Shown in pieces: positions 1 to 64,000 of a stretch of DNA of 64,000 nt. Both the position numbers and the translations under genes were made by a program. The stretch comes from Anaeropeptidivorans aminofermentans. Its GTDB lineage: Bacteria > Bacillota > Clostridia > Lachnospirales > UBA5962. Position 1 is the stretch's first letter. Each line of letters begins with the position of its first letter. Where the stretch lies: contig NZ_OW711693.1 in assembly GCF_940670685.1 (NCBI RefSeq), positions 372,001 through 436,000 on the forward strand, given 5' to 3'. The notes beneath the pieces are model-generated. The model searched no databases. It saw only the letters and a list, made by a program, of their open reading frames with translations, and had not been told where the DNA came from.

Positions 1-19
1 CTACATAATAAATTTACTA
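1..19. repeat. Right end of a family B palindromic element, cut by the window edge
   Basis: Ends in AAATTTACTA followed by TA, the right terminus seen in the complete copies (for example 43490-43624). The rest of the element lies outside the window, upstream of tex. Confidence 0.6.
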
Positions 20-55
20 TAGATACAAATGAGTTTATGTTGGAAAGGATAAAAT

Positions 56-2212
56 ATGGATATTTTAAAGACCTTGGAAAACGAATTTTTATTAAAAACC
101 TATCAGGTAGAGAACACAGTAAAGCTTATAGATGAAGGGAACACCATTCCCTTTATTTCCAGATACCGTAAAGAAATGACAGGCTCCATAGATGACCAGA
201 CCCTGAGAGAAATATATGACAGGCTTCTATATTTAAGGAATATGGAGGAAAGGCGCAGCCAAGTTAAAGCAATTATAGAAGAACAAGGGAACTTAACCGA
301 AGAAATCGAAAAATCCCTTTCGGAAGCTAAAACCATGGCTGAAATAGAAGATATTTACCGCCCCTATAAGCCTAAGAGAAGAACAAGGGCAATGATTGCC
401 AAAGAAAAGGGCTTAGAGCCTTTGGCTATGATGATATGGGAGCAGAATATTCATAAGGAAATAGCTGCAATAGCGGAAGACTTTATAAACGAAGAAAAAG
501 AAATCCTTACTTCTTCCGATGCCATGCAGGGAGCCATGGATATTATAGCAGAGATTATATCGGACGATGCCGATTTCAGAGGAATCATAAGAAAAGAATA
601 TAACGATAAAGGCTTTCTTTCTTCAAAGGCTGTAGATACGGAAAAAGAGTCTGTATACGAAATGTATTACGATTTTTCAGAGCCTGTAAATAAAATAGCC
701 TCTCACCGGGTTCTTGCTGTAAACAGGGGAGAAAAGGAAGGCTTTTTAAACGTAAAAATAGAAGCCCCCGACGACGATATCTTAAGAAAAGTATTTTCTA
801 AAATCAACCAGGGCAATCGATATACGGAAGGGTTTTTGGAAGAGGCCCTTGCAGACAGCTATAAAAGGCTTATAGCCCCTTCCATAGAAAGGGAAATCAG
901 AAGCGCCCTTACGGAAAAATCCGAAGAAGGGGCTATCAAGGTTTTCGCGGAAAACTTAAAACAGCTTTTACTCCAGCCCCCTTTGAAGGATAAAACGGTT
1001 CTTGCTCTTGACCCGGGCTTTCGGACAGGCTGTAAATTTGCCGTTATGGATAATACGGGAAAGGTCCTTGCAACAGGGGTCGTATATCCTACGCCGCCCC
1101 AGTCTAAAATAAAGGAAGCCAAGGAAAAGCTGATTCCCCTTATAGAAAAGCACAATGTAGATATTGTAGCCATCGGAAACGGAACGGCTTCCAGAGAAAC
1201 GGAAGCCTTTACTGCCGAAATGCTTCACGAGGTTAAAAGAAAGGTATATTATGTCATCGCAAACGAGGCCGGAGCCTCTGTATATTCGGCTTCAAAGCTT
1301 GGGGCAGAGGAGTTCCCTGAATTTGACGTTGCCCTTCGTTCTGCGGTTTCCATAGGAAGAAGAATACAGGACCCTCTTGCGGAGCTTGTTAAAATAGACC
1401 CTAAAAGCATCGGCGTAGGCCAATACCAGCACGATATGAATCAGAAAAGGCTGGGAGAAGCCCTTGGAGGCGTTGTCGAAAGCTGCGTTAATACAGTAGG
1501 GGTTGATTTAAATACGGCAAGCCCCTCTCTTTTAAGCTATGTTTCGGGCATATCTCAAAGCCTTGCAAAAAATATCCTTGAATACAGAGAAGCAAACGGC
1601 AAATTCCAAACAAGGAAAGAGCTTCTTAAAGTGAAGAAGCTGGGCCCCAAGGCTTTTGAGCAGTGTGCGGGGTTTTTACGGATAAACGAGGAAAGCTGTA
1701 AAGAAATCCTTGATTCTACAGGCGTTCACCCTGAAAGCTATCAGGCCTGCGAAATGCTTCTTGAAAAAACGGGGCATACCAAGGAAGATATCCGCCTTAA
1801 AAGAATAGGCAGGCTTTCAGCTGAAATTCATAATCTTGAAGAGCTTTCCAAGGAGCTTAATATAGGCGTATTTACATTGAGAGATATTATAAAGGAGCTT
1901 GAAAAACCCGGCAGAGACCCGAGAGAGGACATGCCGCCCCAGATACTGAGAAGCGATGTTTTATCCATGGAAGACCTGCAGGAAGGCATGGTTCTTCAAG
2001 GCACCGTCAGAAATGTAATAGACTTCGGCGTTTTTGTAGATATCGGGGTTCATCAGGACGGCCTTGTCCATATTTCAGAAATATCCAATAAATTCATAAA
2101 ACATCCCCTTGATGTAGTAAAGGTAGGGGATATTGTAAAGGTAAGGGTTTTATCTGTGGATATCAATAAAAAGAGAATATCGTTAAGCATGAAGTTTGAA
2201 GATCAAAAGTAA
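56..2212 (+). CDS. tex: Tex-family RNA-binding protein (S1 domain)
   Basis: 718 aa, the usual Tex length. Tex proteins are cytoplasmic nucleic-acid-binding proteins linked to transcription and RNA turnover. In order: helical Tex N-terminal region (about 1-300), a YqgF/RNase H-like fold starting near residue 315 (VLALDPGFRTG), helix-hairpin-helix segments about 480-560 (NTASPSLLSYVSGIS, VKKLGPKAFEQ), and an S1 domain from about 640 (GTVRNVIDFGVFVDIG). Start ATG follows GGAAAGG. It is monocistronic as far as visible; a family B element ends just upstream. High confidence in the family, less in the physiological role. Confidence 0.95.
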   Translation: MDILKTLENEFLLKTYQVENTVKLIDEGNTIPFISRYRKEMTGSIDDQTLREIYDRLLYLRNMEERRSQVKAIIEEQGNLTEEIEKSLSEAKTMAEIEDIYRPYKPKRRTRAMIAKEKGLEPLAMMIWEQNIHKEIAAIAEDFINEEKEILTSSDAMQGAMDIIAEIISDDADFRGIIRKEYNDKGFLSSKAVDTEKESVYEMYYDFSEPVNKIASHRVLAVNRGEKEGFLNVKIEAPDDDILRKVFSKINQGNRYTEGFLEEALADSYKRLIAPSIEREIRSALTEKSEEGAIKVFAENLKQLLLQPPLKDKTVLALDPGFRTGCKFAVMDNTGKVLATGVVYPTPPQSKIKEAKEKLIPLIEKHNVDIVAIGNGTASRETEAFTAEMLHEVKRKVYYVIANEAGASVYSASKLGAEEFPEFDVALRSAVSIGRRIQDPLAELVKIDPKSIGVGQYQHDMNQKRLGEALGGVVESCVNTVGVDLNTASPSLLSYVSGISQSLAKNILEYREANGKFQTRKELLKVKKLGPKAFEQCAGFLRINEESCKEILDSTGVHPESYQACEMLLEKTGHTKEDIRLKRIGRLSAEIHNLEELSKELNIGVFTLRDIIKELEKPGRDPREDMPPQILRSDVLSMEDLQEGMVLQGTVRNVIDFGVFVDIGVHQDGLVHISEISNKFIKHPLDVVKVGDIVKVRVLSVDINKKRISLSMKFEDQK

Positions 2213-2572
2213 GAATACAATAGGAATTTTTAGGAAAAGAAATACTTTGAAAGGGGCAGGAATGTATTTCGCGGCTTTAATAGAAAAGCGCCGGGGATTT
2301 TATTCCTGCCTTTAAAAGGTTTAAAAAGTAAGCGAAGGTCCCTTTTTCCAAAACCCCAATAGCAGACTTCTTCACGGCAGGCCGACGAAAAAATACTGAA
2401 AAAGGTATTATTTTGGCAGCCCCAATAATACTCAATTTGATGAAAGAGTAATTTTTTCTCTGTAAATTATAATCAAGATAAAAATTTCGAAGGAATTTTT
2501 GCTTTGGTTCTGCCAGCCCTTCGCGAAGTATAAACCCTTCATGCGTTTGCCTGAGAAATTTTCTCTTTGCCA
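2213..2572. other. Intergenic stretch after tex with no supported gene
   Basis: About 360 bases between the tex stop and the promoter of the FMN riboswitch. A 98-codon open frame runs on the minus strand here but has no ribosome binding site and no family I recognise. I see no convincing terminator or repeat. Confidence 0.4.
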
Positions 2573-2601
2573 TTGTTTTTTTACTTAATCAATGATATAA
2601 T
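2573..2601 (+). promoter_or_regulatory. Probable sigma-A promoter of the FMN riboswitch/ribU transcript
   Basis: TTGTTT at 2573-2578 and TATAAT at 2596-2601 with a 17-base spacer, about 40 bases before the riboswitch core. The -10 box is a perfect match; the -35 box is partial. Confidence 0.6.
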
Positions 2602-2637
2602 ATCTATGTAATATTAAAATTTAATATTTTTAATTAA

Positions 2638-2756
2638 ACTTCAGGGCAGGGTGCAATTCCCTACCGGTGGTATAGCCCACGACCGGCTTATTTTTATAAG
2701 CCGCTGAATTGGTGAAATTCCAATGCCGACAGTACAGTCTGGATGAAAGAGGTTTA
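2638..2756 (+). promoter_or_regulatory. FMN riboswitch (RFN element)
   Basis: Carries the conserved RFN blocks in order: CAGGGCAGGGTGCAATTCCC, CTACCGGTGG, a variable hairpin, TGAATTGGTGAAATTCCAATGCC, GACAGT and AGTCTGGATGAAAGA. The riboswitch binds flavin mononucleotide and usually ends transcription when FMN is plentiful. It is followed by intrinsic terminators and then ribU, the expected target, so riboflavin uptake is probably shut off by FMN. Confidence 0.96.
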
Positions 2757-2760
2757 AATG

Positions 2761-2816
2761 AAGCACGCTTTTATGCGCTTTTTTTAACGCCCTGAGTTTT
2801 CTGGGCGTTTTTTTAT
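2761..2816 (+). terminator. Riboswitch expression platform: tandem intrinsic terminators
   Basis: An imperfect hairpin with a T run ends at 2785. A second one follows, ACGCCC...GGGCGT with seven Ts (2786-2814). Both lie between the FMN aptamer and ribU, consistent with transcription attenuation. Confidence 0.8.
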
Positions 2817-2884
2817 TGATGATGGGCAGGCATAAACTTAAAGAGCGGAGCAGATATTATAACTGCTCTGAAACTTAAGAAATA

Positions 2885-2922
2885 TAGTAAATAAAACTGA
2901 AAAAGATGAAGTTTATTTACTG
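2885..2922. repeat. 38-bp minimal palindromic element in the ribU leader
   Basis: TAGTAAATAAAACT and AGTTTATTTACTG are near-perfect inverted repeats around a 10-base loop, flanked by TA on both sides like family B. It sits between the riboswitch terminators and ribU. Confidence 0.5.
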
Positions 2923-3073
2923 TAGGCTGAGGAAAAGCTTGTGAAGCTGAAAACAGAAAGACGGTTTTCAATTTTCATGAGCATTGCCGTTTGAACTGCC
3001 GGCAATCCCATTTCATTTATAAAACGCCATAATACTAATTGAATTAGTATAAGAATATTCGGGAGGGTTTAAT

Positions 3074-3682
3074 TTGAAAAACGATTTTGCATTGCCGCAG
3101 AGAATCGGCACGAAACAAATGGCGAGAATAAGCTTTCTTGCAGTCATAGGCTTTGTACTGGAAATGATTAATTTCCCTTTGCCTATTTTCCCCGGGTTTT
3201 TAAAGTTCGATTTCAGCAGTCTTCCTTCTTTAATCGGAGGAATGCTGATGGGGCCTTTGCCTGCGGTTTTTATTGAGCTTATTAAAAATCTTTTAAAGGT
3301 TATTGTTCAGTCTGAAACCATCGGAATAGGAGAAGTATCCAATTTCATCTGCGGAATTTCTCTTGCTGTTCCGGCTGCTGTTATTTATAGAAAAATGAAA
3401 GGCTATAAAGGCTTCATTATAGGAGGCATTACGGGCGTGATTATGCTTACGGTGGTAGCTTCACTGTCCAATTATTTCTTTGTGATACCGGCATATGCTT
3501 TTGCCTTCGGCGGAATGGAGGCTATCATAGGCCTTGCAAGCAAGGTTAACGGAAATATCCATGACCTTAAAACCATTATCATGCTTGCCATCATACCTTT
3601 TAATATTATTAAAGGAAGTGCCACGGTTCTTGCAGGGGCTGTTATCTACAGGCATCTGCCTATATTTGAAAAAGAAAAATAA
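3074..3682 (+). CDS. ribU: Riboflavin ECF transporter substrate-binding subunit
   Basis: 202-aa hydrophobic protein with about five to six membrane segments, of the RibU S-component family (conserved early features: RISFLAVIGFVLEM, LPIFPGFLKFDFSSLPSLIGG). It captures riboflavin in the membrane and works with a shared energising module (EcfA, EcfA', EcfT), which is not in this window. The start is TTG 12 bases after GGGAGGG; no ATG is better placed. The FMN riboswitch upstream supports riboflavin as substrate. A terminator follows. Confidence 0.92.
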   Translation: MKNDFALPQRIGTKQMARISFLAVIGFVLEMINFPLPIFPGFLKFDFSSLPSLIGGMLMGPLPAVFIELIKNLLKVIVQSETIGIGEVSNFICGISLAVPAAVIYRKMKGYKGFIIGGITGVIMLTVVASLSNYFFVIPAYAFAFGGMEAIIGLASKVNGNIHDLKTIIMLAIIPFNIIKGSATVLAGAVIYRHLPIFEKEK

Positions 3683-3691
3683 GATATCAAT

Positions 3692-3724
3692 AAAAAAAGC
3701 CGGGATTTTCCGGCTTTTTATTTA
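3692..3724. terminator. Bidirectional intrinsic terminator between ribU and the oadG-like gene
   Basis: AAGCCGG...CCGGCTT stem with A-rich and T-rich flanks on both sides, so it can end ribU (+) and the convergent oadB/oadG transcript (-). Confidence 0.85.
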
Positions 3725-3856
3725 TTATTCTTCGTCTTCCTTATAGGGGAAAACCTTATTTAAAACAAGAATCATGATATAAAAAAGTATGAGTACGGAG
3801 AAAACTCCGATTAAACCGTAGGACATCACTTGAAATCCCTGGGATAAGGTGTTCAT
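3725..3856 (-). CDS. OadG-like gamma subunit of a Na+-translocating decarboxylase (43 aa)
   Basis: 43-residue reading frame: short polar N-terminus (MNTLSQGFQVM), one membrane helix about residues 14-33 (GLIGVFSVLILFYIMILVL), and an acidic tail (PYKEDEE). This is the layout of OadG/MmdC gamma subunits, which anchor and assemble the decarboxylase complex. ATG follows AAAGGCGG at good spacing. It lies directly downstream of oadB on the same strand, separated by a family B element, and ends at the shared terminator. It is too short for most gene callers. The family is inferred from topology and context, not a strong motif. Confidence 0.7.
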   Translation of the reverse strand: MNTLSQGFQVMSYGLIGVFSVLILFYIMILVLNKVFPYKEDEE

Positions 3857-3984
3857 ATGAATACCGCCTTTCTATGAAAGTATCGCAAATTAACTTGAAA
3901 AATTCCCGGTCAATTGACTTTTCCTTTATTTTATAATGTCTGAAGTCATTTTTATACAATCGGAATAAAAATAAATTGAAGATA

Positions 3985-4109
3985 CAGCAATATAGCTTTG
4001 AGGTAGTAATAAAAAACTATTTTTCATAAATGCCTTCATCTATAGAATCGCTTAAATGAAGCCATTCAAAATATACGCTTTTTATTACCTTATTTAAGTT
4101 ATATTATTA
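3985..4109. repeat. Family B palindromic element between oadB and the oadG-like gene
   Basis: Starts CAGCAATATAG after TA and ends TTATATTATTA before TA. Inner arms: GTAGTAATAAAAA near the left and TTTTTATTACC near the right. It lies 4 bases after the oadB stop, inside the apparent operon. Confidence 0.7.
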
Positions 4110-4113
4110 TACA

Positions 4114-5268
4114 TTACATTCCTAAAATAACAGGTACGATAGCAAGAATAATTGCCCCTGCAACTACGGAACCAAGCTGGCCGGAAACGTTTGCAGATAC
4201 GGCCTGCATCAGGATGAAGTTTGTAGGGTCGGCTTCCTTTGCAAGCTTTTGAACGATACGGCTTGACATAGGGAATGCGGAAATACCTGCGGCACCAATC
4301 ATAGGGTTCACCTTCTGCTTGCTGAAAAGGTTTAAGAATTTAGCAAACAATACGCCGCCTGCGGTATCAAAGATGAATGCCACAAGGCCTAAAGCCATAA
4401 TAAGGAGCGTCTGGAACTGAAGGAAATCCTCTGCCTTCATGGTAGCACCTATGGTAATACCGAGAACGAGGGTAACGAGGTTTGCAAGTTCATTTTGAGC
4501 GGCATTGGAAAGCTTCTCTAATACGCCGCAAACCCTTATTAAATTACCGAACATTAAGGATCCGATAAGGGGAACGCTGATCGGGGCAAGGATACCGGAT
4601 ACGATAGTAACTACAATTGGAAATGCGATAAGAGCCATTTTTGATATTTGAATATCTTTAAATTCCATTCTGATACAGCGTTCTTCCTTGGTGGTAAGGG
4701 CCTTTATTACAGGAGGCTGTATGATAGGAACCAAGGACATGTAGGAATAAGCCGCAACGGTAATAGGACCTAAGAATGTAGGAGAAAAGAGCCTTGCTAC
4801 GAAAATACTTGTAGGGCCGTCGGCAGCACCTATAATGCCTATGGCAGCTGCGTCTTTCAAAGTGATATTAAGGCCCGGGAAGGCTTTTCCAAGAGCAAGG
4901 GCCGCAATAATAGTAAAGAAGATACCGAACTGGGCGGCAGCTCCGAAAAGAAGCATTTTAGGCGTTTTTAAAAGAGGGGTAAAGTCTATCATAGCGCCTA
5001 CCGCTATAAAAATCATAATAGGGAAAAGTTCTGTAATGATGCCCACATTGTAAAACACTTGAAGGAATCCTGCTGCCCCGTCATGCTCCCAAACGATGCC
5101 GAAGGGAAGGTTAACGAGAATGGCGCCGAAACCGATAGGTAAAAGCAGCATAGGCTCGTAATCCTTTTTTACGGCAAGATAAATGAGCAGCAGGCCAATC
5201 AGATACATGATTATTTTACCGATGCTCAGTTCAAAAACTCCGTTAAACAGTTCTAATAAGATTTCCAT
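4114..5268 (-). CDS. oadB: Na+-translocating decarboxylase beta subunit (OadB/MmdB family)
   Basis: 384-aa integral membrane protein, the beta subunit that couples decarboxylation of a carboxybiotin intermediate to Na+ export. About nine to eleven membrane segments and the family motif GAADGPTSIFVA, whose Asp is the known essential Na+-site residue. The ATG beginning MEILLELF, 8 bases after GGAGG, is preferred to an upstream TTG/ATG in the same frame. The only partner nearby is the small oadG-like gene; alpha and biotin-carrier subunits are not in the window, so the substrate (oxaloacetate, methylmalonyl-CoA or glutaconyl-CoA) cannot be told. Confidence 0.93.
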   Translation of the reverse strand: MEILLELFNGVFELSIGKIIMYLIGLLLIYLAVKKDYEPMLLLPIGFGAILVNLPFGIVWEHDGAAGFLQVFYNVGIITELFPIMIFIAVGAMIDFTPLLKTPKMLLFGAAAQFGIFFTIIAALALGKAFPGLNITLKDAAAIGIIGAADGPTSIFVARLFSPTFLGPITVAAYSYMSLVPIIQPPVIKALTTKEERCIRMEFKDIQISKMALIAFPIVVTIVSGILAPISVPLIGSLMFGNLIRVCGVLEKLSNAAQNELANLVTLVLGITIGATMKAEDFLQFQTLLIMALGLVAFIFDTAGGVLFAKFLNLFSKQKVNPMIGAAGISAFPMSSRIVQKLAKEADPTNFILMQAVSANVSGQLGSVVAGAIILAIVPVILGM

Positions 5269-5292
5269 TGATAAACAAACCTCCATTTAGTT

Positions 5293-5430
5293 TAGGGCGT
5301 ATTTGAAAAGTCAAAAACACGATCTATTTTTCCATAAGTACATTTTCTTCTCGGAAAAAACTCCCAGGTTACCCCGAAATGGCACTTTCTTTCAAAATAT
5401 CCTTGATTTCATTATTTCAAACATTGCCTA
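5293..5430. repeat. Family A palindromic element (short copy)
   Basis: Begins TAGGGCGTATTTGAAAAGTC and ends ATTTCAAACATTGCCTA, which are inverted repeats of each other. Same ends as the longer copies at 23737-24035 and 63113-63334, but the interior is largely missing. It lies upstream of oadB. Confidence 0.6.
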
Positions 5431-5693
5431 AGCAAGTAAACTGTAAATTAATAAATATGCGTGGCCTTTTGGCAGGCCATTTAAGTAAAATTATATAGTT
5501 TTTTGTATTAAAAATCAATAAGCTTGTATCTTATACAAGTTATTGCATAAAGACTATGAGGCCTAAAGGGTAAAAAAGACTAAAACATATGGTAAAATTT
5601 GCTATAGCCTGCCGGAGTTAGAGAAAGTTATATTATGGCTTGTCACAGCTTCGGAAAAATTATATGATAGATTTACAAAAGGGGGGATTCACT

Positions 5694-5918
5694 ATGAAAG
5701 AACTTGAAAAATTAAGGCTTTTACTTAACAGGAAAATAGAAGAAGGCAATACCCTTGAATCTTTACTTCCCCTAAGTGAAAAATTAGATAAAATGGTTAT
5801 AAAATTCATGGGGACAGAAGAGACAGAGTATAAGGTAAGTGAAGGAATCGAAGAAGGAATCGAAGAAGAAATTGAAGAAGAAATTGAAGAAGAAATTGAA
5901 GAAGGAAACATAGCTTAA
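5694..5918 (+). CDS. Spo0E-like small protein with an acidic repeat tail
   Basis: 74 aa from an ATG preceded by AAGGGGGG. Residues about 3-39 match the Spo0E-like helical hairpin (LRLLLNRKIEEG...LSEKLDKMVIKF, with the SExLD signature). Spo0E-family aspartyl-phosphate phosphatases dephosphorylate Spo0A~P and delay sporulation. The C-terminal half is unusual: residues about 50-71 are repeats of EGIEE/EEIEE encoded by a near-perfect 12-bp tandem repeat (5850-5905). The family call rests on a short motif, so moderate confidence. A terminator follows. Confidence 0.7.
   Translation: MKELEKLRLLLNRKIEEGNTLESLLPLSEKLDKMVIKFMGTEETEYKVSEGIEEGIEEEIEEEIEEEIEEGNIA
5850..5905 (+). repeat. 12-bp tandem repeat inside the Spo0E-like gene
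   Basis: Successive units of GAAGAAATTGAA and the variant GAAGGAATCGAA. The repeat unit is a multiple of three, so changes in copy number would lengthen or shorten the Glu-Ile tail without a frameshift. Confidence 0.8.
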
Positions 5919-6007
5919 TGGTCATAGACTTAAGAAATTTGTTCAAGAATTTCAATCCTTAATCAGTATATCTTGTTTTTTATTGAACATTAGAACAAGA
6001 AGTTTTT

Positions 6008-6046
6008 AAAGCAGCAGGAGTGTATATTCCGGCTGCTTTTTTATTC
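6008..6046 (+). terminator. Intrinsic terminator after the Spo0E-like gene
   Basis: AAAGCAGC.GGA...TTCC.GCTGCTTTTTT stem-loop with a T run, 90 bases after the stop codon. Confidence 0.75.
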
Positions 6047-6236
6047 ATTATGAAAAGATGTGAATCTAGAAAAAGATACATAAGCTTCAGATGCAGAGTG
6101 ACCGGTTTGGGCCGACAAAGCAATCAAATTTTATTGGGATTTGTGCTAAAATAATTCTTACATAGAACGTATATAAAAACATATATATAAATATAGATGT
6201 TTACATAAATTTTAGGCTCTTATAGATATTTACGTA

Positions 6237-6364
6237 TAGTAAATCAAACAGTAACAAAACCGTATATTCCTACAGGCCCCAAAATGTACTGTTTCCGAAG
6301 GAAATTCGCATTTTTATGTCTTTAATGAATCGGTTTTTGCTACTTCTTTATAAGAAGTTTACTA
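6237..6364. repeat. Family B palindromic element
   Basis: Begins TAGTAAATC after TA and ends AAGTTTACTA before TA. Contains the family core ACAGTAACAAAACCGTATATTC, the GTTTCCGAAGGAAAT loop block and the right arm TTTTTGCTACTTCTTTATAAG. 128 bp, in the 618-base gap before the GntR gene. Confidence 0.8.
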
Positions 6365-6536
6365 TACATGGATAAATTGAAAAAATTAATTACGCCCAAG
6401 CACCTTAAAGCAATTTGCAGAAACAGCCGGTAATTTAATATTTGCATGCCTTAAGCAATGCTGTATAAGATGCGGGCATATATTTTTTCGATTTCGCTGA
6501 GTATAAAATAAAATTAATATTTAGGAGACTGTTTTT

Positions 6537-7295
6537 ATGAAGGATATACCAAAGTATAAGATTATAGAAAATTATATTCTATCCCAGATAAAAAGCGGCA
6601 GGCTTAAAAGAGGAGACCAAATAGAAACAGAGCAGAAAATAAGCGAAAAATTTAATATAGGCCGCCTGACGGTAAATAAGGCGATTATTAATTTGGCCCA
6701 GCAGGGATATATTGAAAGGATACCCGGGAAAGGCTCTTTTGTCCGCTCCAATGTAGTTACGAAGAAGGTATCGGCTAAAAGAAGCTTTACCCTCGATATG
6801 AAGACTGCAGGCCTTGTGCCCGGCTCTAAATTAATAGACTATAGAATTCTTAAAGGAAAAGAAGCGCCCAATGTAGCCAAATACCTTGCGCTTTCTGAAG
6901 ACGATCTTATTCATTATTTTATAAGGCTTCGTACGGGAAATAATGACCCTATAGCCCTTAGCTATACTTATATTTCCGCAAAGGTGGTGCCTGCCATCGA
7001 TATAAACTGCCTTAACAATTCCCTGAATGCATATCTTAATTCCATAGATATATACAGCGCAGCAACGGTGCATAAAATGACGGCTCATATTGCAGATGCC
7101 AAACAGGCGAAATATCTGGGGATAACAAATGCCAATGTTGCCCTTTTGCGAAACGCCCATGTGACCTACACGCAGGACAGAAGACCCTATGAATATATAG
7201 AGACCTATTACATCAGCTCAAAATTTGAATATATGTTCAGTACGGGATTTGCAGAGGAAGAAAACATCAATCCCTTTAATGATGAGGAAATATAA
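6537..7295 (+). CDS. GntR-family (HutC/UTRA) transcriptional regulator
   Basis: 252 aa. N-terminal winged helix-turn-helix about 8-70 (EQKISEKFNIGRLTVNKAIINLAQQGYIERIPGKGSFV) and a C-terminal UTRA ligand-binding domain about 90-240, the HutC subfamily that senses small sugars or amino-acid derivatives. ATG follows TTAGGAG. It is followed by its own terminator and then an SIS/PTS operon, which it likely controls; the ligand may be the phosphorylated transport product. It is a clear paralogue of the regulator at 63341-64000 (shared motif IHYFIRLR and the ALSYTY-SAKVVP stretch). Confidence 0.9.
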   Translation: MKDIPKYKIIENYILSQIKSGRLKRGDQIETEQKISEKFNIGRLTVNKAIINLAQQGYIERIPGKGSFVRSNVVTKKVSAKRSFTLDMKTAGLVPGSKLIDYRILKGKEAPNVAKYLALSEDDLIHYFIRLRTGNNDPIALSYTYISAKVVPAIDINCLNNSLNAYLNSIDIYSAATVHKMTAHIADAKQAKYLGITNANVALLRNAHVTYTQDRRPYEYIETYYISSKFEYMFSTGFAEEENINPFNDEEI

Positions 7296-7336
7296 ATAAA
7301 TTTCCATAGGAGTATGAAGTTAAATGGAATGCTATA

Positions 7337-7463
7337 TAGTAAATTTTATAAAGAAGAAACAAAAAGACTGGTTACTATAGATTTAAAAATACAGGTTTCC
7401 TTTGGAAACAGTACATTTTGAGAAAGTGCCTCTCTAGGGGTTTGCTGCTGTTTCAGCTTACTA
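7337..7463. repeat. Family B palindromic element
   Basis: TAGTAAATTTTATAAAGAAG at the left and CTGTTTCAGCTTACTA at the right, each next to TA, with the GTTTCCTTTGGAAACAG hairpin in the middle. Lies between the GntR gene and the SIS/PTS operon. Confidence 0.7.
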
Positions 7464-7525
7464 TATATGTTAGAAATTACCGAAAATTAATAAGGATAGC
7501 GTTTCTTTTATAGGAAATTACAAAA

Positions 7526-7566
7526 AAAGCCCTTAGATTTCATGTAAAATGTCTAAGGCTTTTTTT
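7526..7566. terminator. Intrinsic terminator between the GntR gene and the SIS/PTS operon
   Basis: AAAAAAGCC-TTAGA...TCTAAGGCTTTTTTT stem with T run on the + side. It separates the regulator from the downstream genes, so the PTS operon needs its own promoter in the 30-60 bases after it. Confidence 0.8.
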
Positions 7567-7592
7567 AATTTATATAAAGGAGGCTTCATATA

Positions 7593-7643
7593 ATGATATA
7601 TATAATTAAAAAATATATAGATATTAGGAGGGTAACCCTTTGA
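7593..7643 (+). CDS. Possible 16-codon leader peptide upstream of the SIS gene
   Basis: ATG preceded by AAAGGAGG (spacing 9) opens a 16-residue frame, MIYIIKKYIDIRRVTL, whose TGA stop (7641-7643) overlaps the TTG start of the SIS gene (7640-7642). The ribosome binding site of the SIS gene lies within this frame. The arrangement suggests translational coupling or a leader, but no homologue is known to me. Confidence 0.4.
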   Translation: MIYIIKKYIDIRRVTL

Positions 7644-8713
7644 AAAAATGGATGATAGACAGTATGATTGAAGCGCCGGAAACCTGCCGGTACTTATTTC
7701 ATAACAAAGAAACATACGTACATAAGCTTGTAGATATTTTCCTTCAAAAGAACCATAAAGAAATTGTTTTGGTGGCATCAGGTTCTTCCCATAATATTTC
7801 CCAGTGTGCAAGATATGCAATAGAAAATTATTTAGGGGTAAGGGTATCTTGTATAACACCTGTTACATTTTCAAAATATGCATATCGATTTTATGAAGAT
7901 GCATTGATTCTATGCCTGTCTCAAAGCGGAAAAAGCACCAATACCATAGAAGCCGTAAAAAAGGCAAAGGAATTAAGCTATGATGTAGCGGCAATATCTA
8001 TGCGGCCGGAAAGCCCCATAACAAATTACTGCGAAAATGTTTTGGAATACGGTACTTACGCCCCGGGAGACGACGTATTCGTATGCAGAGGCGTTCCATC
8101 ATCCACATTATACTTTATTTTATTTGCCCTTGAAGCAGGCAGGCGGAAAGGCGTTTACCCCGAGGAGAAATATCATATGCGTATGGCTGAAATAGAGGTG
8201 CTTATAGAAGCAATGCCTGAAATAAGGGAAAAAAGTGCAGAATTTTACAATTTAAATAAAGAAGAATTTTATTCTATGAAGCGTGTCATGACCATAGGCA
8301 CAGGGCCCGGCCTTGGGGTCGCCATGGAAGGGGCTTTGAAAATAGAAGAAACCATAGGAATTGCTTCAAATGCCTATGAAACGGAGGAGTTTCTTCATGG
8401 GCCGGCTTATGAGGTTAAAAAGGACCACGCTTTGTTTATTGCGGATCTGAACGACACGATGCATTTAAGGCATATGCAGATATTTGAGGCCGCAAAGGAG
8501 CTTACGGACAGAGTCTATCTCATAACAAAATCAAAAGAACTTAAGGGAAAGAATATTATGAATATCCCTGAGAAAATATGTCCGTATCTTTTACCGATTT
8601 TATTTATTATCCCCTTCCAGTTTATCGCAAGCAGCGTATGCGACGATTTGAGAATTACCGCAATTACCATTTATAATCACAGATTCTCAGAAATGATAAA
8701 AACCAAGGCTTAA
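7640..8713 (+). CDS. SIS-domain sugar-phosphate enzyme, probable deglycase (FrlB/GfrF type)
   Basis: 357 aa with two SIS domains, each binding a phosphosugar: the first about 25-165 (VASGSSHNISQ, SQSGKSTNTIEAV), the second about 200-340 (IGTGPGLGVAMEGALKIEE, FLHGPAYEV). It lacks the N-terminal glutaminase domain of GlmS. Sited before mannose-family PTS genes, it resembles deglycases that split phosphorylated Amadori compounds such as fructoselysine-6-P or glucoselysine-6-P. TTG start 8 bases after TAGGAGGG. Substrate is inferred from context; an isomerase or deaminase of another amino sugar is possible. Confidence 0.8.
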   Translation: MKKWMIDSMIEAPETCRYLFHNKETYVHKLVDIFLQKNHKEIVLVASGSSHNISQCARYAIENYLGVRVSCITPVTFSKYAYRFYEDALILCLSQSGKSTNTIEAVKKAKELSYDVAAISMRPESPITNYCENVLEYGTYAPGDDVFVCRGVPSSTLYFILFALEAGRRKGVYPEEKYHMRMAEIEVLIEAMPEIREKSAEFYNLNKEEFYSMKRVMTIGTGPGLGVAMEGALKIEETIGIASNAYETEEFLHGPAYEVKKDHALFIADLNDTMHLRHMQIFEAAKELTDRVYLITKSKELKGKNIMNIPEKICPYLLPILFIIPFQFIASSVCDDLRITAITIYNHRFSEMIKTKA

Positions 8714-8725
8714 GGGGCGATTTAC

Positions 8726-9121
8726 GTGAAAAACATTATATTAATTACCCATGGGGACTTGTGCAAGGGTTTTATTTCGGCTTATGACGTAATATGCGGC
8801 GGTGAAGATATTTTATCGGCAATTCCCTTGTATTCAGAGGATTCCCCTGAAACAATGGCTGAAAAAATAAAAACCGCCCTTCAAAGTTTCAAAGCAGACG
8901 ATTTCATCATAATCATGACGGATATTCCAGCAGGGAGCACTACAAAATCTGCCATACCATTTCTTTACGAATATAAAAATCTATATATCATAAGCGGGCT
9001 GAATCTGGGTATGCTGCTTGAAATAGCCCTATGCCCCTTTGAGGGAGATATTTCAGAAACCATAAGGCATGTTGTAGAACAAAGCAAGGAAAATATACAG
9101 TTTATAAACGACTGTTTATAA
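8726..9121 (+). CDS. PTS mannose/sorbose-family EIIA
   Basis: 131 aa, the size of a free-standing mannose-family EIIA. The phosphorylated His is His9 in ITHGDLCKG; the fold continues through the conserved TDIPAGST region. It takes phosphate from HPr and passes it to EIIB. GTG start after AAGGGGCG, 12 bases behind the SIS gene. Its TAA stop directly abuts a family B element (9124-9350). The second PTS locus in this window has no EIIA, so this subunit might serve both. Confidence 0.9.
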   Translation: MKNIILITHGDLCKGFISAYDVICGGEDILSAIPLYSEDSPETMAEKIKTALQSFKADDFIIIMTDIPAGSTTKSAIPFLYEYKNLYIISGLNLGMLLEIALCPFEGDISETIRHVVEQSKENIQFINDCL

Positions 9122-9123
9122 TA

Positions 9124-9350
9124 CAGTGAAATAGCCTTAAGGCAGTAACAAAAATCTATTTTTCATAAGCGGCTTAATATAAGAGAAGCGCTTATATTAA
9201 GCCATTCATAGCCAGCAAAGCTGAAAAGACCTTTGTTAACTATAAGAGACGTTCATCTGAAAACACTTTTGAAGCTTCACTATAAGTATTTTCAGGTTCA
9301 TTAAATATAAAATATATGATTTTTGTTACTGTAATTAAACTATTTTACTA
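9124..9350. repeat. Family B long variant between the EIIA and EIIB genes
   Basis: 227 bp: left end CAGTGAAATAG after TA, right end AACTATTTTACTA before TA. Inner arms GCAGTAACAAAAATC / GATTTTTGTTACTG, plus inner hairpins around GGCTTAATATAAG and TGAAAACACTT. It splits an otherwise tightly packed PTS operon and starts within 3 bases of the EIIA stop. Nearly the same variant recurs at 51339-51551 and 57242-57469. Confidence 0.85.
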
Positions 9351-9373
9351 TACCTAAAGAAAGGGGAGGTAAT

Positions 9374-9865
9374 ATGGTCAAACTTTTAAGAATAGACGAC
9401 AGGCTTATTCATGGGCAGGTTGCGGTTTACTGGGTAAAGGCCGTGGAAGCAGATACCATTGTGGTGGCGGACGATAAGCATGCGGGAAGCGCAATGCTTA
9501 AAATGACCCTCAGCGTGGGTAAGCCTTCAGGGGTAAAAATGGAGGTGCTGAGGATAGAAGATGCCATAGCTTATATTAATAAGCCCTCTAACAGTAAAAA
9601 TAAGATGCTTGTAGTTACAGGAAGCTGCCGCGATGCATTGAAGATTGCGGAAGGCTGTGAAGGGATTAAAGATGTTAATCTAGGAGGCATACGGCACGCC
9701 GAAGGAAGAGTATCTGTGGCAAGGCAGATTTTTGTTGCGAAGGAAGATATTGAAGCCCTCGGCCAGATAGAAGTCATGGGGAAAAACGTATTTCTCCAGG
9801 AAATTCCAAGCAAGGATAAAATAAGCTTCAGCGAAGTAAAGCAAACCTATGAAAAAAACAAATAA
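9374..9865 (+). CDS. PTS mannose/sorbose-family EIIB
   Basis: 163 aa. The N-terminus MVKLLRIDDRLIHGQVAVYW holds the active His13, phosphorylated by EIIA and donor to the sugar during import. ATG is 6 bases after AAGGGGAGG. It follows the family B insertion and precedes EIIC. Paralogous to the EIIB at 60787-61284. Confidence 0.94.
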   Translation: MVKLLRIDDRLIHGQVAVYWVKAVEADTIVVADDKHAGSAMLKMTLSVGKPSGVKMEVLRIEDAIAYINKPSNSKNKMLVVTGSCRDALKIAEGCEGIKDVNLGGIRHAEGRVSVARQIFVAKEDIEALGQIEVMGKNVFLQEIPSKDKISFSEVKQTYEKNK

Positions 9866-9905
9866 GCTTAACACAAATCTATTAAAATAAAAAGAAGGTG
9901 TGAAC

Positions 9906-10646
9906 ATGCATATCATTCAATGTATCCTTGTTGCTCTGGTTCATGTGCTGGGCATAATCGACGGGCGTATTTTCGGGCAGAACCTTATGAATACACCTAT
10001 CGTTGAAGCGGCTCTTGTAGGCCTTATTATGGGGGATTTACAGACGGGGCTTATTATGGGAGCAACTTTACAGCTTATTTTCATGGGCTTTGTAGGCATA
10101 GGAGCCACAAGCCTGCCCAATTCCTCCGCAGGAACAATACTTGCCGTATTCTTTGCCATCAGCTCCAATTTAGATGCTGAAAGCGCCATCGCTCTTTCAA
10201 TGCCCATAGCCTTATTATTCCAGCCTTGCGGCATTATACCGAGAATCATAAACAATATGTTTAACCCCCGTTGTGACGCCGCTGCCGCAGCAGGCAACGA
10301 AAAGGCTATAGAAAAATATTTCTGGGCCGGCGTTTTCATGTTCTTTATTATTTATTTCGTACCCATGTTTCTTGCTACATATTTCGGCCAGGGACCTGTT
10401 GAGGCTATATTAAACTTTATACCGCCGGTAGTTTTAAGCGGCCTTAATAAAGCTTCCACCATGCTTCCGGCACTGGGCATAGCGCTCCTTATGAACTATA
10501 TTATCGACGGAGAAAGCATGCCTTATATGTTTTTAGGATTTATTTTAGCGGCTTATCTGGGCCTTGATTCCCTTGGGGTTGCCGCTTTAGGCCTTATTAT
10601 TGCCGTAATATATTACGGCGCAAGCAGAAAAAAGCAAGAAGCGTAG
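9906..10646 (+). CDS. PTS mannose/sorbose-family EIIC permease
   Basis: 246-aa membrane protein of the mannose-family EIIC type (MGDLQTGLIMGATLQLIFMG, GIGATSLPNSSAGTI, GIALLMNYIIDGESMPYMFLGF). With EIID it forms the sugar channel. The ATG at 9906, 7 bases after AGAAGG, is preferred to a GTG six bases upstream. 40 bases after EIIB, 12 before EIID. Confidence 0.93.
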   Translation: MHIIQCILVALVHVLGIIDGRIFGQNLMNTPIVEAALVGLIMGDLQTGLIMGATLQLIFMGFVGIGATSLPNSSAGTILAVFFAISSNLDAESAIALSMPIALLFQPCGIIPRIINNMFNPRCDAAAAAGNEKAIEKYFWAGVFMFFIIYFVPMFLATYFGQGPVEAILNFIPPVVLSGLNKASTMLPALGIALLMNYIIDGESMPYMFLGFILAAYLGLDSLGVAALGLIIAVIYYGASRKKQEA

Positions 10647-10658
10647 AAGGAGGCAGCT

Positions 10659-11492
10659 ATGGATAATTTTATTGGAAATATGGATAAAAAAGAGTTTATG
10701 AAAGGCTTTTGGCGTTCCTGCTGCCTTCAAGGCTGCTTTAATTATGAAAGACAGCAGGGCATTGGCTTTGGATACGCCATGATCCCTCATTTAAAACGAA
10801 TCTATAAAGACGACCCCGAAGGCTATAAGGAAGCCCTGAAACGCCATGTGACATTTTTTAATATCACCCCTCAATGCACAACCTTCGTACAGGGCATTGC
10901 CGTTTCCATGGAAGAAGAAGCCGCCGCCCATAAGGATTTTGACACCTCTTCCATTAACGCCGTAAAAACTGCTCTTATGGGGCCCCTTTCAGGCATCGGG
11001 GATTCTGTATTCTGGGGAACCCTCAGAACCATCGGTCTTGGTATTGGATTATCTTTCTGCCTTCAGGGAAATATCTTAGGCCCTATATTGTTTTTGCTGA
11101 TTCATAATATTCCCCATTGGTTTGTAAGATATAAAGGGCTGCAAATCGGCTATACCCAAGGCCTTTCCTTTATGGAAAGCGCAACGGAGGGGGGCCTTCT
11201 GGAAGGCTTTACAACAGCCGCCAAGATTCTTGGGGCAACCGTCGTCGGGTGTATGATTTCATCGATGATAAAGTTTTCAACCTCTATGACCTTTGACATG
11301 GGTAACCATCAGACCTTAGCCGTTCAAAGCATCTTTGACCAGATAGCCCCGAAGCTTCTGCCTCTTGGCTTAGCCATGGCCTGCTTTTTCCTCGTAAGAA
11401 AGGGGAAGAAAACAACAACCGTAATGCTTATTTTATTTGTTATGGCATTTGTTCTTGCGTGGCTTGAAGGTATTTTTCCGGCTATTGCATAA
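10659..11492 (+). CDS. PTS mannose/sorbose-family EIID permease
   Basis: 277 aa, the second membrane component of the mannose-family permease, with motifs WRSCCLQGCFNYERQQGIGF and MGPLSGIGDSVFWGTLR. ATG after GAAGGAGG. Last gene of the operon; its TAA is immediately followed by nested family B elements. Paralogous to the EIID at 59196-60023. Confidence 0.93.
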   Translation: MDNFIGNMDKKEFMKGFWRSCCLQGCFNYERQQGIGFGYAMIPHLKRIYKDDPEGYKEALKRHVTFFNITPQCTTFVQGIAVSMEEEAAAHKDFDTSSINAVKTALMGPLSGIGDSVFWGTLRTIGLGIGLSFCLQGNILGPILFLLIHNIPHWFVRYKGLQIGYTQGLSFMESATEGGLLEGFTTAAKILGATVVGCMISSMIKFSTSMTFDMGNHQTLAVQSIFDQIAPKLLPLGLAMACFFLVRKGKKTTTVMLILFVMAFVLAWLEGIFPAIA

Positions 11493-11936
11493 CAGTAAAC
11501 AGTTTCAGGAGAGTAAAAAACCTATTTTTATAAAGGGCTTAAATATATAGAAGCGCTTATAGTAAATTTCAAGTTAAACAATAACAAAACCGTATAGTTT
11601 CCGAAGGAAATCCGTGTTTTTGTACGAAGCGAACTTGGAAAAGAATACGGGCCGTAAGCCTGAAAATCTTTTTTAAGTGAGTGTTTTCCTATCGTTATCA
11701 AACTTGTTTTTTATGTTGGTAACGATGAATTCGTGGCAAATAGGTTTTTGTTACTTCTTTATAAGAAATTTACTATATACTAAGCCATTCATAGTCAACA
11801 AAATTGAAAAGCTCTTTATTGGCTATAAGGGGACGTTCACCTGAAAATACTTTTACAGCTTCACTGTAAGTGATTTCAGGTTCACTAAATATAAAATATA
11901 AGGTTTTTGTTATTCTAGTTAAATTATTTTACGATA
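11493..11936. repeat. Family B long variant carrying a nested family B element
   Basis: The outer element runs from the sequence just after the EIID stop to TTAAATTATTTTACGATA. Its left half (CTATTTTTATAAAGGGCTTAA...AGAAGCGCT) and right half (TACTAAGCCATTC...GGTTTTTGTTATT) match the copy at 9124-9350, but are interrupted at AAGCGCT-TA by the element at 11560-11775. Confidence 0.75.
11560..11775. repeat. Family B element inserted inside another family B element
   Basis: 216 bp from TAGTAAATTTCAAG to AAGAAATTTACTA. TA precedes (11558-11559) and follows (11776-11777). Removing the element with one TA restores GCGCTTATACTAAGCC, which matches GCGCTTATATTAAGCC in the intact copy at 9124-9350. Confidence 0.88.
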
Positions 11937-11949
11937 TCTACTTTACGGC

Positions 11950-11984
11950 ACAAAAAAAGCTGTTGCTTTGCAACAGCTTTTTTT
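11950..11984. terminator. Terminator of the mgsA end of the division/shape cluster
   Basis: AAAAAAAGCTGTTG...CAACAGCTTTTTTTT perfect stem, A/T runs on both sides, immediately after the mgsA stop on the minus strand. Confidence 0.85.
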
Positions 11985-12379
11985 TATTTAAGAATATTTC
12001 TCCAATCAAGGTCGCCCCTATCGAGGGCCATGATTAAAGCCTCGGCAGTAGCAAGATTTGTTGCTAAAGGTATATTATGAATATCGCAAAGCTTAAACAC
12101 CACATTGTTATCCCCGTCGGCTAAAAAGGGCTGAAGGGGGTCTCTAAGAAAAATAACAAGGTCAATATCATTGTGGGAAATAAGGCTTCCCATCTGCTGT
12201 TCTCCGCCTAAATGGCCGGAAAGGAATTTATGAACAGATAAATTGGTATTGTCCTCGATGAGGCGTCCGGTAGTGTCTGTGGCATAGAGCTCATGCTTAA
12301 TGAGAATATGCCTGTAAGCGATGCAGAGGTTTTCCATCAATTTCTTTTTGTTATCATGGGCCATAAGCGCCACGTTCAT
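11984..12379 (-). CDS. mgsA: Methylglyoxal synthase homologue with altered active site
   Basis: 131 aa from ATG after GAGGAGTG (MNVALMAHDNKK). Methylglyoxal synthase converts dihydroxyacetone phosphate to methylglyoxal and phosphate. Present: the AHD motif (His8) and NIPLATNLATAE. Odd: the family's SGPxGGDQQ catalytic block reads SGHLGGEQQ, so Glu60 replaces the catalytic Asp (Asp71 in E. coli). The PHDPD segment reads LADGD, losing the His, and TGTTG reads TDTTG. Last gene of the mre/min cluster, as in other clostridia, with rodA ending 4 bases before it. Activity is uncertain. Confidence 0.88.
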   Translation of the reverse strand: MNVALMAHDNKKKLMENLCIAYRHILIKHELYATDTTGRLIEDNTNLSVHKFLSGHLGGEQQMGSLISHNDIDLVIFLRDPLQPFLADGDNNVVFKLCDIHNIPLATNLATAEALIMALDRGDLDWRNILK

Positions 12380-12383
12380 AAAA

Positions 12384-13541
12384 TCACTCCTCAAATAATG
12401 ACTTGGGTTTAACCATGCCGACATTAATAACAAGGCCTACGCAAAGCATATTTACCCACATGGCGCTTCCTCCGTAGGAAACAAAGGGGAGGGCCATACC
12501 CGTATTGGGTAAAAGATTGGTGGCAACACCGATATTTACAAAGGTCTGAAATGTAAACATGAAGGCTGTGCCGGCGGCAATGAGCCTTCCAGTAAGAGTA
12601 TCGGCTTTATACGCGATAGCAATACATTTAATAACAATAAGAAGAATAACGAAAAGCACGGCCATGCAGCCAATATATCCAAATTCCTCTCCGATTACAG
12701 CAAATATAAAGTCGTTGTGGCTTGCAGGCAGATAGTTCAGGGAATTCAGTGTTCCGTTGTAAAGGCCTTGTCCGTTCAGCTGGCCGCTTGCTATGGCTTT
12801 TACAGACTGGCCGGTTTGATACAGAATATCTTTCGAACCAAGCTCCGGGTTGAGAAAGGGAAGAATTCTGTGTTCAATCTGGTAGGGCTTTAATATTTTA
12901 TCAATAAATATATGGTCAGGACGCAAAAGGTCCTGAATGACTATAATAGCGGAAGGAATACCTACGGCAAAAACCGCCGCTATATATTTATAGCTTATCC
13001 CCCCTACGAAAATCATGACTGTTGCAATGACAACAATAACTAAAGAAGCCGAAAGAGAAGGTTGTTTCATAACCAAAATAAAAGGTATAATTACGCTTAG
13101 TATAATAAACATAAGCATAAATATATTATTAATCTTATCGTTGAATTTGTCAATAAATTTGGATAGATAAACTATCATAAAAATCTTGGCGAATTCCGAA
13201 GGCTGGATACTTGCGCCCCCGATACCCAGCTGCCTTGTGGCGCCAAGGTTCGTAGAATGGCCTATTTGAATAACGAGCACTAAAAGAACAATATTTACCA
13301 CATAAGCAACGATATAAAATTTTGATATAAATTTATAATCTATGAAGCTTACAATAATAAGCATGATTATTCCCGTAACAAACCAAAGCTGCTGTTTGCT
13401 GTATTCAAGCGCATAGCCCTCAGTGTTAATATGCTTTGCGCTTCCTATGACTATAATTCCGAAAATAGATAAGGAACATACTAAAATAAAAAGCACATAG
13501 TCAAATGCTCGAAGCTTTCTCTTAAATTCATTGAAGTCCAT
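12384..13541 (-). CDS. rodA: RodA/FtsW-family peptidoglycan glycosyltransferase
   Basis: 385 aa SEDS-family membrane protein with about ten membrane segments, polymerising glycan strands from lipid II and working with the cognate PBP2 for elongation. Family motifs: GGASIQPSEFAKI and GMALPFVSYGGSAMW. The start ATG (MDFNEFKRKLRAFD) follows TTGGAAG; the longer frame upstream adds a run unlike the family. Context (pbp2, mreBCD, minCDE) favours RodA over FtsW. Confidence 0.9.
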   Translation of the reverse strand: MDFNEFKRKLRAFDYVLFILVCSLSIFGIIVIGSAKHINTEGYALEYSKQQLWFVTGIIMLIIVSFIDYKFISKFYIVAYVVNIVLLVLVIQIGHSTNLGATRQLGIGGASIQPSEFAKIFMIVYLSKFIDKFNDKINNIFMLMFIILSVIIPFILVMKQPSLSASLVIVVIATVMIFVGGISYKYIAAVFAVGIPSAIIVIQDLLRPDHIFIDKILKPYQIEHRILPFLNPELGSKDILYQTGQSVKAIASGQLNGQGLYNGTLNSLNYLPASHNDFIFAVIGEEFGYIGCMAVLFVILLIVIKCIAIAYKADTLTGRLIAAGTAFMFTFQTFVNIGVATNLLPNTGMALPFVSYGGSAMWVNMLCVGLVINVGMVKPKSLFEE

Positions 13542-13867
13542 GGCAATCTTCCAATACAAATAAAATAACCAATATTTATTAAAGCCCTTAAAGTGTAGAT
13601 AAAAGAGCTTTTTTGGCCAGAAGGTTAAAAAAGCGTAAATTTTATACGAAACGAAGATGAAAATTACACAAACATAAGCTTGTAAGCAGTTTTTCAAGGG
13701 AGGTCTCTTTATAGTTAACAAACATTTTTCATCTTTGTTAATTATGATAATTTAAATCTTTGCCTTAAATTATCACCTCATCTGAGGAAAACCTTATAGC
13801 CGATGGAACAAAAGGTTCTTTTTTCAAAAATCCTGATTAAAGCCCTTTAAAGGCTCTAATAAAAACC
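13542..13867. other. Gap between minE and rodA, nothing clear
   Basis: 326 bases in the middle of the cluster. The only structure seen is a small hairpin TTAACAAA...TTTGTTAA near 13715-13742 with no T run. A promoter for rodA-mgsA may lie here but I cannot point to one. Confidence 0.3.
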
Positions 13868-14143
13868 CTATTTAACCTTTTTCATTGCCTTAATAGGGAT
13901 ATTGGCATAAAGGGTCGGCACAGATTCGCCTTTTGTATCCGTTGGGGTCTGAGTTATTTGAATATCAAGCTCTTCTTCGTCAATTTCCATATAGTTTGAA
14001 ATAACCTTAAGAATGTCAACTTTAAGCATTTCAAGAACTTGGGTTGAACAATTTACCCTGTCGTGTACAAGAACGAGTTTAAGCCTTTCTTTGGCGATAT
14101 TTTTTGAAGGCTCCTTTCTTGTGAAAAAACTGAAAAAATCCAT
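13868..14143 (-). CDS. minE: Cell division topological specificity factor MinE
   Basis: 91 aa. The N-terminal region (KNIAKERLKLVLVHDRVNC) is the MinD-binding anti-MinCD segment, and the C-terminal half is the dimerising topology domain (DILKVISNYMEIDEEELDIQI). MinE drives MinD off the membrane and restricts MinCD to the poles. Directly after minD. Confidence 0.95.
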   Translation of the reverse strand: MDFFSFFTRKEPSKNIAKERLKLVLVHDRVNCSTQVLEMLKVDILKVISNYMEIDEEELDIQITQTPTDTKGESVPTLYANIPIKAMKKVK

Positions 14144-14158
14144 TTAACTCACATCCTT

Positions 14159-14953
14159 TTATTTTCCGCCGAATAATTTTTTAAACCTCTGGAAGAAGTT
14201 TTCGTTTTCACTCATATCCATAAAGGGAACGTTTTCTCCCATTAATCTTTTGGTAATATTTCTAAAGGCCTGTCCCGCTTTTGAATTCATATCGGCAACG
14301 GCAGGCTCTCCTCTGTTTGTGGAAACAACGATGCTTTCATCGTCGGGAACAACCCCTAATATGTCTATGGCGAGGATTTCCGTAACGTCTTCTATGGCCA
14401 TCATATCGCCTCTTTTAACCATATCCGGCCGAACTCTGTTGAGTATCAAGGTCGGGTTTTTTAAACTATGTGCTTCAAGAAGGCCGATGATTCTATCGGC
14501 GTCTCTTACGGCAGATACTTCCGGCGTAGTTACAACAACGGCTTTGTCGGCGCCTGAAATAGCGTTTTTAAAGCCTTGCTCTATTCCCGCGGGGCAATCT
14601 ATAACCACAAAATCAAATTCTTCCTTAAGGCTTTCGCAGAGCTTACGCATCTGCTCCGGTGTTATGGCGTCTTTATCCTTTGTCTGGGCGGCCGGCATAA
14701 GAAAAAGATTCGGGTAACGCTTGTCCTTAATCAGGGCCTGCTTAATACGGCAGTTTCCGTCAATAACATCTATAATATCATATACTATGCGGTTTTCAAG
14801 GCCCATAACAACGTCAAGGTTTCTAAGGCCGATGTCGGCGTCAACCAATGCCACCTTTTTGCCCTCTATTGCCAGTCCTGCGCCTAAATTGGCAGATGTG
14901 GTGGTTTTGCCCACGCCTCCTTTACCAGAGGTTACAACTATAACTTCACTCAT
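14159..14953 (-). CDS. minD: Septum-site-determining ATPase MinD
   Basis: 264 aa from ATG after GGAGG (MSEVIVVTSGKGGVGKTTT). Deviant Walker A with Lys11 and Lys16, switch region FVVIDCPAGIEQGF, and a C-terminal amphipathic helix (FFQRFKKLFGG) that binds the membrane. With MinC it blocks division away from midcell. An in-frame extension of 33 residues upstream lacks family similarity and is rejected. Confidence 0.97.
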   Translation of the reverse strand: MSEVIVVTSGKGGVGKTTTSANLGAGLAIEGKKVALVDADIGLRNLDVVMGLENRIVYDIIDVIDGNCRIKQALIKDKRYPNLFLMPAAQTKDKDAITPEQMRKLCESLKEEFDFVVIDCPAGIEQGFKNAISGADKAVVVTTPEVSAVRDADRIIGLLEAHSLKNPTLILNRVRPDMVKRGDMMAIEDVTEILAIDILGVVPDDESIVVSTNRGEPAVADMNSKAGQAFRNITKRLMGENVPFMDMSENENFFQRFKKLFGGK

Positions 14954-15081
14954 GAAAGTTCCTCCTATACCATATTGACGATTATAGTAAACGAATATGA
15001 AAACAAATATAATGAAATAAAAGGAACCTATGTATGCCTTATTTCTTAGCATTTGTTAATTATGTATTTCGTTTACTTTTA

Positions 15082-15217
15082 AAGTAAATTTCACTTAGGG
15101 GAGTAAGAAAAACCTATTTACTGCTGCTCAAAAATTGGATATCCTTCAGAAATCTTACATTTTCAAGTAATAATGAATAAACGGTTTCTGTTACTGTTTA
15201 ATTTTAAATTTATTATA
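15082..15217. repeat. Family B palindromic element between minC and minD
   Basis: AAGTAAATTTCACTTAGGGGAGTAAGAAAAACC at the left and GGTTTCTGTTACTGTTTAATTTTAAATTTATTA at the right. Ends diverged from the consensus, so an older copy. It breaks the minC-minD spacing to 476 bases. Confidence 0.6.
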
Positions 15218-15429
15218 TATGTACGGTGACAGGCTTTATATTTATTATTAGAGCCTATCGGCATATTTTTATATAAATATTAACATATCATAGTTATTTT
15301 ATCAAAAAAGCGCGCAGCTTGCATTAAAATATTACTAACAAAAAACTTCAAAATATTCCTGCAAATGGAATGAAAGCCAGTTATATACATTTTGCACGGC
15401 CAATTGAGCCGGCAGCCTGGATTACCTCG

Positions 15430-16101
15430 CTAAACAAGAGGCGCTATGTAAATCTGTTCGTCCTGTATAAAGGCATAGGACGGTATGCTGTCTTTCATTT
15501 TGCCGCTTTTTGTTGCTTCTTCTGCAAGAGAAGTAATGATATTTGAAATTCGAAGCTGAGTAGGCATAAGCTTAAGGGCGGCTACAAAACACTCATCGTT
15601 TCCGCCGGAGCCGGCATGGGCAAGCCCCTTCAAAGAGCCTAAGATAATGATGTTTCCTTCGGCGATAATTTCCCCGCCGGGATTTACATCGCCGATTACG
15701 ATGATGCTTCCTTTATGCTTTATGCTCATTCCCGAGCGGATATTTCCCTTATGGAAAATTGCGTCGTTATTGTCCCAGCTGATTAATTTATTAAAATCAG
15801 ATGTTACTAAAGAAAGCCCCCCAGGATTTTGCCCTACGGCTTTTACTTGGTTCTGCTCTCTGATGACAGAGGTTATATCCAAATCCGTTTCTGCACAGAT
15901 AATGTCAAGAAGTTCCTTTTCCTCCGCCGTACTAATGGCACGGCCTTTAAAAAGCAACGATGTTTTGGCATTACCGAAAAACCGTTTGGATTTTGAGACC
16001 TTTTCCTTTAAATCATTTTTTATAAGTGTAAAGTCGGAATTATCATCCAGCATGACGATAATATTATCTTTTGTGGCCTTAAAATAAACATTGCTGTTCA
16101 T
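15430..16101 (-). CDS. minC: Septum-site-determining protein MinC
   Basis: 223 aa. N-terminal FtsZ-inhibiting domain about 1-105 and C-terminal right-handed beta-helix about 115-220 with the family hallmark IIVIGDVNPGGEI...GSLKGLAHAG. It inhibits Z-ring assembly where MinD is bound. ATG after CGGAGG. Upstream gap of 438 bases to pbp2. Confidence 0.94.
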   Translation of the reverse strand: MNSNVYFKATKDNIIVMLDDNSDFTLIKNDLKEKVSKSKRFFGNAKTSLLFKGRAISTAEEKELLDIICAETDLDITSVIREQNQVKAVGQNPGGLSLVTSDFNKLISWDNNDAIFHKGNIRSGMSIKHKGSIIVIGDVNPGGEIIAEGNIIILGSLKGLAHAGSGGNDECFVAALKLMPTQLRISNIITSLAEEATKSGKMKDSIPSYAFIQDEQIYIAPLV

Positions 16102-16539
16102 ATATAACCTCCGTATTACTGCTTCCTATTGCATTAGCAAGAGTTTCATATTTATGGCTTTAAATATAAATTTTACCATAAAAGCAAATAAAAATATATT
16201 GTTTTATGAATAATTATCAGAACAAACGCATAAAAATGGCGGTTCTGTCGCCAAAATGAGAGTTTGGCATGATAAAGTTTCTTTAGAAACTTTATATATC
16301 CTTAAATTCTGCCGGAGATGAATTCCGTAAAAACAATTAAAATTTACAATGTTAAAAGAGGACTTTATTCTTAGTTCTTTAGTCTATACTTGATTCAATT
16401 GAAATAGTATCTTTGCTAAATTGCTTTTAAAATTAAAATCAAAAAGCAAATTCTAATAAGTATAACCGTCTCAATCAAAATATTTACTTTGGTATAAAGC
16501 AAAGAGCTGTATCGCCTGTAAATTATTAATATTTGCTTT
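16102..16539. other. Gap between pbp2 and minC, nothing supported
   Basis: AT-rich stretch with a small hairpin AAGTTTCTTTAGAAACTTTAT near 16277-16298. No open frame with a ribosome binding site and no family A-D element recognised. Confidence 0.3.
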
Positions 16540-19101
16540 TTATCTTGTAAGGCTGTTAGGAGGGGCCGCTTCCTCCGGTTCTTTATTCAGCTTATAATAA
16601 GCGCTTATAACGTCTTTTGCAACGATGGTTGAAGGGGAAGCCACGGTTTTCGTATCACTGAAAGGTATGGATACATAAATGGCGATTTCAGGGTCTTCAT
16701 AAGGGGCAAAGCCTGCAAAGGACGTATGAGACGGACGGGTTATTTTAGCTTCCTCGGCAGTTCCTGTCTTTCCTGCAATATCTATAGGAAAATCTGAAAA
16801 GATATTTCTTGCGGTTCCCTTAGAACCGTTTATAACCATACGCATTCCGCTGTGAACAGTGTTCCAGGTAGACTCTGATATTTCATCGCCAAGGCTTTCG
16901 GATACGGGAATATATTCCTGTGTTCCGTCAGAACCTGTTATTCTATTTAAAAGATGCAGATCGTAAAGGGTTCCTTTCGTTGCCAGTGCGGCCGTATACC
17001 GTGCCATTACGGCAGAAGGATAAGCGTTCAGGAACTGGCCTATGGAGGTTGCGATGGTGTTTCCGTCGAACCAGTCGGCGTCTTCGCCTTCTACAACCTT
17101 CTTTTTGGCAAGGGAGCTCATGTTTACAGGGTCCTTGGCTTTATAAAGCTCTCCGATTTCAACCCCTGTTCCTTCGTCAAAGCCCAAAAGAGACATGTAT
17201 TTATTGAGGGTGTTGATGGAGTCCATTTTGTTGTTTTGCTTTGCGTTTCCCATGCGGAAGGAAACCTCATAAAAGAAGTAGTTTGTACTTCTTTCAAGTG
17301 CCTGCTCAACGTTTATATAGCCTTCGCCGGATTTGTTCCAGCTGGACTGATAAGGCTTTCCGGCTTCCGTAAAGGTTACCTTGTCAAGGATTCTTGTGTT
17401 TTTATCTATAATGCCTGTTTCAAGGGCGGCGATAGCCGTAACCATTTTAAATGTGGAGCCGGGGGCACGAGGCTCTGAAAAGGGCCTGTTGACAAGCGGC
17501 GTCGTAGGGTCGTTCAGAAGCTTCGGATAAACCTGATTCATATTTGTTATAAAATCGTTTGAATCGTATGTGGGATAAGTAGGGGCGGCAAGCACATCTC
17601 CCGTATTGACGTCTACAACCACAAGGGAGCCTGTGCAGGGGTCTACATTGGTCATCTGGGGCGTGAGCTCCCCTGATTTAAGCTTATCTATAATAAGGGA
17701 TAAATGGCTTATGCGTCCGTTTTTAAAATCATTAATATAGTCCTCATCGCCTGTGATTATACCCTGTTCAAAAAGAAGCAAAATTGCATCTTTGACGCTT
17801 AATTCATCGTTTTCTATTGCTTCCGATATAATTTGGTTGATATGGTTCTGACCTTCTGTTGTACCGGGGTCTGCGTATTCATCTTTAGATAAAACAAGCT
17901 CCTTTATTGTATAGCTTACGGTATCCGGCGTGCTTTGGAAAACATCTTTTGCCGAAATATTATTTGCCTTTACCAAAGAAAAAAGGAGTTCTTTTACAGT
18001 AAGGCGGAAACTTGTGCTGCTTTTGCTTTCAAGGCGGGATATAATAATATCCGTAAGCTGCTTTTCAAGGATTTCATAGGCTTCCTTTTGAAGCTCCGCG
18101 TCTATGGTTAGAAATACATTATCCCCTACAACAGGGTCTATGCGGCTTTCGCTAAGCTCGTCAACCCTTCTGCCGTAGGCATTTATTACGACTGTGAGTT
18201 TTCCGTTTTCGCCTTTTAAGTTCTCTTCAAAGGATTTTTCAATTCCCGATTTGCCTATGATTTCCATGGAGACTTCATAGCCTTTTTTTGCAAGCTCTTC
18301 AGGATTGTCGCTGTCGGAAATTTTGCCTACATAGCCTACAATATGGCTTAAATATTTTCCGTAGGGGTAGCTTCTTAAGGCTTCCTTATCCACAAATACG
18401 GAACGGTATTTTTCAGAGTCTTCTTCGATTCTCGTAACGGTATCAAGGCATACGTTTTGAGCAACTAAAACAGGATTATAGGAATAATACCGCACAAGAT
18501 ACATTTTTGAACGAAGGGAAACAATGTTTCTTGCGTCTTCTTCTTTAATATAGTCATGATAATTCGCTGTTTCTTTATCTATAAGGCCGAATCTTTCTTT
18601 AAGGATATCCATGGCCTCTTCTGCCGTAACATCTTCTTCGGAATTGTTAGGGAGAAGGCCCATGTCGTCAAGCCATCGGGTCTTTTTGGCGGCTGCGTTT
18701 TCCCCGTAAAATGTATATTCATAGGGCCTTGTTAAAGTAATGGGCAAATCGTCCTGGTAGGCTTCACCATTTTCCTTCAAAAGATTTGAAAGGTTTAAAA
18801 GAACTTTGTTCAGTTCCTTTGCAGGCATAGTGATGCTAGGGTCCAGCTTAACGCTGTAAACAGACTGGTTTACGGCAAGGGGCCTTCCGTAGCGGTCGTA
18901 AATAGAGCCTCTCTGGGCCTGCAGGGGTATGCTTCTTGCAATCGTAGCCGTAAGCTCGCTTTTTATTTTTTCTCCTTCAACGATTTGAAGCTGGAAAAGC
19001 TTTGAGCTAAGGATATAAAAAAGCAGCAGAATAACCGCCGTAAGAATAAAAAGCCTGTTTAAAAAAAATCCTATGATGTTTTTAAATATGGAATCTCTCA
19101 T
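16540..19101 (-). CDS. mrdA: Class B penicillin-binding protein 2 (elongation transpeptidase)
   Basis: 853 aa, longer than the usual 600-700. N-terminal membrane anchor about 15-32, PBP dimerisation domain about 55-320, transpeptidase domain about 490-840: Ser549 in PGSTFK, STN motif in ERSTNYFF, Lys778 in GKTGTAE. It cross-links peptidoglycan during elongation with RodA and MreBCD. Odd: about 135 mostly helical, acidic residues (350-485) are inserted between TIDAELQ and TGSLVVVDV, segments normally adjacent. Just after mreD. Confidence 0.93.
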   Translation of the reverse strand: MRDSIFKNIIGFFLNRLFILTAVILLLFYILSSKLFQLQIVEGEKIKSELTATIARSIPLQAQRGSIYDRYGRPLAVNQSVYSVKLDPSITMPAKELNKVLLNLSNLLKENGEAYQDDLPITLTRPYEYTFYGENAAAKKTRWLDDMGLLPNNSEEDVTAEEAMDILKERFGLIDKETANYHDYIKEEDARNIVSLRSKMYLVRYYSYNPVLVAQNVCLDTVTRIEEDSEKYRSVFVDKEALRSYPYGKYLSHIVGYVGKISDSDNPEELAKKGYEVSMEIIGKSGIEKSFEENLKGENGKLTVVINAYGRRVDELSESRIDPVVGDNVFLTIDAELQKEAYEILEKQLTDIIISRLESKSSTSFRLTVKELLFSLVKANNISAKDVFQSTPDTVSYTIKELVLSKDEYADPGTTEGQNHINQIISEAIENDELSVKDAILLLFEQGIITGDEDYINDFKNGRISHLSLIIDKLKSGELTPQMTNVDPCTGSLVVVDVNTGDVLAAPTYPTYDSNDFITNMNQVYPKLLNDPTTPLVNRPFSEPRAPGSTFKMVTAIAALETGIIDKNTRILDKVTFTEAGKPYQSSWNKSGEGYINVEQALERSTNYFFYEVSFRMGNAKQNNKMDSINTLNKYMSLLGFDEGTGVEIGELYKAKDPVNMSSLAKKKVVEGEDADWFDGNTIATSIGQFLNAYPSAVMARYTAALATKGTLYDLHLLNRITGSDGTQEYIPVSESLGDEISESTWNTVHSGMRMVINGSKGTARNIFSDFPIDIAGKTGTAEEAKITRPSHTSFAGFAPYEDPEIAIYVSIPFSDTKTVASPSTIVAKDVISAYYKLNKEPEEAAPPNSLTR

Positions 19102-19130
19102 TTTTGTTTACCTGTATATTTTAATTCAAC

Positions 19131-19643
19131 CTAAAATAGCTTTCTTCTGGGTTTTTCTATTTTCTCAACATAAGCATTTACACTGTAAATGAGCCTGAAA
19201 ACAGGAATGCTTAAAAAAGCATTATAGCACATTTCCGTAAGTATTATTTTCCGCATATAGTAAAGGAAATCCAACTTGTTTCGGAAGAGGAAATTCGTAA
19301 CATAGTATCCAAATTCAAAGAAAAAGGTTGCAGCGATTACGAGAAGCAAGGGAAGGAGATAATTTTCTCTGTAAAAATCCTTAAAAGGCTTTCCGCAGAT
19401 GTATCCTATGGCCATAAAAAGGAGGGCGTTTATGCCGATAACCCTTCCGAACATGATATCTTGAAGCAGGCCTGCAAAAAGGCCTATGATAGCCCCTTCC
19501 ACGTCTGAACGGAGTACGGAAAAGGAAACCACTATTAACAGGGCAATATTGGGCATTACGCCAAATATTGCTATATGGCGGAGAACCGTGGAGGAGAGGA
19601 CGATATTTAATAATAGAAGAACAGATACGGCAAAAGCCCTCAT
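19131..19643 (-). CDS. mreD: Rod shape-determining membrane protein MreD
   Basis: 170 aa with about five membrane segments and the MreD feature FAGLLQDIMFGRVIGINAL. It links MreC to the elongation machinery. ATG after CAGGAGG. Between mreC and pbp2. Confidence 0.9.
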   Translation of the reverse strand: MRAFAVSVLLLLNIVLSSTVLRHIAIFGVMPNIALLIVVSFSVLRSDVEGAIIGLFAGLLQDIMFGRVIGINALLFMAIGYICGKPFKDFYRENYLLPLLLVIAATFFFEFGYYVTNFLFRNKLDFLYYMRKIILTEMCYNAFLSIPVFRLIYSVNAYVEKIEKPRRKLF

Positions 19644-19883
19644 AAAACACCTCCTGAAAATTAGTCAGCCCCATTATATAGTTTACGGCTGAAAAAATCA
19701 GCCGTAGTGATAATAATAGAAAAGCGCATAAAGCACAAGGTAATTATGCTTCAAGGGCTGCTTGTGAACTTAGAAAGTACGGTTTTGATTACGCTGAGTA
19801 ATCGAAATTCATTTAAAAGCATGCGATTATTACAGTAAAATATAAAAGTATTTTTCATAGAAGACCCTATTGGTTTTTAAGCC

Positions 19884-20753
19884 TTAGTTCTCAGGACCTT
19901 CAGAAGGAGTTGTATCCAGAAACTCTCTTTCAAAATTTTCATTTACCACAAGTACGGTTTCAAGATGCTTAAAGTCTACGGCAAGTTTAATCAGGGCATA
20001 TTTATTAAGGCCCCCTACGTCTGTATGTATTTCCGTAACAAAGCCTATGGTTATGCCCGGAGGGTAAATGCCTCCAAGGCTGGAAGTGACGATTTCGTCA
20101 TTTATCAGTATCTCTGCATCAAGGTCAATGTTTTCCATTCTGCAATAGCCCATTTCGCTAAGCTTTAAATCGCCTTTTACAAAGCCGGAATCACCGGTTC
20201 TTTTTATCTGAGCCCCGACGGAGCTTGTATCGTCAATCAAAGGAATAACCTGTGAGTAATTATACCCGGCCTTTGTTATTTTTCCGCAAAGACCGCCGTC
20301 GGCAAGAATCACCATATTTTCTTTTAAGCCGTCTTGTGTGCCTTTATTGATATTAAAGGATTTACTCCAGTTATTGCTGTCTCTTGCTATAATATCTGCC
20401 CCTATGACGGAAAGCTCAGGGTATTTTGCCGAAAGGTCCAGAAGCCCCCGAAGATTTTCATTATCCTTTTCAAGCATGTCAAGCCTTCCAAGCTGGAGCT
20501 TAAGCTTTTGATTTTCTTCAAGCAAGGCTTTATTGGAATCTTCAAGGCTGTCAAAATCCTTGATGGAGCCTATTTTTTCAGAAAACCATCTGTCTATATT
20601 TGTGGCTAATTCCTGTATAGGCGCGACAACATAGCCTACTGCATTATTGATAAAAGTAGACCTTTTATATCCGTATGTGATTATCGCGGCGGCAATTAAA
20701 AGCACGGAGGCTGAAATAAATACCGCCTTTTTATGAGTATTTAAAAAATCCAT
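19884..20753 (-). CDS. mreC: Rod shape-determining protein MreC
   Basis: 289 aa: one N-terminal membrane helix about 10-27, a coiled coil about 65-105 (EDSNKALLEENQKLKLQLGRL), then the MreC beta-barrel domain (IGADIIARDSNNWSKSFNINKG, GLCGKITKAG, SSLGGIYPPGITIG). It sits outside the membrane and connects MreB-directed synthesis with PBP2. Confidence 0.95.
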   Translation of the reverse strand: MDFLNTHKKAVFISASVLLIAAAIITYGYKRSTFINNAVGYVVAPIQELATNIDRWFSEKIGSIKDFDSLEDSNKALLEENQKLKLQLGRLDMLEKDNENLRGLLDLSAKYPELSVIGADIIARDSNNWSKSFNINKGTQDGLKENMVILADGGLCGKITKAGYNYSQVIPLIDDTSSVGAQIKRTGDSGFVKGDLKLSEMGYCRMENIDLDAEILINDEIVTSSLGGIYPPGITIGFVTEIHTDVGGLNKYALIKLAVDFKHLETVLVVNENFEREFLDTTPSEGPEN

Positions 20754-20940
20754 ATTCCGCTCCGGTAAGGGCTTTAGCCTGCACTGATAGGCATAGCGTT
20801 GCCAGTTATTTTATGAATACAAAAGGGCACGAACTTAGGGAATAGGGGGGCTAAGATTCAAAGATACCCTGTAAATTTCAGGAATATTCAATATAGATTT
20901 ATGTATATAAATCCATATTTGCAAAGTCAATCTATATTTG

Positions 20941-21969
20941 TTACATATGAAGCTTCCTGTGGGAAACAAGAACGTTTTTAAGGGTTTCCAAATGCTCCAA
21001 AACAAGGCCTGTACCTATGGCGACACAGTTCAGAGGCTCTTGGGCAATATGAACGGGCATTCCTGTTTCATAGCTTATCAATTGGTCAAGGCCTGTTAAA
21101 AGCGCTCCGCCCCCTGTAAGCATAATGCCGGATTCGATAATGTCTGAGGCAAGCTCCGGCGGGGTTTTTTCAAGGGTATATTTGATGGCATCTATAATTG
21201 CCGTAACAGGCTCTGCAATGGCTCTTTGAACCTCAAGAGAATTAAGCTCTATGGTTTTTGGAAGCCCTGTGATAAGGTCCCTTCCTCTGATGTCCATTAC
21301 AAGGTTTTCATCAGGCTCAAAAACAGAAGCGATGCTTATTTTAATTTCTTCTGCGGTGCGTTCACCTACAGCAAGAGAATATTCCTTTTTAATATAATTT
21401 ACAATATGCTCGTCAAGCTCGTCTCCCGCAACACGAAGAGACTTGCTTGTTACGATTCCCCCCAGGGAAATTACCGCAACTTCACTTGTGCCGCCGCCGA
21501 TGTCTACTACCATGCTGCCTGTAGGCTCTTCAACAGGAAGGCCTGCTCCGATGGCGGCCGCCATTGGCTCTTCTATAAGAAAGGCATTTTTTTCTCTCGC
21601 CCCGGCGGCAATGGTGCTTTCTACGACGGCTCTTTTTTCAACCTCTGTAACCCCCGAAGGAACGCATACGACAACCCTCGGCTTTGAGCCGAAAAATGAA
21701 CGGGTGAAGGCCTTTTCTATAAAGTATCTGAGCATTGCCTTTGTGGACTCGAAGTCGGCGATTACGCCATCTTTCATGGGGCGTATGGCAACGATATTTC
21801 CGGGAGTCCTTCCGATCATTTCCTTTGCCTGATTGCCTACGGCAAGCACCTCATGGGTAGAAGTGTTCACGGCCACAACAGAAGGCTCATTTACGATGAT
21901 GCCTTTTCCCTTCATGAAAACAAGGGTGTTTGCTGTACCTAAATCTATACCTAAATCTTTAGTAAACAT
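20941..21969 (-). CDS. mreB: Rod shape-determining actin homologue MreB
   Basis: 342 aa with the actin-fold phosphate loops: [15 protein letters not shown] at 7-21, [18 protein letters not shown] near 160, and [12 protein letters not shown] near 285. It forms filaments under the membrane that guide elongation. ATG 10 bases after CGGAGGA. First gene of the mreBCD-pbp2 run. Confidence 0.97.
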
Positions 21970-22518
21970 AAATATCGTTGTCCTCCGATTCTAATTCCAT
22001 TTTTTACTAAACAAACTTGAAAAGAATATGAGCATAAGCTTTTTCAAGTGAATAAATTTCTCGAAGTTTACAAAAATAAAGCTTTGTAAACTTTATATCA
22101 GTTTTGCCAAAATTTCCATATTTTACACAATAGCCTTATATTCCCTTCAAAATATGAATCATATAGGTGGCTTTATGATTTGAAACAGTCAATAATTAAA
22201 TTGCCATAAGCATTTAAACGGGTTTCTTATAAAAACTTACGATATAACTTATATTTCTGCCAAAAACAAGAAATTTCACAAAATACCAAGTTAATAATAC
22301 ACGGTTTTAAGCCTATTTACAATAGCCTTAAAATAAAGAGGAAGCTAAAAAAATTCTAAAAAATGCTCTGAAACGGCGTTTTTATTAGAAAACAGCAAAG
22401 GCTTCAGGCTTACTTTGAAAAAAGCTTAAAACAAATTTAATAGAAAATTAAAAAATAAATATCCGCTTAAAACCCTATATGCAAAAAATAAACTTTAAAA
22501 GAAAAACCTGTTTAAGAT
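21970..22518. other. 549-base gap between maf and mreB with no gene
   Basis: AT-rich on both strands. In many clostridia radC stands here between maf and mreB; no radC fragment is visible. I see no strong hairpin or repeat. It probably holds the mreB promoter. Confidence 0.4.
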
Positions 22519-23133
22519 TTAATAAGCATACTGATCAGAAATTGCATGGGGATATATCCCAAGCTTTTTAAGCTCTTTATAGACCTTTCTTAAGGGCAGG
22601 CCTTCCACATTATAGAAGTCCCCTTCTATTTTATCTACAAAGAGGCCGGCGAGACCCTGTATTCCGTAGGCCCCTGCTTTATCCATAGGCTCTTTTGTGT
22701 TAATGTAAGAAATAATTTCGCCGTCGCTGAGGTCTCCCATATAGACGTCTGAACTGTCCAGGATGGGAATCACATCAATGTTTTCATGATCTACATTAAA
22801 TATGGTTACGGCAGTATATACCTTATGGCATTTACTGCATAAAGATTTAAGGATATGAAAGGCGTCTTCAGGGGATTCTGGCTTTCCTATGATTCGATTC
22901 TCATGAACGACAATAGTATCTGCCGACAAAAGAACGTATTCTCCTGTAATTTCTTTAACAGCCGCTTCGCCTTTAAGCCTTGAAAGCAAGGCCACAGTGT
23001 CTTCAGCGGATAGTTCGCCCTTCATATATTTATTTTCGTCAATTTCTGCAATATGAACGGAAAAGCTATAGCCGGCTTTTCTAAGGATGTCCTGCCTGCG
23101 GCTTGAATTCGATGCCAGTATTAATTTTTTCAT
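22519..23133 (-). CDS. maf: Maf-family nucleotide pyrophosphatase
   Basis: 204 aa. Maf motif at the N-terminus (LASNSSRRQDILRKAGY) and the catalytic region LLSADTIVVHENRIIGKP; further YTAVTIF and AGAYGIQGLAG. It hydrolyses non-canonical or dTTP/UTP-type nucleotides. Starts 6 bases after the DUF4321 gene stop. Confidence 0.94.
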   Translation of the reverse strand: MKKLILASNSSRRQDILRKAGYSFSVHIAEIDENKYMKGELSAEDTVALLSRLKGEAAVKEITGEYVLLSADTIVVHENRIIGKPESPEDAFHILKSLCSKCHKVYTAVTIFNVDHENIDVIPILDSSDVYMGDLSDGEIISYINTKEPMDKAGAYGIQGLAGLFVDKIEGDFYNVEGLPLRKVYKELKKLGIYPHAISDQYAY

Positions 23134-23139
23134 ATTTAC

Positions 23140-23400
23140 CTACAGCTTTCTATATGCCACGATACCGAGGATAAGCCCGATGATACCGGCAATGTTAATC
23201 GTAAAGGAAAAACCCAAGGTAAGCGTCATTATCCCTAAATCAAGGATTACGGGAGAGCTTAAGCCGAAGGTCTCACCGAATTTTAAGAAGCCCATATAAG
23301 GCAGGTCCCCGGCATATTTGCCGATGAAACCGCCTATAACGATTCCGCAGAGCATAATGATTAAAAGCTGCCCTGAATTTTTGGGGTTTTTAAAGCTCAT
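23140..23400 (-). CDS. DUF4321 small membrane protein
   Basis: 86 aa from the ATG (MSFKNPKNSG) 7 bases after AAGGAG. Two membrane segments, about 9-27 and 60-82, separated by a loop with GETFGLSSPVILDLGIMTL. It matches the clostridial DUF4321 family, usually found next to maf and the mre genes, as here. Function unknown. Confidence 0.85.
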   Translation of the reverse strand: MSFKNPKNSGQLLIIMLCGIVIGGFIGKYAGDLPYMGFLKFGETFGLSSPVILDLGIMTLTLGFSFTINIAGIIGLILGIVAYRKL

Positions 23401-23736
23401 ACACATTCTCCTTTTTATAGCAACTTAATTCAATAATGCAAGAACTTGTTCCAAAGGTTATTGAATTAAGTCCATGCGCTTTACAGCAGTTTTAAAAATA
23501 GCCGACAACTTGATATTTGCCTTAATTTAAGCAAATTACTATAAAAATACGGACCTGGTCCTTATTTATACCAAGCCAACTTGAAAAGCGATACAAGTGT
23601 AAGCTTGTAATATTTTCAAGTTTATTAACTATAAAAAGTGTAAACGAAAAAAGCCTTTCTTTCAAGAGCTTTTCAGAAGGAGAGGGATATAAGTATAGAG
23701 AAATATTTAACTTAGGGTAAGATAGAGCAAATCTAC

Positions 23737-24035
23737 TAGGGCGTGTCTGAAAAGTCCAAACAAAAGTCTATTTTGCCATAAAAACGTGACTTCATCATCG
23801 AAAATACTCGAAACAGCCCTGCTATTTCTGCGTTTTTCTTCTCAGAATTTTTGCTTCGCAAAAATCATGCTGCGCGTGACCGGACTTCTTTCCGGTTCCA
23901 TTCGAATTCACATTTTTTTGCAAACAATACTTTTTCAGCTTTAAAGCTGAAAAATGTATTTCTGCTGTAAAATAATAAATAAACTTTAGTTTATTTATTA
24001 TTCTTAGCGGTTTGACTATTTTCAGATACTGCTTA
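23737..24035. repeat. Family A palindromic element (full-length copy)
   Basis: 299 bp. Ends TAGGGCGTGTCTGAAAAGTC and GACTATTTTCAGATACTGCTTA are imperfect inverted repeats. The interior has TGCTATTTCTGCGTTTTTCTTCTCAG, a GACCGGA..TCCGGTT hairpin and the palindrome AATAAACTTTAGTTTATT. Other copies: 5293-5430, 30916-31201, 63113-63334. It fills most of the gap between the DUF4321 gene and the lipoprotein gene. Confidence 0.75.
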
Positions 24036-24217
24036 AAAAAGACTGAATTTATTTACCATATCTTAAGTTTAAATAGATATAGCAAATAAACTGTAAACAA
24101 AAAGCATGGAAAAGCCATGGAGCATGTTTTAGACTTATATACTGCGTATTTTTATAAACGCAGTTAAAAGTTCAACATATGCTCGGGGCCTTCCATGCCC
24201 TTATGAATCAAAGGTAT

Positions 24218-24847
24218 TTACTCAGCTTCCCAATAGAGGGGATTTTCTCTTACCCACCAGATTCCGTTTGCATCCTTAACCATGTGGAAATTTACCTCGT
24301 CGTCTTCTTCTCCTTCAACGGGAACCTGATGGAAGATGATTACGCCGTTATTTCCGTCTGCTTTAAATTCGCCTTCATCTATAAAAGGAAAATACCAGTT
24401 GGCATAGGACTGAACCTCGCCGGGGGCGCTTTCCTTCTCACGCTTTTCATACATCTGCTTGTACTCTTCAAGAGAGGTTTCCATGCCGTCTTCTTTGTAG
24501 AACATAGCGTATTCCGACTCCCATTCTCCATTTACGCCAAACATGATGTTAACCTTTGCGATGGAGATGGGGTTTACATCTTTAAATAAATTCATGTCTT
24601 TATTTTCTCTAAATTCGTCATAAAGCGCCTGCTCTTCCTCTGTAAGGCTGAAAACCTCGCCGGAATCGGGAACGAGATTTTCAAGAGGTTTTTCAGATTC
24701 CTTATTTATCATACTGTCATCGGGAGCCGCAGAAGAGGTAGGGGGAGGCGTATTCTCCGCGGAAGCCTTATTGGAACATGCTGAAAGCCCCAGGGCAATT
24801 AAAAAAGCAATCGCAAGAACCTTCATCTGCTTTATAATCTTTTTCAT
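24218..24847 (-). CDS. Putative lipoprotein of unknown function
   Basis: 209 aa from ATG 8 bases after TTGGAGTG. Lipoprotein signal peptide with lipobox LSAC (Cys24), then a low-complexity Pro/Ser/Glu linker to about residue 60. The C-terminal region is acidic and rich in aromatic residues (WESEYAMFYKEDGMETS, NWYFPFIDEGEF, GIWWVRENPLYWE). I do not recognise the domain. Predicted to be anchored on the outer face of the membrane. No operon partner. Confidence 0.75.
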   Translation of the reverse strand: MKKIIKQMKVLAIAFLIALGLSACSNKASAENTPPPTSSAAPDDSMINKESEKPLENLVPDSGEVFSLTEEEQALYDEFRENKDMNLFKDVNPISIAKVNIMFGVNGEWESEYAMFYKEDGMETSLEEYKQMYEKREKESAPGEVQSYANWYFPFIDEGEFKADGNNGVIIFHQVPVEGEEDDEVNFHMVKDANGIWWVRENPLYWEAE

Positions 24848-25287
24848 TAAAAATTCACTCCAATACAAATAAAAAATTTATCTTTTGGGATTTCTTAACA
24901 AGGATAGCATTTACAGCACCATTAGTCAATTACAAAGGAAGGAAAATTTATAAAGTTTTAACATTCTTAACAGTATCGTCAAAGAATTAAAGAAAGCTTA
25001 AAGAGCTTCTTTTTATGGTGAATGTACTTAAAAATAGGTTTATTAATCATAAAAAGGCGCAAACTTAAGATAATTTACAAGCCGGCTTAGTATAAATTAT
25101 TAACAAAAGACTTTATATTAAACCAAATTTATGTTTTAATTAATAGTATATATTCACGTAATTTAATTTTATCTTACGCCCCAAGGCTTTTAAAGTACAA
25201 GCTTTGGGCAATATAATAATTAAATTTGAAAAACAAGTTTATTTACTGTAGATTTAATAAATATAATCAAAACAGGAGGAATGATCT
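24848..25287. other. Gap upstream of the HD-domain gene
   Basis: 440 AT-rich bases between divergent genes, so promoters for both probably lie here. The block AAGTTTATTTACTGTAG at 25234-25250 equals the right half of the 38-bp element at 2885-2922; no left half is seen. Confidence 0.35.
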
Positions 25288-25863
25288 ATGCAGCCTACAA
25301 GAGAAGAAGCCTACGCGCTTTTGTTAAAATATAACAAAAGCCCTGCCCTTATAAATCATGCCCTTGCCGTAGAGGGAACCATGAGGCATTTTGCCGCGCT
25401 TTTAGGAGAAGATGAAGAGAAATGGGGCGTAGTAGGCCTTATTCACGATATTGATTATGAAAAATATCCCGATGAGCACTGTGTAAAAGCCGTAGAGATA
25501 TTAAAGGAAAACAATATAGACGAAGATATTATCAGGGCGGTTGTTTCCCACGGCTATGGCTTATGCGCAGACGTTAAGCCCGAGCATATTATGGAAAAGG
25601 TTTTATATACCATAGACGAGCTTACAGGCCTTATAAATGCCGCTGCCATTATGCGCCCTTCCAAAAGCGTGATGGATTTGGAATATAAATCTTTGATTAA
25701 AAAGTATAAGTCAAAGGGCTTTGCTCAAGGGGTAAACAGAGAGGTCATAGAAAATGGAGCAGAAATGCTTTCCATGGATTTAAAATATATTATAGAAGAA
25801 ACAATCAATGCCATGAGAAAAATAGCCGATTCCATCGGCCTTGGTGGTGTGGCGGTTGAATAA
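25288..25863 (+). CDS. HD-domain phosphohydrolase
   Basis: 191 aa. The HD-superfamily metal site is visible: NHALAVEGTMRHFA, VGLIHDIDYEKYPDEH (His-Asp), AVVSHGY, and a later Asp in YTIDELTGLI. Family members cleave phosphate esters of nucleotides or similar; substrate unknown. ATG after ACAGGAGGA. First of a likely operon with the alpha/beta hydrolase and lon, which follow with overlap or no gap. Confidence 0.88.
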   Translation: MQPTREEAYALLLKYNKSPALINHALAVEGTMRHFAALLGEDEEKWGVVGLIHDIDYEKYPDEHCVKAVEILKENNIDEDIIRAVVSHGYGLCADVKPEHIMEKVLYTIDELTGLINAAAIMRPSKSVMDLEYKSLIKKYKSKGFAQGVNREVIENGAEMLSMDLKYIIEETINAMRKIADSIGLGGVAVE

Positions 25864-26791
25864 AGCGTATTTTTCATTTCGCTCAGAGGACAGGCAAAGC
25901 ATTATAAACGCCTATATTTTTTATCCTGAAGGAGAGATAAAGGCCGTTTTGCAAATTGCCCACGGCATGAAGGAATACTTTTTGAGATATGAGGAATTTG
26001 TGCATTTTCTCGTTAAAAAGGGGATTGCCGTCTGCGGAAATGACCATTTAGGCCATGGAAATATAAATCCCCGGCTGAAAGGTTACACCGGCGGAAGACG
26101 GGGTTATTTTGTTATGGCTTCCGATATGCATTTCGTATATGAGCATGTAAGCCAAATGTTTCCCGAAAAGCCTTATTTTTTAATGGGCCACAGCATGGGC
26201 TCTTTTCTTTCAAGGCTATACGCCAAAAAATGGGGATATGAACTTACAGGGCTTATACTTTCGGGAACAGGAAATGCAGATGTTTTAACTAAGCTTCTGT
26301 ATCGAGCCATGATTTTTTATTCGGCCGTTATGGTGGCCGTAAAAGGGCCTTATGCCCCGGCTCATGATTTGGAAAGATTAAGCCAAAATATGTTTAATAA
26401 AAGATTCAAGCCCCTTAAAACCGCCGCCGACTGGCAGACAAGCAATACCTTAAAAGCGGAGGAATTTATAAAGGACCCTTTATGCAGCTTTCAATTTACC
26501 TACGGGGCCTATCGGGACTTATTAAGCCTTATTGTTATGGTTTCAAAAAGAGGCTTCGGGAAATTCCTTCCGAAAAACATGCCTGTGCTTCTTTTTTCCG
26601 GCAGAAAAGACCCTGTGGGAACCTTCGGCCTGGGGGTTTATGAGGTTTTCAGAGACTTTAGAAGAGCAGGCCTTAAAGACGTTACGATGAAACTTTATAA
26701 AGACGGAAGGCATGAAATGCTTAACGAAGTAAATTATAAAGAAGTTTATGAATATGTTTATCAATGGATTACTGATAGAATAGGTGCTTAA
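25856..26791 (+). CDS. Alpha/beta hydrolase, monoacylglycerol lipase-like
   Basis: About 311 aa. Nucleophile elbow GHSMGSF, acid in SGRKDPVG and His in DGRHEML form the triad; ICGNDHLGHG precedes. Resembles lysophospholipase/monoacylglycerol lipases (hydrolase_4). The start is uncertain: a TTG overlapping the HD gene stop (TTGAATAA), or GTG/TTG codons up to 25841. lon begins directly after its TAA. Confidence 0.85.
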   Translation: MNKAYFSFRSEDRQSIINAYIFYPEGEIKAVLQIAHGMKEYFLRYEEFVHFLVKKGIAVCGNDHLGHGNINPRLKGYTGGRRGYFVMASDMHFVYEHVSQMFPEKPYFLMGHSMGSFLSRLYAKKWGYELTGLILSGTGNADVLTKLLYRAMIFYSAVMVAVKGPYAPAHDLERLSQNMFNKRFKPLKTAADWQTSNTLKAEEFIKDPLCSFQFTYGAYRDLLSLIVMVSKRGFGKFLPKNMPVLLFSGRKDPVGTFGLGVYEVFRDFRRAGLKDVTMKLYKDGRHEMLNEVNYKEVYEYVYQWITDRIGA

Positions 26792-29113
26792 ATGGACAAT
26801 AAAAAAACAATGCCCCTGATTGCTTTAAGGAATATGGTGATGTTTCCCAGCTGTACCCTTAGCTTTGAGGTGGTGGGGAAAGCCGCCCTTGACGCAGTTC
26901 AGAAGGCATACGACACAAGTGGCTTTGCCTTTTTATCGGCAAAAAGAAATGATGATGAAGATAGCGCAGATGTTTTCAGGATTGGTACCGTATCCACTAT
27001 AAAGAGAATATTTCCTTTAGGCCAGGACAGGGCCCAGGTTGTAGCCCAGGGAGAATACAGGGCCTTTGTGGAATCCTTTGAAAACGACGGCATATTTACG
27101 GAGGTTGTAACGGTTTTATCGGAAAGGCCGCCTTATGAAAATACCATGGATTTGGAAGCTTCCGTCCTTGCGGTGAAGGTTGCCTTTGAAGAATATATTG
27201 CCTCCGGCGCAAAAATCTTACCGGAAACGATTAAATACATTATGGCTTCGGAAGACCCCCTGAAGGTTTCGGATTTAATTTCCGGCGCCATCGCCATAAG
27301 TTATATAAAAAAGCAGGAGCTTCTTCTTTCGGACGATGTTTCGAAAAGGCTTGAGCTTTTGACGGAGCTTTTGCTTGACAGGGCAAAGGCCCTTGAAATT
27401 CAAAGCAATATTTTAAACAAAGCAAGGCAGAAAATTGAAAAAAGCCAGAAGGAATACTTTCTCAAAGAACAGGCAAAGGCCATAAATGAGGAATTGGGAG
27501 AGACCTCCGGCGCTGCCGAGGAAATAGAAGAATACGAAAGAAAGGCCAAAGAGCTGAACCTTCCCGAAAGGGTAATGGAAAAGCTTCAAAAGGAGCTGAA
27601 AAGGCTTAAAAGGATAAGCGGCTATGCTCAGGAAGGGGCTATTATAAGGGATTATATCCAGTGGCTTTTGGATACCCCGTGGTCTGAAAAAACAGAAGAA
27701 AACCCTGATTTAATTCTTGCAGAGGAAATACTAAACGATGAGCATTACGGCCTTTTTAAAGTAAAGGAAAGGATTATGGAGTTCCTTTGTGTAAAGCAGA
27801 ACACAAAAGGCCTTGATTCTCCGGTGCTTTGCCTTTTAGGCCCTCCCGGCGTTGGAAAAACCTCCGTCGCCAAAAGCATTGCAAAGGCCCTTAACAGAAA
27901 TTATCAGCGAATGTCCTTAGGGGGCATAAGAGACGAGGCGGAGATAAGAGGCCATAGAAGAACCTATATAGGCTCTATGCCCGGCAGGATTATCTATCTT
28001 ATGAATCAGGCAAAATCCACAAATCCCCTGATTCTTTTAGACGAAATTGATAAGCTGGGAAGCGACTATAAAGGGGACCCGGCATCAGCCCTTCTTGAAG
28101 TTCTTGATGCGGAGCAGAATCACAGCTTTAGAGACAATTATCTTGAAGTAAGCTACGACCTTTCAGATGTGTTTTTCATCTGCACTGCAAACAGCATCGA
28201 TACCATACCCCCTGCCCTTAAAGACAGGCTTGAAATTATAGAGCTTTCAAGCTATACCTTAAATGAAAAATTCCACATCGGAAAGGACTTCCTCATAAAG
28301 AAGCAAAAAGAAAAGAACGGCATAGAAGACCTTCATATTTCAGACGAAGCTCTTTATGATATTATCAGCTACTATACCAAGGAAGCCGGCGTAAGGCAGC
28401 TTGAAAGGCTCATAGCAAAAATTTGCAGAAAAGCCGTCAGAGAAGTTCTTATGGAAGGAAAAGATACGATAGAAATAACGGCAGACAACCTTTCCGACTA
28501 TTTAGGCATAAGAAAATACAGGAAAAAGAATATAGCAAGCAATAATCTTTCGGGGTCTGCCGTAGGCCTTGCCTGGACAAGCACAGGAGGGCAGACGCTT
28601 CTTATTGAAGCCTGCGCCATGGAAGGAAAGGGAAAGCTCCAGCTGACGGGAAGCCTTGGAGACGTTATGAAAGAATCTGCCCATGCCGCCATAAGCTATT
28701 TGAGGACGAACGCTTCCAAGCTTTCCATAGACACGGGTTTTTATAAGGAAAAGGATATCCATATCCATATTCCCGAAGGGGCCGTGCCGAAGGACGGGCC
28801 TTCCGCCGGAATAACATTATGCACAGCCCTGATTTCAGCCCTTTCAAATATTCCTGCAAGAAGCGATACGGCAATGACGGGAGAGATTACGCTTCTGGGG
28901 AAGGTTCTTCCCATAGGAGGCCTTAAAGAGAAAATCCTTGGTGCAAGGGCGGCAGGAATAAAAAGAATCATAATCCCTAGGGAAAATGAACAGGATTTGT
29001 CTGAAATAGAAGAAGAAATCAAAGAAGGCATAGAATTTATTTTTGCGGATAAAATGGAAGATGTAATAAAAGAAGCATTTTATGCTGAATTTGCGCTTAA
29101 TTCCGCAACATAA
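26792..29113 (+). CDS. lon: ATP-dependent protease Lon
   Basis: 773 aa, standard LonA length. N-terminal substrate-binding domain about 1-200, coiled coil to about 300, AAA+ module (GPPGVGKTSVAKS, LLDEIDKLG), and the peptidase domain with Ser671 in PKDGPSAG and Lys714 in GGLKEKILGA, the same spacing as the E. coli dyad. It degrades misfolded and regulatory proteins in the cytoplasm. ATG touches the upstream stop codon. Confidence 0.97.
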   Translation: MDNKKTMPLIALRNMVMFPSCTLSFEVVGKAALDAVQKAYDTSGFAFLSAKRNDDEDSADVFRIGTVSTIKRIFPLGQDRAQVVAQGEYRAFVESFENDGIFTEVVTVLSERPPYENTMDLEASVLAVKVAFEEYIASGAKILPETIKYIMASEDPLKVSDLISGAIAISYIKKQELLLSDDVSKRLELLTELLLDRAKALEIQSNILNKARQKIEKSQKEYFLKEQAKAINEELGETSGAAEEIEEYERKAKELNLPERVMEKLQKELKRLKRISGYAQEGAIIRDYIQWLLDTPWSEKTEENPDLILAEEILNDEHYGLFKVKERIMEFLCVKQNTKGLDSPVLCLLGPPGVGKTSVAKSIAKALNRNYQRMSLGGIRDEAEIRGHRRTYIGSMPGRIIYLMNQAKSTNPLILLDEIDKLGSDYKGDPASALLEVLDAEQNHSFRDNYLEVSYDLSDVFFICTANSIDTIPPALKDRLEIIELSSYTLNEKFHIGKDFLIKKQKEKNGIEDLHISDEALYDIISYYTKEAGVRQLERLIAKICRKAVREVLMEGKDTIEITADNLSDYLGIRKYRKKNIASNNLSGSAVGLAWTSTGGQTLLIEACAMEGKGKLQLTGSLGDVMKESAHAAISYLRTNASKLSIDTGFYKEKDIHIHIPEGAVPKDGPSAGITLCTALISALSNIPARSDTAMTGEITLLGKVLPIGGLKEKILGARAAGIKRIIIPRENEQDLSEIEEEIKEGIEFIFADKMEDVIKEAFYAEFALNSAT

Positions 29114-29225
29114 TAATTATAAAAAAAATGCAGTACAGATTCCAAAGGATTTCTTTTATAAAGTTAAAACAGTAAGGGCTTTTACAGCCTCTAAACATAA
29201 TACAGCAGAAGTCCCTTATCAATTA

Positions 29226-29348
29226 TAGCAAAACAATGAAATAGCGTAGCAAAAATCGTATATTTTGAAGGGCTTAAAATAGGGATTCTATAGTTTAAGC
29301 TGTTTATGAAAAATAGGTTTTTGTTCCTACCTTAATCTTGTTTTTCTA
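29226..29348. repeat. Family B palindromic element after lon
   Basis: TAGCAAAACAATGAAATAG at the left and CTTAATCTTGTTTTTCTA at the right, each flanked by TA, with arms AGCAAAAATCGTATATTTTG and AAAAATAGGTTTTTGTTCC. Close relative of 45713-45838. Confidence 0.75.
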
Positions 29349-29398
29349 TAGATTTACTTTATTTCGTGCCGTCTTAATATATTGATGCAGCCATACCC

Positions 29399-29500
29399 GA
29401 ATAAAAGTAAAACAGTAGGGTTGTAAATTTGCTTTTCCTTGATTTTATGCCTTCTTGAGTTCTGTTGTTTACTGCGGAAGAAAAGCAAATTTACTATAAA
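29399..29500. repeat. Family C palindromic element upstream of engB
   Basis: Arms GTAAATTTGCTTTTCC and GAAAAGCAAATTTAC flank about 40 bases. It is nearly identical, in reverse, to 53378-53476, including the flank CGAATAAAAGTAAAACAGTAG. Confidence 0.75.
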
Positions 29501-29560
29501 ATAAAAGTAAATTGCCTATACTGTAAAAAAGAAAACGCTTTGGCTAAAAAGGAGAATCAT

Positions 29561-30160
29561 ATGGTAGTAAATAACGTAAGCCTTGAAAAGGTAGCCGTCA
29601 ACCCGTCAGGCTATCCGGACACGGGGCTTAGTGAAATTGCCTTTGCAGGAAAATCAAACGTAGGAAAGTCTTCTCTCATTAACAGCATGATTTACAGAAA
29701 GGCGCTTGCAAGGACCAGCCAAACCCCGGGAAAAACAAGGACAATTAATTTCTATAACATTGAGGACCTTCTTTACTTTGTAGACCTTCCCGGATACGGC
29801 TTTGCAAAGGCGCCTGCTTCTGAAATCGAAAAATGGGGAAAGATGATTGAAAAATATCTTGTGGGCAGAGAAGAGCTGAAAGCCATTATACTGCTTACGG
29901 ATATCCGGCATACTCCGGGGGAAAACGATATTTTAATGTATGAATGGCTTAAACATTATAATTATAAAATAATTATAGCCGCTACAAAGCTTGATAAGCT
30001 GAAAAAAAGCCAGTATAAAAAACATGAAGATATGCTTAGAAAAGGCTTCGGCCTTAGAAAAGAAGATATCCTCATTCCCTTTTCTTCTGAAACAAAAGAG
30101 GGCAGAGACGAGCTTTGGAAGGTAATAGAAGATATTTTGGATATTCACGGGAATGAATAA
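29561..30160 (+). CDS. engB: Ribosome-biogenesis GTPase EngB/YsxC
   Basis: 199 aa from the ATG 6 bases after AAGGAG (MVVNNVSLEKVAVNPSGYP). TRAFAC GTPase with G1 AGKSNVGKSS (29-38), G3 DLPGYG and G4 TKLDK. It acts in large-subunit ribosome assembly. An upstream in-frame extension overlaps the family C repeat and is rejected. Often follows lon in Firmicutes, as here. Confidence 0.95.
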   Translation: MVVNNVSLEKVAVNPSGYPDTGLSEIAFAGKSNVGKSSLINSMIYRKALARTSQTPGKTRTINFYNIEDLLYFVDLPGYGFAKAPASEIEKWGKMIEKYLVGREELKAIILLTDIRHTPGENDILMYEWLKHYNYKIIIAATKLDKLKKSQYKKHEDMLRKGFGLRKEDILIPFSSETKEGRDELWKVIEDILDIHGNE

Positions 30161-30216
30161 AGCTGAGACTGGGCTGCAATCCAAACCGTCACTTTTAAAG
30201 TTCAGTTTTTTATCAA

Positions 30217-30253
30217 TAAAAAAGAGCTTAGCATATGCTAAGCTCTTTTAATC
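30217..30253. terminator. Intrinsic terminator after engB
   Basis: AAAAGAGCTTAGCA-TATGCTAAGCTCTTTT, a perfect palindromic stem with flanking A and T runs; likely works for engB. Confidence 0.85.
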
Positions 30254-30371
30254 TGCTGAAAAAGTAAATAAATTTAATTTTTTTCTGTAGAGTAGATAAG
30301 TACAGGTTTTCTAAGGGGAATAAAAATCTTCTGTAAATAAAATCAGAGTTTTTAAAAAAAGAAGCCTTTTA

Positions 30372-30449
30372 TAGTAAATTTAAAGTTAAACAGTAGCAAA
30401 GCCGTATATTCACACAGGCTTTTGCTGCTTCTTTATATGAAATTTACTA
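30372..30449. repeat. Family B element, internally deleted
   Basis: 78 bp: TAGTAAATTTAAAGTTAAACAG at the left, TTTATATGAAATTTACTA at the right, TA on each side. The central hairpin block is missing. Confidence 0.75.
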
Positions 30450-30489
30450 TAAATATTCATGGATATTGCATGATGGCTACAATGTATTT

Positions 30490-30870
30490 TCAAATAGCAA
30501 TCCACCAGAATACGCCGAATTTATCAACAATATTAGCGCAATAACTGTTCCAGTCACAAGGGCCTAAGGGGTCTATAACAGTGCCGCCTTCTTTTAAGGC
30601 ATCATAGGCCTTTCTTACGGTTTCTTCCTTTCTCATATCACTAACGTTAAAAGCCATAGTCTGCCAACTGGTCTTTTTGCTTGTGTCACAAGTATCGGGG
30701 GCTTCGCTTACAGCCATAAATAATTGACCGTCAAGAGAGAGCTCACAGTGGATATAGGCATCTTTCGATGCATTCTTTACTTCAAAACTTATTTCTGCTC
30801 CAAAAGCTTTGCAATACATTTTGACAGCTTCCATACTGCCCTTGACGTAAACCTGCGGATTTATTTCCAT
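30490..30870 (-). CDS. VOC-family (PhnB/glyoxalase-like) protein
   Basis: 126 aa, beta-alpha-beta-beta-beta fold of the vicinal oxygen chelate superfamily: INPQVYVKGSMEAVKMYCKAFGAE at the start and GPCDWNSYCANIVDKFGVFWWI at the end, as in PhnB-like proteins. Specific function unknown; such proteins include dioxygenases and resistance proteins. ATG after AGGAGATG. Monocistronic. Confidence 0.85.
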   Translation of the reverse strand: MEINPQVYVKGSMEAVKMYCKAFGAEISFEVKNASKDAYIHCELSLDGQLFMAVSEAPDTCDTSKKTSWQTMAFNVSDMRKEETVRKAYDALKEGGTVIDPLGPCDWNSYCANIVDKFGVFWWIAI

Positions 30871-30915
30871 TATGAGTCATCTCCTTATACAATATAAATT
30901 AATTATATTTTATAT

Positions 30916-31201
30916 TAGGCGTTGTTTGCAAATGGAGAAACCAATGATACTAAATAAACTAAAGTTTATTTAGTATCATACATCAGAAGTACTGTTTGAA
31001 AGAAAACGTGAATTCGAGTGGAACAATCAAGAAATCCGGTCGAAGGCATAATGCCTTTGGCATCATGCTCAGGTTTTTGCGCAGCAAAAATTCTGAGGAG
31101 AAAAACGCAGAAATAGCAGAGCTATTCCGGATATTTTTGACGCAAAAGTCATGCTTTTATAGTAAAACAGACTAGAGTTTTGATTTTACCAACAAGCCCT
31201 A
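30916..31201. repeat. Family A palindromic element (full-length copy, inverted)
   Basis: Left end TTAGGCGTTGTTTGCAAATG and right end GATTTTACCAACAAGCCCTA are imperfect inverted repeats. Shares the palindrome AATAAACTAAAGTTTATT and the block GAGGAGAAAAACGCAGAAATAG with 23737-24035. It ends 3 bases before the reductase stop codon. Confidence 0.7.
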
Positions 31202-31204
31202 CAT

Positions 31205-31762
31205 TCACTTAGCATATTTGATAATGTTCCGTCCTAAAATCCTTGCTTGCTCCAATCTGCGGGGCTGGTCCAAAATGTCTCCCGGTTTATCAGCGGAAGC
31301 TGTTACCCCATTCAGTTCACCGGGAACGCATAAGACGCCGCTTGAAAGATAAAAATTATGTATGATATTCAGCACAATTGACTGCCCGCCGCTGGAACCT
31401 CTGCCAACTGCAATTGTCCCGCCCAGCTTTCCTTCAAGCAGTTTTTTCTCGCCGACGGCATAGGTTCTGTCAAAAACCGCTTTTAGCTGTGCCGGCACAT
31501 TTCGCCAATAAGCCGGTGCTGCAATGAGGATGGCATCACATTTTGAATATGCGTCATAAAGCTTCTCCATATCATCATTTATGAAACAGGTTTTTCTTTC
31601 GCGGCAGGTTTCGCAGCCAATACACATTTCGACTTTCTTTTCGGAAAGTAAAAACCTTTCAATGTGCCATTGAGCTTCTGCGAAAGGTTCCAGTGCAGCA
31701 TTCAGCAGAATTTCCGAATTGCCGTTTTTTCTTGGCATACCGGATATACCTAAAATATTCAT
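31205..31762 (-). CDS. Flavodoxin-fold NAD(P)H-dependent reductase with Cys cluster
   Basis: 185 aa. FMN-binding flavodoxin fold (GISGMPRKNGNSEILL, LIAAPAYWRNVPAQLKAVFDR) and a compact Cys motif CIGCETCRERKTC around residues 48-60, typical of iron-sulfur flavoproteins. Likely electron transfer or quinone/nitro reduction; partner unknown. ATG after GGGAGGG. Confidence 0.87.
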   Translation of the reverse strand: MNILGISGMPRKNGNSEILLNAALEPFAEAQWHIERFLLSEKKVEMCIGCETCRERKTCFINDDMEKLYDAYSKCDAILIAAPAYWRNVPAQLKAVFDRTYAVGEKKLLEGKLGGTIAVGRGSSGGQSIVLNIIHNFYLSSGVLCVPGELNGVTASADKPGDILDQPRRLEQARILGRNIIKYAK

Positions 31763-31962
31763 TATTCCCTCCCATCACTATCATAGAATATTGAAAATAT
31801 TGCAGTATCTGTAGATAAAAACGAAAGAGGCCTTATTGAAAATCCCTACCCGTTATTTTATGAGCAATGTATTTTATCATAAGGCTTTACAGCCCTTGAT
31901 GGATATCTTTCAATAGACATACCTTTGGAATGTTTTAAAACAAACCTTAATATATATTGATA

Positions 31963-31999
31963 CAAAAAAACACCTTCCCATAAGGAAGGTGTTTTTAAA
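31963..31999 (-). terminator. Intrinsic terminator of tRNA-Pro
   Basis: ACACCTTCC...GGAAGGTGT with A/T runs on both sides, immediately after the 3' end of the minus-strand tRNA gene. Confidence 0.85.
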
Positions 32000-32000
32000 G

Positions 32001-32074
32001 TCGGGGAAACCGGATTTGAACCGACGGCCTCTTGGTCCCGAACCAAGCGCTCTACCAAACTGAGCCATTCCCCG
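32001..32074 (-). tRNA. tRNA-Pro (anticodon CGG)
   Basis: 74 nt on the minus strand. Acceptor arms CGGGGAA / TTCCCCG with discriminator A, D arm GCTCAGTTTGGTAGAGC, anticodon arm CTTGG-TTCGGGA-CCAAG, T arm with TTCAAAT. CCA is not encoded. Reads CCG proline codons. The phage module starts about 550 bases on its 5' side. Confidence 0.96.
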
Positions 32075-32439
32075 ATAGGTGATATTATAAAACTATAATA
32101 TCTTTGTGTCAATAAAAATGTAGGCCGTAATTGTTCTAAAAACTGATAAAATTATTCGTATTAATTTAGGCTTAAATGAGCAAAAGAAAAGCCTTTAAAT
32201 GCCTTAAATTAGAAGGATACTATTTTATATGCTTAATTTCATAAAATGTGATTTAAAAATAAAAATGAATTTTAATAGGCCATAATAGAGCCTTAAAAGG
32301 GAAAGATTGGATTTCTAAAAAGTAGGGACGATGCCCTTCGTAGGCGTTCGCTTTATAGGCGGACGCCTATGAGGGCTAAAGCCCCTCATCGCCCTGAAAG
32401 ATGAGTCTTCCTACGGATGAATCTGTTCTGAAAGTATAT

Positions 32440-32575
32440 AAAGTAAATTTCTTATAAAGAAGTAACAAAAACCGATTTCTTAGAGACTCAAAAATACGGA
32501 TTTCCGCAGAAAGCGATACATTTTTGAGTCTCCATGAATATGTGGTTTTGTTACTGTTTAACACTAAATTTGCTA
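32440..32575. repeat. Family B palindromic element near the end of the phage module
   Basis: AAGTAAATTTCTTATAAAGAAGTAACAAAAACC at the left and GGTTTTGTTACTGTTTAACACTAAATTTGCTA at the right, with the GAGACTCAAAAAT / ATTTTTGAGTCTC hairpin. TA follows. Confidence 0.75.
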
Positions 32576-32621
32576 TAAATATACTTCTTAAACACATTCG
32601 GTCAATTGATTAAATTTTACC

Positions 32622-33824
32622 TTACGACGGTTTATCCTTAAGGTTATGATAGCTTATTTTTTGCGTTCCGTCGGTTTCGTTATGAACATGGGTATTGATC
32701 CTTTGTATCAAATCGTCTACGGAAGCAGGGTTTGAAAGGCCCGAGCCTTGAACAAGCTTCGTTATTTCAAGGCCGGTTGCGGCGGCAAAATCTTCTCTTC
32801 GGCTTCCTATTTCAGCCTGCAAATATCTTTTTCCCATACAGTCATAAACGTATTTTATGCATTTTGCGCTGAGCTCGATACCAAGCGCTTCGTGGACTAC
32901 TTTGACAGTGTCCCCTAGGGAAATGCTTTCTAAGGGAGCCATATTTTTGTATTCTTCCGTCTCCTGTAAGAGAACAAAGTCTATTTTTGCGTTTACCGAA
33001 GGCAAATCTCCGCCGGAATCAAAAAACGCCTGTGCTCTTTTCTTAAGTTCAAGCCTTGCCATGGAAGTGCTTAAGTTTCTGGTGACTTTAATGTCCCGGC
33101 AGTAAAGAACGCCGTAAAAAGGATAAGGATAGCGGTTTATATAGGGGCTGTCTAAATACCCTTCCGAAAGATAAAGGGGCGTATCGTCGTTTTGCTTTCC
33201 GATGGGGCGTATTCTCGTTATGATGTTACTTGTATCCAGAGTGATGTCTATTCCCGTAAGGTTTTTTCCGTAGCGTATGGAAACGCCCTTATCCTCTCCG
33301 ATTCTATCCATATAATAAATATCATAATTATCTCTTAAAAGCTCACCGCCAAATATAGAAATGAGCCCCATATCCCCCAGTATTCCATAAACAGGATTTA
33401 TATCCAGAAGAGAAACATCGGCGATTTTTATTATATTTGAATATAGTTTAAAGGGAAGCTTTAAAAGAGCATTTCTGTAAAGAGTTTCCGAAGCGGTCTT
33501 TCCGGAAGCCCCTATAAGCTCAAGAGAAGGAACGAAATCCCAAAGGCTGTCGTAATAAATATGCCGGGCGTGTATGGTTGCCGTATATAGATCCTTTTCC
33601 ACGTAATAAATCCTGAAAAGCTGATAGCCTCTGGGGGAAGGGGCTCTTATAATATTAAATTCCTTTATATAAGGGAATATATTTTTGTTTTCACTGATAA
33701 TAAAGCTTAGGGTCATTTCATACATGCCGTTAAGCTCTTCTGTTATTTCCGCCTTAAAAGGAAACAAAGCCCCATAGCCATTGTGGGTAAAGTCTTTTTC
33801 GAGTCTTTCATAAACAGTTATCAT
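32622..33824 (-). CDS. Phage tail-tip protein (prophage endopeptidase tail / Tal-like)
   Basis: 400 aa. N-terminal region (MITVYERLEKDFTHNG, ITEELNGMYEMTLSF) and body (VEKDLYTATIHARHIYYDSL, NIITRIRPIGKQ) match the tail-hub family of Gram-positive siphophages. It ends at YHNLKDKPS, the point where homologues normally continue into repetitive fibre or receptor-binding segments, so it may be truncated. Last gene of the module; ATG just after the BppU-like gene. Confidence 0.8.
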   Translation of the reverse strand: MITVYERLEKDFTHNGYGALFPFKAEITEELNGMYEMTLSFIISENKNIFPYIKEFNIIRAPSPRGYQLFRIYYVEKDLYTATIHARHIYYDSLWDFVPSLELIGASGKTASETLYRNALLKLPFKLYSNIIKIADVSLLDINPVYGILGDMGLISIFGGELLRDNYDIYYMDRIGEDKGVSIRYGKNLTGIDITLDTSNIITRIRPIGKQNDDTPLYLSEGYLDSPYINRYPYPFYGVLYCRDIKVTRNLSTSMARLELKKRAQAFFDSGGDLPSVNAKIDFVLLQETEEYKNMAPLESISLGDTVKVVHEALGIELSAKCIKYVYDCMGKRYLQAEIGSRREDFAAATGLEITKLVQGSGLSNPASVDDLIQRINTHVHNETDGTQKISYHNLKDKPS

Positions 33825-33833
33825 AAGAAACCT

Positions 33834-34775
33834 CTAATAAAATTCCACAAGCTGATAGGAAATAGGGAGGGCCGACGCCATATGTCCCTTTATCTGAAAG
33901 CTTGTGGAATTTATGCTGTAAAGATAAGGCAGGTATGCATTTGCCGTTTGATAATCGCTTCTTGTATTGGAAGTTCCCGAAAGCAAAACAATTGTTCTTT
34001 GGGGATTGATAGGCTGGTTAATACTAACTGTATAGGGGGTACTGTCCTCCGGCAAGGTTACGACGCCCCGCTGAATATATTTTATAATCCCTCTGGTTTC
34101 AAAAAACTTCAGATAATTCATTACGCTTTGGGTATTTGAACTTACAGGGTTGGGGTTTCCTAAAACACTTTTTATACTGCCTACGGTTTCAACAATTCCT
34201 GCTGTAGACTGGGTTTTCAAATAATTCCATATATTATTTAACGCCCCAAGGGCGGAAGAACCTGCCTGCAGGTCGCCTTCTTCCAAATCATCCGTTAAAA
34301 GGCCGAAGCGCTCGTTTATCATTCTTACAGTCTCTCGCATATCCCACACATCTTGGAATAAAGTTATGACGGCATTATATTCGTTGGTGCTTTCTGCGGC
34401 TTCATCGTTTCTTACGGTAGCCTGTACCTGTATCATAAAGCTTCTGGTTGTAAGAATACTGCTGCCGTCAAGAGAAAAGACGCTGATGTCGCATTTTACC
34501 ATGCTGTCTCCAAGGGCCAAGGTCTGGTCCGTAAGCTCTACAGAAAATTCTCCCTTGGAAGCGTCTGTGATGACGGCATTATTCATAATATAATTGCCGT
34601 CTGCTTTCAGGGCGTTAAACTGTACGCGGCAGCCCGTTAAATCATAGGCCGTGCCGTCGTCTTTTAAAAGAGTTACGTCAAGGTATCTGCTTGTTGCATC
34701 AAACTGCTTTGCCTTTATGATTCTTTCAGTATCCTTATTGATGAATAAGGATAGCTTCATTCTGCTTTCAATCAT
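33834..34775 (-). CDS. Phage baseplate upper protein (BppU N-terminal domain)
   Basis: 313 aa. N-terminal about 150 residues are BppU-like (SRYLDVTLLKDDGTAYDLTGCRVQFNALK). The C-terminal part has a helical region and ends in a beta-rich domain (RTIVLLSGTSNTRSDYQ) that may contact the host. ATG after GGAGGTGG overlaps the Dit stop as TAATG. Confidence 0.82.
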   Translation of the reverse strand: MIESRMKLSLFINKDTERIIKAKQFDATSRYLDVTLLKDDGTAYDLTGCRVQFNALKADGNYIMNNAVITDASKGEFSVELTDQTLALGDSMVKCDISVFSLDGSSILTTRSFMIQVQATVRNDEAAESTNEYNAVITLFQDVWDMRETVRMINERFGLLTDDLEEGDLQAGSSALGALNNIWNYLKTQSTAGIVETVGSIKSVLGNPNPVSSNTQSVMNYLKFFETRGIIKYIQRGVVTLPEDSTPYTVSINQPINPQRTIVLLSGTSNTRSDYQTANAYLPYLYSINSTSFQIKGHMASALPISYQLVEFY

Positions 34776-35470
34776 TATAACCACCTCCAATTAGGCTGAA
34801 TTTCAATTTTACTGATATTTCCTGAAAAGCTTATGGTGTTTAATTCTCCGTTTCCTAAGAGTATAGGAAATTCCCCTGTCATATGCATGCTCATATTTGT
34901 ATTTCCGGTCATGATGCTCATGAATCTGCTGTCTAAGGTGACATTTCCTGAAACATTTTTTATCTGAATAGTGCTTCCGTTTATAGTGAGGGAGATAGTT
35001 CCGCTGCCGTATATTTTAATGAAAGGCAGGGCGTTGATGTTTCCCTTTCCGTAAAGGGTCAATGGGGAGCTTTTTACGCTTATAAAGTCATTTTCTTCAT
35101 CTACGGAATATTTAAAAGGTTCACAGCAGAAGGTAATATCAAAGGCCCTGTAATCTGCCAAAATATATTCCATGGCAATATCGCTATTTACATAAGCCAT
35201 ATAATATTTTTCCGGCTCTGAAGAAAGAATCAGCCGTCCTTTTTCCCGAAGCTTTGGGAAAAGCGAATCCGTTTCCGGTTTTGAAAGCATTCGGCACCGT
35301 ATCGTTTTATAAACCGGCTCATAGTAGTTTTCGTCGATTAAAAGATGACCGCTTCTGCCGGGAACGGCAATTTTTTTAAAGGCCTTTTTGGCCATGATGA
35401 TAGGAGGAGAAGAGCATTTAATATTGTAGTCTCTTGAATCCATGCCGTTAAAGATAAAGTAGTTTTCCAT
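34775..35470 (-). CDS. Phage distal tail protein (Dit, Sipho_tail)
   Basis: 231 aa. N-terminal half shows the siphophage tail family pattern (FIFNGMDSRDYNIKC, VPGRSGHLLIDENYYEPVYKTI), C-terminal half a galectin-like beta domain (LTLYGKGNINALPFIKIYGSG). Forms the hub joining tail tube and tip. Starts at TAATG, sharing a base with the preceding gene. Confidence 0.87.
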   Translation of the reverse strand: MENYFIFNGMDSRDYNIKCSSPPIIMAKKAFKKIAVPGRSGHLLIDENYYEPVYKTIRCRMLSKPETDSLFPKLREKGRLILSSEPEKYYMAYVNSDIAMEYILADYRAFDITFCCEPFKYSVDEENDFISVKSSPLTLYGKGNINALPFIKIYGSGTISLTINGSTIQIKNVSGNVTLDSRFMSIMTGNTNMSMHMTGEFPILLGNGELNTISFSGNISKIEIQPNWRWL

Positions 35471-35979
35471 TATTTTATCCCCCTTCCAAGAAGGCTTTGG
35501 CTGTTTAAAAGGGCGAGCCTTTGAGAAATTTCTCTGATATCCTCTTTTGAGTTCATATAAAGAGCTTCCTGATGAATTTTATTTGCCTGGCTTTCAGAAG
35601 CCGCTTTATTAAAGGGCTGCCCGGCGGCAGAAGAAACAGAAGAAGCCCTTTCGAAGAGGGAAGAATAATCCGGGACTTCCTCCATATTTAATACATCTGA
35701 TTTTATAAGCACGGGAAAGGCCGATGATAAATTTGAAAAGCCTTCCTGTATTTCAAGGGCCTTTTGAGAAAGAGCCAAGTCTCCTTTCAGGCTTATATTT
35801 ATAAGCTCGGATTTTGCTGTTTCCTCCATTAAGGAAAAATACTTGTTTATGAAGCCTTCCGATACAAATTTAAGGTTTATGGAAAGGGGAGTAAATTTTA
35901 AAAGAGCCTGAAGAAACGCTTCAAGCTCTTTTCTTAAATCTTTTTTATTGATATCTTCGCTTATTTTAAGGCGTATCAT
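35470..35979 (-). CDS. Unrecognised 169-aa phage protein in the tape-measure position
   Basis: I do not recognise a domain. Charged, mostly helical N-terminal half (INKKDLRKELEAFLQALLKF), a Ser/Ala-rich middle and a helical C-terminus. It stands exactly where siphophages of the Gp15 type carry a tape measure of 600-2000 residues, and it overlaps Gp15 by ATGA and Dit by TAATG, so the junctions look native. Either a much reduced tape measure or an unrelated tail protein. Confidence 0.75.
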   Translation of the reverse strand: MIRLKISEDINKKDLRKELEAFLQALLKFTPLSINLKFVSEGFINKYFSLMEETAKSELINISLKGDLALSQKALEIQEGFSNLSSAFPVLIKSDVLNMEEVPDYSSLFERASSVSSAAGQPFNKAASESQANKIHQEALYMNSKEDIREISQRLALLNSQSLLGRGIK

Positions 35980-36572
35980 TTTTTAACTCCTTTTGCTGGG
36001 CTAAGGGCATCAAAAATACCCTTGATGGAAAGCTCAAGCTGGTTTTCTTCTTCTCTTTTATTGTAAAGGCTGTAGGCTTTTTTAAAATTTATTATGCTTT
36101 CTACATAGTCTTTTCCGTAAAGCCTTTCATCGGGAATATCCATAAGCCTTACGGATATAAGTTCGTAAAGGAAGGTATCCTTCCCGATATTGTTTAAAAG
36201 CATGAGGAATTTAATATAGTGAATATCGCTTTCATAAAGGTCTATGCCATAGGACTTGTAAAAGGCCGCATAAATGGCTGCAAAGTCCTTTTTAAAGGAT
36301 AAGGCATTTTTACTTTCTTTATTAAACCTATACGGAAAGGCTTTTTGTGAAAGCGAATTAATATATTGAAATATAAAGGGCATTAGTTCAAGCCTCTCAG
36401 AAACTAAAAGCCCCGATTCCGGGGCCAGTATATTGGTGATTAAAACAGCCTTTACAGCATCAAGAAGGCTTTTATCCTCATATAAATCAAATGCCCTAAG
36501 GACATTTTTAAAGGAGAGATTTAATTTTATATTTCTGCCTTTAAAATTTATCTCGTCTTTTAATTCCAGCAA
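35976..36572 (-). CDS. Bacteriophage Gp15-family tail assembly protein
   Basis: 198 aa. Resembles the Gp15 family that follows the tail-tube and chaperone genes in Gram-positive siphophages: helical, with DIHYIKFLMLLNNIGKDTFLYELISVRLMDIPDE near 125-160. Probably a tail assembly chaperone. Starts just after the 99-aa gene and overlaps the next one by 4 bases. Confidence 0.78.
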   Translation of the reverse strand: MLELKDEINFKGRNIKLNLSFKNVLRAFDLYEDKSLLDAVKAVLITNILAPESGLLVSERLELMPFIFQYINSLSQKAFPYRFNKESKNALSFKKDFAAIYAAFYKSYGIDLYESDIHYIKFLMLLNNIGKDTFLYELISVRLMDIPDERLYGKDYVESIINFKKAYSLYNKREEENQLELSIKGIFDALSPAKGVKK

Positions 36573-36872
36573 TTAAATCTCCTCCTGATTGAGGCATTTA
36601 CTGATTTTAAGAATAATATCCGAAAGAACGTATAAATTCTTTTTGCAAAGGCTGTAGAGGTCATTAAATCCTTCTTTGCCGAAAAGGGCTGTAACCGCCT
36701 TTTCATAAAGGAGGAGCATATCTTCCATATTCTCCGCCCATAAAATATCGTCATAAATTTCGCCGAAGGCTTCACCGCGGTTTCTTACGGCTTCATCCGA
36801 TAAATCAACAGCAAATATCTTATCTTCTATTTCAAATTCCTTAACGGGCTTCATAAGCTCCAATTTTTCCAT
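36573..36872 (-). CDS. Phage tail assembly chaperone-like protein
   Basis: 99 aa, helical and acidic (EFEIEDKIFAVDLSDEAV at the start). Position between tail tube and Gp15 is that of the first tail chaperone. No ribosomal frameshift signal was identified. ATG after AGGAGGTG. Confidence 0.7.
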   Translation of the reverse strand: MEKLELMKPVKEFEIEDKIFAVDLSDEAVRNRGEAFGEIYDDILWAENMEDMLLLYEKAVTALFGKEGFNDLYSLCKKNLYVLSDIILKISKCLNQEEI

Positions 36873-36892
36873 AATTTCACCTCCTTTTATTT

Positions 36893-37381
36893 TTATGGCT
36901 CCGGCTCATAGGGAATATAAAAAGGCTCCCCGTTAAAATGAATCTCAAAAGTAAAAGACGCCCTTTGGGAAGCCTTTCCCGCCGGAAGGCTGATATTTGC
37001 AATGGTAGCAACACTTTGAACAATATTTTTATCCGGGTCTGTAATCCGGCAGTTGGTTTTTCTTTGGCAGCCTATTTTAAGGGCCCTTTGAAAAACAAAG
37101 TCCTGGGCAGGGTCGCCGCTGATTCTGTCGCCCGTTACCTTTACGATATACTGGGCGCCGATGATTTCCGTAAATGCCCAGCCGTTTCCTTCAATGTAGT
37201 CAAGCTTTTCTATAACGTCGTTTGTCGTATGGGAAAAGCTGCTGATGCCCGACCGAAGGCTTGCCCATGTAGGGGAATTTTCATTGGGGGTGATGTCTAT
37301 TTCTATATTGTAGCCGCTGGCAAGGATAGAGCCTGCCCCCTGGCCGGTTCCGCCGCATTGGACGGGGTTTTGTATCTGCAT
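36893..37381 (-). CDS. Phage tail tube protein
   Basis: 162 aa, beta-rich (NIEIDITPNENSPTWASLRSGISSF, ANISLPAGKASQRASFTFEIHFNG), like the tail tube/major tail proteins of Gp15-type siphophages. It polymerises into the tail tube. Position after the tail-terminator-like gene agrees. Confidence 0.8.
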   Translation of the reverse strand: MQIQNPVQCGGTGQGAGSILASGYNIEIDITPNENSPTWASLRSGISSFSHTTNDVIEKLDYIEGNGWAFTEIIGAQYIVKVTGDRISGDPAQDFVFQRALKIGCQRKTNCRITDPDKNIVQSVATIANISLPAGKASQRASFTFEIHFNGEPFYIPYEPEP

Positions 37382-37396
37382 GAAAAAGCTCCTTTC

Positions 37397-37786
37397 CTAA
37401 TTTGTTCTTACATATAAATTAACTTTCGCCTCATATACATAGGTCTGCCCTGTATTCATAGATTGAAAAAAGGGGTTTGCCTCTGTTTCTGCCTTTATAA
37501 AGAAAAAGCCTTCTTCAAGGCATAAGTATCCCGGAGATGCTTTTTCAAAAAGCGCTGTAATGTCTAACGCGGCGTAATAGGCTTTCTTGCTTTCCTCGCT
37601 TTTTGTGAGGATTTTTAGGGAAATTTTGTTTACGGAAGCATTATCCATATATTTTTCAACGGGGCTGCTTTTGTCGAGAAGGATAGAGACTGCCTCTCTT
37701 TCAGAGGAAAGGGGGATGCTTTGCACCTTGGCATACAGGGAGAGGTTTTCTTCTATATAGTCGATTGCCTTATCTAATATATCCAT
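37397..37786 (-). CDS. Phage minor capsid / tail-terminator-like protein
   Basis: 129 aa, alpha/beta fold with an N-terminal helix (MDILDKAIDYIEENLSLY) and a final strand pair (QTYVYEAKVNLYVRTN), resembling tail completion/minor capsid proteins. Position between head-tail connectors and tail tube supports this. Confidence 0.7.
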   Translation of the reverse strand: MDILDKAIDYIEENLSLYAKVQSIPLSSEREAVSILLDKSSPVEKYMDNASVNKISLKILTKSEESKKAYYAALDITALFEKASPGYLCLEEGFFFIKAETEANPFFQSMNTGQTYVYEAKVNLYVRTN

Positions 37787-37795
37787 AAGCCCTCC

Positions 37796-38155
37796 TTACT
37801 GCCTGCCGTTTACGGACTCGAAAAGCTCAAGCTCATAATGGTGGGGCTTTCCGCTTAATGTATTGGGGGTTACAACTCTTTCAATAACCATTTTCTTCCC
37901 GTTCAGTATAATCATGCCCTGTTCGGTAAACTCCATATTTTTAGGCAGAGAATAATTACAGTCATAAAAAAGCACTGCATTATGGCGGATATACTGGCTT
38001 CCGCCGGAAACGCTGTATTTGGAGCTGTGGCTTAGGGCAATGTTTGAAAGCTCTATTTCTTCCCCCCATGCCTTGCCGTCTCTTGTATCTTTTAAACAGG
38101 GGATATATTTTGCCTTTTGATTGAGTATCCTTTTGGGAATGGGCCTTATATGCAT
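37796..38155 (-). CDS. Phage minor capsid / head-tail connector protein
   Basis: 119 aa beginning MHIRPIPKRILNQKAKYIPC, typical of the head-closure minor capsid family that follows the connector gene. Overlaps the previous gene by about 10 bases. Confidence 0.72.
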   Translation of the reverse strand: MHIRPIPKRILNQKAKYIPCLKDTRDGKAWGEEIELSNIALSHSSKYSVSGGSQYIRHNAVLFYDCNYSLPKNMEFTEQGMIILNGKKMVIERVVTPNTLSGKPHHYELELFESVNGRQ

Positions 38156-38508
38156 AATACCCTCCTTGAAATAAGCCCTGCCCGAAGAAGATGCCCAAGG
38201 GCAATGGGGGAAATTACGGATCCGGGTTCATTTACACTTAAAGAAAACCTGCCCATGGAAAAGCTGCCCTTAGAATTGGCGTCTAATAAGAAATCAAGAC
38301 CGCCGTTCATATTTATAAATTCTATTTCCGCGCACAGAGCATATTTTACTTCCATAAGGCTTTTTTCTTTCTTTACAAGGCTTAAATCTGTCATTGTAAT
38401 GTTTTCAAGGAGTTCTTTGCTTCTTTTATACAAGGGAATAAATTCCTCATGGTGAATAAAAGCCCCTGCATAGTCGTTTATATAAAAATTATAGGTGATT
38501 AAATCCAT
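38146..38508 (-). CDS. Phage head-tail connector-like protein
   Basis: 120 aa from the ATG after AAGGAGG (MDLITYNFYIND); an upstream extension would run through the terminator hairpin and is rejected. No firm family match; position directly after the capsid gene is that of connector or minor capsid proteins. Confidence 0.65.
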   Translation of the reverse strand: MDLITYNFYINDYAGAFIHHEEFIPLYKRSKELLENITMTDLSLVKKEKSLMEVKYALCAEIEFINMNGGLDFLLDANSKGSFSMGRFSLSVNEPGSVISPIALGHLLRAGLISRRVLCI

Positions 38509-38524
38509 TGGATACCTCCTTATA

Positions 38525-38556
38525 AAAAACCGGAAGGCATTGCCTTCCGGTTTTTG
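38525..38556 (-). terminator. Attenuator hairpin after the major capsid gene
   Basis: On the minus strand AACCGGAAGGCA-ATGCCTTCCGGTTTTTT: a 12-bp stem with a T run, 9 bases after the capsid stop and just before the connector start. It would let capsid mRNA exceed downstream transcripts. Confidence 0.85.
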
Positions 38557-38562
38557 CTGCAT

Positions 38563-39471
38563 TTAAGCCTGAATGTTTACGAATACGCCGTCTTTTTTAG
38601 CCTCCGGTACAAATAAATCGTGATAGACCCTATACTGGGTTTTCCAGCCGTCTCCGTCCTGATTTACATTTGGGGAGAATATTTTAAGGCTGTCGGTTTT
38701 TGCCACTGCCATAGGGACGGATTTTTCAAGAATAATCCAGTTGATATTTTTAGCGTCCGCCGCCGGATAAAAGCCGAAGTCTCCCTCTCCTTCGGCAAAA
38801 TCATACTTAGTTTTCATTCTTTGGGAAGGCACGGGAATAATAGGTGCACCGTTCAAGGTGTTTATCTCCATGGATAGGCCCCCCTGAGAAAAGCTTGATA
38901 CATTTATGGAGCGGTTCAGCTCCCCTGAGAGCTCCAGCATTTCAAATATGGTATAAGGCATGGATATGACCATGTCTTTAAAGTCATATCCCGTTTTATC
39001 CTGTACGCTTCTTAAGTCCTTTAACAGATTTGAAAGAATATCCTCTTTCGTGGGGTTAAGGGTTCTTGTTTTTCCGTAGGTTTTTGCCATATTGTATATT
39101 TTTGAATAACGATAAGCATCAATTTCAGGGATTACATGCTGTGCCTGAAACTGGCTCATGATGGTTCCGGCTTCTACGAGATAGCCGCTTTCGTCTACGT
39201 CGTTTCTGTCGAAGTAAAACTGAATGCCTCTGTCCATTTTAAGCTCTTCGGACTGATACTCTGTCGTTACAAAACCGTGAGGGTAAAGGCCTTCGTCTCT
39301 GTTGTAATTGCCGAGGCCCGCCATAAAGACCTTAGGTATTTTTATATACCTTCCTCCGCTAAATTTAATCTGTGAAGCATTATCCTGCATCCAGCCGCTA
39401 GTGGACTTCTGAATAAGCTGAAGGTCAAGGGCCCTCATAAAAAGATGTGGATAGTCTATAGTGCCGTTCAT
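38563..39471 (-). CDS. Phage major capsid protein
   Basis: 302 aa. Sequence runs such as MQDNASQIKFSGGRYIKIPK, RGIQFYFDRNDVDESG and GWKTQYRVYHDLFVPEAKKDG are typical of HK97-fold major capsid proteins of Gram-positive siphophages. ATG after CAGGAGG. Preceded by nested family B elements and a scaffold gene; no protease gene is present. Confidence 0.85.
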   Translation of the reverse strand: MNGTIDYPHLFMRALDLQLIQKSTSGWMQDNASQIKFSGGRYIKIPKVFMAGLGNYNRDEGLYPHGFVTTEYQSEELKMDRGIQFYFDRNDVDESGYLVEAGTIMSQFQAQHVIPEIDAYRYSKIYNMAKTYGKTRTLNPTKEDILSNLLKDLRSVQDKTGYDFKDMVISMPYTIFEMLELSGELNRSINVSSFSQGGLSMEINTLNGAPIIPVPSQRMKTKYDFAEGEGDFGFYPAADAKNINWIILEKSVPMAVAKTDSLKIFSPNVNQDGDGWKTQYRVYHDLFVPEAKKDGVFVNIQA

Positions 39472-39499
39472 ATAAATACCTCCTGGAATTTAATAAATA

Positions 39500-39757
39500 T
39501 AGTAAAATAGTTTTAAGATAGCAGCAAAAACCTATTTTTCATAAAGGGCTTATAGTAAATTTAAAATTAAACAGTAACAAAACCGTATATTCATGTAGGC
39601 TCAAAAATGTAATGTTTCTAAAGGAAATCAGTGTTTTTGAGCCTTTAATGAATAGGTTTTTATTCCTTTTTTATAAGAAATTTACTATAAATCTATAGAA
39701 ATGTTTATATTAAGCCATTTAAAATACACGGTTTTTGTTCCTATAATTAAAGCTTTA
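39500..39757. repeat. Family B element with nested insertion, between scaffold and capsid genes
   Basis: Left end TAGTAAAATAGTTTTAAG after TA; right part CGGTTTTTGTTCCTATAATTAAAGCTTTAC overlaps the last codons and stop (39747-39749) of the scaffold gene. Interrupted at GGGCT-TA by the element at 39553-39687. Confidence 0.7.
39553..39687. repeat. Family B element nested in another, inside the phage operon
   Basis: 135 bp from TAGTAAATTTAAAATTAAAC to ATAAGAAATTTACTA with TA at 39551-39552 and 39688-39689. Contains the hairpin GGCTCAAAAATG...GTGTTTTTGAGCC. Confidence 0.88.
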
Positions 39758-40136
39758 CGCCGAGAAGCCTTGCGATTTCTTCTTCAGGGCCTTTTGCCGC
39801 GCTGAACTCCTCCGATTGCCTGATGCCTGTTTTAATATTTTTGGAAACAGGATTTAAGAATTCGGATTTTTCAATGACTTTATTCAGGGCTTCTTCAAAG
39901 GTCCCGCCGCCTGATGAAAGCTTTTCGGCTTTAAATACGGCGTATTCGGCTTCATCTTCCGAAAGGCCCTTTTTATAAGCTAAATTTAGCTTTTTCAAGC
40001 TTTCCGCTTCTTTTTGATAGGCTAAGGCTTGGTTCTCCTTTTCCAAAAGCTCCTTTTGAAGGGTTTCCATCGAGGAGCTTTCGAAAGCCCCTTCATTTTC
40101 TTCCTCGCTGAAATAATTTAATCTTAGTTGATGCAT
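39747..40136 (-). CDS. Phage scaffold-type protein
   Basis: 129 aa, acidic coiled coil about 22-60 (METLQKELLEKENQALAYQKEAESL) and a C-terminal charged region, between portal and capsid genes as expected of a capsid scaffold. The last residues (GVKL) and the stop codon lie in family B element sequence, so the original C-terminus may be changed. Confidence 0.72.
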   Translation of the reverse strand: MHQLRLNYFSEEENEGAFESSSMETLQKELLEKENQALAYQKEAESLKKLNLAYKKGLSEDEAEYAVFKAEKLSSGGGTFEEALNKVIEKSEFLNPVSKNIKTGIRQSEEFSAAKGPEEEIARLLGVKL

Positions 40137-40153
40137 AAGCGCCTCCTGTATTT

Positions 40154-41530
40154 TTAGTTCTTCATTTTTATTTGTCCATTCATTTCCTTTGTGAAGGCCA
40201 GGGCGGTATCCTTATCCATATTTCTTGTTTCTTCAAAGTATCTGGCATCGCTTATAAGGCCAGCGTTTCTTTCCGTAAGCGCATCTTCTTTGATTTTTCT
40301 GCTGTCTTCTATGATGGAATCGTCAAAGTATACGGAAATTCCCTTCCATGAAATATTTTTATTAAGGAAATGCATACCCATATAAATTACGGCCTTTGCC
40401 AAATCCATAAGAGCCTTTCGTAAGATGATTTCATCTTTTTTTATTTTTCTGAATAAGTCGCTGTTTTCGGATATGACTTCTGTGGCTGTTTTAAGCCCTG
40501 TTTTTTCAAAGGAATAAAAATGCCTTCCCAATCCGCATTTTGCGGAAAGAAGGCTTAAATTTGCATTGAGGGCAGAGATATGCTCCTCTATGCGAAGCTC
40601 CATATTGACTTCCTTTATAAGCTCACCGCTTTCCCTTAAGCCGCTTAATCCGTAAAAGCAGATGTCGTTTGTGTCAAACACGGGGGTGAGCTTTGTGCCG
40701 TCTTCTCCCATAGAGACCTGGGCCAGAGAGGAGTCTATAAATATTCTTTTCTTACCTAAGTCAAATTCATTTATGAAGCTGTCATAAATGGTGTCTATCC
40801 CTTGCAGAATATCCAAAGCACCGGAGAAGGCCGATATTCCCATAGGGGAGGGGCTTAGAATATTATTTGCCGTATTGGGCTTTATAATCTGGAAAAAGGG
40901 CAGAGGGCTTTTCGTATAGATGGTTTCGGAAATACCAAGAATATCTTCTACACTCTCTTCTATAAGCCTTCCTTTTTCATATTTCAGAAGATGGTTTTTT
41001 ATTACGTATTCCCTGTCTTCCAGTAAATGCATATGAATGTAAATATACTTTTCTCCGTTCATATGCTTAAGGCTTGCAAAGGCGCATTGAGTGATATGAT
41101 CTCCTTCCCAGCTTAGGGGATAGATATTTTTTCCGTTTACATAATCTATGATAATTTCACCGGAATTAAATATCTCAACAAAGGCACAGGTTCCCAGAGC
41201 GTTGGCCCTTTCAAGAAGCTGGTTTGAAAGGGTTTGGAAATTATTTTTATCCAGAACATCTTTAAGAAAATCCATGCTCTCCTCATGGGGAAGGCTCCAT
41301 TCCACCTTTTCATTCAGCATCAGGTCGGCCTTGTCCTCACATATTTTTTTGGCCATGTTCAGGCTTCGCCTTCTCCGGTTAACCATTTTTATTCCGTTAT
41401 ATTGGCCGTAGCTGTGGAAATTATCCACATCTCCCGTATAATAGGCCTCCCAAAGCTCCATGGCTTTATAAAAGGACCTGTCTACGGTGCTAAAGCCTTG
41501 TTTCTCAAAAAATTCAAATATATCCTTCAT
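40154..41530 (-). CDS. Phage portal protein
   Basis: 458 aa, SPP1/A118-type portal: ARVRRRS-like region NRRRRSLNMAKKICEDKADL near 50-70, long helical stem and wing regions, acidic C-terminus. The dodecameric ring through which DNA enters the capsid. ATG after AAAGGAG. Separated from terL by a family B element. Confidence 0.87.
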   Translation of the reverse strand: MKDIFEFFEKQGFSTVDRSFYKAMELWEAYYTGDVDNFHSYGQYNGIKMVNRRRRSLNMAKKICEDKADLMLNEKVEWSLPHEESMDFLKDVLDKNNFQTLSNQLLERANALGTCAFVEIFNSGEIIIDYVNGKNIYPLSWEGDHITQCAFASLKHMNGEKYIYIHMHLLEDREYVIKNHLLKYEKGRLIEESVEDILGISETIYTKSPLPFFQIIKPNTANNILSPSPMGISAFSGALDILQGIDTIYDSFINEFDLGKKRIFIDSSLAQVSMGEDGTKLTPVFDTNDICFYGLSGLRESGELIKEVNMELRIEEHISALNANLSLLSAKCGLGRHFYSFEKTGLKTATEVISENSDLFRKIKKDEIILRKALMDLAKAVIYMGMHFLNKNISWKGISVYFDDSIIEDSRKIKEDALTERNAGLISDARYFEETRNMDKDTALAFTKEMNGQIKMKN

Positions 41531-41551
41531 TTATTCTCCTTTCAACCTTTA

Positions 41552-41600
41552 GGCAATGTTTTAAAAATTCAGGTTTGCTTATTTTCAAACATTGCCTGAG
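41552..41600. repeat. Minimal family A hairpin upstream of the portal gene
   Basis: TAGGCAATGTTTTAAAAAT and ATTTTCAAACATTGCCTGA are inverted repeats that match family A ends, with almost no interior. Confidence 0.55.
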
Positions 41601-41619
41601 ATTTTCTTGAAGCCCCCTA

Positions 41620-41734
41620 TAATAAATTTCTTATAAACTTATTTACTGCAAACAAAAAATACGAATTCCCTCGGGAAACAGTACATTTTTAAGCCTGCGA
41701 AAATATACCGTCTTGTTACGGTTTAAATTTACTA
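41620..41734. repeat. Family B element supplying the terL stop codon
   Basis: 115 bp from TAATAAATTTCTTATAAAC to GTTTAAATTTACTA, flanked by TA. On the minus strand the terL frame runs TTA-TAG into the element, so the TAG stop is the first codon of its terminus. Confidence 0.82.
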
Positions 41735-42985
41735 TAAAAGATACTTAGTCATATTCTCCTGAATATTTTCCGTGGCATATTCAAGGGCGTCGAGAGAATC
41801 TATATTTGAGGTGAAATTGTCAAGGCGCCTGTCCTCTTTTGCGTTATCGTCCCACAGGGCTTCTTCAAGAGCTTTAATGATGATTTTGCACTTACTTGAT
41901 ATAGTAAGTGCCCTTTTATTCATCAGAAGGCTGTAGAAACGGATTCTTCCGAGGACAGGGCCTTTCTTTGCCTTAAATATATGAATCGGTATGCCTTTTT
42001 TAAGGCAGGCTGTTCTCAGGCCGTTTATGAGAACAGGTTCGGCAGAGTCGCAGTAGGCCGAAACAATATTGCTGCATTTATTTTTTTCGTAGAAGGAAAT
42101 AAAGCTGTCAAAAAGCGCCGAAGGGGTAATTTCCCCTTTAAAATACCATTCGTCAAGGACGGCTATTTTTGAATAATCTTTTGCAATCCCCGTCAAGATG
42201 AAGGCATGGGCGCTTTTGTTTCCTCCGAAGTCAACCCCGATTTGAGAAAACGCCGCAGGAGGTATTTCATCGGTTATAAATTCTTCCTTATGCTCTATAA
42301 ATTCCCTGTAAATTACCCCTTGGGCCGCCACCCATTTTCCCAGAATGAACCTATCGTAAAAAACGCCGGAAAATTCTTTTTTAAGGGCCTCAATATATTC
42401 TTTTCCAAGGAACGTATTATCCTCAAGATAGAAATTATATAAAAGCATGTCAATTTCTTCTTTTCTTTTAATATAGCCTTCCATAAGCCAGTGGGAAGGG
42501 CTGTCGGGATTTGTGGTTGCAAAAAGCTTTGCGTTTTTCTTTGAAAGTCTCGTAAGAAGCATTTTAAAAAATTCCTCATCGAAAAGGGAAAGCTCGTCGC
42601 AGTAGGCCCCTGCTAACGTAAGCCCTCTTATTTTTCCTTCGGCGCGGGTATCGTGTACCCCTTCAAGGAGGATTCTCCTGCCGAAAAGCCAACCTTCTTT
42701 TTTGCTTATGGAATAGGTGAAGTTTTTCTGGCCTACAAGGTCCGAAAGAAGGTCAAGGCAGTTTCTTTTAAGGGTATTCAGGCTTTTTGCGGCCATGAGA
42801 TAATTTTCTCCTTTAGGCATAGACGCTACCCAAAATGCCCATAGAACAAGGCTTATCCACGTTTTGCCGCTTCTTACGCTACCTTGAAGCAGATTAATTC
42901 TTTTAAGTCCGCCGTTTTTTAAAAGCTGTAAAAGGGCGCGCTGTTTTTCTGTATATACTGAGGCAATCACCTCCTTTGGAGACAA
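41732..42985 (-). CDS. terL: Phage terminase large subunit
   Basis: About 417 aa. Walker A GSVRSGKTW near residue 38, Walker B-type GAYCDELSL, and nuclease-domain Asp in IGVDFGGNKSAHAF and later AYCDSAEPV. Packages DNA into procapsids. The start is uncertain: the frame opens at TTG (42985) but a strong AAAGGAGGTG lies a few codons inside. The stop codon is inside a family B element, so the C-terminus may have been trimmed. Confidence 0.92.
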   Translation of the reverse strand: MSPKEVIASVYTEKQRALLQLLKNGGLKRINLLQGSVRSGKTWISLVLWAFWVASMPKGENYLMAAKSLNTLKRNCLDLLSDLVGQKNFTYSISKKEGWLFGRRILLEGVHDTRAEGKIRGLTLAGAYCDELSLFDEEFFKMLLTRLSKKNAKLFATTNPDSPSHWLMEGYIKRKEEIDMLLYNFYLEDNTFLGKEYIEALKKEFSGVFYDRFILGKWVAAQGVIYREFIEHKEEFITDEIPPAAFSQIGVDFGGNKSAHAFILTGIAKDYSKIAVLDEWYFKGEITPSALFDSFISFYEKNKCSNIVSAYCDSAEPVLINGLRTACLKKGIPIHIFKAKKGPVLGRIRFYSLLMNKRALTISSKCKIIIKALEEALWDDNAKEDRRLDNFTSNIDSLDALEYATENIQENMTKYLL

Positions 42986-43000
42986 AAGACATTAAAATTT

Positions 43001-43405
43001 CTATTCAGGAAAGTCTTCAATCAGCTTAGGCAATTCTCCCAAATCCCCTTCCCTTTTATCCTCTAAGGATTTAACGTAATTTATTATTTCCTTAGAAGCG
43101 CTTAGCCTTGTGCTTTCGCTGGAAGCATATTTAGAGAGAAAATTCAAGGTTTCGGCAGCTTGGGGAACCCCTGATTTAATCAGGCTTTCAAAAAGAGCAG
43201 AATTCAGCGAAAGGCCTTTTTCAAGCTCTTTTATAAAGAGAGCGTCTGACGTAAGCCATTTATATAGAAGCTCTGAGGACGCGCCTGTCTCCTTTGATAT
43301 TTCTTCAATTCCCATTCCGCCGTAAAGCATAAGCTTGAGGGCTTTTTTCTGAATAGAGCTTAACTTTTTTTCGGAGGAAATGCCTTTTTCTTCATTTCTT
43401 TTCAA
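43001..43405 (-). CDS. terS: Phage terminase small subunit
   Basis: 134 aa. Helix-turn-helix about 30-60 (GMGIEEISKETGASSELLYKWL), then helical oligomerisation region. Recognises DNA for packaging. ATG after AAAGGAGG. First gene of the module; a family B element lies upstream. Confidence 0.8.
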   Translation of the reverse strand: MKRNEEKGISSEKKLSSIQKKALKLMLYGGMGIEEISKETGASSELLYKWLTSDALFIKELEKGLSLNSALFESLIKSGVPQAAETLNFLSKYASSESTRLSASKEIINYVKSLEDKREGDLGELPKLIEDFPE

Positions 43406-43489
43406 AGTAATACCTCCTTTTGTTCAATGAAGTTGCAGTAAAAATAAATAGAATAATAAAAGCCGGACAGTTATAGTAAACTTCAGGTA

Positions 43490-43624
43490 TAGTAAATTTA
43501 AAGTTAAATAGTAGCAAAACCGTATATTCACGAAGGCTTAAAAATGTACCGTTTCCGAAGGAAATCCGTGTTTTTGAGCCTGCCGGGAATAGGTTTTTGC
43601 TGCTTCTTTATGATAAATTTACTA
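43490..43624. repeat. Family B element upstream of the phage module (reference copy)
   Basis: 135 bp, close to consensus: TAGTAAATTTAAAGTTAAA ... GGCTTAAAAATGTACCGTTTCCGAAGGAAATCC hairpin ... GCTGCTTCTTTATGATAAATTTACTA, TA on both sides. A second left-end fragment TAGTAAACTTCAGG stands at 43474-43487. Confidence 0.88.
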
Positions 43625-44032
43625 TAAATAGCAATAAAGACCGTATATTCACGCTTTCTTAAAAAACCGCTTTCCAGAGGAAAGCGGTGGGTATGCGCCT
43701 ATAGTGAACAGGGCTTTATTCCTTTTCATGGGAGCTTTACCATAACATCTTGCAGTCAAAACTTCACAATCCAATATTATTATAAAAAAAGTCTCATTGA
43801 GTTTCATGTGTCAATAAATTCAGTTAAAATGCTCTATGGGCAATTTGTATTAGAATGAAAGAAAAACGGCCCGTTTGATGATATAATTAGCGAAATTAAT
43901 CATTGTTTATATAAAAAACAGAGGATAAATACGCTTAAATTCATGAGAATGCTATATTTTGATAAAATGGTATAGTCCTGATGTTGGAAATCACGGACAA
44001 GGGTCCCTAATAAACGACACGATTATGCAAAT
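43625..44032. other. Gap between the phage module and the liv operon
   Basis: Starts with a degraded family B-like piece (ACCGTATATTCACG, CCGCTTTCC..GGAAAGCGG hairpin, to about 43700). The rest is AT-rich with no supported gene. No integrase, repressor or att-like repeat was recognised. Confidence 0.4.
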
Positions 44033-44239
44033 TTAACAATTTATGAGCGCGACTATAAAAATGGGTATTTTAGATTTGCTTTTTAATGGATGAATATGGT
44101 TTACAGGGGGCAGAGGGGCTATATACTGCCCTTGACAGGCATAAGGCTGCAAGCTAAAATTGTAGGAAGCATTAACGGCCAGGCCTGAATTAAAGGCATA
44201 GAGGGCGTCTATATATGTGTAAGAATTATACATATTCAT
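44033..44239 (-). CDS. Possible small hypothetical protein (68 aa)
   Basis: A 68-codon frame rich in Tyr, Asn and Pro (MNMYNSYTYIDALYAFNSG, APLPPVNHIHPLK). Composition is unlike a random AT-rich frame, but the ATG has no ribosome binding site and I recognise no family. May be a decayed gene or chance. Confidence 0.3.
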   Translation of the reverse strand: MNMYNSYTYIDALYAFNSGLAVNASYNFSLQPYACQGQYIAPLPPVNHIHPLKSKSKIPIFIVALINC

Positions 44240-44356
44240 TAAGATAAGTCTGAAAAGTCAAAATCTTAAACTGGTTTGCTTATACTTAAAATCCGGTGAT
44301 AGCCGGTGTTTAAAATCAACTACATAACAATATAGACAAGAGGAGAGCGATAAAAG

Positions 44357-45586
44357 ATGAAAAAACCACTTTATATGATATTAGCCTTAATGCTTGCCCT
44401 CGGAACAGTATCCGGGTGCGGAAGCAGCGGCAAAATAGAAGAAAAGCCTTCGGAAGAAGTGAAGCAAGGCGCTGAAGCAAAGCCCTCAGAGGAAAGTAAG
44501 CCGGCAGAAGGCGAAAAGACCTCAGAAGGCATATTTAAAATAGGCGGAACAGGCCCTCTTACAGGCGGCGCTGCCATTTACGGAAACGCAGCTAAAAACG
44601 GCGCTCAAATAGCCGTTGACGAGATTAATGCCCTGGGCGGCATTCAGTTTGAGCTTAAATATGAAGACGACGAGCATGACGCGGAAAAGGCCGTAAATGC
44701 CTATAACAAGCTTAAGGACTGGGGAATGCAGTTATCTTTAGGCTCCGTTACAAGTACGCCTGCTGTTGCTGTAAGTTCTGAAACTTACACAGACCGTATC
44801 TTTGCTCTTACGCCTTCGGCTTCTGCAACGGCCGTTACAGAAGGAAAGGACAATATGTATCAGATGTGCTTTGCAGACCCGAACCAAGGCCTTGCATCAG
44901 CTCAGTATATTTACGATAAAGAGCTTGGCTCAAAAATAGCCATTATATATAAAAACGATGATGTATATTCAAAGGGCATATACGATACCTTTGTAAATCA
45001 GGCGTCAAGTCTCGGCCTTGAAATCGTTTCAACTACAACTTTTACAGAAGACAGCCAGACAGATTTCTCCGTTCAGCTGACAGATGCCAAAAATAACGGT
45101 GCGGACCTTGTTTTCCTTCCCCTTTACTATTCCCCCGTTTCTCTTATCCTTCAGCAGGCAAAGGCAATGGACTATGCACCTAAATATTTCGGCGTAGACG
45201 GAATGGACGGCATACTTACCCTTGATTCTTTCGATACTTCTTTAGCAGAAGGCGTAATGCTCCTCACTCCTTTCAATGCAGACGCTGAAGATGAAAGAAC
45301 ACAGAGCTTTGTAAAAAAATATAAGGAAGCCTACGGTGATGTGCCGAACCAGTTTGCCGCCGATGCATATGACTGTATCTATGCTTACAAAATGGCCATA
45401 GAGGCATCTGAAAGCACCCCGGAGATGACTGCTCAGGAGCTTTGCGAAGCTATGGTAAAAGTATTTCCTACTTTAACCTTCCAAGGGCTTACAGGAGAAG
45501 ATATTGCTTGGGTAAGCTCAGGCGAAGTTTCAAAAGGACCTAAGGGTATGATGATACAAAACGGCGCTTATGTTGGCATGGACTAA
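44357..45586 (+). CDS. livJ: Branched-chain amino acid ABC transporter substrate-binding lipoprotein
   Basis: 409 aa. Lipoprotein signal with Cys21 (VSGC), a Glu/Lys/Ser-rich linker to about 55, then a type I periplasmic-binding fold of the Leu/Ile/Val family (GTGPLTGGAAIYGNAAKNGAQIAVDEIN starts near 60). Captures ligand outside the membrane for LivHMGF. ATG after AGAGGAG. 716 bases of repeats separate it from livH. Confidence 0.93.
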   Translation: MKKPLYMILALMLALGTVSGCGSSGKIEEKPSEEVKQGAEAKPSEESKPAEGEKTSEGIFKIGGTGPLTGGAAIYGNAAKNGAQIAVDEINALGGIQFELKYEDDEHDAEKAVNAYNKLKDWGMQLSLGSVTSTPAVAVSSETYTDRIFALTPSASATAVTEGKDNMYQMCFADPNQGLASAQYIYDKELGSKIAIIYKNDDVYSKGIYDTFVNQASSLGLEIVSTTTFTEDSQTDFSVQLTDAKNNGADLVFLPLYYSPVSLILQQAKAMDYAPKYFGVDGMDGILTLDSFDTSLAEGVMLLTPFNADAEDERTQSFVKKYKEAYGDVPNQFAADAYDCIYAYKMAIEASESTPEMTAQELCEAMVKVFPTLTFQGLTGEDIAWVSSGEVSKGPKGMMIQNGAYVGMD

Positions 45587-45712
45587 ACTTCTGCTGAAAC
45601 TTTTACATAGCCGGCGAATCTTAAAAGTATCCTTTATAAATCAAGATTTATTTGATTTTAAGACAACCTGCCGATATTTTACTTATATGTGTAAATCTTA
45701 ATTCACTATATA

Positions 45713-45838
45713 TAGCAAAATAGTTTAATTACAGTAACAAAAATCATATATTTTGAATGGCTCAATATAAATTCTTCTATTACACTAAGCCGTTTATGAA
45801 AAATAGGTTTTTGTTGCTACCTTAAAGCTATTTTACTG
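45713..45838. repeat. Family B element between livJ and livH
   Basis: TAGCAAAATAGTTTAATTACAGTAACAAAAATC at the left and GGTTTTTGTTGCTACCTTAAAGCTATTTTACTG at the right, each next to TA; 126 bp. Related to 29226-29348. Confidence 0.8.
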
Positions 45839-46091
45839 TAGCATGGCTTACAGTATACTTGATTTTTATAAGCTTATGGCTATAGATATGGGCTGTCGGG
45901 TAAAACTCGGTAGCCCCTTTTGCTTATAGTCGATTTTAACTGAAACAGCAGTGCAGATTTCTGCTGTAGAGGGGTGATGTTGGGATACGCCTACATCAGC
46001 TCTCTGCTATTTCATAGGGGATTTACTATAAAATATATTTCATATGTTTTCCTTGAATTAACTCGTGTAGTTTCAAGTTAATTTACTTTAT

Positions 46092-46222
46092 AGTAAATTT
46101 TTTGCAGGGGCAGAACAAAAACCGGTTTACCATAGGCTCAAAAGGAAGGATTTCTTTCGGAAAAAATATATTTTGAGAAAATGTGAAAAAGGGCGGTTTT
46201 TACTGTTTTATTTGAAATTTAT
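46092..46222. repeat. Second family B element between livJ and livH (diverged)
   Basis: TAGTAAATTTTTTGCAGG at the left after TA, and GGTTTTTACTGTTTTATTTGAAATTTA at the right. The middle has AAGGATTTCTTTCGGAAAAAAT. Between this copy and 45713-45838 a stretch ending GGATTTACTATA (46032) may be another decayed copy. Confidence 0.6.
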
Positions 46223-46302
46223 AATGAACTTTGAAGAGCCTGAAACTTCGGTTCAAAGGTCTCTTTTGTATAATACAAACTAATTATAAAGGTGTGTTTG
46301 TA

Positions 46303-47184
46303 ATGACTTTTTTATCTTATCTCATAAGCGGCCTGAGCCTTGGAAGCGTTTACGCCATTATAGCCCTTGGCTATACAATGGTTTACGGTATTGCCAAAAT
46401 GCTGAACTTTGCCCACGGGGACGTTATTATGATAGGGGCTTACGTTTGCTTCTTCTCCGCTTCTAAGTGGAACCTTCCCCCTGTTTTGGGGGTTGTTATG
46501 GCGATGGTTGTTTGTACGGCTTTAGGCGTTATTATAGAGCGGACAGCTTATAAACCTTTAAGAAGTGCTCCCTCTCTTGCGGTTTTGATTACGGCTATCG
46601 GCGTAAGCTATTTCCTTCAGAATTCGGCCTTGCTTCTCTGGTCCTCAAATCCTAAGGTATTTACGCCTGTTGTGCCTGAAATGCCCATTAAGCTTTTCGA
46701 CGGGCGGCTTTCCATATCTTTGATTGCAATCGTCACTATTGTTGCCTGTATTGTCATTATGGCTGCTTTAACATGGTTTACGGGAAAGACGAAAATGGGA
46801 AAGGCCATGCGTGCCTGTTCTGAGGATAAAGGGGCTGCCCAGCTGATGGGCATCAATGTAGACCTTACAATTTCCGTAACCTTTGCCATAGGCTCTGCTC
46901 TTGCGGCAATAGCAGGGGTGCTTCTCTGCTCGGCTTATCCTATGCTTACGCCAACCATAGGCTCCATGCCGGGAATTAAAGCCTTTACGGCAGCCGTCTT
47001 CGGAGGCATAGGCTCCATCCCAGGGGCGATGCTTGGAGGGATACTCCTTGGCATCATAGAAATATTCGGAAAAGGTTATATCTCTACCCAGCTTTCCGAC
47101 GCCATCGTATTTGCTGTTCTTATTATAGTGCTCCTTGTAAAGCCTGCCGGTCTTTTAGGCAAGCAGGTTAACGAAAAGGTTTGA
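46303..47184 (+). CDS. livH: Branched-chain amino acid ABC transporter permease LivH
   Basis: 293 aa from the ATG 8 bases after AAAGGTG (MTFLSYLISGLSLG). Eight or so membrane segments and family motifs YAIIALGYTMVYGIAKMLNFAHGD and GIKAFTAAVFGGIGSIPGAM. First permease of the operon; livM starts within 10 bases of its stop. Confidence 0.95.
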   Translation: MTFLSYLISGLSLGSVYAIIALGYTMVYGIAKMLNFAHGDVIMIGAYVCFFSASKWNLPPVLGVVMAMVVCTALGVIIERTAYKPLRSAPSLAVLITAIGVSYFLQNSALLLWSSNPKVFTPVVPEMPIKLFDGRLSISLIAIVTIVACIVIMAALTWFTGKTKMGKAMRACSEDKGAAQLMGINVDLTISVTFAIGSALAAIAGVLLCSAYPMLTPTIGSMPGIKAFTAAVFGGIGSIPGAMLGGILLGIIEIFGKGYISTQLSDAIVFAVLIIVLLVKPAGLLGKQVNEKV

Positions 47185-47191
47185 GGTGGAC

Positions 47192-48265
47192 ATGATGAAA
47201 AAAAGCACAAAAGCATCAATTTTAAGAAATTTATCCATATACGGTCCTGTTATAATAGCCTTTATTATACTTCAGACCCTTGTGAACGGAGGAAATTTAA
47301 GCTCTTCTTTAAAAGGTCAGCTTGTTCCCATATGCGCCTACATAGTCATGGCAGTTTCTTTGAATCTTACGGTGGGTATTTTAGGAGAGCTTTCTCTGGG
47401 CCACGCAGGCTTTATGAGCGTAGGGGCATTTTCAGGGGTAGTAGCCTGTATTGCTCTTGAAGGCCTTGTACCTTCAAACCCCTTAAGAATGTTTATATCC
47501 ATGGCTGTAGGTACAGCCTTTGCAGGAATCGCAGGATTTCTTATTGGTATTCCTGTTTTAAGGCTGAAAGGGGACTATCTGGCAATCGTTACTTTAGCCT
47601 TCGGAGAAATCATTAAAAATATTATGAACTGCCTTTATGTAGGCGTAGACGCCAAAGGCCTTCATTTTAGCTTTCTTACAAGCGCAAAGGACCTTAATCT
47701 GATGGAAGGGGGCAAGGTAATTATAGACGGACCTATGGGAATTTCGGGAATACCGAAGCTTTCTACCTTTGTCATGGGATTTGCTCTTATTCTGGTTACC
47801 CTTTTTGTTGTCTTAAACCTTGTAAACAGCAGAGCCGGAAGGGCTATTATGGCCCTCAGGGATAACAGCATTGCCGCCGAAAGCGTCGGCATTCCTGTTA
47901 CAAGATATAAAATGATGGCATTTGTCGTATCCTCCGCCCTTGCAGGAGGGGCAGGAACCCTTTTTGCTATGAATTATTCGACGATAATCGCTACAAAGTT
48001 CAGCTTCAATACCTCCATACTGATTCTTGTGTTTGTTGTTTTAGGAGGCCTTGGCAATATCCGGGGCTCCATCATTGCGGCGGCGGTCCTTACGGTGCTT
48101 CCTGAAATGCTCCGCCAGTTTAACGATTACCGTATGCTGATATATGCCATCGTTCTTATATTCGTCATGATAATGACAAACAATGAAAATATTAAAGGCT
48201 TTATTGAAGTAACAAAACTTAAATTAATGCCAAAAGCCAAGCAGAAAGCAAAGGGGGACAAGTAA
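47192..48265 (+). CDS. livM: Branched-chain amino acid ABC transporter permease LivM
   Basis: About 357 aa; ATG pair at 47192/47195 after GAGGTGG. Motifs LTVGILGELSLGHAGFMSVGAF, GDYLAIVTLAFGEI and the EAA-like RAIMALRDNSIAAESVGI region that contacts the ATPases. Directly followed by livG. Confidence 0.95.
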   Translation: MMKKSTKASILRNLSIYGPVIIAFIILQTLVNGGNLSSSLKGQLVPICAYIVMAVSLNLTVGILGELSLGHAGFMSVGAFSGVVACIALEGLVPSNPLRMFISMAVGTAFAGIAGFLIGIPVLRLKGDYLAIVTLAFGEIIKNIMNCLYVGVDAKGLHFSFLTSAKDLNLMEGGKVIIDGPMGISGIPKLSTFVMGFALILVTLFVVLNLVNSRAGRAIMALRDNSIAAESVGIPVTRYKMMAFVVSSALAGGAGTLFAMNYSTIIATKFSFNTSILILVFVVLGGLGNIRGSIIAAAVLTVLPEMLRQFNDYRMLIYAIVLIFVMIMTNNENIKGFIEVTKLKLMPKAKQKAKGDK

Positions 48266-49114
48266 ATGAGCCAAAATAAACAGGAAACAAAGCTTGTGCC
48301 CATACCTTCTACAAATATAATCCCCGAAAGGGATATTGATAAATTTCCCGTTTTAGACGTTCGTAATCTGGGCATCGATTTCGGAGGCCTTACGGCAGTA
48401 GACAGCTTCAATATGGGCATAGGAAAAACCGAAATCGCAGGCCTTATCGGTCCTAACGGAGCCGGAAAGACAACGGTTTTTAACCTCCTCACAAAGGTTT
48501 ACCAGCCCACAAGGGGAACAATCCTCTTAAACGGAAGGGATACCCACAATATGAATACTGTTCAGATTAATAAGGCCGGGATTGCCCGTACGTTTCAGAA
48601 TATCAGGCTTTTTACCAATTTATCCGTAGAGGATAATGTAAAGCTTGGCCTTCATAACAGCATTGGCTACAATATGTGGACGGGGATATTCAGAATGCCT
48701 AAGTATTGGAAGGAAGAAAAGCGTGCCCGTGAAAAGGCAAGAGAGCTTCTTTCCATATTTGATATGGCGGATATGGCAGACCATCAGGCAGGTTCTTTGC
48801 CTTACGGCGCCCAAAGAAGGCTTGAAATCGTAAGAGCCTTAGCGACGGAACCTTCCCTTCTTCTTTTAGATGAGCCGGCGGCGGGTATGAACCCTTCGGA
48901 AACGGCAGAGCTTATGGAAAATATCGTTAAAATAAGAGATACCTTTAACATTGCAATTATGCTCATTGAACACGATATGAACCTGGTTATGGGTATCTGT
49001 GAAGGCATCTGTGTTCTTAATTTCGGCAAGGTCATTGCAAAGGGCACGCCGAGAGAGATACAGAACAGCCCTCAGGTTATCGAAGCCTATTTGGGAAAGA
49101 AAAGGGGTGCTTAA
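48266..49114 (+). CDS. livG: Branched-chain amino acid ABC transporter ATPase LivG
   Basis: 282 aa. Walker A GPNGAGKTT, LivG-type TFQNIRLFTNLSVEDNVKLG, signature-region SLPYGAQRRLEIVRAL, Walker B LLLDEPAAGMNPSET, and H-loop EHDM. The first 30 residues are an extra polar extension. ATG directly after the livM stop. Confidence 0.96.
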   Translation: MSQNKQETKLVPIPSTNIIPERDIDKFPVLDVRNLGIDFGGLTAVDSFNMGIGKTEIAGLIGPNGAGKTTVFNLLTKVYQPTRGTILLNGRDTHNMNTVQINKAGIARTFQNIRLFTNLSVEDNVKLGLHNSIGYNMWTGIFRMPKYWKEEKRAREKARELLSIFDMADMADHQAGSLPYGAQRRLEIVRALATEPSLLLLDEPAAGMNPSETAELMENIVKIRDTFNIAIMLIEHDMNLVMGICEGICVLNFGKVIAKGTPREIQNSPQVIEAYLGKKRGA

Positions 49115-49116
49115 AT

Positions 49117-49818
49117 ATGCTTAAGGTGAATGACATCAATGTATATTACGGTGCAATCCATGCCGTGAAAAATGTATCCCTTGAAGTAAACGAAGGTGAA
49201 ATCGTCACCTTGATCGGGGCCAACGGAGCGGGGAAAAGTACGATTCTAAACACAATTTCCGGCCTTCTTCGCACAAGGACGGGAGATATTAACTTCTTAA
49301 ACGGCAATATAACCGCAATGGCTCCCCATCGGATTGTTGAACACGGCCTTGCCCATGTTCCCGAAGGAAGGCGCATATTTCTCCAAATGACCGTTGAGGA
49401 GAACCTTGAAATGGGTGCCTTTACCCGTACTTCAAAGGAAGCGGAAAAAGACCTTGAATCCGTATATAATTTATTTCCAAGGCTTCTTGAAAGAAAAGAC
49501 CAAACCGCAGGGACCCTTTCAGGAGGCGAACAGCAGATGCTTGCCATGGGAAGGGCATTTATGAGCCGCCCCAAGCTTCTGATGCTCGATGAGCCTTCCA
49601 TGGGGCTTGCGCCTATTCTTGTAGAGCAGATATTTACAATCATTCAAGAGCTTAATAAAGCTGGAACCACCATACTCCTTGTTGAGCAGAACGCTCAAAT
49701 GGCTTTATCCATTGCCGACAGGGGATACGTTCTCGAAACAGGGAAAATAGCAATTTCCGGCACGGGAAAAGAGCTTTCTGAAAGCGATGAAATCAGAAGG
49801 GCCTATTTAGGGGGCTAG
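49117..49818 (+). CDS. livF: Branched-chain amino acid ABC transporter ATPase LivF
   Basis: 233 aa, full-length LivF. Walker A GANGAGKST, signature LSGGEQQMLAMGRA, Walker B LLMLDEPSMGLAPI, H-loop VEQNA. Pairs with LivG to energise import. Last gene of the operon. Confidence 0.96.
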   Translation: MLKVNDINVYYGAIHAVKNVSLEVNEGEIVTLIGANGAGKSTILNTISGLLRTRTGDINFLNGNITAMAPHRIVEHGLAHVPEGRRIFLQMTVEENLEMGAFTRTSKEAEKDLESVYNLFPRLLERKDQTAGTLSGGEQQMLAMGRAFMSRPKLLMLDEPSMGLAPILVEQIFTIIQELNKAGTTILLVEQNAQMALSIADRGYVLETGKIAISGTGKELSESDEIRRAYLGG

Positions 49819-50233
49819 AACCGGTTTTAAGGTTGGAAAATCGACGCGGATTTTATTTGAAAAATGGAGCTTGAACCGAATCGGAAAGATACCCATCATG
49901 GAAGGCAGATTTTGCGGAGCATAATTTCTAAAGAAAAACGCAGAAATGATTTTTAAGCTTTTTCTTTTTGGCGGAAAAGAAAACTGTATGAAAGTCCGCT
50001 TAAAACACGTGCCGTTTCATATTACCAGCAAGGGTACATTTCGATTGTTTTTGACGAAGCAATTACTTTTTCAGGCAGAGCGTCTAAGATTTGGAGTTTC
50101 AAAACATGCTGTAAGGCCTAAGATTAAATAAGCTTAATTATATTATACCTAAAGAAAAAACTATGCTTTAAAAAGATAATAATTTTATTTGGTTATAGAA
50201 TATATTTTAAAAGCCAATTCTTTTACCGGCATA
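49819..50233. other. Gap after livF with a decayed family A-like segment
   Basis: The block GAAAAACGCAGAAAT near 49934-49948 and surrounding sequence resemble the interior of family A, but neither terminus is intact. A 61-codon frame through it looks accidental. No clear livF terminator seen. Confidence 0.35.
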
Positions 50234-50271
50234 AAAAAGCTATGAGGCGAAACCTCATAGCTTTTTATGTT
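50234..50271. terminator. Intrinsic terminator after the TfoX-C gene
   Basis: AAAAAAGCTATGAGG...CCTCATAGCTTTTTA perfect stem overlapping the end of the TfoX-C gene on the minus strand; also faces livF. Confidence 0.85.
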
Positions 50272-50515
50272 TATTATAAAATTCCTTAAGCTCTAATTTT
50301 CGTTCTTCTGGGATTAAAGTCTTCTTTATACCAAGAATAGCCCCTTCTAATCCCAAAAGCCTTTGAATACAGGCAGAAGAGTCAATGGCCTGTATTTTAA
50401 GCCATGCCTTTTCTGAACCGGATGCCTTAAGCGCTTCAAAATTATTTATGCCAACTTCTATTAACTGTCTTTCAGTGTCTTTTCCTATGTTGGGAAGCTT
50501 TAATAAATCTCCCAT
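50255..50515 (-). CDS. TfoX C-terminal-domain protein
   Basis: 86 aa: the stand-alone TfoX_C helix-hairpin-helix-like domain (LLKLPNIGKDTERQLIEVGINNFEALKASG and GLEGAILGIKKTLIPEERKLEL). In some bacteria such domains are fused to the competence regulator TfoX; role of the free form unknown. ATG after GGAGAATTC. Confidence 0.85.
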   Translation of the reverse strand: MGDLLKLPNIGKDTERQLIEVGINNFEALKASGSEKAWLKIQAIDSSACIQRLLGLEGAILGIKKTLIPEERKLELKEFYNKHKKL

Positions 50516-50538
50516 ATGAATTCTCCTTTCCTATGAGC

Positions 50539-50943
50539 CTAAGCCCTCTGCCTTTCAAATCCCAAATATCTGGTCCCCTGAAATGTAAGCGTGCCCATGT
50601 CGTTTTCAATAAGCATACCGTATTCCTTATCAGGGACTAAAAATTCCATTCGGTCTCCGCTTTCAACTTCAAAAGTAATAAAATAAGAAGTAGAGGAGGA
50701 TGTAGAGTGCATATGATGATCCGTTCCGGCATGGTTCCGATGAATACGTACGTCTGAACGCTTTGATATAACCTTTGCCTTAACGGAAAGAACAGGGGAG
50801 TCGTTATTTCTCTTCCATTCTCTGGCCCCTCGGACAGCACCGACAAGGATCATTCCGAATACAAAAATAAATCCCAGTATGACGATGATAGGTACAACAG
50901 AGAACATAATATTTCCAAGAGTATCAAAAGGAGAATAAAACAT
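50539..50943 (-). CDS. DUF2500 membrane-anchored protein
   Basis: 134 aa. One N-terminal membrane helix about 13-36, then a soluble domain with the family features VKAKVISKRSDVRIHRNHAG, TSYFITFEVESGDRMEFLVPDKEYGML and GTLTFQGTRYLGFER. Function unknown. ATG after CAGGAGG. 23 bases upstream of the TfoX-C gene, possibly co-transcribed. Confidence 0.88.
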   Translation of the reverse strand: MFYSPFDTLGNIMFSVVPIIVILGFIFVFGMILVGAVRGAREWKRNNDSPVLSVKAKVISKRSDVRIHRNHAGTDHHMHSTSSSTSYFITFEVESGDRMEFLVPDKEYGMLIENDMGTLTFQGTRYLGFERQRA

Positions 50944-51288
50944 AAAAACCTCCTGCGGTTATTTGTATTATTTTCAAGAGAATAATTACTAGAATATTTT
51001 AATTATAACTCTGCAGCAGGTAAAAATAAAGGCATAAATGGAAATCGCCACTGTTTCTTAAGAAATGGTTTTGCTGATAAAAATATAGAGCAAATAAATT
51101 TGAAAAAAGACGAAGTTTAGTAAGTTTCTTTTAAAAAAGCAACAAAAGCCTATGTGCTAAAGAACAAAACTTGAATTTATTTATATAAATCTGGGCCAGA
51201 TACTCCTAAGTTTACAAAGCATATTTGAACCGCAAGACGGTTTTCAAATTCAATCAGCATAGGTAGAGATGAAAAGATTTCTGAACAT

Positions 51289-51331
51289 AGAAAAACAGAC
51301 AGGAGGTTTTAGCTCCTGTCTGTTTGATTTT
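51289..51331. terminator. Intrinsic terminator hairpin in the DUF2500-csp gap
   Basis: AAACAGACAGGAG...CTCCTGTCTGTTT perfect 13-bp stem, T run on the + side. The likely minus-strand client is the copper-storage-type gene, with a family B element in between. Confidence 0.75.
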
Positions 51332-51338
51332 TACATTA

Positions 51339-51552
51339 CAGTAAAATAGCTTTAAGGTAATAACAAAATCGATTTTTCATAAACGGCTTAATACAGCAGA
51401 AACGCTTATATTAAGCCACTCATAGTCAACAAAGCTGAAAATATCTTTGTTGACTATAAGGGGACGTTTGCCTGAAAATACTTAAAAAGTGTTTTCAGGT
51501 TCACTAAGTATAAAATATACGATTTTTATTACTGTAAATAAACTATTTTACT
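51339..51552. repeat. Family B long variant next to the Cys-rich gene
   Basis: CAGTAAAATAGCTTTAAGG after TA at the left; AAATAAACTATTTTACT at the right. Interior matches 9124-9350. Its right end overlaps the stop codon (51552-51554) of the Cys-rich gene. Confidence 0.8.
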
Positions 51553-51890
51553 TACATTGCCATACAGGCCGCGGCGCATTTTTGGCATTCGGCAGCGCAT
51601 TGTTGGCAGTGGTCGTCTTTAAACTGGGCACAGCCGTTGGCACACTCTTCGCAAACTTTAGCACATAACATACAAAATTCCTTGGCATGCTTTGAATTCA
51701 TTGTCATGAGGCAAGCCGCCTCATTGCATATGCCTGCGCATTCCATCATCATAGCAATATGATTGGTTCTGCTTTCAACATCCGGTTCCTGCAAACATAA
51801 TACAGCACATTCATGGCATGCCTGGAAACAGCGCAGACAGGCATCAATGCATTGCTGATAGTTATTTAATGGTTTTCCTACAATACTCAT
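51552..51890 (-). CDS. Four-helix-bundle copper-storage-type protein (DUF326/Csp)
   Basis: 112 aa with 19 cysteines placed along helices (CIDACLRCFQACHECAVLC, ECAGICNEAAC, CMLCAKVCEECANGC, CQQCAAECQKCAAAC), the pattern of Csp proteins that bind many Cu(I) ions inside a four-helix bundle. No export signal, so cytosolic copper buffering is likely. ATG after AAAGGAGC. The stop codon coincides with a family B terminus. Confidence 0.9.
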   Translation of the reverse strand: MSIVGKPLNNYQQCIDACLRCFQACHECAVLCLQEPDVESRTNHIAMMMECAGICNEAACLMTMNSKHAKEFCMLCAKVCEECANGCAQFKDDHCQQCAAECQKCAAACMAM

Positions 51891-52181
51891 TGGGTAATAG
51901 CTCCTTTAACTTAATTTATGTTATATTGTTTGCAGAAGCTGTAAAAATATTCAATAATAGAACTGCTCTAAAGGAAGCTTTATATAAAGCTATATTAGAA
52001 TGCCGGATATTTTTCAGTCAATACATAAGGCCGTAAGTAAGTAAAGTTTATTTAACAGGGGTAGGTTTATGATGAATTTTAACAGCGCTTATAAAAAGCA
52101 AAAATAAAAAATAGACATAAGATAAATTAATCTTATGCCTATAGCAAATTAAAGTTAAACAGGAACAAAACCGTATATGCC

Positions 52182-52290
52182 TTGAATTCATATGAAATAG
52201 CAGTATTGTCAATTTGCTTTTTTTTATTATGTCTCCTAAAGTCAAATGCTTATAAAGGTATAAAAGCAAATTGATTATATGAGGATTCAA
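52182..52290. repeat. Family C segment inside the composite element
   Basis: TTGAATTCATATG ... GGATTCAA ends with inner arms GTCAATTTGCTTTT / AAAAGCAAATTGA. Matches 57563-57674 and 53477-53580 in reverse. Confidence 0.7.
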
Positions 52291-52426
52291 AAATGTGTTT
52301 TAGAAGAAACATAATAAATCATCTTTGTGAAACTGCCTTTATTTGATTTTATATATGAAAGCCCCGGGTCTGTTGCGGCATAAAGGCAATTACACTATGT
52401 TTCCGAAGGAAATCCGTATTTTTATA

Positions 52427-52531
52427 TTATAATAATTCTCAGCTTAAATAGGAATAAAACAATTTCATTTTATTTGAATGAATGGTTTGGTGAAATTTAT
52501 TCTTCCTTACTGTTTAAAATGAAATTGTCTA
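52427..52531. repeat. Family D insertion inside the composite element
   Basis: 105 bp TA-flanked block with arms ACAATTTCATTTTA and TAAAATGAAATTGT. Absent from the otherwise similar element at 11560-11775, which reads TTTTTGTACGAAGCGAAC across the site. Confidence 0.7.
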
Positions 52532-52757
52532 TACGCGAACTTGGAAAAGGATACGGGCATAAGCCTGCAAATCTTTTTAAGTGAGCGTTTTCTTATGGTT
52601 ATCAAACTTCTTTTTTATGTTGGTAAAGATGAATCCACAGTGCATCGGTTTTCGCTACTTCTTTATAAAAAATTTACTGTATTTACTTAAATTATTGGCG
52701 TAAAAATGGATTTAATCTTGCATCTTATAGGGACCTATTTTATAGAATCAGAGCCCA

Positions 52758-53168
52758 TTAATGATGATTTCTTGTATCATAGCACCATTTTGCTATTTCT
52801 GAAATCAGATGAAGGGGCAATTCTTTGCTGTATGGAAACTGGATAGCGCCCTTGCTTGTTTTATATTCTGTGAGCTGTTCAGAAAAATGGGCTACAGCTT
52901 TATCGCCGGGGTATATCCCCATATGCTTTTTAAACGCCGCAAAATGAATAATATTCTGCTTATGCCAGTAAGTCGGCATACTCCAGGAAATACGCTCTTC
53001 TGCATCTGGAAGCGTTTGCCTTAGGGTATCCCGTATTTGATTTAAAAGCGGCTGAATATCCTCCGGCTGAGAAGCAATATAGGCGTCAATTGTTTTCGGC
53101 GGTTCACCGCAGTAGTGGTCTTGATTTATGTTTTTAAACTCCCGTCCGCACTTAGGGCATTGCCACAT
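52758..53168 (-). CDS. DUF1801-family protein with an N-terminal zinc ribbon
   Basis: 136 aa. Residues 1-20 are a zinc-ribbon-like CPKCGREF...HYC, then the DUF1801/YdhG fold (IDAYIASQPEDIQPLLNQIRDTLRQTLPDAEERISWSMPTY). DUF1801 proteins include a frataxin-like iron chaperone, but the function here is unproven. Divergent from ada-alkA. Confidence 0.87.
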   Translation of the reverse strand: MWQCPKCGREFKNINQDHYCGEPPKTIDAYIASQPEDIQPLLNQIRDTLRQTLPDAEERISWSMPTYWHKQNIIHFAAFKKHMGIYPGDKAVAHFSEQLTEYKTSKGAIQFPYSKELPLHLISEIAKWCYDTRNHH

Positions 53169-53377
53169 GGCCGCTCACCTCATTTTATATAATGATAACC
53201 TTTTTTACAGTATACCAGTTTGCACATCTGTATTCAATGATAATAAACAGAAGAGAAGATTCCATAATTTTAAAAATCATGTCCGAAAACGGCCAGACAT
53301 TTTCACGAAATGTGGTATACTGTGAATAAAGAGAAAGTTTAATTGATTTTATTAATATAAACTATGCTTTTGATATA

Positions 53378-53476
53378 TAGTAAATTTGCTTTTCTTCCAT
53401 AGTAAGCAACAGGTTCCAAGAAGGCATAAAATCAAGGAAAAGCAAATTTACAACACTACTGTTTTACTTTTATTCG
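53378..53476. repeat. Family C element upstream of ada-alkA (first of two)
   Basis: TAGTAAATTTGCTTTTCTTCC ... GGAAAAGCAAATTTAC. Reverse complement of 29399-29500 with few differences. Confidence 0.75.
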
Positions 53477-53580
53477 AGTATACAGTTAATTTGCTTTTAC
53501 ACCGCTGTAAGTATTTGGCTTCAGAGGGCATCAAATAAGAGAAAAGCAAATTGACAATGCTGCTATTTCTTTTGAATTCA
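53477..53580. repeat. Family C element upstream of ada-alkA (second of two)
   Basis: GTTAATTTGCTTTTACACC ... GAAAAGCAAATTGACAATG then TTTTGAATTCA. It abuts the first copy and ends about 20 bases before the ada-alkA ribosome binding site. Confidence 0.7.
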
Positions 53581-53613
53581 ACTATCAAACTGCTTCAAAA
53601 AGGAGGTTACGCT

Positions 53614-55074
53614 ATGGCGGATAATAAAGATGCATTGTATCTGGCGTTTAAGGCGAAAGATGCGCGCTTTGACGGGCGTTTTTTTGTAGGAATATCCTCT
53701 ACGGGCATCTATTGCCGTCCGGTTTGCCGGGCGAAACAGCCTAAAGCCGAAAACTGCAACTTTTATGCCACTGCGGCGGAAGCTGAGCAAGCAGGATACC
53801 GCCCCTGCCTTTTATGCAGGCCGGAGCTTGCCCCGGGAACTTCAATTACAGATGCTACTGCCAATTTGGTTTACAGGGCGGCAAGGATGCTTGAAAAAAA
53901 CTGCGGAAGCGGTCAAAGCTTAGAGGAAACCGCAAAGCGGCTGGGCTGTACCGGCAGGCATTTGCGCCGGGTATTTACGGCGGAATATCATGTCTCTCCC
54001 ATTCAATATTTACAAACATGCAGATTGCTTCTTGCTAAAAACCTGCTTACAGATACGGATTTGGCGGTGCTGGAAGTTGCAATGGCATCAGGCTTCGGCA
54101 GCCTTCGCCGCTTCAATGACCTTTTTAAAAAGCAGTACAAGCTTTCCCCCACGGCTTTACGAAAAGAAATGAAAGAAGAAAAAATCCATAACGGAAGCAT
54201 TACCTTGGCATTAGGCTACCGCCCCCCTTATCCTTGGGAAGAAATGCTTCGCTTCCTTGCCGGGCGCGCAATAAAGGGAGTGGAACTTGTAAAAAACGGG
54301 GCCTACAGGCGAACGGTCTGTCTGAAAAATTCGGAAGGAAAGCATCTATACGGCTGGGTAAAAGTAGACCACAATCCTAAAAAGAACGTATTAAATGTTA
54401 CTGTAAGCGAAGCCTTGCTTTCGGTGCTTCCTCAAGTGTTAGCCAGGATAAAGCATTTATTTGACTTATATTGTGACCCTGATGAGATTCATGAAACCCT
54501 TCAAATAATGAACCATATCAGGCCCGGCCTTTGGGTTTTGGGAACAAGGGTGCCTGGGTGCTTCAATGCCTTTGAAATGGCGGTTCGGGCTGTTTTAGGG
54601 CAGCAAATTACTGTAAAAGCCGCTAGCACATTAGCGGCAAGGCTTTCTGAACATTACGGCAGGCCCATTGAAACAGGAATGGACGGGCTAACTTACACCT
54701 TTCCCTTGCCGGAAGAGGTATTTGCCTTAGGAGAAAATCTTCAAAATTACTTTGGCCCTTTAGGTATTATAGCTTCCCGGTCAAATACTATTTATGAATT
54801 GGCGAAGGCATTTGTACAAGAAGAAATTGATTTTGACTATCCGGCAAGTCCTGAGGAAGAAATGAAAAAGCTCCTGTCCATTAAGGGTATTGGCAGCTGG
54901 ACGGCTCAGTATATTGCTATGCGGGCTATGGAATGGCCCGATGCTTTTCTTGAAACAGACGCAGGGGTAAAAAAAGCATTGCAGCCCTATACACCAAAGG
55001 AATTATTGAAAATGGCAGAAGCATGGCGTCCGTGGCGCAGCTATGCCACAATGAGTCTATGGAACACTCTATAA
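53614..55074 (+). CDS. Ada regulator fused to AlkA DNA-3-methyladenine glycosylase
   Basis: 486 aa from the ATG 7 bases after AGGAGG. Order: Ada N-terminal Zn domain about 1-75 with four Cys (IYCRPVC, RPCLLC), which accepts methyl groups from phosphotriesters; AraC-type HTH about 85-185; AlkA N-terminal domain about 200-310; HhH-GPD glycosylase about 320-486 with IKGIGSWTAQYIA and catalytic Asp449 in ETDAGVKKAL. It both senses methylation and excises alkylated bases. The Ada C-terminal methyltransferase is absent; the separate ogt gene 11 bases downstream fills that role. Confidence 0.95.
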   Translation: MADNKDALYLAFKAKDARFDGRFFVGISSTGIYCRPVCRAKQPKAENCNFYATAAEAEQAGYRPCLLCRPELAPGTSITDATANLVYRAARMLEKNCGSGQSLEETAKRLGCTGRHLRRVFTAEYHVSPIQYLQTCRLLLAKNLLTDTDLAVLEVAMASGFGSLRRFNDLFKKQYKLSPTALRKEMKEEKIHNGSITLALGYRPPYPWEEMLRFLAGRAIKGVELVKNGAYRRTVCLKNSEGKHLYGWVKVDHNPKKNVLNVTVSEALLSVLPQVLARIKHLFDLYCDPDEIHETLQIMNHIRPGLWVLGTRVPGCFNAFEMAVRAVLGQQITVKAASTLAARLSEHYGRPIETGMDGLTYTFPLPEEVFALGENLQNYFGPLGIIASRSNTIYELAKAFVQEEIDFDYPASPEEEMKKLLSIKGIGSWTAQYIAMRAMEWPDAFLETDAGVKKALQPYTPKELLKMAEAWRPWRSYATMSLWNTL

Positions 55075-55085
55075 GGAGGTATCTT

Positions 55086-55625
55086 ATGTATTATAAAACA
55101 ATATACCCATCCCCCTTGGGAATAATTACTATGGCAAGCGACGGAGATAATCTTACCGGCCTATGGATTGAGGGGCAAAAATATCATGGGGGCACTATTT
55201 TCGAAGATATGGCAGAAAATAAAGACATGCCTATATTTGACACCGTGAAAAAATGGCTGGACAGGTACTTTGCCGGCGAAAATCCCCTTATTTCAGAATT
55301 ACCCTTAGCCCCCGCCGGAAGTGATTTTCGCAAAGAAGTATGGCATATTTTATGTGAAATACCTTACGGCGAGGTTATAACTTACGGCGGTATCGCTAAA
55401 AAAATGGCGGCTAAAATGAACAAAGAAAGCATGTCAAGCCAAGCGGTAGGGGGAGCGGTGGGTCATAATCCCATATCGATTATTATCCCCTGCCATCGGG
55501 TTGTTGGGTCAAACGGAAGCTTGACGGGATATGCCGGCGGCATTCATACAAAGATAAAACTGCTTGAACTGGAAGGCGTGGATATGTCCCGCTTTTTTGT
55601 GCCTTCAAAAGGTACGGCTCTTTAA
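55086..55625 (+). CDS. ogt: Methylated-DNA--protein-cysteine methyltransferase
   Basis: 179 aa from the ATG after AAGGAGG. Active Cys136 in the IIPCHRVVGSNGSLTGYAGG motif; preceding helix-turn-helix IPYGEVITYGGIAKKM. Removes O6-alkyl groups from guanine in a single-turnover reaction. In an operon with ada-alkA; presumably induced by methylated Ada. Confidence 0.96.
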   Translation: MYYKTIYPSPLGIITMASDGDNLTGLWIEGQKYHGGTIFEDMAENKDMPIFDTVKKWLDRYFAGENPLISELPLAPAGSDFRKEVWHILCEIPYGEVITYGGIAKKMAAKMNKESMSSQAVGGAVGHNPISIIIPCHRVVGSNGSLTGYAGGIHTKIKLLELEGVDMSRFFVPSKGTAL

Positions 55626-55694
55626 TATCTGGAGATAAAATAAGTCATTCATAGGAGAAAAGAATAAGAGCAAAAAACGAAAAGAGGGGTAAAT

Positions 55695-56048
55695 TTGATT
55701 TTAGTATTGTTTGAGGTTACTATAAAAGAAGACCGCATGGACAGCTATCTTTCCATGGCCCGTAAGCTTAAAGACGATTTGGAAAAGGCGAAAGGCTTTA
55801 TACGCTCCGAGCGTTTTTCAAGCCTTATAAACGAAAGAAAGCTCCTTAGCCTTTCTGTTTGGGAGAATGAAGAAGCTGTAGAAGAATGGCGCAATCAACA
55901 ACAACACCGCAAAAGCCAGCAGCAAGGCCGAGATTTAATATTTGAAAGCTATAGGATTACCGTCGCATCCCCTATAAGGGCCTATACAGATAAGGAAAGA
56001 CAGGAAGCGCCGGAAGATTCCAATGCTTTTTTTGGAAATATTGAATAA
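55695..56048 (+). CDS. Antibiotic biosynthesis monooxygenase (ABM)-domain protein
   Basis: 117 aa. Dimeric ferredoxin-like ABM fold: MILVLFEVTIKEDRMDSYLSMA, GFIRSERFSSL, LLSLSVWENEEAVEEWR. Such proteins include haem- or quinol-modifying monooxygenases and many of unknown role. TTG start after AGAGGGG. Follows ogt in the same direction and ends at a terminator. Confidence 0.85.
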   Translation: MILVLFEVTIKEDRMDSYLSMARKLKDDLEKAKGFIRSERFSSLINERKLLSLSVWENEEAVEEWRNQQQHRKSQQQGRDLIFESYRITVASPIRAYTDKERQEAPEDSNAFFGNIE

Positions 56049-56071
56049 GTTTTTGAATCAGTATTGATATA

Positions 56072-56108
56072 GCCGTAGATTCCTTTAGGAATCTGCGGCT
56101 TTTTAATA
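56072..56108 (+). terminator. Intrinsic terminator of the alkylation-repair operon
   Basis: AGCCGTAGATTCC...GGAATCTGCGGCTTTTT stem with one mismatch and a T run, 25 bases after the ABM gene. Confidence 0.85.
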
Positions 56109-56166
56109 CTTGAGTATAGGGATTCCTTTTATGATGCTATGATAAACTCCTACAGGATATAGCTTA

Positions 56167-56419
56167 CAGTAAATTTAAAGTGAAACAGGAACAAAACCGC
56201 GTGTCCGCTTAGGCTCAAAAATGTGATTTCACTATGTTTCCTGCGGAAACCTGTGCTTTTGAGTAATAAAAAAGGGTCTTTTACTTAGAGGGCAAAGCCG
56301 AAGCGGTTCAAATAAGCCCCATAAACTTAGGGAGCGCCGATTCAGGATTTATACAAGTAAACCCCAGTTTTGTTCTGTAGCGAATCGTCTTTTATTCCTT
56401 CTTTATAAGAAATTTACTG
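56167..56419. repeat. Family B element, 253 bp variant
   Basis: CAGTAAATTTAAAGTG to ATAAGAAATTTACTG, TA on both sides. The usual centre is expanded by a stretch with CAAAGCCGAAGCGGTTC that I do not see elsewhere. Confidence 0.75.
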
Positions 56420-56548
56420 TAAACATCAAACTATGAAATTTATTAGTAGCTTATAAGTTTCTTAATATATTTACGTTGATAAGTACCTTTGTTATAGTTT
56501 AAGTATGGTTAAAACAAACTAAAGATAATTTAAACGGAGGTGTGAAAT

Positions 56549-56839
56549 ATGAGCGCAAAAGCTTATCTTGAAATCACAATGGCAATAAACCCAGAGAATC
56601 GGCCGGCAGCAGCTAAGGTATATACTGATTATCGCGGACCGTTTCTATCCCAGATTAAGGGAGCTGTGTCTAAAGAACTCCTTATTCGTGATGAGGATGT
56701 ACAGGTATTGCATGGCTTTGACAGCGTTGAGAATGCAAAGGACTATCTTGACAGTGAAATGTTTAAAAACGATGTTGTCGTTGGCTTAAAGCCCTTATGG
56801 AGTGCGGACCCTGAGGTTAAGATTTACACAGTAGCTTAG
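56549..56839 (+). CDS. Small conserved-looking protein, unknown function
   Basis: 96 aa with a strong AACGGAGGTG ribosome binding site. Pattern of strand-helix-strand units (YLEITMAINPENRPAAAKVYTDY, VQVLHGFDSVENAKDYLDSE, VVVGLKPLWSADPEVKIYTV) suggests a small alpha/beta dimeric-barrel fold similar to ABM/EthD proteins. I do not recognise a named family. Confidence 0.75.
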   Translation: MSAKAYLEITMAINPENRPAAAKVYTDYRGPFLSQIKGAVSKELLIRDEDVQVLHGFDSVENAKDYLDSEMFKNDVVVGLKPLWSADPEVKIYTVA

Positions 56840-56845
56840 GTTTTT

Positions 56846-56884
56846 ATCCGGAAACCGGGGGATTATCCTCCGGTTTTTAAAGTT
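56846..56884 (+). terminator. Intrinsic terminator after the 96-aa gene
   Basis: AACCGGGGGATTATCCTCCGGTTTTTAAAG: short GC stem and T run, 20 bases after the stop codon. Confidence 0.65.
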
Positions 56885-57241
56885 TATTCAGCTAAGAGCA
56901 TTTTAAACAGTAAGGAAGCTGTGGTTTTGTCATATCATTATATTAGAGTAAATTTCTTATAAAGAAGTAAAAAACCTATTTACTGCGGATTCATCGATAC
57001 CAAATAAAAAACAAGTTTGATAAGGATAAGAAAACGCTCACTTAAAAAGATTTGCAGACTTCCGCCTGCATCCTTTTCCAAGTTCGCGTATAGACAATTT
57101 CATTTTAAACAGTAAGGAAGAATAAATTTCACCAAACCATTCATTCAAATAAAATGAAATTGTTTTATTCCTATTTAAGCTGAGAATTATTATAGTATAA
57201 AAATACGGATTTCCTTCGGAAACATAGTGAAATTGCCTTTA

Positions 57242-57469
57242 TAGTAAATTTCGCTGAAGGATGTAATAAAAATCTATTTTTCATAAACGGCTTAAACATA
57301 TAAAATTCCTATATTTAAGCCATTTACAGCCAACAAAGATTAAAATATCTTTGTTGGCTGTAAGGGGGCGTTCGCCTGAAAACACTTTAACAGTTTCCCT
57401 GTAAGTGTTTCCAGGTTCACTAAGCATAAAATATACGATTTTTATTACTGTTTCATTTAAAATTTACTA
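57242..57469. repeat. Family B element with a demonstrable TA target duplication
   Basis: 228 bp from TAGTAAATTTCGCTG to TTTAAAATTTACTA. TA stands at 57240-57241 and 57470-57471. The matching site in the left composite, read in reverse, is GCCTTTATGCCGC; here it is GCCTTT-TA-element-TA-TACCGT. Confidence 0.92.
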
Positions 57470-57562
57470 TATACCGTAATAGACATAAGCCTTTCAATAT
57501 ATAAAATCAAATAAAGGCAGTTTCACAAAGGCGTTTTATTATATTGCTTCTAAAACGCATTT

Positions 57563-57674
57563 TTGAATCCTTGTATAGTCAATCTGCTTTTATACCTTTA
57601 TAGGCATTTGACTTTAGGGGACATAAAATAAAAGAAAAGCAAATTGACAATGCTGCTATTTCATATGAATTCAA
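57563..57674. repeat. Family C segment inside the right composite element
   Basis: TTGAATCC ... GAATTCAA with inner arms GTCAATCTGCTTTT and AAAAGCAAATTGAC; reverse of 52182-52290. Confidence 0.75.
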
Positions 57675-57792
57675 GGCATATACGGTTTTATTACTGCTTC
57701 AATTTAAATTTACTATAGAGTAAATGAGATTGTCTTACTGCTGTTTAAAATGAAAATTACCATAGTTAACTAAAGCAGGAAAGGGCAGATAT

Positions 57793-58986
57793 ATGTATAA
57801 TTTTGATGAAATTATTGATAGAAGAAACACCAACGCATTAAATACAGACGGATTTCGCGATTATATTTTTCACGCGGATGACGCTATGGTATTTCCTTAT
57901 GAAGATGATGAATTCATACGTATGTGGGTTGCAGATATGGAATTTGCTGCTCCCCAGGTTATTATTGACGCAATGAAAGAGAGGCTTGACAGGAGAATTT
58001 TTGGCTATACCCGTATTTTTACCGATGATTATTATAATGCCTTCGCTAAATGGTGCAAAGACAGATATGATTGGGCATTTGATAAAAAGCATTTAGTAAC
58101 GTCTAACGGGATTATTCCTGCACTCTATGAGCTTGTGGGGCATATATGCAAACCAGATGAAAAGCCCTTATTCTTAACCCCATCTTATGCTTATTTTAAA
58201 TACGCGGCAGATTTTAATGAAAGGGAGCATGTATGCTCCGACCTTATTAATGTGAACGGATTTTTTAAAATTGATTTTGAGGATTTTGCTCAAAAGGCTT
58301 CTGATGAAAAGACGACCCTTTTAATTCTCTGCCACCCTCATAACCCTACGGGAAGAGTCTGGACAGAGGAGGAGCTTTTAAGGCTTGGAGAAATTTGCAT
58401 AAAGAATAAACTGTGGATTATTTCAGATGAGATCCATTGTGACCTTTTACGAAAGGGAAAGCACCATATCCCTCTGGCAAAGCTCTTTCCTAACTATGAT
58501 AGAATTATAACCTGCATGGCCCCCAGCAAGACCTTTAATCTTGCAGGATTAATGATTTCAAATATTATAATCCCAAATGATAAGCTTAGGCAGCTGTGGC
58601 TTAAAAGGCATTATAATTTTGATAATCCTTTGAGCGTAGCAGGGGCCCAGGCCGCCTATGAAAAAGGTGCAGACTGGCTTGAGGCGCTTCAGCATTATTT
58701 AGATGATAATTTTCTATATACAAAGGATTATTTAGCTAGAAACCTGCCTGAAGCAAAATTTGAAATATCAGAAGCGACGTATCTTGCCTGGGTTGATGTA
58801 TCTGCTTATTTTGACGGCAGCGAAGATTTGCCCATGTTTTTTGCCAACAAAGCAGGGGTTTTACTGGAAGGCGGAAATATGTTTGTCCGCAATTCAGATT
58901 GCTTTATCCGTCTTAATCTTGCCTGCCCCAGGTCTATAGTAGAAGAAGGGCTTAAAAGGATTTGTGCGGCCATATTAAACAAATAA
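57793..58986 (+). CDS. MalY/PatB-family PLP-dependent aminotransferase or C-S lyase
   Basis: 397 aa, fold type I. Features: MWVADMEFAAPQVIIDAM near the N-terminus, LCHPHNPTGRVWTEEEL, SDEIHCDLL and the PLP Lys in MAPSKTFNLAGL. The MalY/PatB branch usually cleaves cystathionine or cysteine (beta C-S lyase). ATG after GGAAAGGGC. Monocistronic; a family B and D composite lies upstream. Confidence 0.92.
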   Translation: MYNFDEIIDRRNTNALNTDGFRDYIFHADDAMVFPYEDDEFIRMWVADMEFAAPQVIIDAMKERLDRRIFGYTRIFTDDYYNAFAKWCKDRYDWAFDKKHLVTSNGIIPALYELVGHICKPDEKPLFLTPSYAYFKYAADFNEREHVCSDLINVNGFFKIDFEDFAQKASDEKTTLLILCHPHNPTGRVWTEEELLRLGEICIKNKLWIISDEIHCDLLRKGKHHIPLAKLFPNYDRIITCMAPSKTFNLAGLMISNIIIPNDKLRQLWLKRHYNFDNPLSVAGAQAAYEKGADWLEALQHYLDDNFLYTKDYLARNLPEAKFEISEATYLAWVDVSAYFDGSEDLPMFFANKAGVLLEGGNMFVRNSDCFIRLNLACPRSIVEEGLKRICAAILNK

Positions 58987-59139
58987 TACAAAAGCTCTTT
59001 AAAAAAGCGCCATAGACTTGACCTAAGGAGCCTTTAATAAGAGCAGAAGATAGAAAGAATATTAGAAGAAGAATAGATTTTGAGAATATCTCTCTATGAA
59101 ATATATTCGAGAATAAAATCAATCTATTTATATATACAA

Positions 59140-59194
59140 TAAAAGCGGCAATCTCTACAGCGTTTAGCCATAAAGGATTTGCCGCTTTTATATT
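59140..59194 (-). terminator. Terminator-like hairpin after the second EIID gene
   Basis: AAAAGCGGCAA...TTGCCGCTTTTAT, a 10-bp stem with a 28-base loop, right after the EIID stop on the minus strand; also downstream of the aminotransferase. Confidence 0.65.
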
Positions 59195-59195
59195 T

Positions 59196-60023
59196 TTACA
59201 TAATACCAATTAATGTAAATACAATGCCGACTGCAAAGAGGAGGAGAAGGATTATATTAGGATTATTTCCTTTTTTAAGCCTTGAATAAACCCAAAATGA
59301 TAAAAGCAAAGGCAATAAACCGGGAACAATGCTGTCAAGTATTTGCTGAAAGTCAAGAGGAACGCCTTGCATGTCAAGCTTCAAATTAATGGGGAATTTA
59401 ACAATGGTACAAACTAAACCGCCGATAACCGTCAAGCCGAGGATTTTTGCGGCCTCTGTTGCCTTTGTAAGAGTGCCGTCTGCGGATATTCTTGCGAGGA
59501 ATTCACGGCCGCCGTTATATCCTATTTTCATGCCGAAATATCTGGTTAAGGTACTGGGCACTAAATTAAGAAGTAAATATAAAATTAAGCCGATTACATT
59601 TCCTGCGGCGGCAAGAGGTGCGCCGACACCGGCGGCAATAACCCTGAAGGTGCCCCAGAAGAAACTGTCGCCGATGCCTGCAAGAGGTCCCATAAGGGCT
59701 GTTTTAATGGCATTAATTGATGAGGGGTCCATTGTACCTTGAGCGTTTGCATATTCTTCTTCCATAGCACAGCTGATGCCTAAACAGAAGGGAACAAGGG
59801 CGCAGGTGGTATTAAAAAACATATGATGGCGTTCCAAAGCCTCTATAAGGTCTTCTTTTTTCGGATAAAGCTTTGTAAGCGCCGGTATCATAGCCCGGCA
59901 ATAAGGGGTTGCTTGCTGTCTTTCATAGGAGTAAAGGCCTAATATCTGGTAATGCCTTAAAAATACTGACCGAAGTTCTTTTTGCGTTAGTTTTAAACTT
60001 TTTTCTGCACTTACAGTACTCAC
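59196..60023 (-). CDS. PTS mannose/sorbose-family EIID permease (second locus)
   Basis: 275 aa. Motifs HYQILGLYSYERQQATPYCRAMIPAL and MGPLAGIGDSFFWGTFR mark mannose-family EIID. GTG start next to the EIIC stop (TAATGTG), after GGAGGAGG. Same family as 10659-11492 but clearly diverged. Confidence 0.93.
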   Translation of the reverse strand: MSTVSAEKSLKLTQKELRSVFLRHYQILGLYSYERQQATPYCRAMIPALTKLYPKKEDLIEALERHHMFFNTTCALVPFCLGISCAMEEEYANAQGTMDPSSINAIKTALMGPLAGIGDSFFWGTFRVIAAGVGAPLAAAGNVIGLILYLLLNLVPSTLTRYFGMKIGYNGGREFLARISADGTLTKATEAAKILGLTVIGGLVCTIVKFPINLKLDMQGVPLDFQQILDSIVPGLLPLLLSFWVYSRLKKGNNPNIILLLLFAVGIVFTLIGIM

Positions 60024-60024
60024 A

Positions 60025-60765
60025 TTAATCCTCCTCCGCTTCTGCCGGTTTCATTTGATAATATATGAAAGCACATACGGCGCCTGCTATGGCGATACCC
60101 ATGCTGCTGATTCCAAGATAAGATGCAAGGAAAAAGCCCAAGAAAAAGAAGCCTGCAAATTTAATATTCCATGTAAATTTAAGCAGTGTTGCGATACCGA
60201 TTGCTGGCAATAGGCCTGCCGCGTTTGAAAGGCCTGTTCTTATAATAACAGGGATGCTGTTTACAACTGTGTCAACTGCCCCGGAGCCTAAGGTATAGGC
60301 GGCAAATACAATAATAAAGTAAACGACAGCCAAAGTACCGCCGCCTGCCATACCAACCCAGAAAATGGTTTTAAGATCCGCTTTTTTAACGGCGCTTTCT
60401 GCAATAGGCGTCCATAAAAGTGAATTTACAGTAGTTATCACAGTACCTAAAATAGTTGCTAATAAAGCAACGGGTATAGCGATTGTAACGGCTTCTTCTA
60501 CAGGCATTCCATTATGTATAACGAGAGCTGAGGATATGACGCTTCCGCTTACAACTTCGGCAGGGGTGGCGCCGATCTGCACTACGCCCATCCAAATAAG
60601 CTCCAATGCTCCTCCAATCATAAGCCCCTTTGTAAAGTCCCCAAGGACGAATCCAACCAATGCACAAAGCCATATGGGCCGGGCGATCATTTGCTGGCCA
60701 AGCCAAGCCTGTTCAATTCGTCCATATGCGGCAATCAACCCTACGAGTATTCCTTGAACCACCAT
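60025..60765 (-). CDS. PTS mannose/sorbose-family EIIC permease (second locus)
   Basis: 246 aa membrane protein: VLGDFTKGLMIGGALELIWMGVVQIGATPAEVVSG and GIATLLKFTWNIKFAGFFFLGF are EIIC features. ATG after TTAGGAGGGG. 21 bases after EIIB, and directly before EIID. Confidence 0.93.
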   Translation of the reverse strand: MVVQGILVGLIAAYGRIEQAWLGQQMIARPIWLCALVGFVLGDFTKGLMIGGALELIWMGVVQIGATPAEVVSGSVISSALVIHNGMPVEEAVTIAIPVALLATILGTVITTVNSLLWTPIAESAVKKADLKTIFWVGMAGGGTLAVVYFIIVFAAYTLGSGAVDTVVNSIPVIIRTGLSNAAGLLPAIGIATLLKFTWNIKFAGFFFLGFFLASYLGISSMGIAIAGAVCAFIYYQMKPAEAEED

Positions 60766-60786
60766 AATTTCCCCTCCTAATAGAGC

Positions 60787-61284
60787 TTATTCAAATTTTT
60801 TAGCGATTTCTTCATAATCTGCTTTGGCAACCGTAGGCGTTATCTGGGCAAAAACCTCTACGCCTTTATTGTGAATTTCTTTAAGCACCTGGAATTCCTC
60901 CGGCGATATATAGACGTTTACGACTTCTTTTTTCCCTTCTGTAATACGCCCGCTTTTTTCGTCCAGCGGAGGGCCGACGTTAAGCCTTCCAATACCTTTT
61001 ACATTGTCAATTAAATATTTGGCGTCATAGACATTGCCGACGATAACAAAGAGCTTTTTCTTATCATATTTACCGCTATTAAGGCGGTCAACTGCCTTCT
61101 CTTTGCTCCAGACGAACATATCTGCATTTGCAGGCTTTGCAAGCTTTAATGTCATTGTTTCAAACGGGTCGTTTGCCGCCCTGTCGTTTACAACGACAAA
61201 AGTATCTGGGTTGACCTCACCCATCCATGATACTGCTACCATGCCGTGCACCAATCTTCCGTCAATTCTAACCAGTGCTATCAT
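60787..61284 (-). CDS. PTS mannose/sorbose-family EIIB (second locus)
   Basis: 165 aa from the ATG after GGGAGGTG (MIALVRIDGRLVHGMV), active His13. First gene of a three-gene PTS operon without EIIA, so phosphate must come from an EIIA encoded elsewhere, perhaps that at 8726-9121. Promoter with consensus boxes upstream. Confidence 0.94.
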   Translation of the reverse strand: MIALVRIDGRLVHGMVAVSWMGEVNPDTFVVVNDRAANDPFETMTLKLAKPANADMFVWSKEKAVDRLNSGKYDKKKLFVIVGNVYDAKYLIDNVKGIGRLNVGPPLDEKSGRITEGKKEVVNVYISPEEFQVLKEIHNKGVEVFAQITPTVAKADYEEIAKKFE

Positions 61285-61402
61285 ATAATGCACCTCCCTT
61301 TTAAATTATATAGTAGAAATAAGGTTTGATAAGTTTTCTTTAAGACAACCTATCCTTTGCAATTCATACCTGTGTTAAAGATGAGTATATCCGAAACTAT
61401 TC

Positions 61403-61410
61403 GTATATAC
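61403..61410. promoter_or_regulatory. Candidate GntR/UTRA operator site
   Basis: GTATATAC palindrome in the leader of the minus-strand PTS operon. Same 8-mer as at 61508-61515. Confidence 0.35.
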
Positions 61411-61507
61411 AATAGAGACGAAGCAGCATAAAAATATAAGCGTGATAGATATAATTGTATACTAAACCTCGTATTGTTCAAAACTGATAAAATGCCATGC
61501 CAATATA

Positions 61508-61515
61508 GTATATAC
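61508..61515. promoter_or_regulatory. Candidate GntR/UTRA operator overlapping the EIIB promoter start
   Basis: GTATATAC (in TTTTGTATATACTATA on the minus strand) just downstream of the -10 box at 61519-61524, where a bound repressor would block transcription. Related GTATATA sites are at 61655-61662 and 61708-61715, before the SIS gene. Confidence 0.45.
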
Positions 61516-61518
61516 AAA

Positions 61519-61547
61519 ATTATAATCATACAATATAATATTGTCAA
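61519..61547 (-). promoter_or_regulatory. Sigma-A promoter of the second PTS operon
   Basis: On the minus strand TTGACA (61547-61542), a 17-base spacer and TATAAT (61524-61519): both boxes match consensus exactly. About 235 bases upstream of the EIIB start. Confidence 0.85.
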
Positions 61548-61731
61548 TATAAGTATAGTTGACAAAATAGCCATATTTTAAGGATAAATTTCATTACATT
61601 GACAAAAGTCTCATTTATCAAGGCAAATTCTGATTATATTATTTACTTTTATTTGTATATATGATAAAGTTTAAAATGCGATGCCATGCAAATTGAATTT
61701 TAAATATGTATATAATTATTAGGAGGTCGTT

Positions 61732-62829
61732 ATGGAAAAATTGTCTATGATAGGGCATGTGAAAGACACGCAAAGAGTGCTGAAAAGAGCTTTTGACGAG
61801 CGCTTTGATTATGGAAAGCAGTTTATCGAAACTATGGCCAAAAGAGATTTCAAGAAAATATTCTTTTTAGGTTCCGGAACTTCACACCATTCCATGCTTG
61901 TAATCAGAAATATGTTTGTTAATATTCTTGGTGTTGAAGGTGTTGCATGCCAGCCTACATTATTTGCTTACCATGAGCCGGCGAACCCTAACGGTATGTA
62001 TACAAAAGATCAAATCCTGGTTATGGGTCTTTCACAGCACGGAACAAGCATTTCAACCTGTGAAGCTATGAAGAAGGCCAAGAGGGAAGGCTACTATACC
62101 ATAGGAATTACAGAAGAATTAGGTTCACCTATAACAGAATTAACCGATGAAACGGTTCGCCTTGTTTGTGAGCAGGAAGAAATAGGCCCTGAAACAAGAG
62201 GATATACAGAAAGCCTTTTTCAGTTTTATATATTAGCTATTGAAGCGGCAAAGGCCAAGGGGATTCTTGATGAGGCTCAATATAACAAGCTGAACGAAGA
62301 TGCAAAATCCCTTATGGAAAATTTTGATACCATTGTCAATGAGAGTATCGCATGGTTTGAAAAACAAAAGCCCGGTCTTCTTGAAATGAATAAATCCTCC
62401 ATATCAGGGTATGGGCCGAACTTTCCGACGGCTCTGGAAGCGAGGCTTAAGTTTTTTGAAACCTATGCAAAACCCTGCACAGGCTATGAACAGGAAGAGC
62501 AGATGCACGGTCCCTTAAGGGCATATAATGCAAACAACTATATCTTTATGATAGGTTCCGGCGGACCGGAATTAGAGCGTTTACAGGCGCTTTCAAGATA
62601 TTATAAAGAGGCCTTTACAAAGCATGTATACGTAATAACCTCAGAAGACATCGAAACGGGGGAGCAAGATTTAAAATTCAGCTACAAAACAACGGATATC
62701 CTTTCTCCCATTATTTATGTTGTGCCATTCCAGGTGCTTTCAGCTTTATTGTGTGAAGCAGTTGGCATCGATACCAAGGTAAGCCCTGTGAAAAACCGCT
62801 CCGTATCTTCCCATATGAAGAGAGGCTAA
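61732..62829 (+). CDS. SIS-domain sugar-phosphate enzyme (second locus)
   Basis: 365 aa with two SIS domains: FLGSGTSHHSMLVIRNMF and GLSQHGTSISTCEAMKKAK in the first; GPNFPTALEARLKFFETYAKP and MHGPLRAYN in the second. Likely a deglycase or isomerase acting on the sugar phosphate imported by the divergent PTS. Odd: the SQSG phosphate-binding motif reads SQHG. ATG after TAGGAGG. Paralogous to 7640-8713 but not close. Confidence 0.8.
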   Translation: MEKLSMIGHVKDTQRVLKRAFDERFDYGKQFIETMAKRDFKKIFFLGSGTSHHSMLVIRNMFVNILGVEGVACQPTLFAYHEPANPNGMYTKDQILVMGLSQHGTSISTCEAMKKAKREGYYTIGITEELGSPITELTDETVRLVCEQEEIGPETRGYTESLFQFYILAIEAAKAKGILDEAQYNKLNEDAKSLMENFDTIVNESIAWFEKQKPGLLEMNKSSISGYGPNFPTALEARLKFFETYAKPCTGYEQEEQMHGPLRAYNANNYIFMIGSGGPELERLQALSRYYKEAFTKHVYVITSEDIETGEQDLKFSYKTTDILSPIIYVVPFQVLSALLCEAVGIDTKVSPVKNRSVSSHMKRG

Positions 62830-62868
62830 AAAGTTAGAAGTTTTCCCTATTAATGCATTAAATATATA

Positions 62869-62899
62869 AGGGTTGTTAGGCACCGCCTAACAACCCTTA
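62869..62899. terminator. Perfect 14-bp hairpin after the second SIS gene
   Basis: AAGGGTTGTTAGGC-ACC-GCCTAACAACCCTT, with a 3-base loop. There is no real T run after it, so it may act as a terminator, an mRNA-stabilising hairpin or a protein-binding palindrome. Confidence 0.55.
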
Positions 62900-63112
62900 A
62901 CATTCAAATCTATCGATAAAAGAAAAAAATTCTTTACTGGTTTTTAAAGAGCAATCAATACATCCAGCCTGTACAGCATTAGCTGAAAGTAAAACTATAA
63001 GTACAGTGATACTATTCATATGAAATAATGTGTTTTAATAAATCCTTTTTATATTCAGTAAATTTAAAAAGCTTGTTCAGTATAGGAGTTTTTAAAGAAC
63101 CTTCAATATAAC

Positions 63113-63334
63113 TAGAGTGTGCTTGAAAAGTCCAACCCTGCCATAAAAGAAGTGTGACTTCTTCATGAAAATACTGGGAATATGCCGTGCAGTTTTGACC
63201 TAAAACGTCAAAACCTTGCCTCAATATTTTCGCATTGCACAAAAATATAAAGGTATGATATTCTGCGTTTTTCTCTTCGAATTCGCATTTTCTTGCAAAA
63301 TATCCACAGGTTGACTATTTTCTGACATTGCCTA
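63113..63334. repeat. Family A palindromic element (222 bp)
   Basis: TAGAGTGTGCTTGAAAAGTCC at the left and GGTTGACTATTTTCTGACATTGCCTA at the right; interior shares TTCTGCGTTTTTCTCTTCGAATTCG with 23737-24035. It ends 7 bases before the stop codon of the GntR gene. Confidence 0.65.
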
Positions 63335-63340
63335 AAAATT

Positions 63341-64000
63341 TTAATCTAATTCTTGCTTTTCGAGTTGTATCTGCTCATCGTCCATTTTTTTGATTTCCAA
63401 AGTATTCGTTATGGAATACAGGTTTCCGATAAAATAATGATTTGTATACTCAAATAATAAATCACCTGTATGCCAAAACAAACTGTACTTAAGCAAAGCA
63501 ATGTCATCGCATTCAAGCCATTTTTTTTGTTCGGCTGTCGGCAGTGTGGCTGAGAATTCAGAGGATAAAAAGCTTCGGGTGATATTTTTACTTTGAAGAT
63601 ATTCATTGAGAGAGCCTTCAAGGGCCTTTACATTTATTTCAGGGACTACTTTAGCCGAAAGATAAGTATATGATAAGGCAAAAGGCTTCCCGTCGCCGTA
63701 CCTAAGCCTTATAAAGTAATGGATATAGTCCCCGTCTTCAAGCTCCATCATTTTAGCCAGAGACGGGTGTTCGCAGGCGCGGATTACCCTGTATTCAATG
63801 ACTTTTATACTGGGAACCATACCAAAATTAATAATATCTTGAGTAAGACTTTTCGTATGGTCACTGGCCATTTTTTTATGGCGCTCATGACTAACAAAGG
63901 AGCCTTTTCTTGGGGTGCGGGTGATGTATTTCTTTTCCCGAAGCCTTGTAAGGGCCTTATTAACGGTCATTCTGCTGGTGTTAAAGAGTTTGCAAAGCTC
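63341..64000 (-). CDS. GntR-family (HutC/UTRA) regulator, partial at the window edge
   Basis: 219 residues visible; the frame continues past 64000 (ELCKLFNTSRMTVNKAL), so the start of the winged helix is missing. UTRA domain about 60-200 with the IHYFIRLRYGDG and ALSYTYLSAKVVP stretches shared with the regulator at 6537-7295. It lies beside the second SIS/PTS locus and probably represses it through the GTATATAC sites. Confidence 0.88.
   Translation of the reverse strand, partial: ELCKLFNTSRMTVNKALTRLREKKYITRTPRKGSFVSHERHKKMASDHTKSLTQDIINFGMVPSIKVIEYRVIRACEHPSLAKMMELEDGDYIHYFIRLRYGDGKPFALSYTYLSAKVVPEINVKALEGSLNEYLQSKNITRSFLSSEFSATLPTAEQKKWLECDDIALLKYSLFWHTGDLLFEYTNHYFIGNLYSITNTLEIKKMDDEQIQLEKQELD

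Follow-up and report, generated by a model that had tools for sequence, protein, structure and literature searches.

Two composite repeats lie in inverted orientation within the region analyzed here, and the question that they raise is whether the one marked difference between them records the insertion of a mobile element, and if so by what rule and by what enzyme. The window (the whole 64,000-bp stretch that was analyzed) lies on a single contig of 3.757 Mb (bases 372001-436000), with the genome estimated to be 97% complete. An initial annotation, made from the sequence of the window, described the two composites as alike save for an extra 228-bp element in one of them, and global alignment bears this out. 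The reversed composite at 52142..52679 (bounded by TA at 52140-52141 and 52680-52681) matches that at 56946..57715 (outer TA at 56944-56945 and 57716-57717) throughout, apart from small indels and a single 230-bp gap in the 52142-52679 copy. The gap comprises exactly the 228-bp palindromic element, a member of subfamily I (57242..57469; ends TAGTAAATTT / AAATTTACTA), plus one TA, and the filled/empty comparison places the two TAs of the target duplication at 57240..57241 (left) and 57470..57471 (right). The empty site, near 52380, reads ...AATTGCCTT-TA-TGCCGC... in the reversed copy (i.e., GCCTT-TA-TGCCGC), and the filled site reads ...AATTGCCTT-TA-[TAGTAAATTT...AAATTTACTA]-TA-TACCGT... (i.e., GCCTT-TA-[element]-TA-TACCGT). 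Thus, the TA duplication proposed earlier stands, but the left flank had been given with one T too many (GCCTTT-TA for GCCTT-TA). Other unfilled composites in the genome read GCCTT-TA-TACCG or similar, which makes insertion the derived state. Between the two composites, at 53551-55625, are a gene whose 507-aa product resembles an Ada-AlkA fusion (DNA alkylation repair) and then an Ogt-like methyltransferase gene, both named by eye from their translations rather than by family search.

For the direction of change, unfilled paralogues within the same genome were used as empty sites; we searched for places where the two flanks of an element from ~0.6 Mb of sequence adjoin and the element is missing. 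Such unfilled paralogues were recovered for nine elements. Of these, 745014 and 429240 (the latter in the window) represent the same insertion, leaving eight independent insertions. At seven of the eight, the flanks are usually separated by exactly 2 bases, corresponding to one dinucleotide that is mostly TA; the exception, 242436, has a spacing of 3 in a run of A. The junction is TA in 3/3 paralogues of 745325, and in 3/4 for both 429240 and 745014. A 135-bp class element at 39553..39687, residing inside a subfamily II copy (outer left end 39500), has 16 unfilled paralogues; spacing is 2 in 8 of these, with TA in all 8 (genome 411551). The weakest cases are a 216-bp element, also inside a subfamily II copy (11560..11775; genome 383558), for which 28 unfilled paralogues were recovered with a spacing of exactly 2 in 26 and a junction of AT in 16/26 and TA in 10/26, and insertion 1945303, with TA in only 2/7. 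Some unfilled paralogues have CA, TT or AT at the junction rather than TA, as would be expected from diverged copies or alignment shifts.

The same dinucleotide flanks elements across the family. Examples in the window are a 135-bp class element (43490..43624), a short 78-bp element (30372..30449) and a 253-bp element (56167..56419; ends CAGTAAATTT / AAATTTACTG), all TA-flanked; alignment also delimits a subfamily II copy of the 228-bp class (9124..9350; ends CAGTGAAATAG / CTATTTTACTA). TA is present on both sides of 83/98 perfect short elements, which were identified by a pattern of their own ends that does not require the outer TA, and of 45/62 elements in a relaxed set found by the core alone. 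Identical flanks of length 2 occur at 46 elements of the relaxed set, and those of length 3 at 2. The target around the insertions is symmetric and TTATAA-like, T-rich before the TA and A-rich after it. Comparison of these sites shows, as far as sequence can tell, that the copies, whose ends are inverted (TAGTAAATTT or TAGTAAAATAG), insert at TA with one TA remaining on each side; duplication of TA and insertion of an element bringing its own TA on one side would have an identical outcome. Insertion at TA is the rule of IS630/Tc1-mariner transposases.

The family is large. In the census, which combined ~0.65 Mb of genome stretches with whole-genome pattern counts, the genome yielded 308 + 310 matches to the end motif TAYAGTAAATT compared with 6 + 5 for a reversed-pattern control, which excludes chance and indicates ~300 elements. 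The initial estimate of about 20 copies in 64 kb is plausible given 15 loosely paired elements and 16 + 12 AGTAAATT end motifs in the window, and the genome search that it proposed for the 228-bp copy yields ~40 relatives of the element as a whole. Elements span ~78 to 770 bp and fall into several subfamilies, with dominant size classes of 130-139 bp and ~230 bp, and are found nested in one another. Open reading frames cover 73% of the sample, and 48/53 elements lie wholly outside them; no ORF of ≥100 aa overlaps the 228-bp element. Short, non-coding, with terminal inverted repeats, many dispersed copies and filled/empty target duplication, the elements have the attributes of MITEs. Divergence within subfamily I has a median of ~7% (closest pair 2%), that within subfamily II is ~15% (closest pair 9%), and a younger 139-bp group reaches up to 97% identity. 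The sample contained no identical copies. Such divergence is consistent with a family that has little or no activity at present.

The distribution of the family is narrow. Searches of 39 relatives, 246 genomes of the order and 391 of the class (sets that partly overlap; the relatives are from the same family and order) recovered it in no other genome; two weak matches in relatives, of 26-29 bp, do not represent elements. No elements were found in phage, plasmid or viral-contig collections or at the neighboring-gene loci of 80 relatives, and a literature search with TAGTAAATTT returned no MITE paper among the matches listed. In two relatives, a 235-aa gene lies on the other strand between a small 96-aa gene and a malY-like gene; at window positions 56549-57792 the composite element occupies its place. 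The nearest named homologues of the neighboring gene are in Firmicutes such as Anaerosolibacter, along with MAGs, and the genome is assigned to that phylum accordingly.

These observations can be read in more than one way. A single filled/empty pair gives no direction, and the 228-bp difference could therefore represent loss, by precise excision or deletion, from a composite that was filled to begin with. However, at least five composites that are mutually diverged are empty at the same base, and the two known filled composites share one insertion, so the insertion is the derived state; furthermore, the ends are exact, in contrast to the imprecise ends that the initial annotation had named as the sign of a deletion. 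We consider loss to be extremely improbable. The second filled composite, from genome position 744714 onwards, carries the same 228-bp insertion within other outer flanks, indicating that the composite was moved or copied whole, and its right half contains an extra, private insertion, a TA-flanked subfamily II element of 130 bp, for which three empty paralogues read TA. Thus, the composite came first and received the 228-bp insertion, after which it was moved or copied and, last, gained the further insertion. The palindromes might instead function as structured RNAs, i.e., as hairpins for processing or regulation that selection maintains between genes. Their folds are very stable (for the 228-bp element, -78 kcal/mol on the + strand and -91 kcal/mol on the - strand, z ~ -11 and ~ -12, with an outer stem and three inner hairpins), they are intergenic with an excess between convergent genes (12/47 vs. 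37/332 gene pairs), and ten pairs have compensatory changes, most of them between subfamilies, where several pairs in both the ends and the inner stems are changed on both sides. Within subfamilies, however, G.U and A.C departures from pairing are equally common (22/21 and 41/39 cells), so copies decay without strand preference and show no sign of selection on a one-strand RNA; this equality is as expected of decaying DNA palindromes. In addition, the elements of the window have no match in Rfam, and the insertion history and genome-restricted distribution fit a mobile burst. RNA selection was rejected for want of strand bias in the pairing departures, and we regard it as quite improbable. Complementarity of the arms was evidently maintained in the source copies, possibly through selection for folding or palindrome correction in replication. 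Elsewhere in the window, at 2633-2758, there is an FMN riboswitch with a strong Rfam match.

Mobility could also have been of another kind. IS200/IS605-type (Y1, HUH) transposases recognize hairpins, and the elements may be REP/REPIN-like palindromes moved as single strands by such an enzyme. The genome has 26 Y1 transposase matches, many of which are nearly identical, so such an enzyme is, or was until recently, active, and the palindromes are strongly foldable. Yet the IS200 copies have the right end GTCATGATT or GTTATGATT, without TAGTAAATTT and without TA duplication, whereas the palindromes are flanked by TA left and right, end in inverted repeats and occupy a symmetric target, features that Y1 elements are not known to give. 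IS200/Y1 was rejected as the mobilizer because its ends differ from those of the palindromes, and this explanation appears very improbable. The IS200-type matches themselves form several near-identical groups (e.g., genome 1986701 and 2163058). A further alternative, which we judge unlikely, is that the mobilizing enzyme is TA-specific but not of the IS630/Tc1 type, and that the whole three-hairpin foldback is needed for movement, since the inner stems too changed in compensation between subfamilies.

The reading that we favor, and hold to be very probable, is that the palindromes constitute a large family of non-autonomous DNA transposons (MITEs) moved in trans by a TA-specific transposase of the IS630/Tc1-mariner type. 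No DDE_3 (IS630) protein and no DDE_Tnp_1 (IS4/IS5-type) transposase match was found in the genome, where matches to the IS630 model are all below the cut-off. Weak matches to this model at 1305-1307 kb were discarded, being well below the family cut-off and in frames that look like broken IS3-type genes; the ~1305-1307 kb interval contains two broken transposase genes next to each other, both with an in-frame stop and an IS3-type look (by translation, not family search). The early observation that none of the copies carries a transposase holds in the sample, in which no transposase was found between paired ends at spacings of 0.7-4 kb; seven bracketed proteins were scanned, of which six belong to ordinary cellular families and one has no match. 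IS630-type genes are present in 37/196 genomes of the order, but matching ends were found at none of the 30 IS630-type loci examined from the order, so that the initial suggestion to look for an IS630-type transposase with the terminal repeats of the family led to no candidate in the genome or at these loci. The parent is lost, is elsewhere in the species, lies in the few percent of the genome possibly missing, or is of a kind outside our searches. Few bacterial MITEs have a known autonomous parent (PMC2229807); having one is usual but not required.

Parentage by an IS630/Tc1-mariner element is likely, as judged from the TA duplication and the ends. Under the favored reading, a TA-specific DDE transposase, probably of this type, would have bound the ends in trans and integrated copies at TA, and its source may have been an element since lost from the lineage or never resident on the chromosome. 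Subfamilies would have arisen as new source copies took over, each with its arms kept complementary, and inserted copies would drift afterwards. We conclude that an orphan MITE family targeting TA has undergone a burst specific to this lineage. As a case from a Firmicutes lineage it is well resolved: one genome contains ~300 elements, the target rule can be read from its internal empty sites with no need for sequenced strains, and the sequence of events follows from the nesting. The elements also supply substrates with which the missing TA-specific transposase could be sought. The case leaves the general view of bacterial MITEs as it was.

Several known families offer comparisons. RUP elements of Streptococcus pneumoniae are short, non-coding and intergenic, with about a hundred copies, TA termini and TA targeting, and are prone to insertion into other mobile elements (PMC2229807). 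The present family is likewise short, non-coding, intergenic and TA-targeting, and its members nest in one another. However, RUP is linked to IS630-Spn1 and is 107 bp long with ends like those of the resident IS630, whereas the family described here spans ~78 to 770 bp with ends TAGTAAATTT, and no IS630 was found in the genome. Correia/NEMIS elements of Neisseria, at >100 copies per genome, have inverted ends and TA termini with target duplication (PMC2229807, PMC10969869). Correia elements, to which the present family is likened by features, not by sequence, have reported promoter, IHF and RNase III functions. ERIC/IRU elements of enterobacteria are ~127 bp and intergenic with TA termini, with up to 711 copies reported in Photorhabdus (PMC2229807, PMC10969869). 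The comparison here again concerns features, and ERIC spans whole bacterial families, in contrast to a family found in one genome only. The palindromes thus work like RUP, Correia/NEMIS and ERIC, and represent a new sequence family of TA-terminated MITEs.
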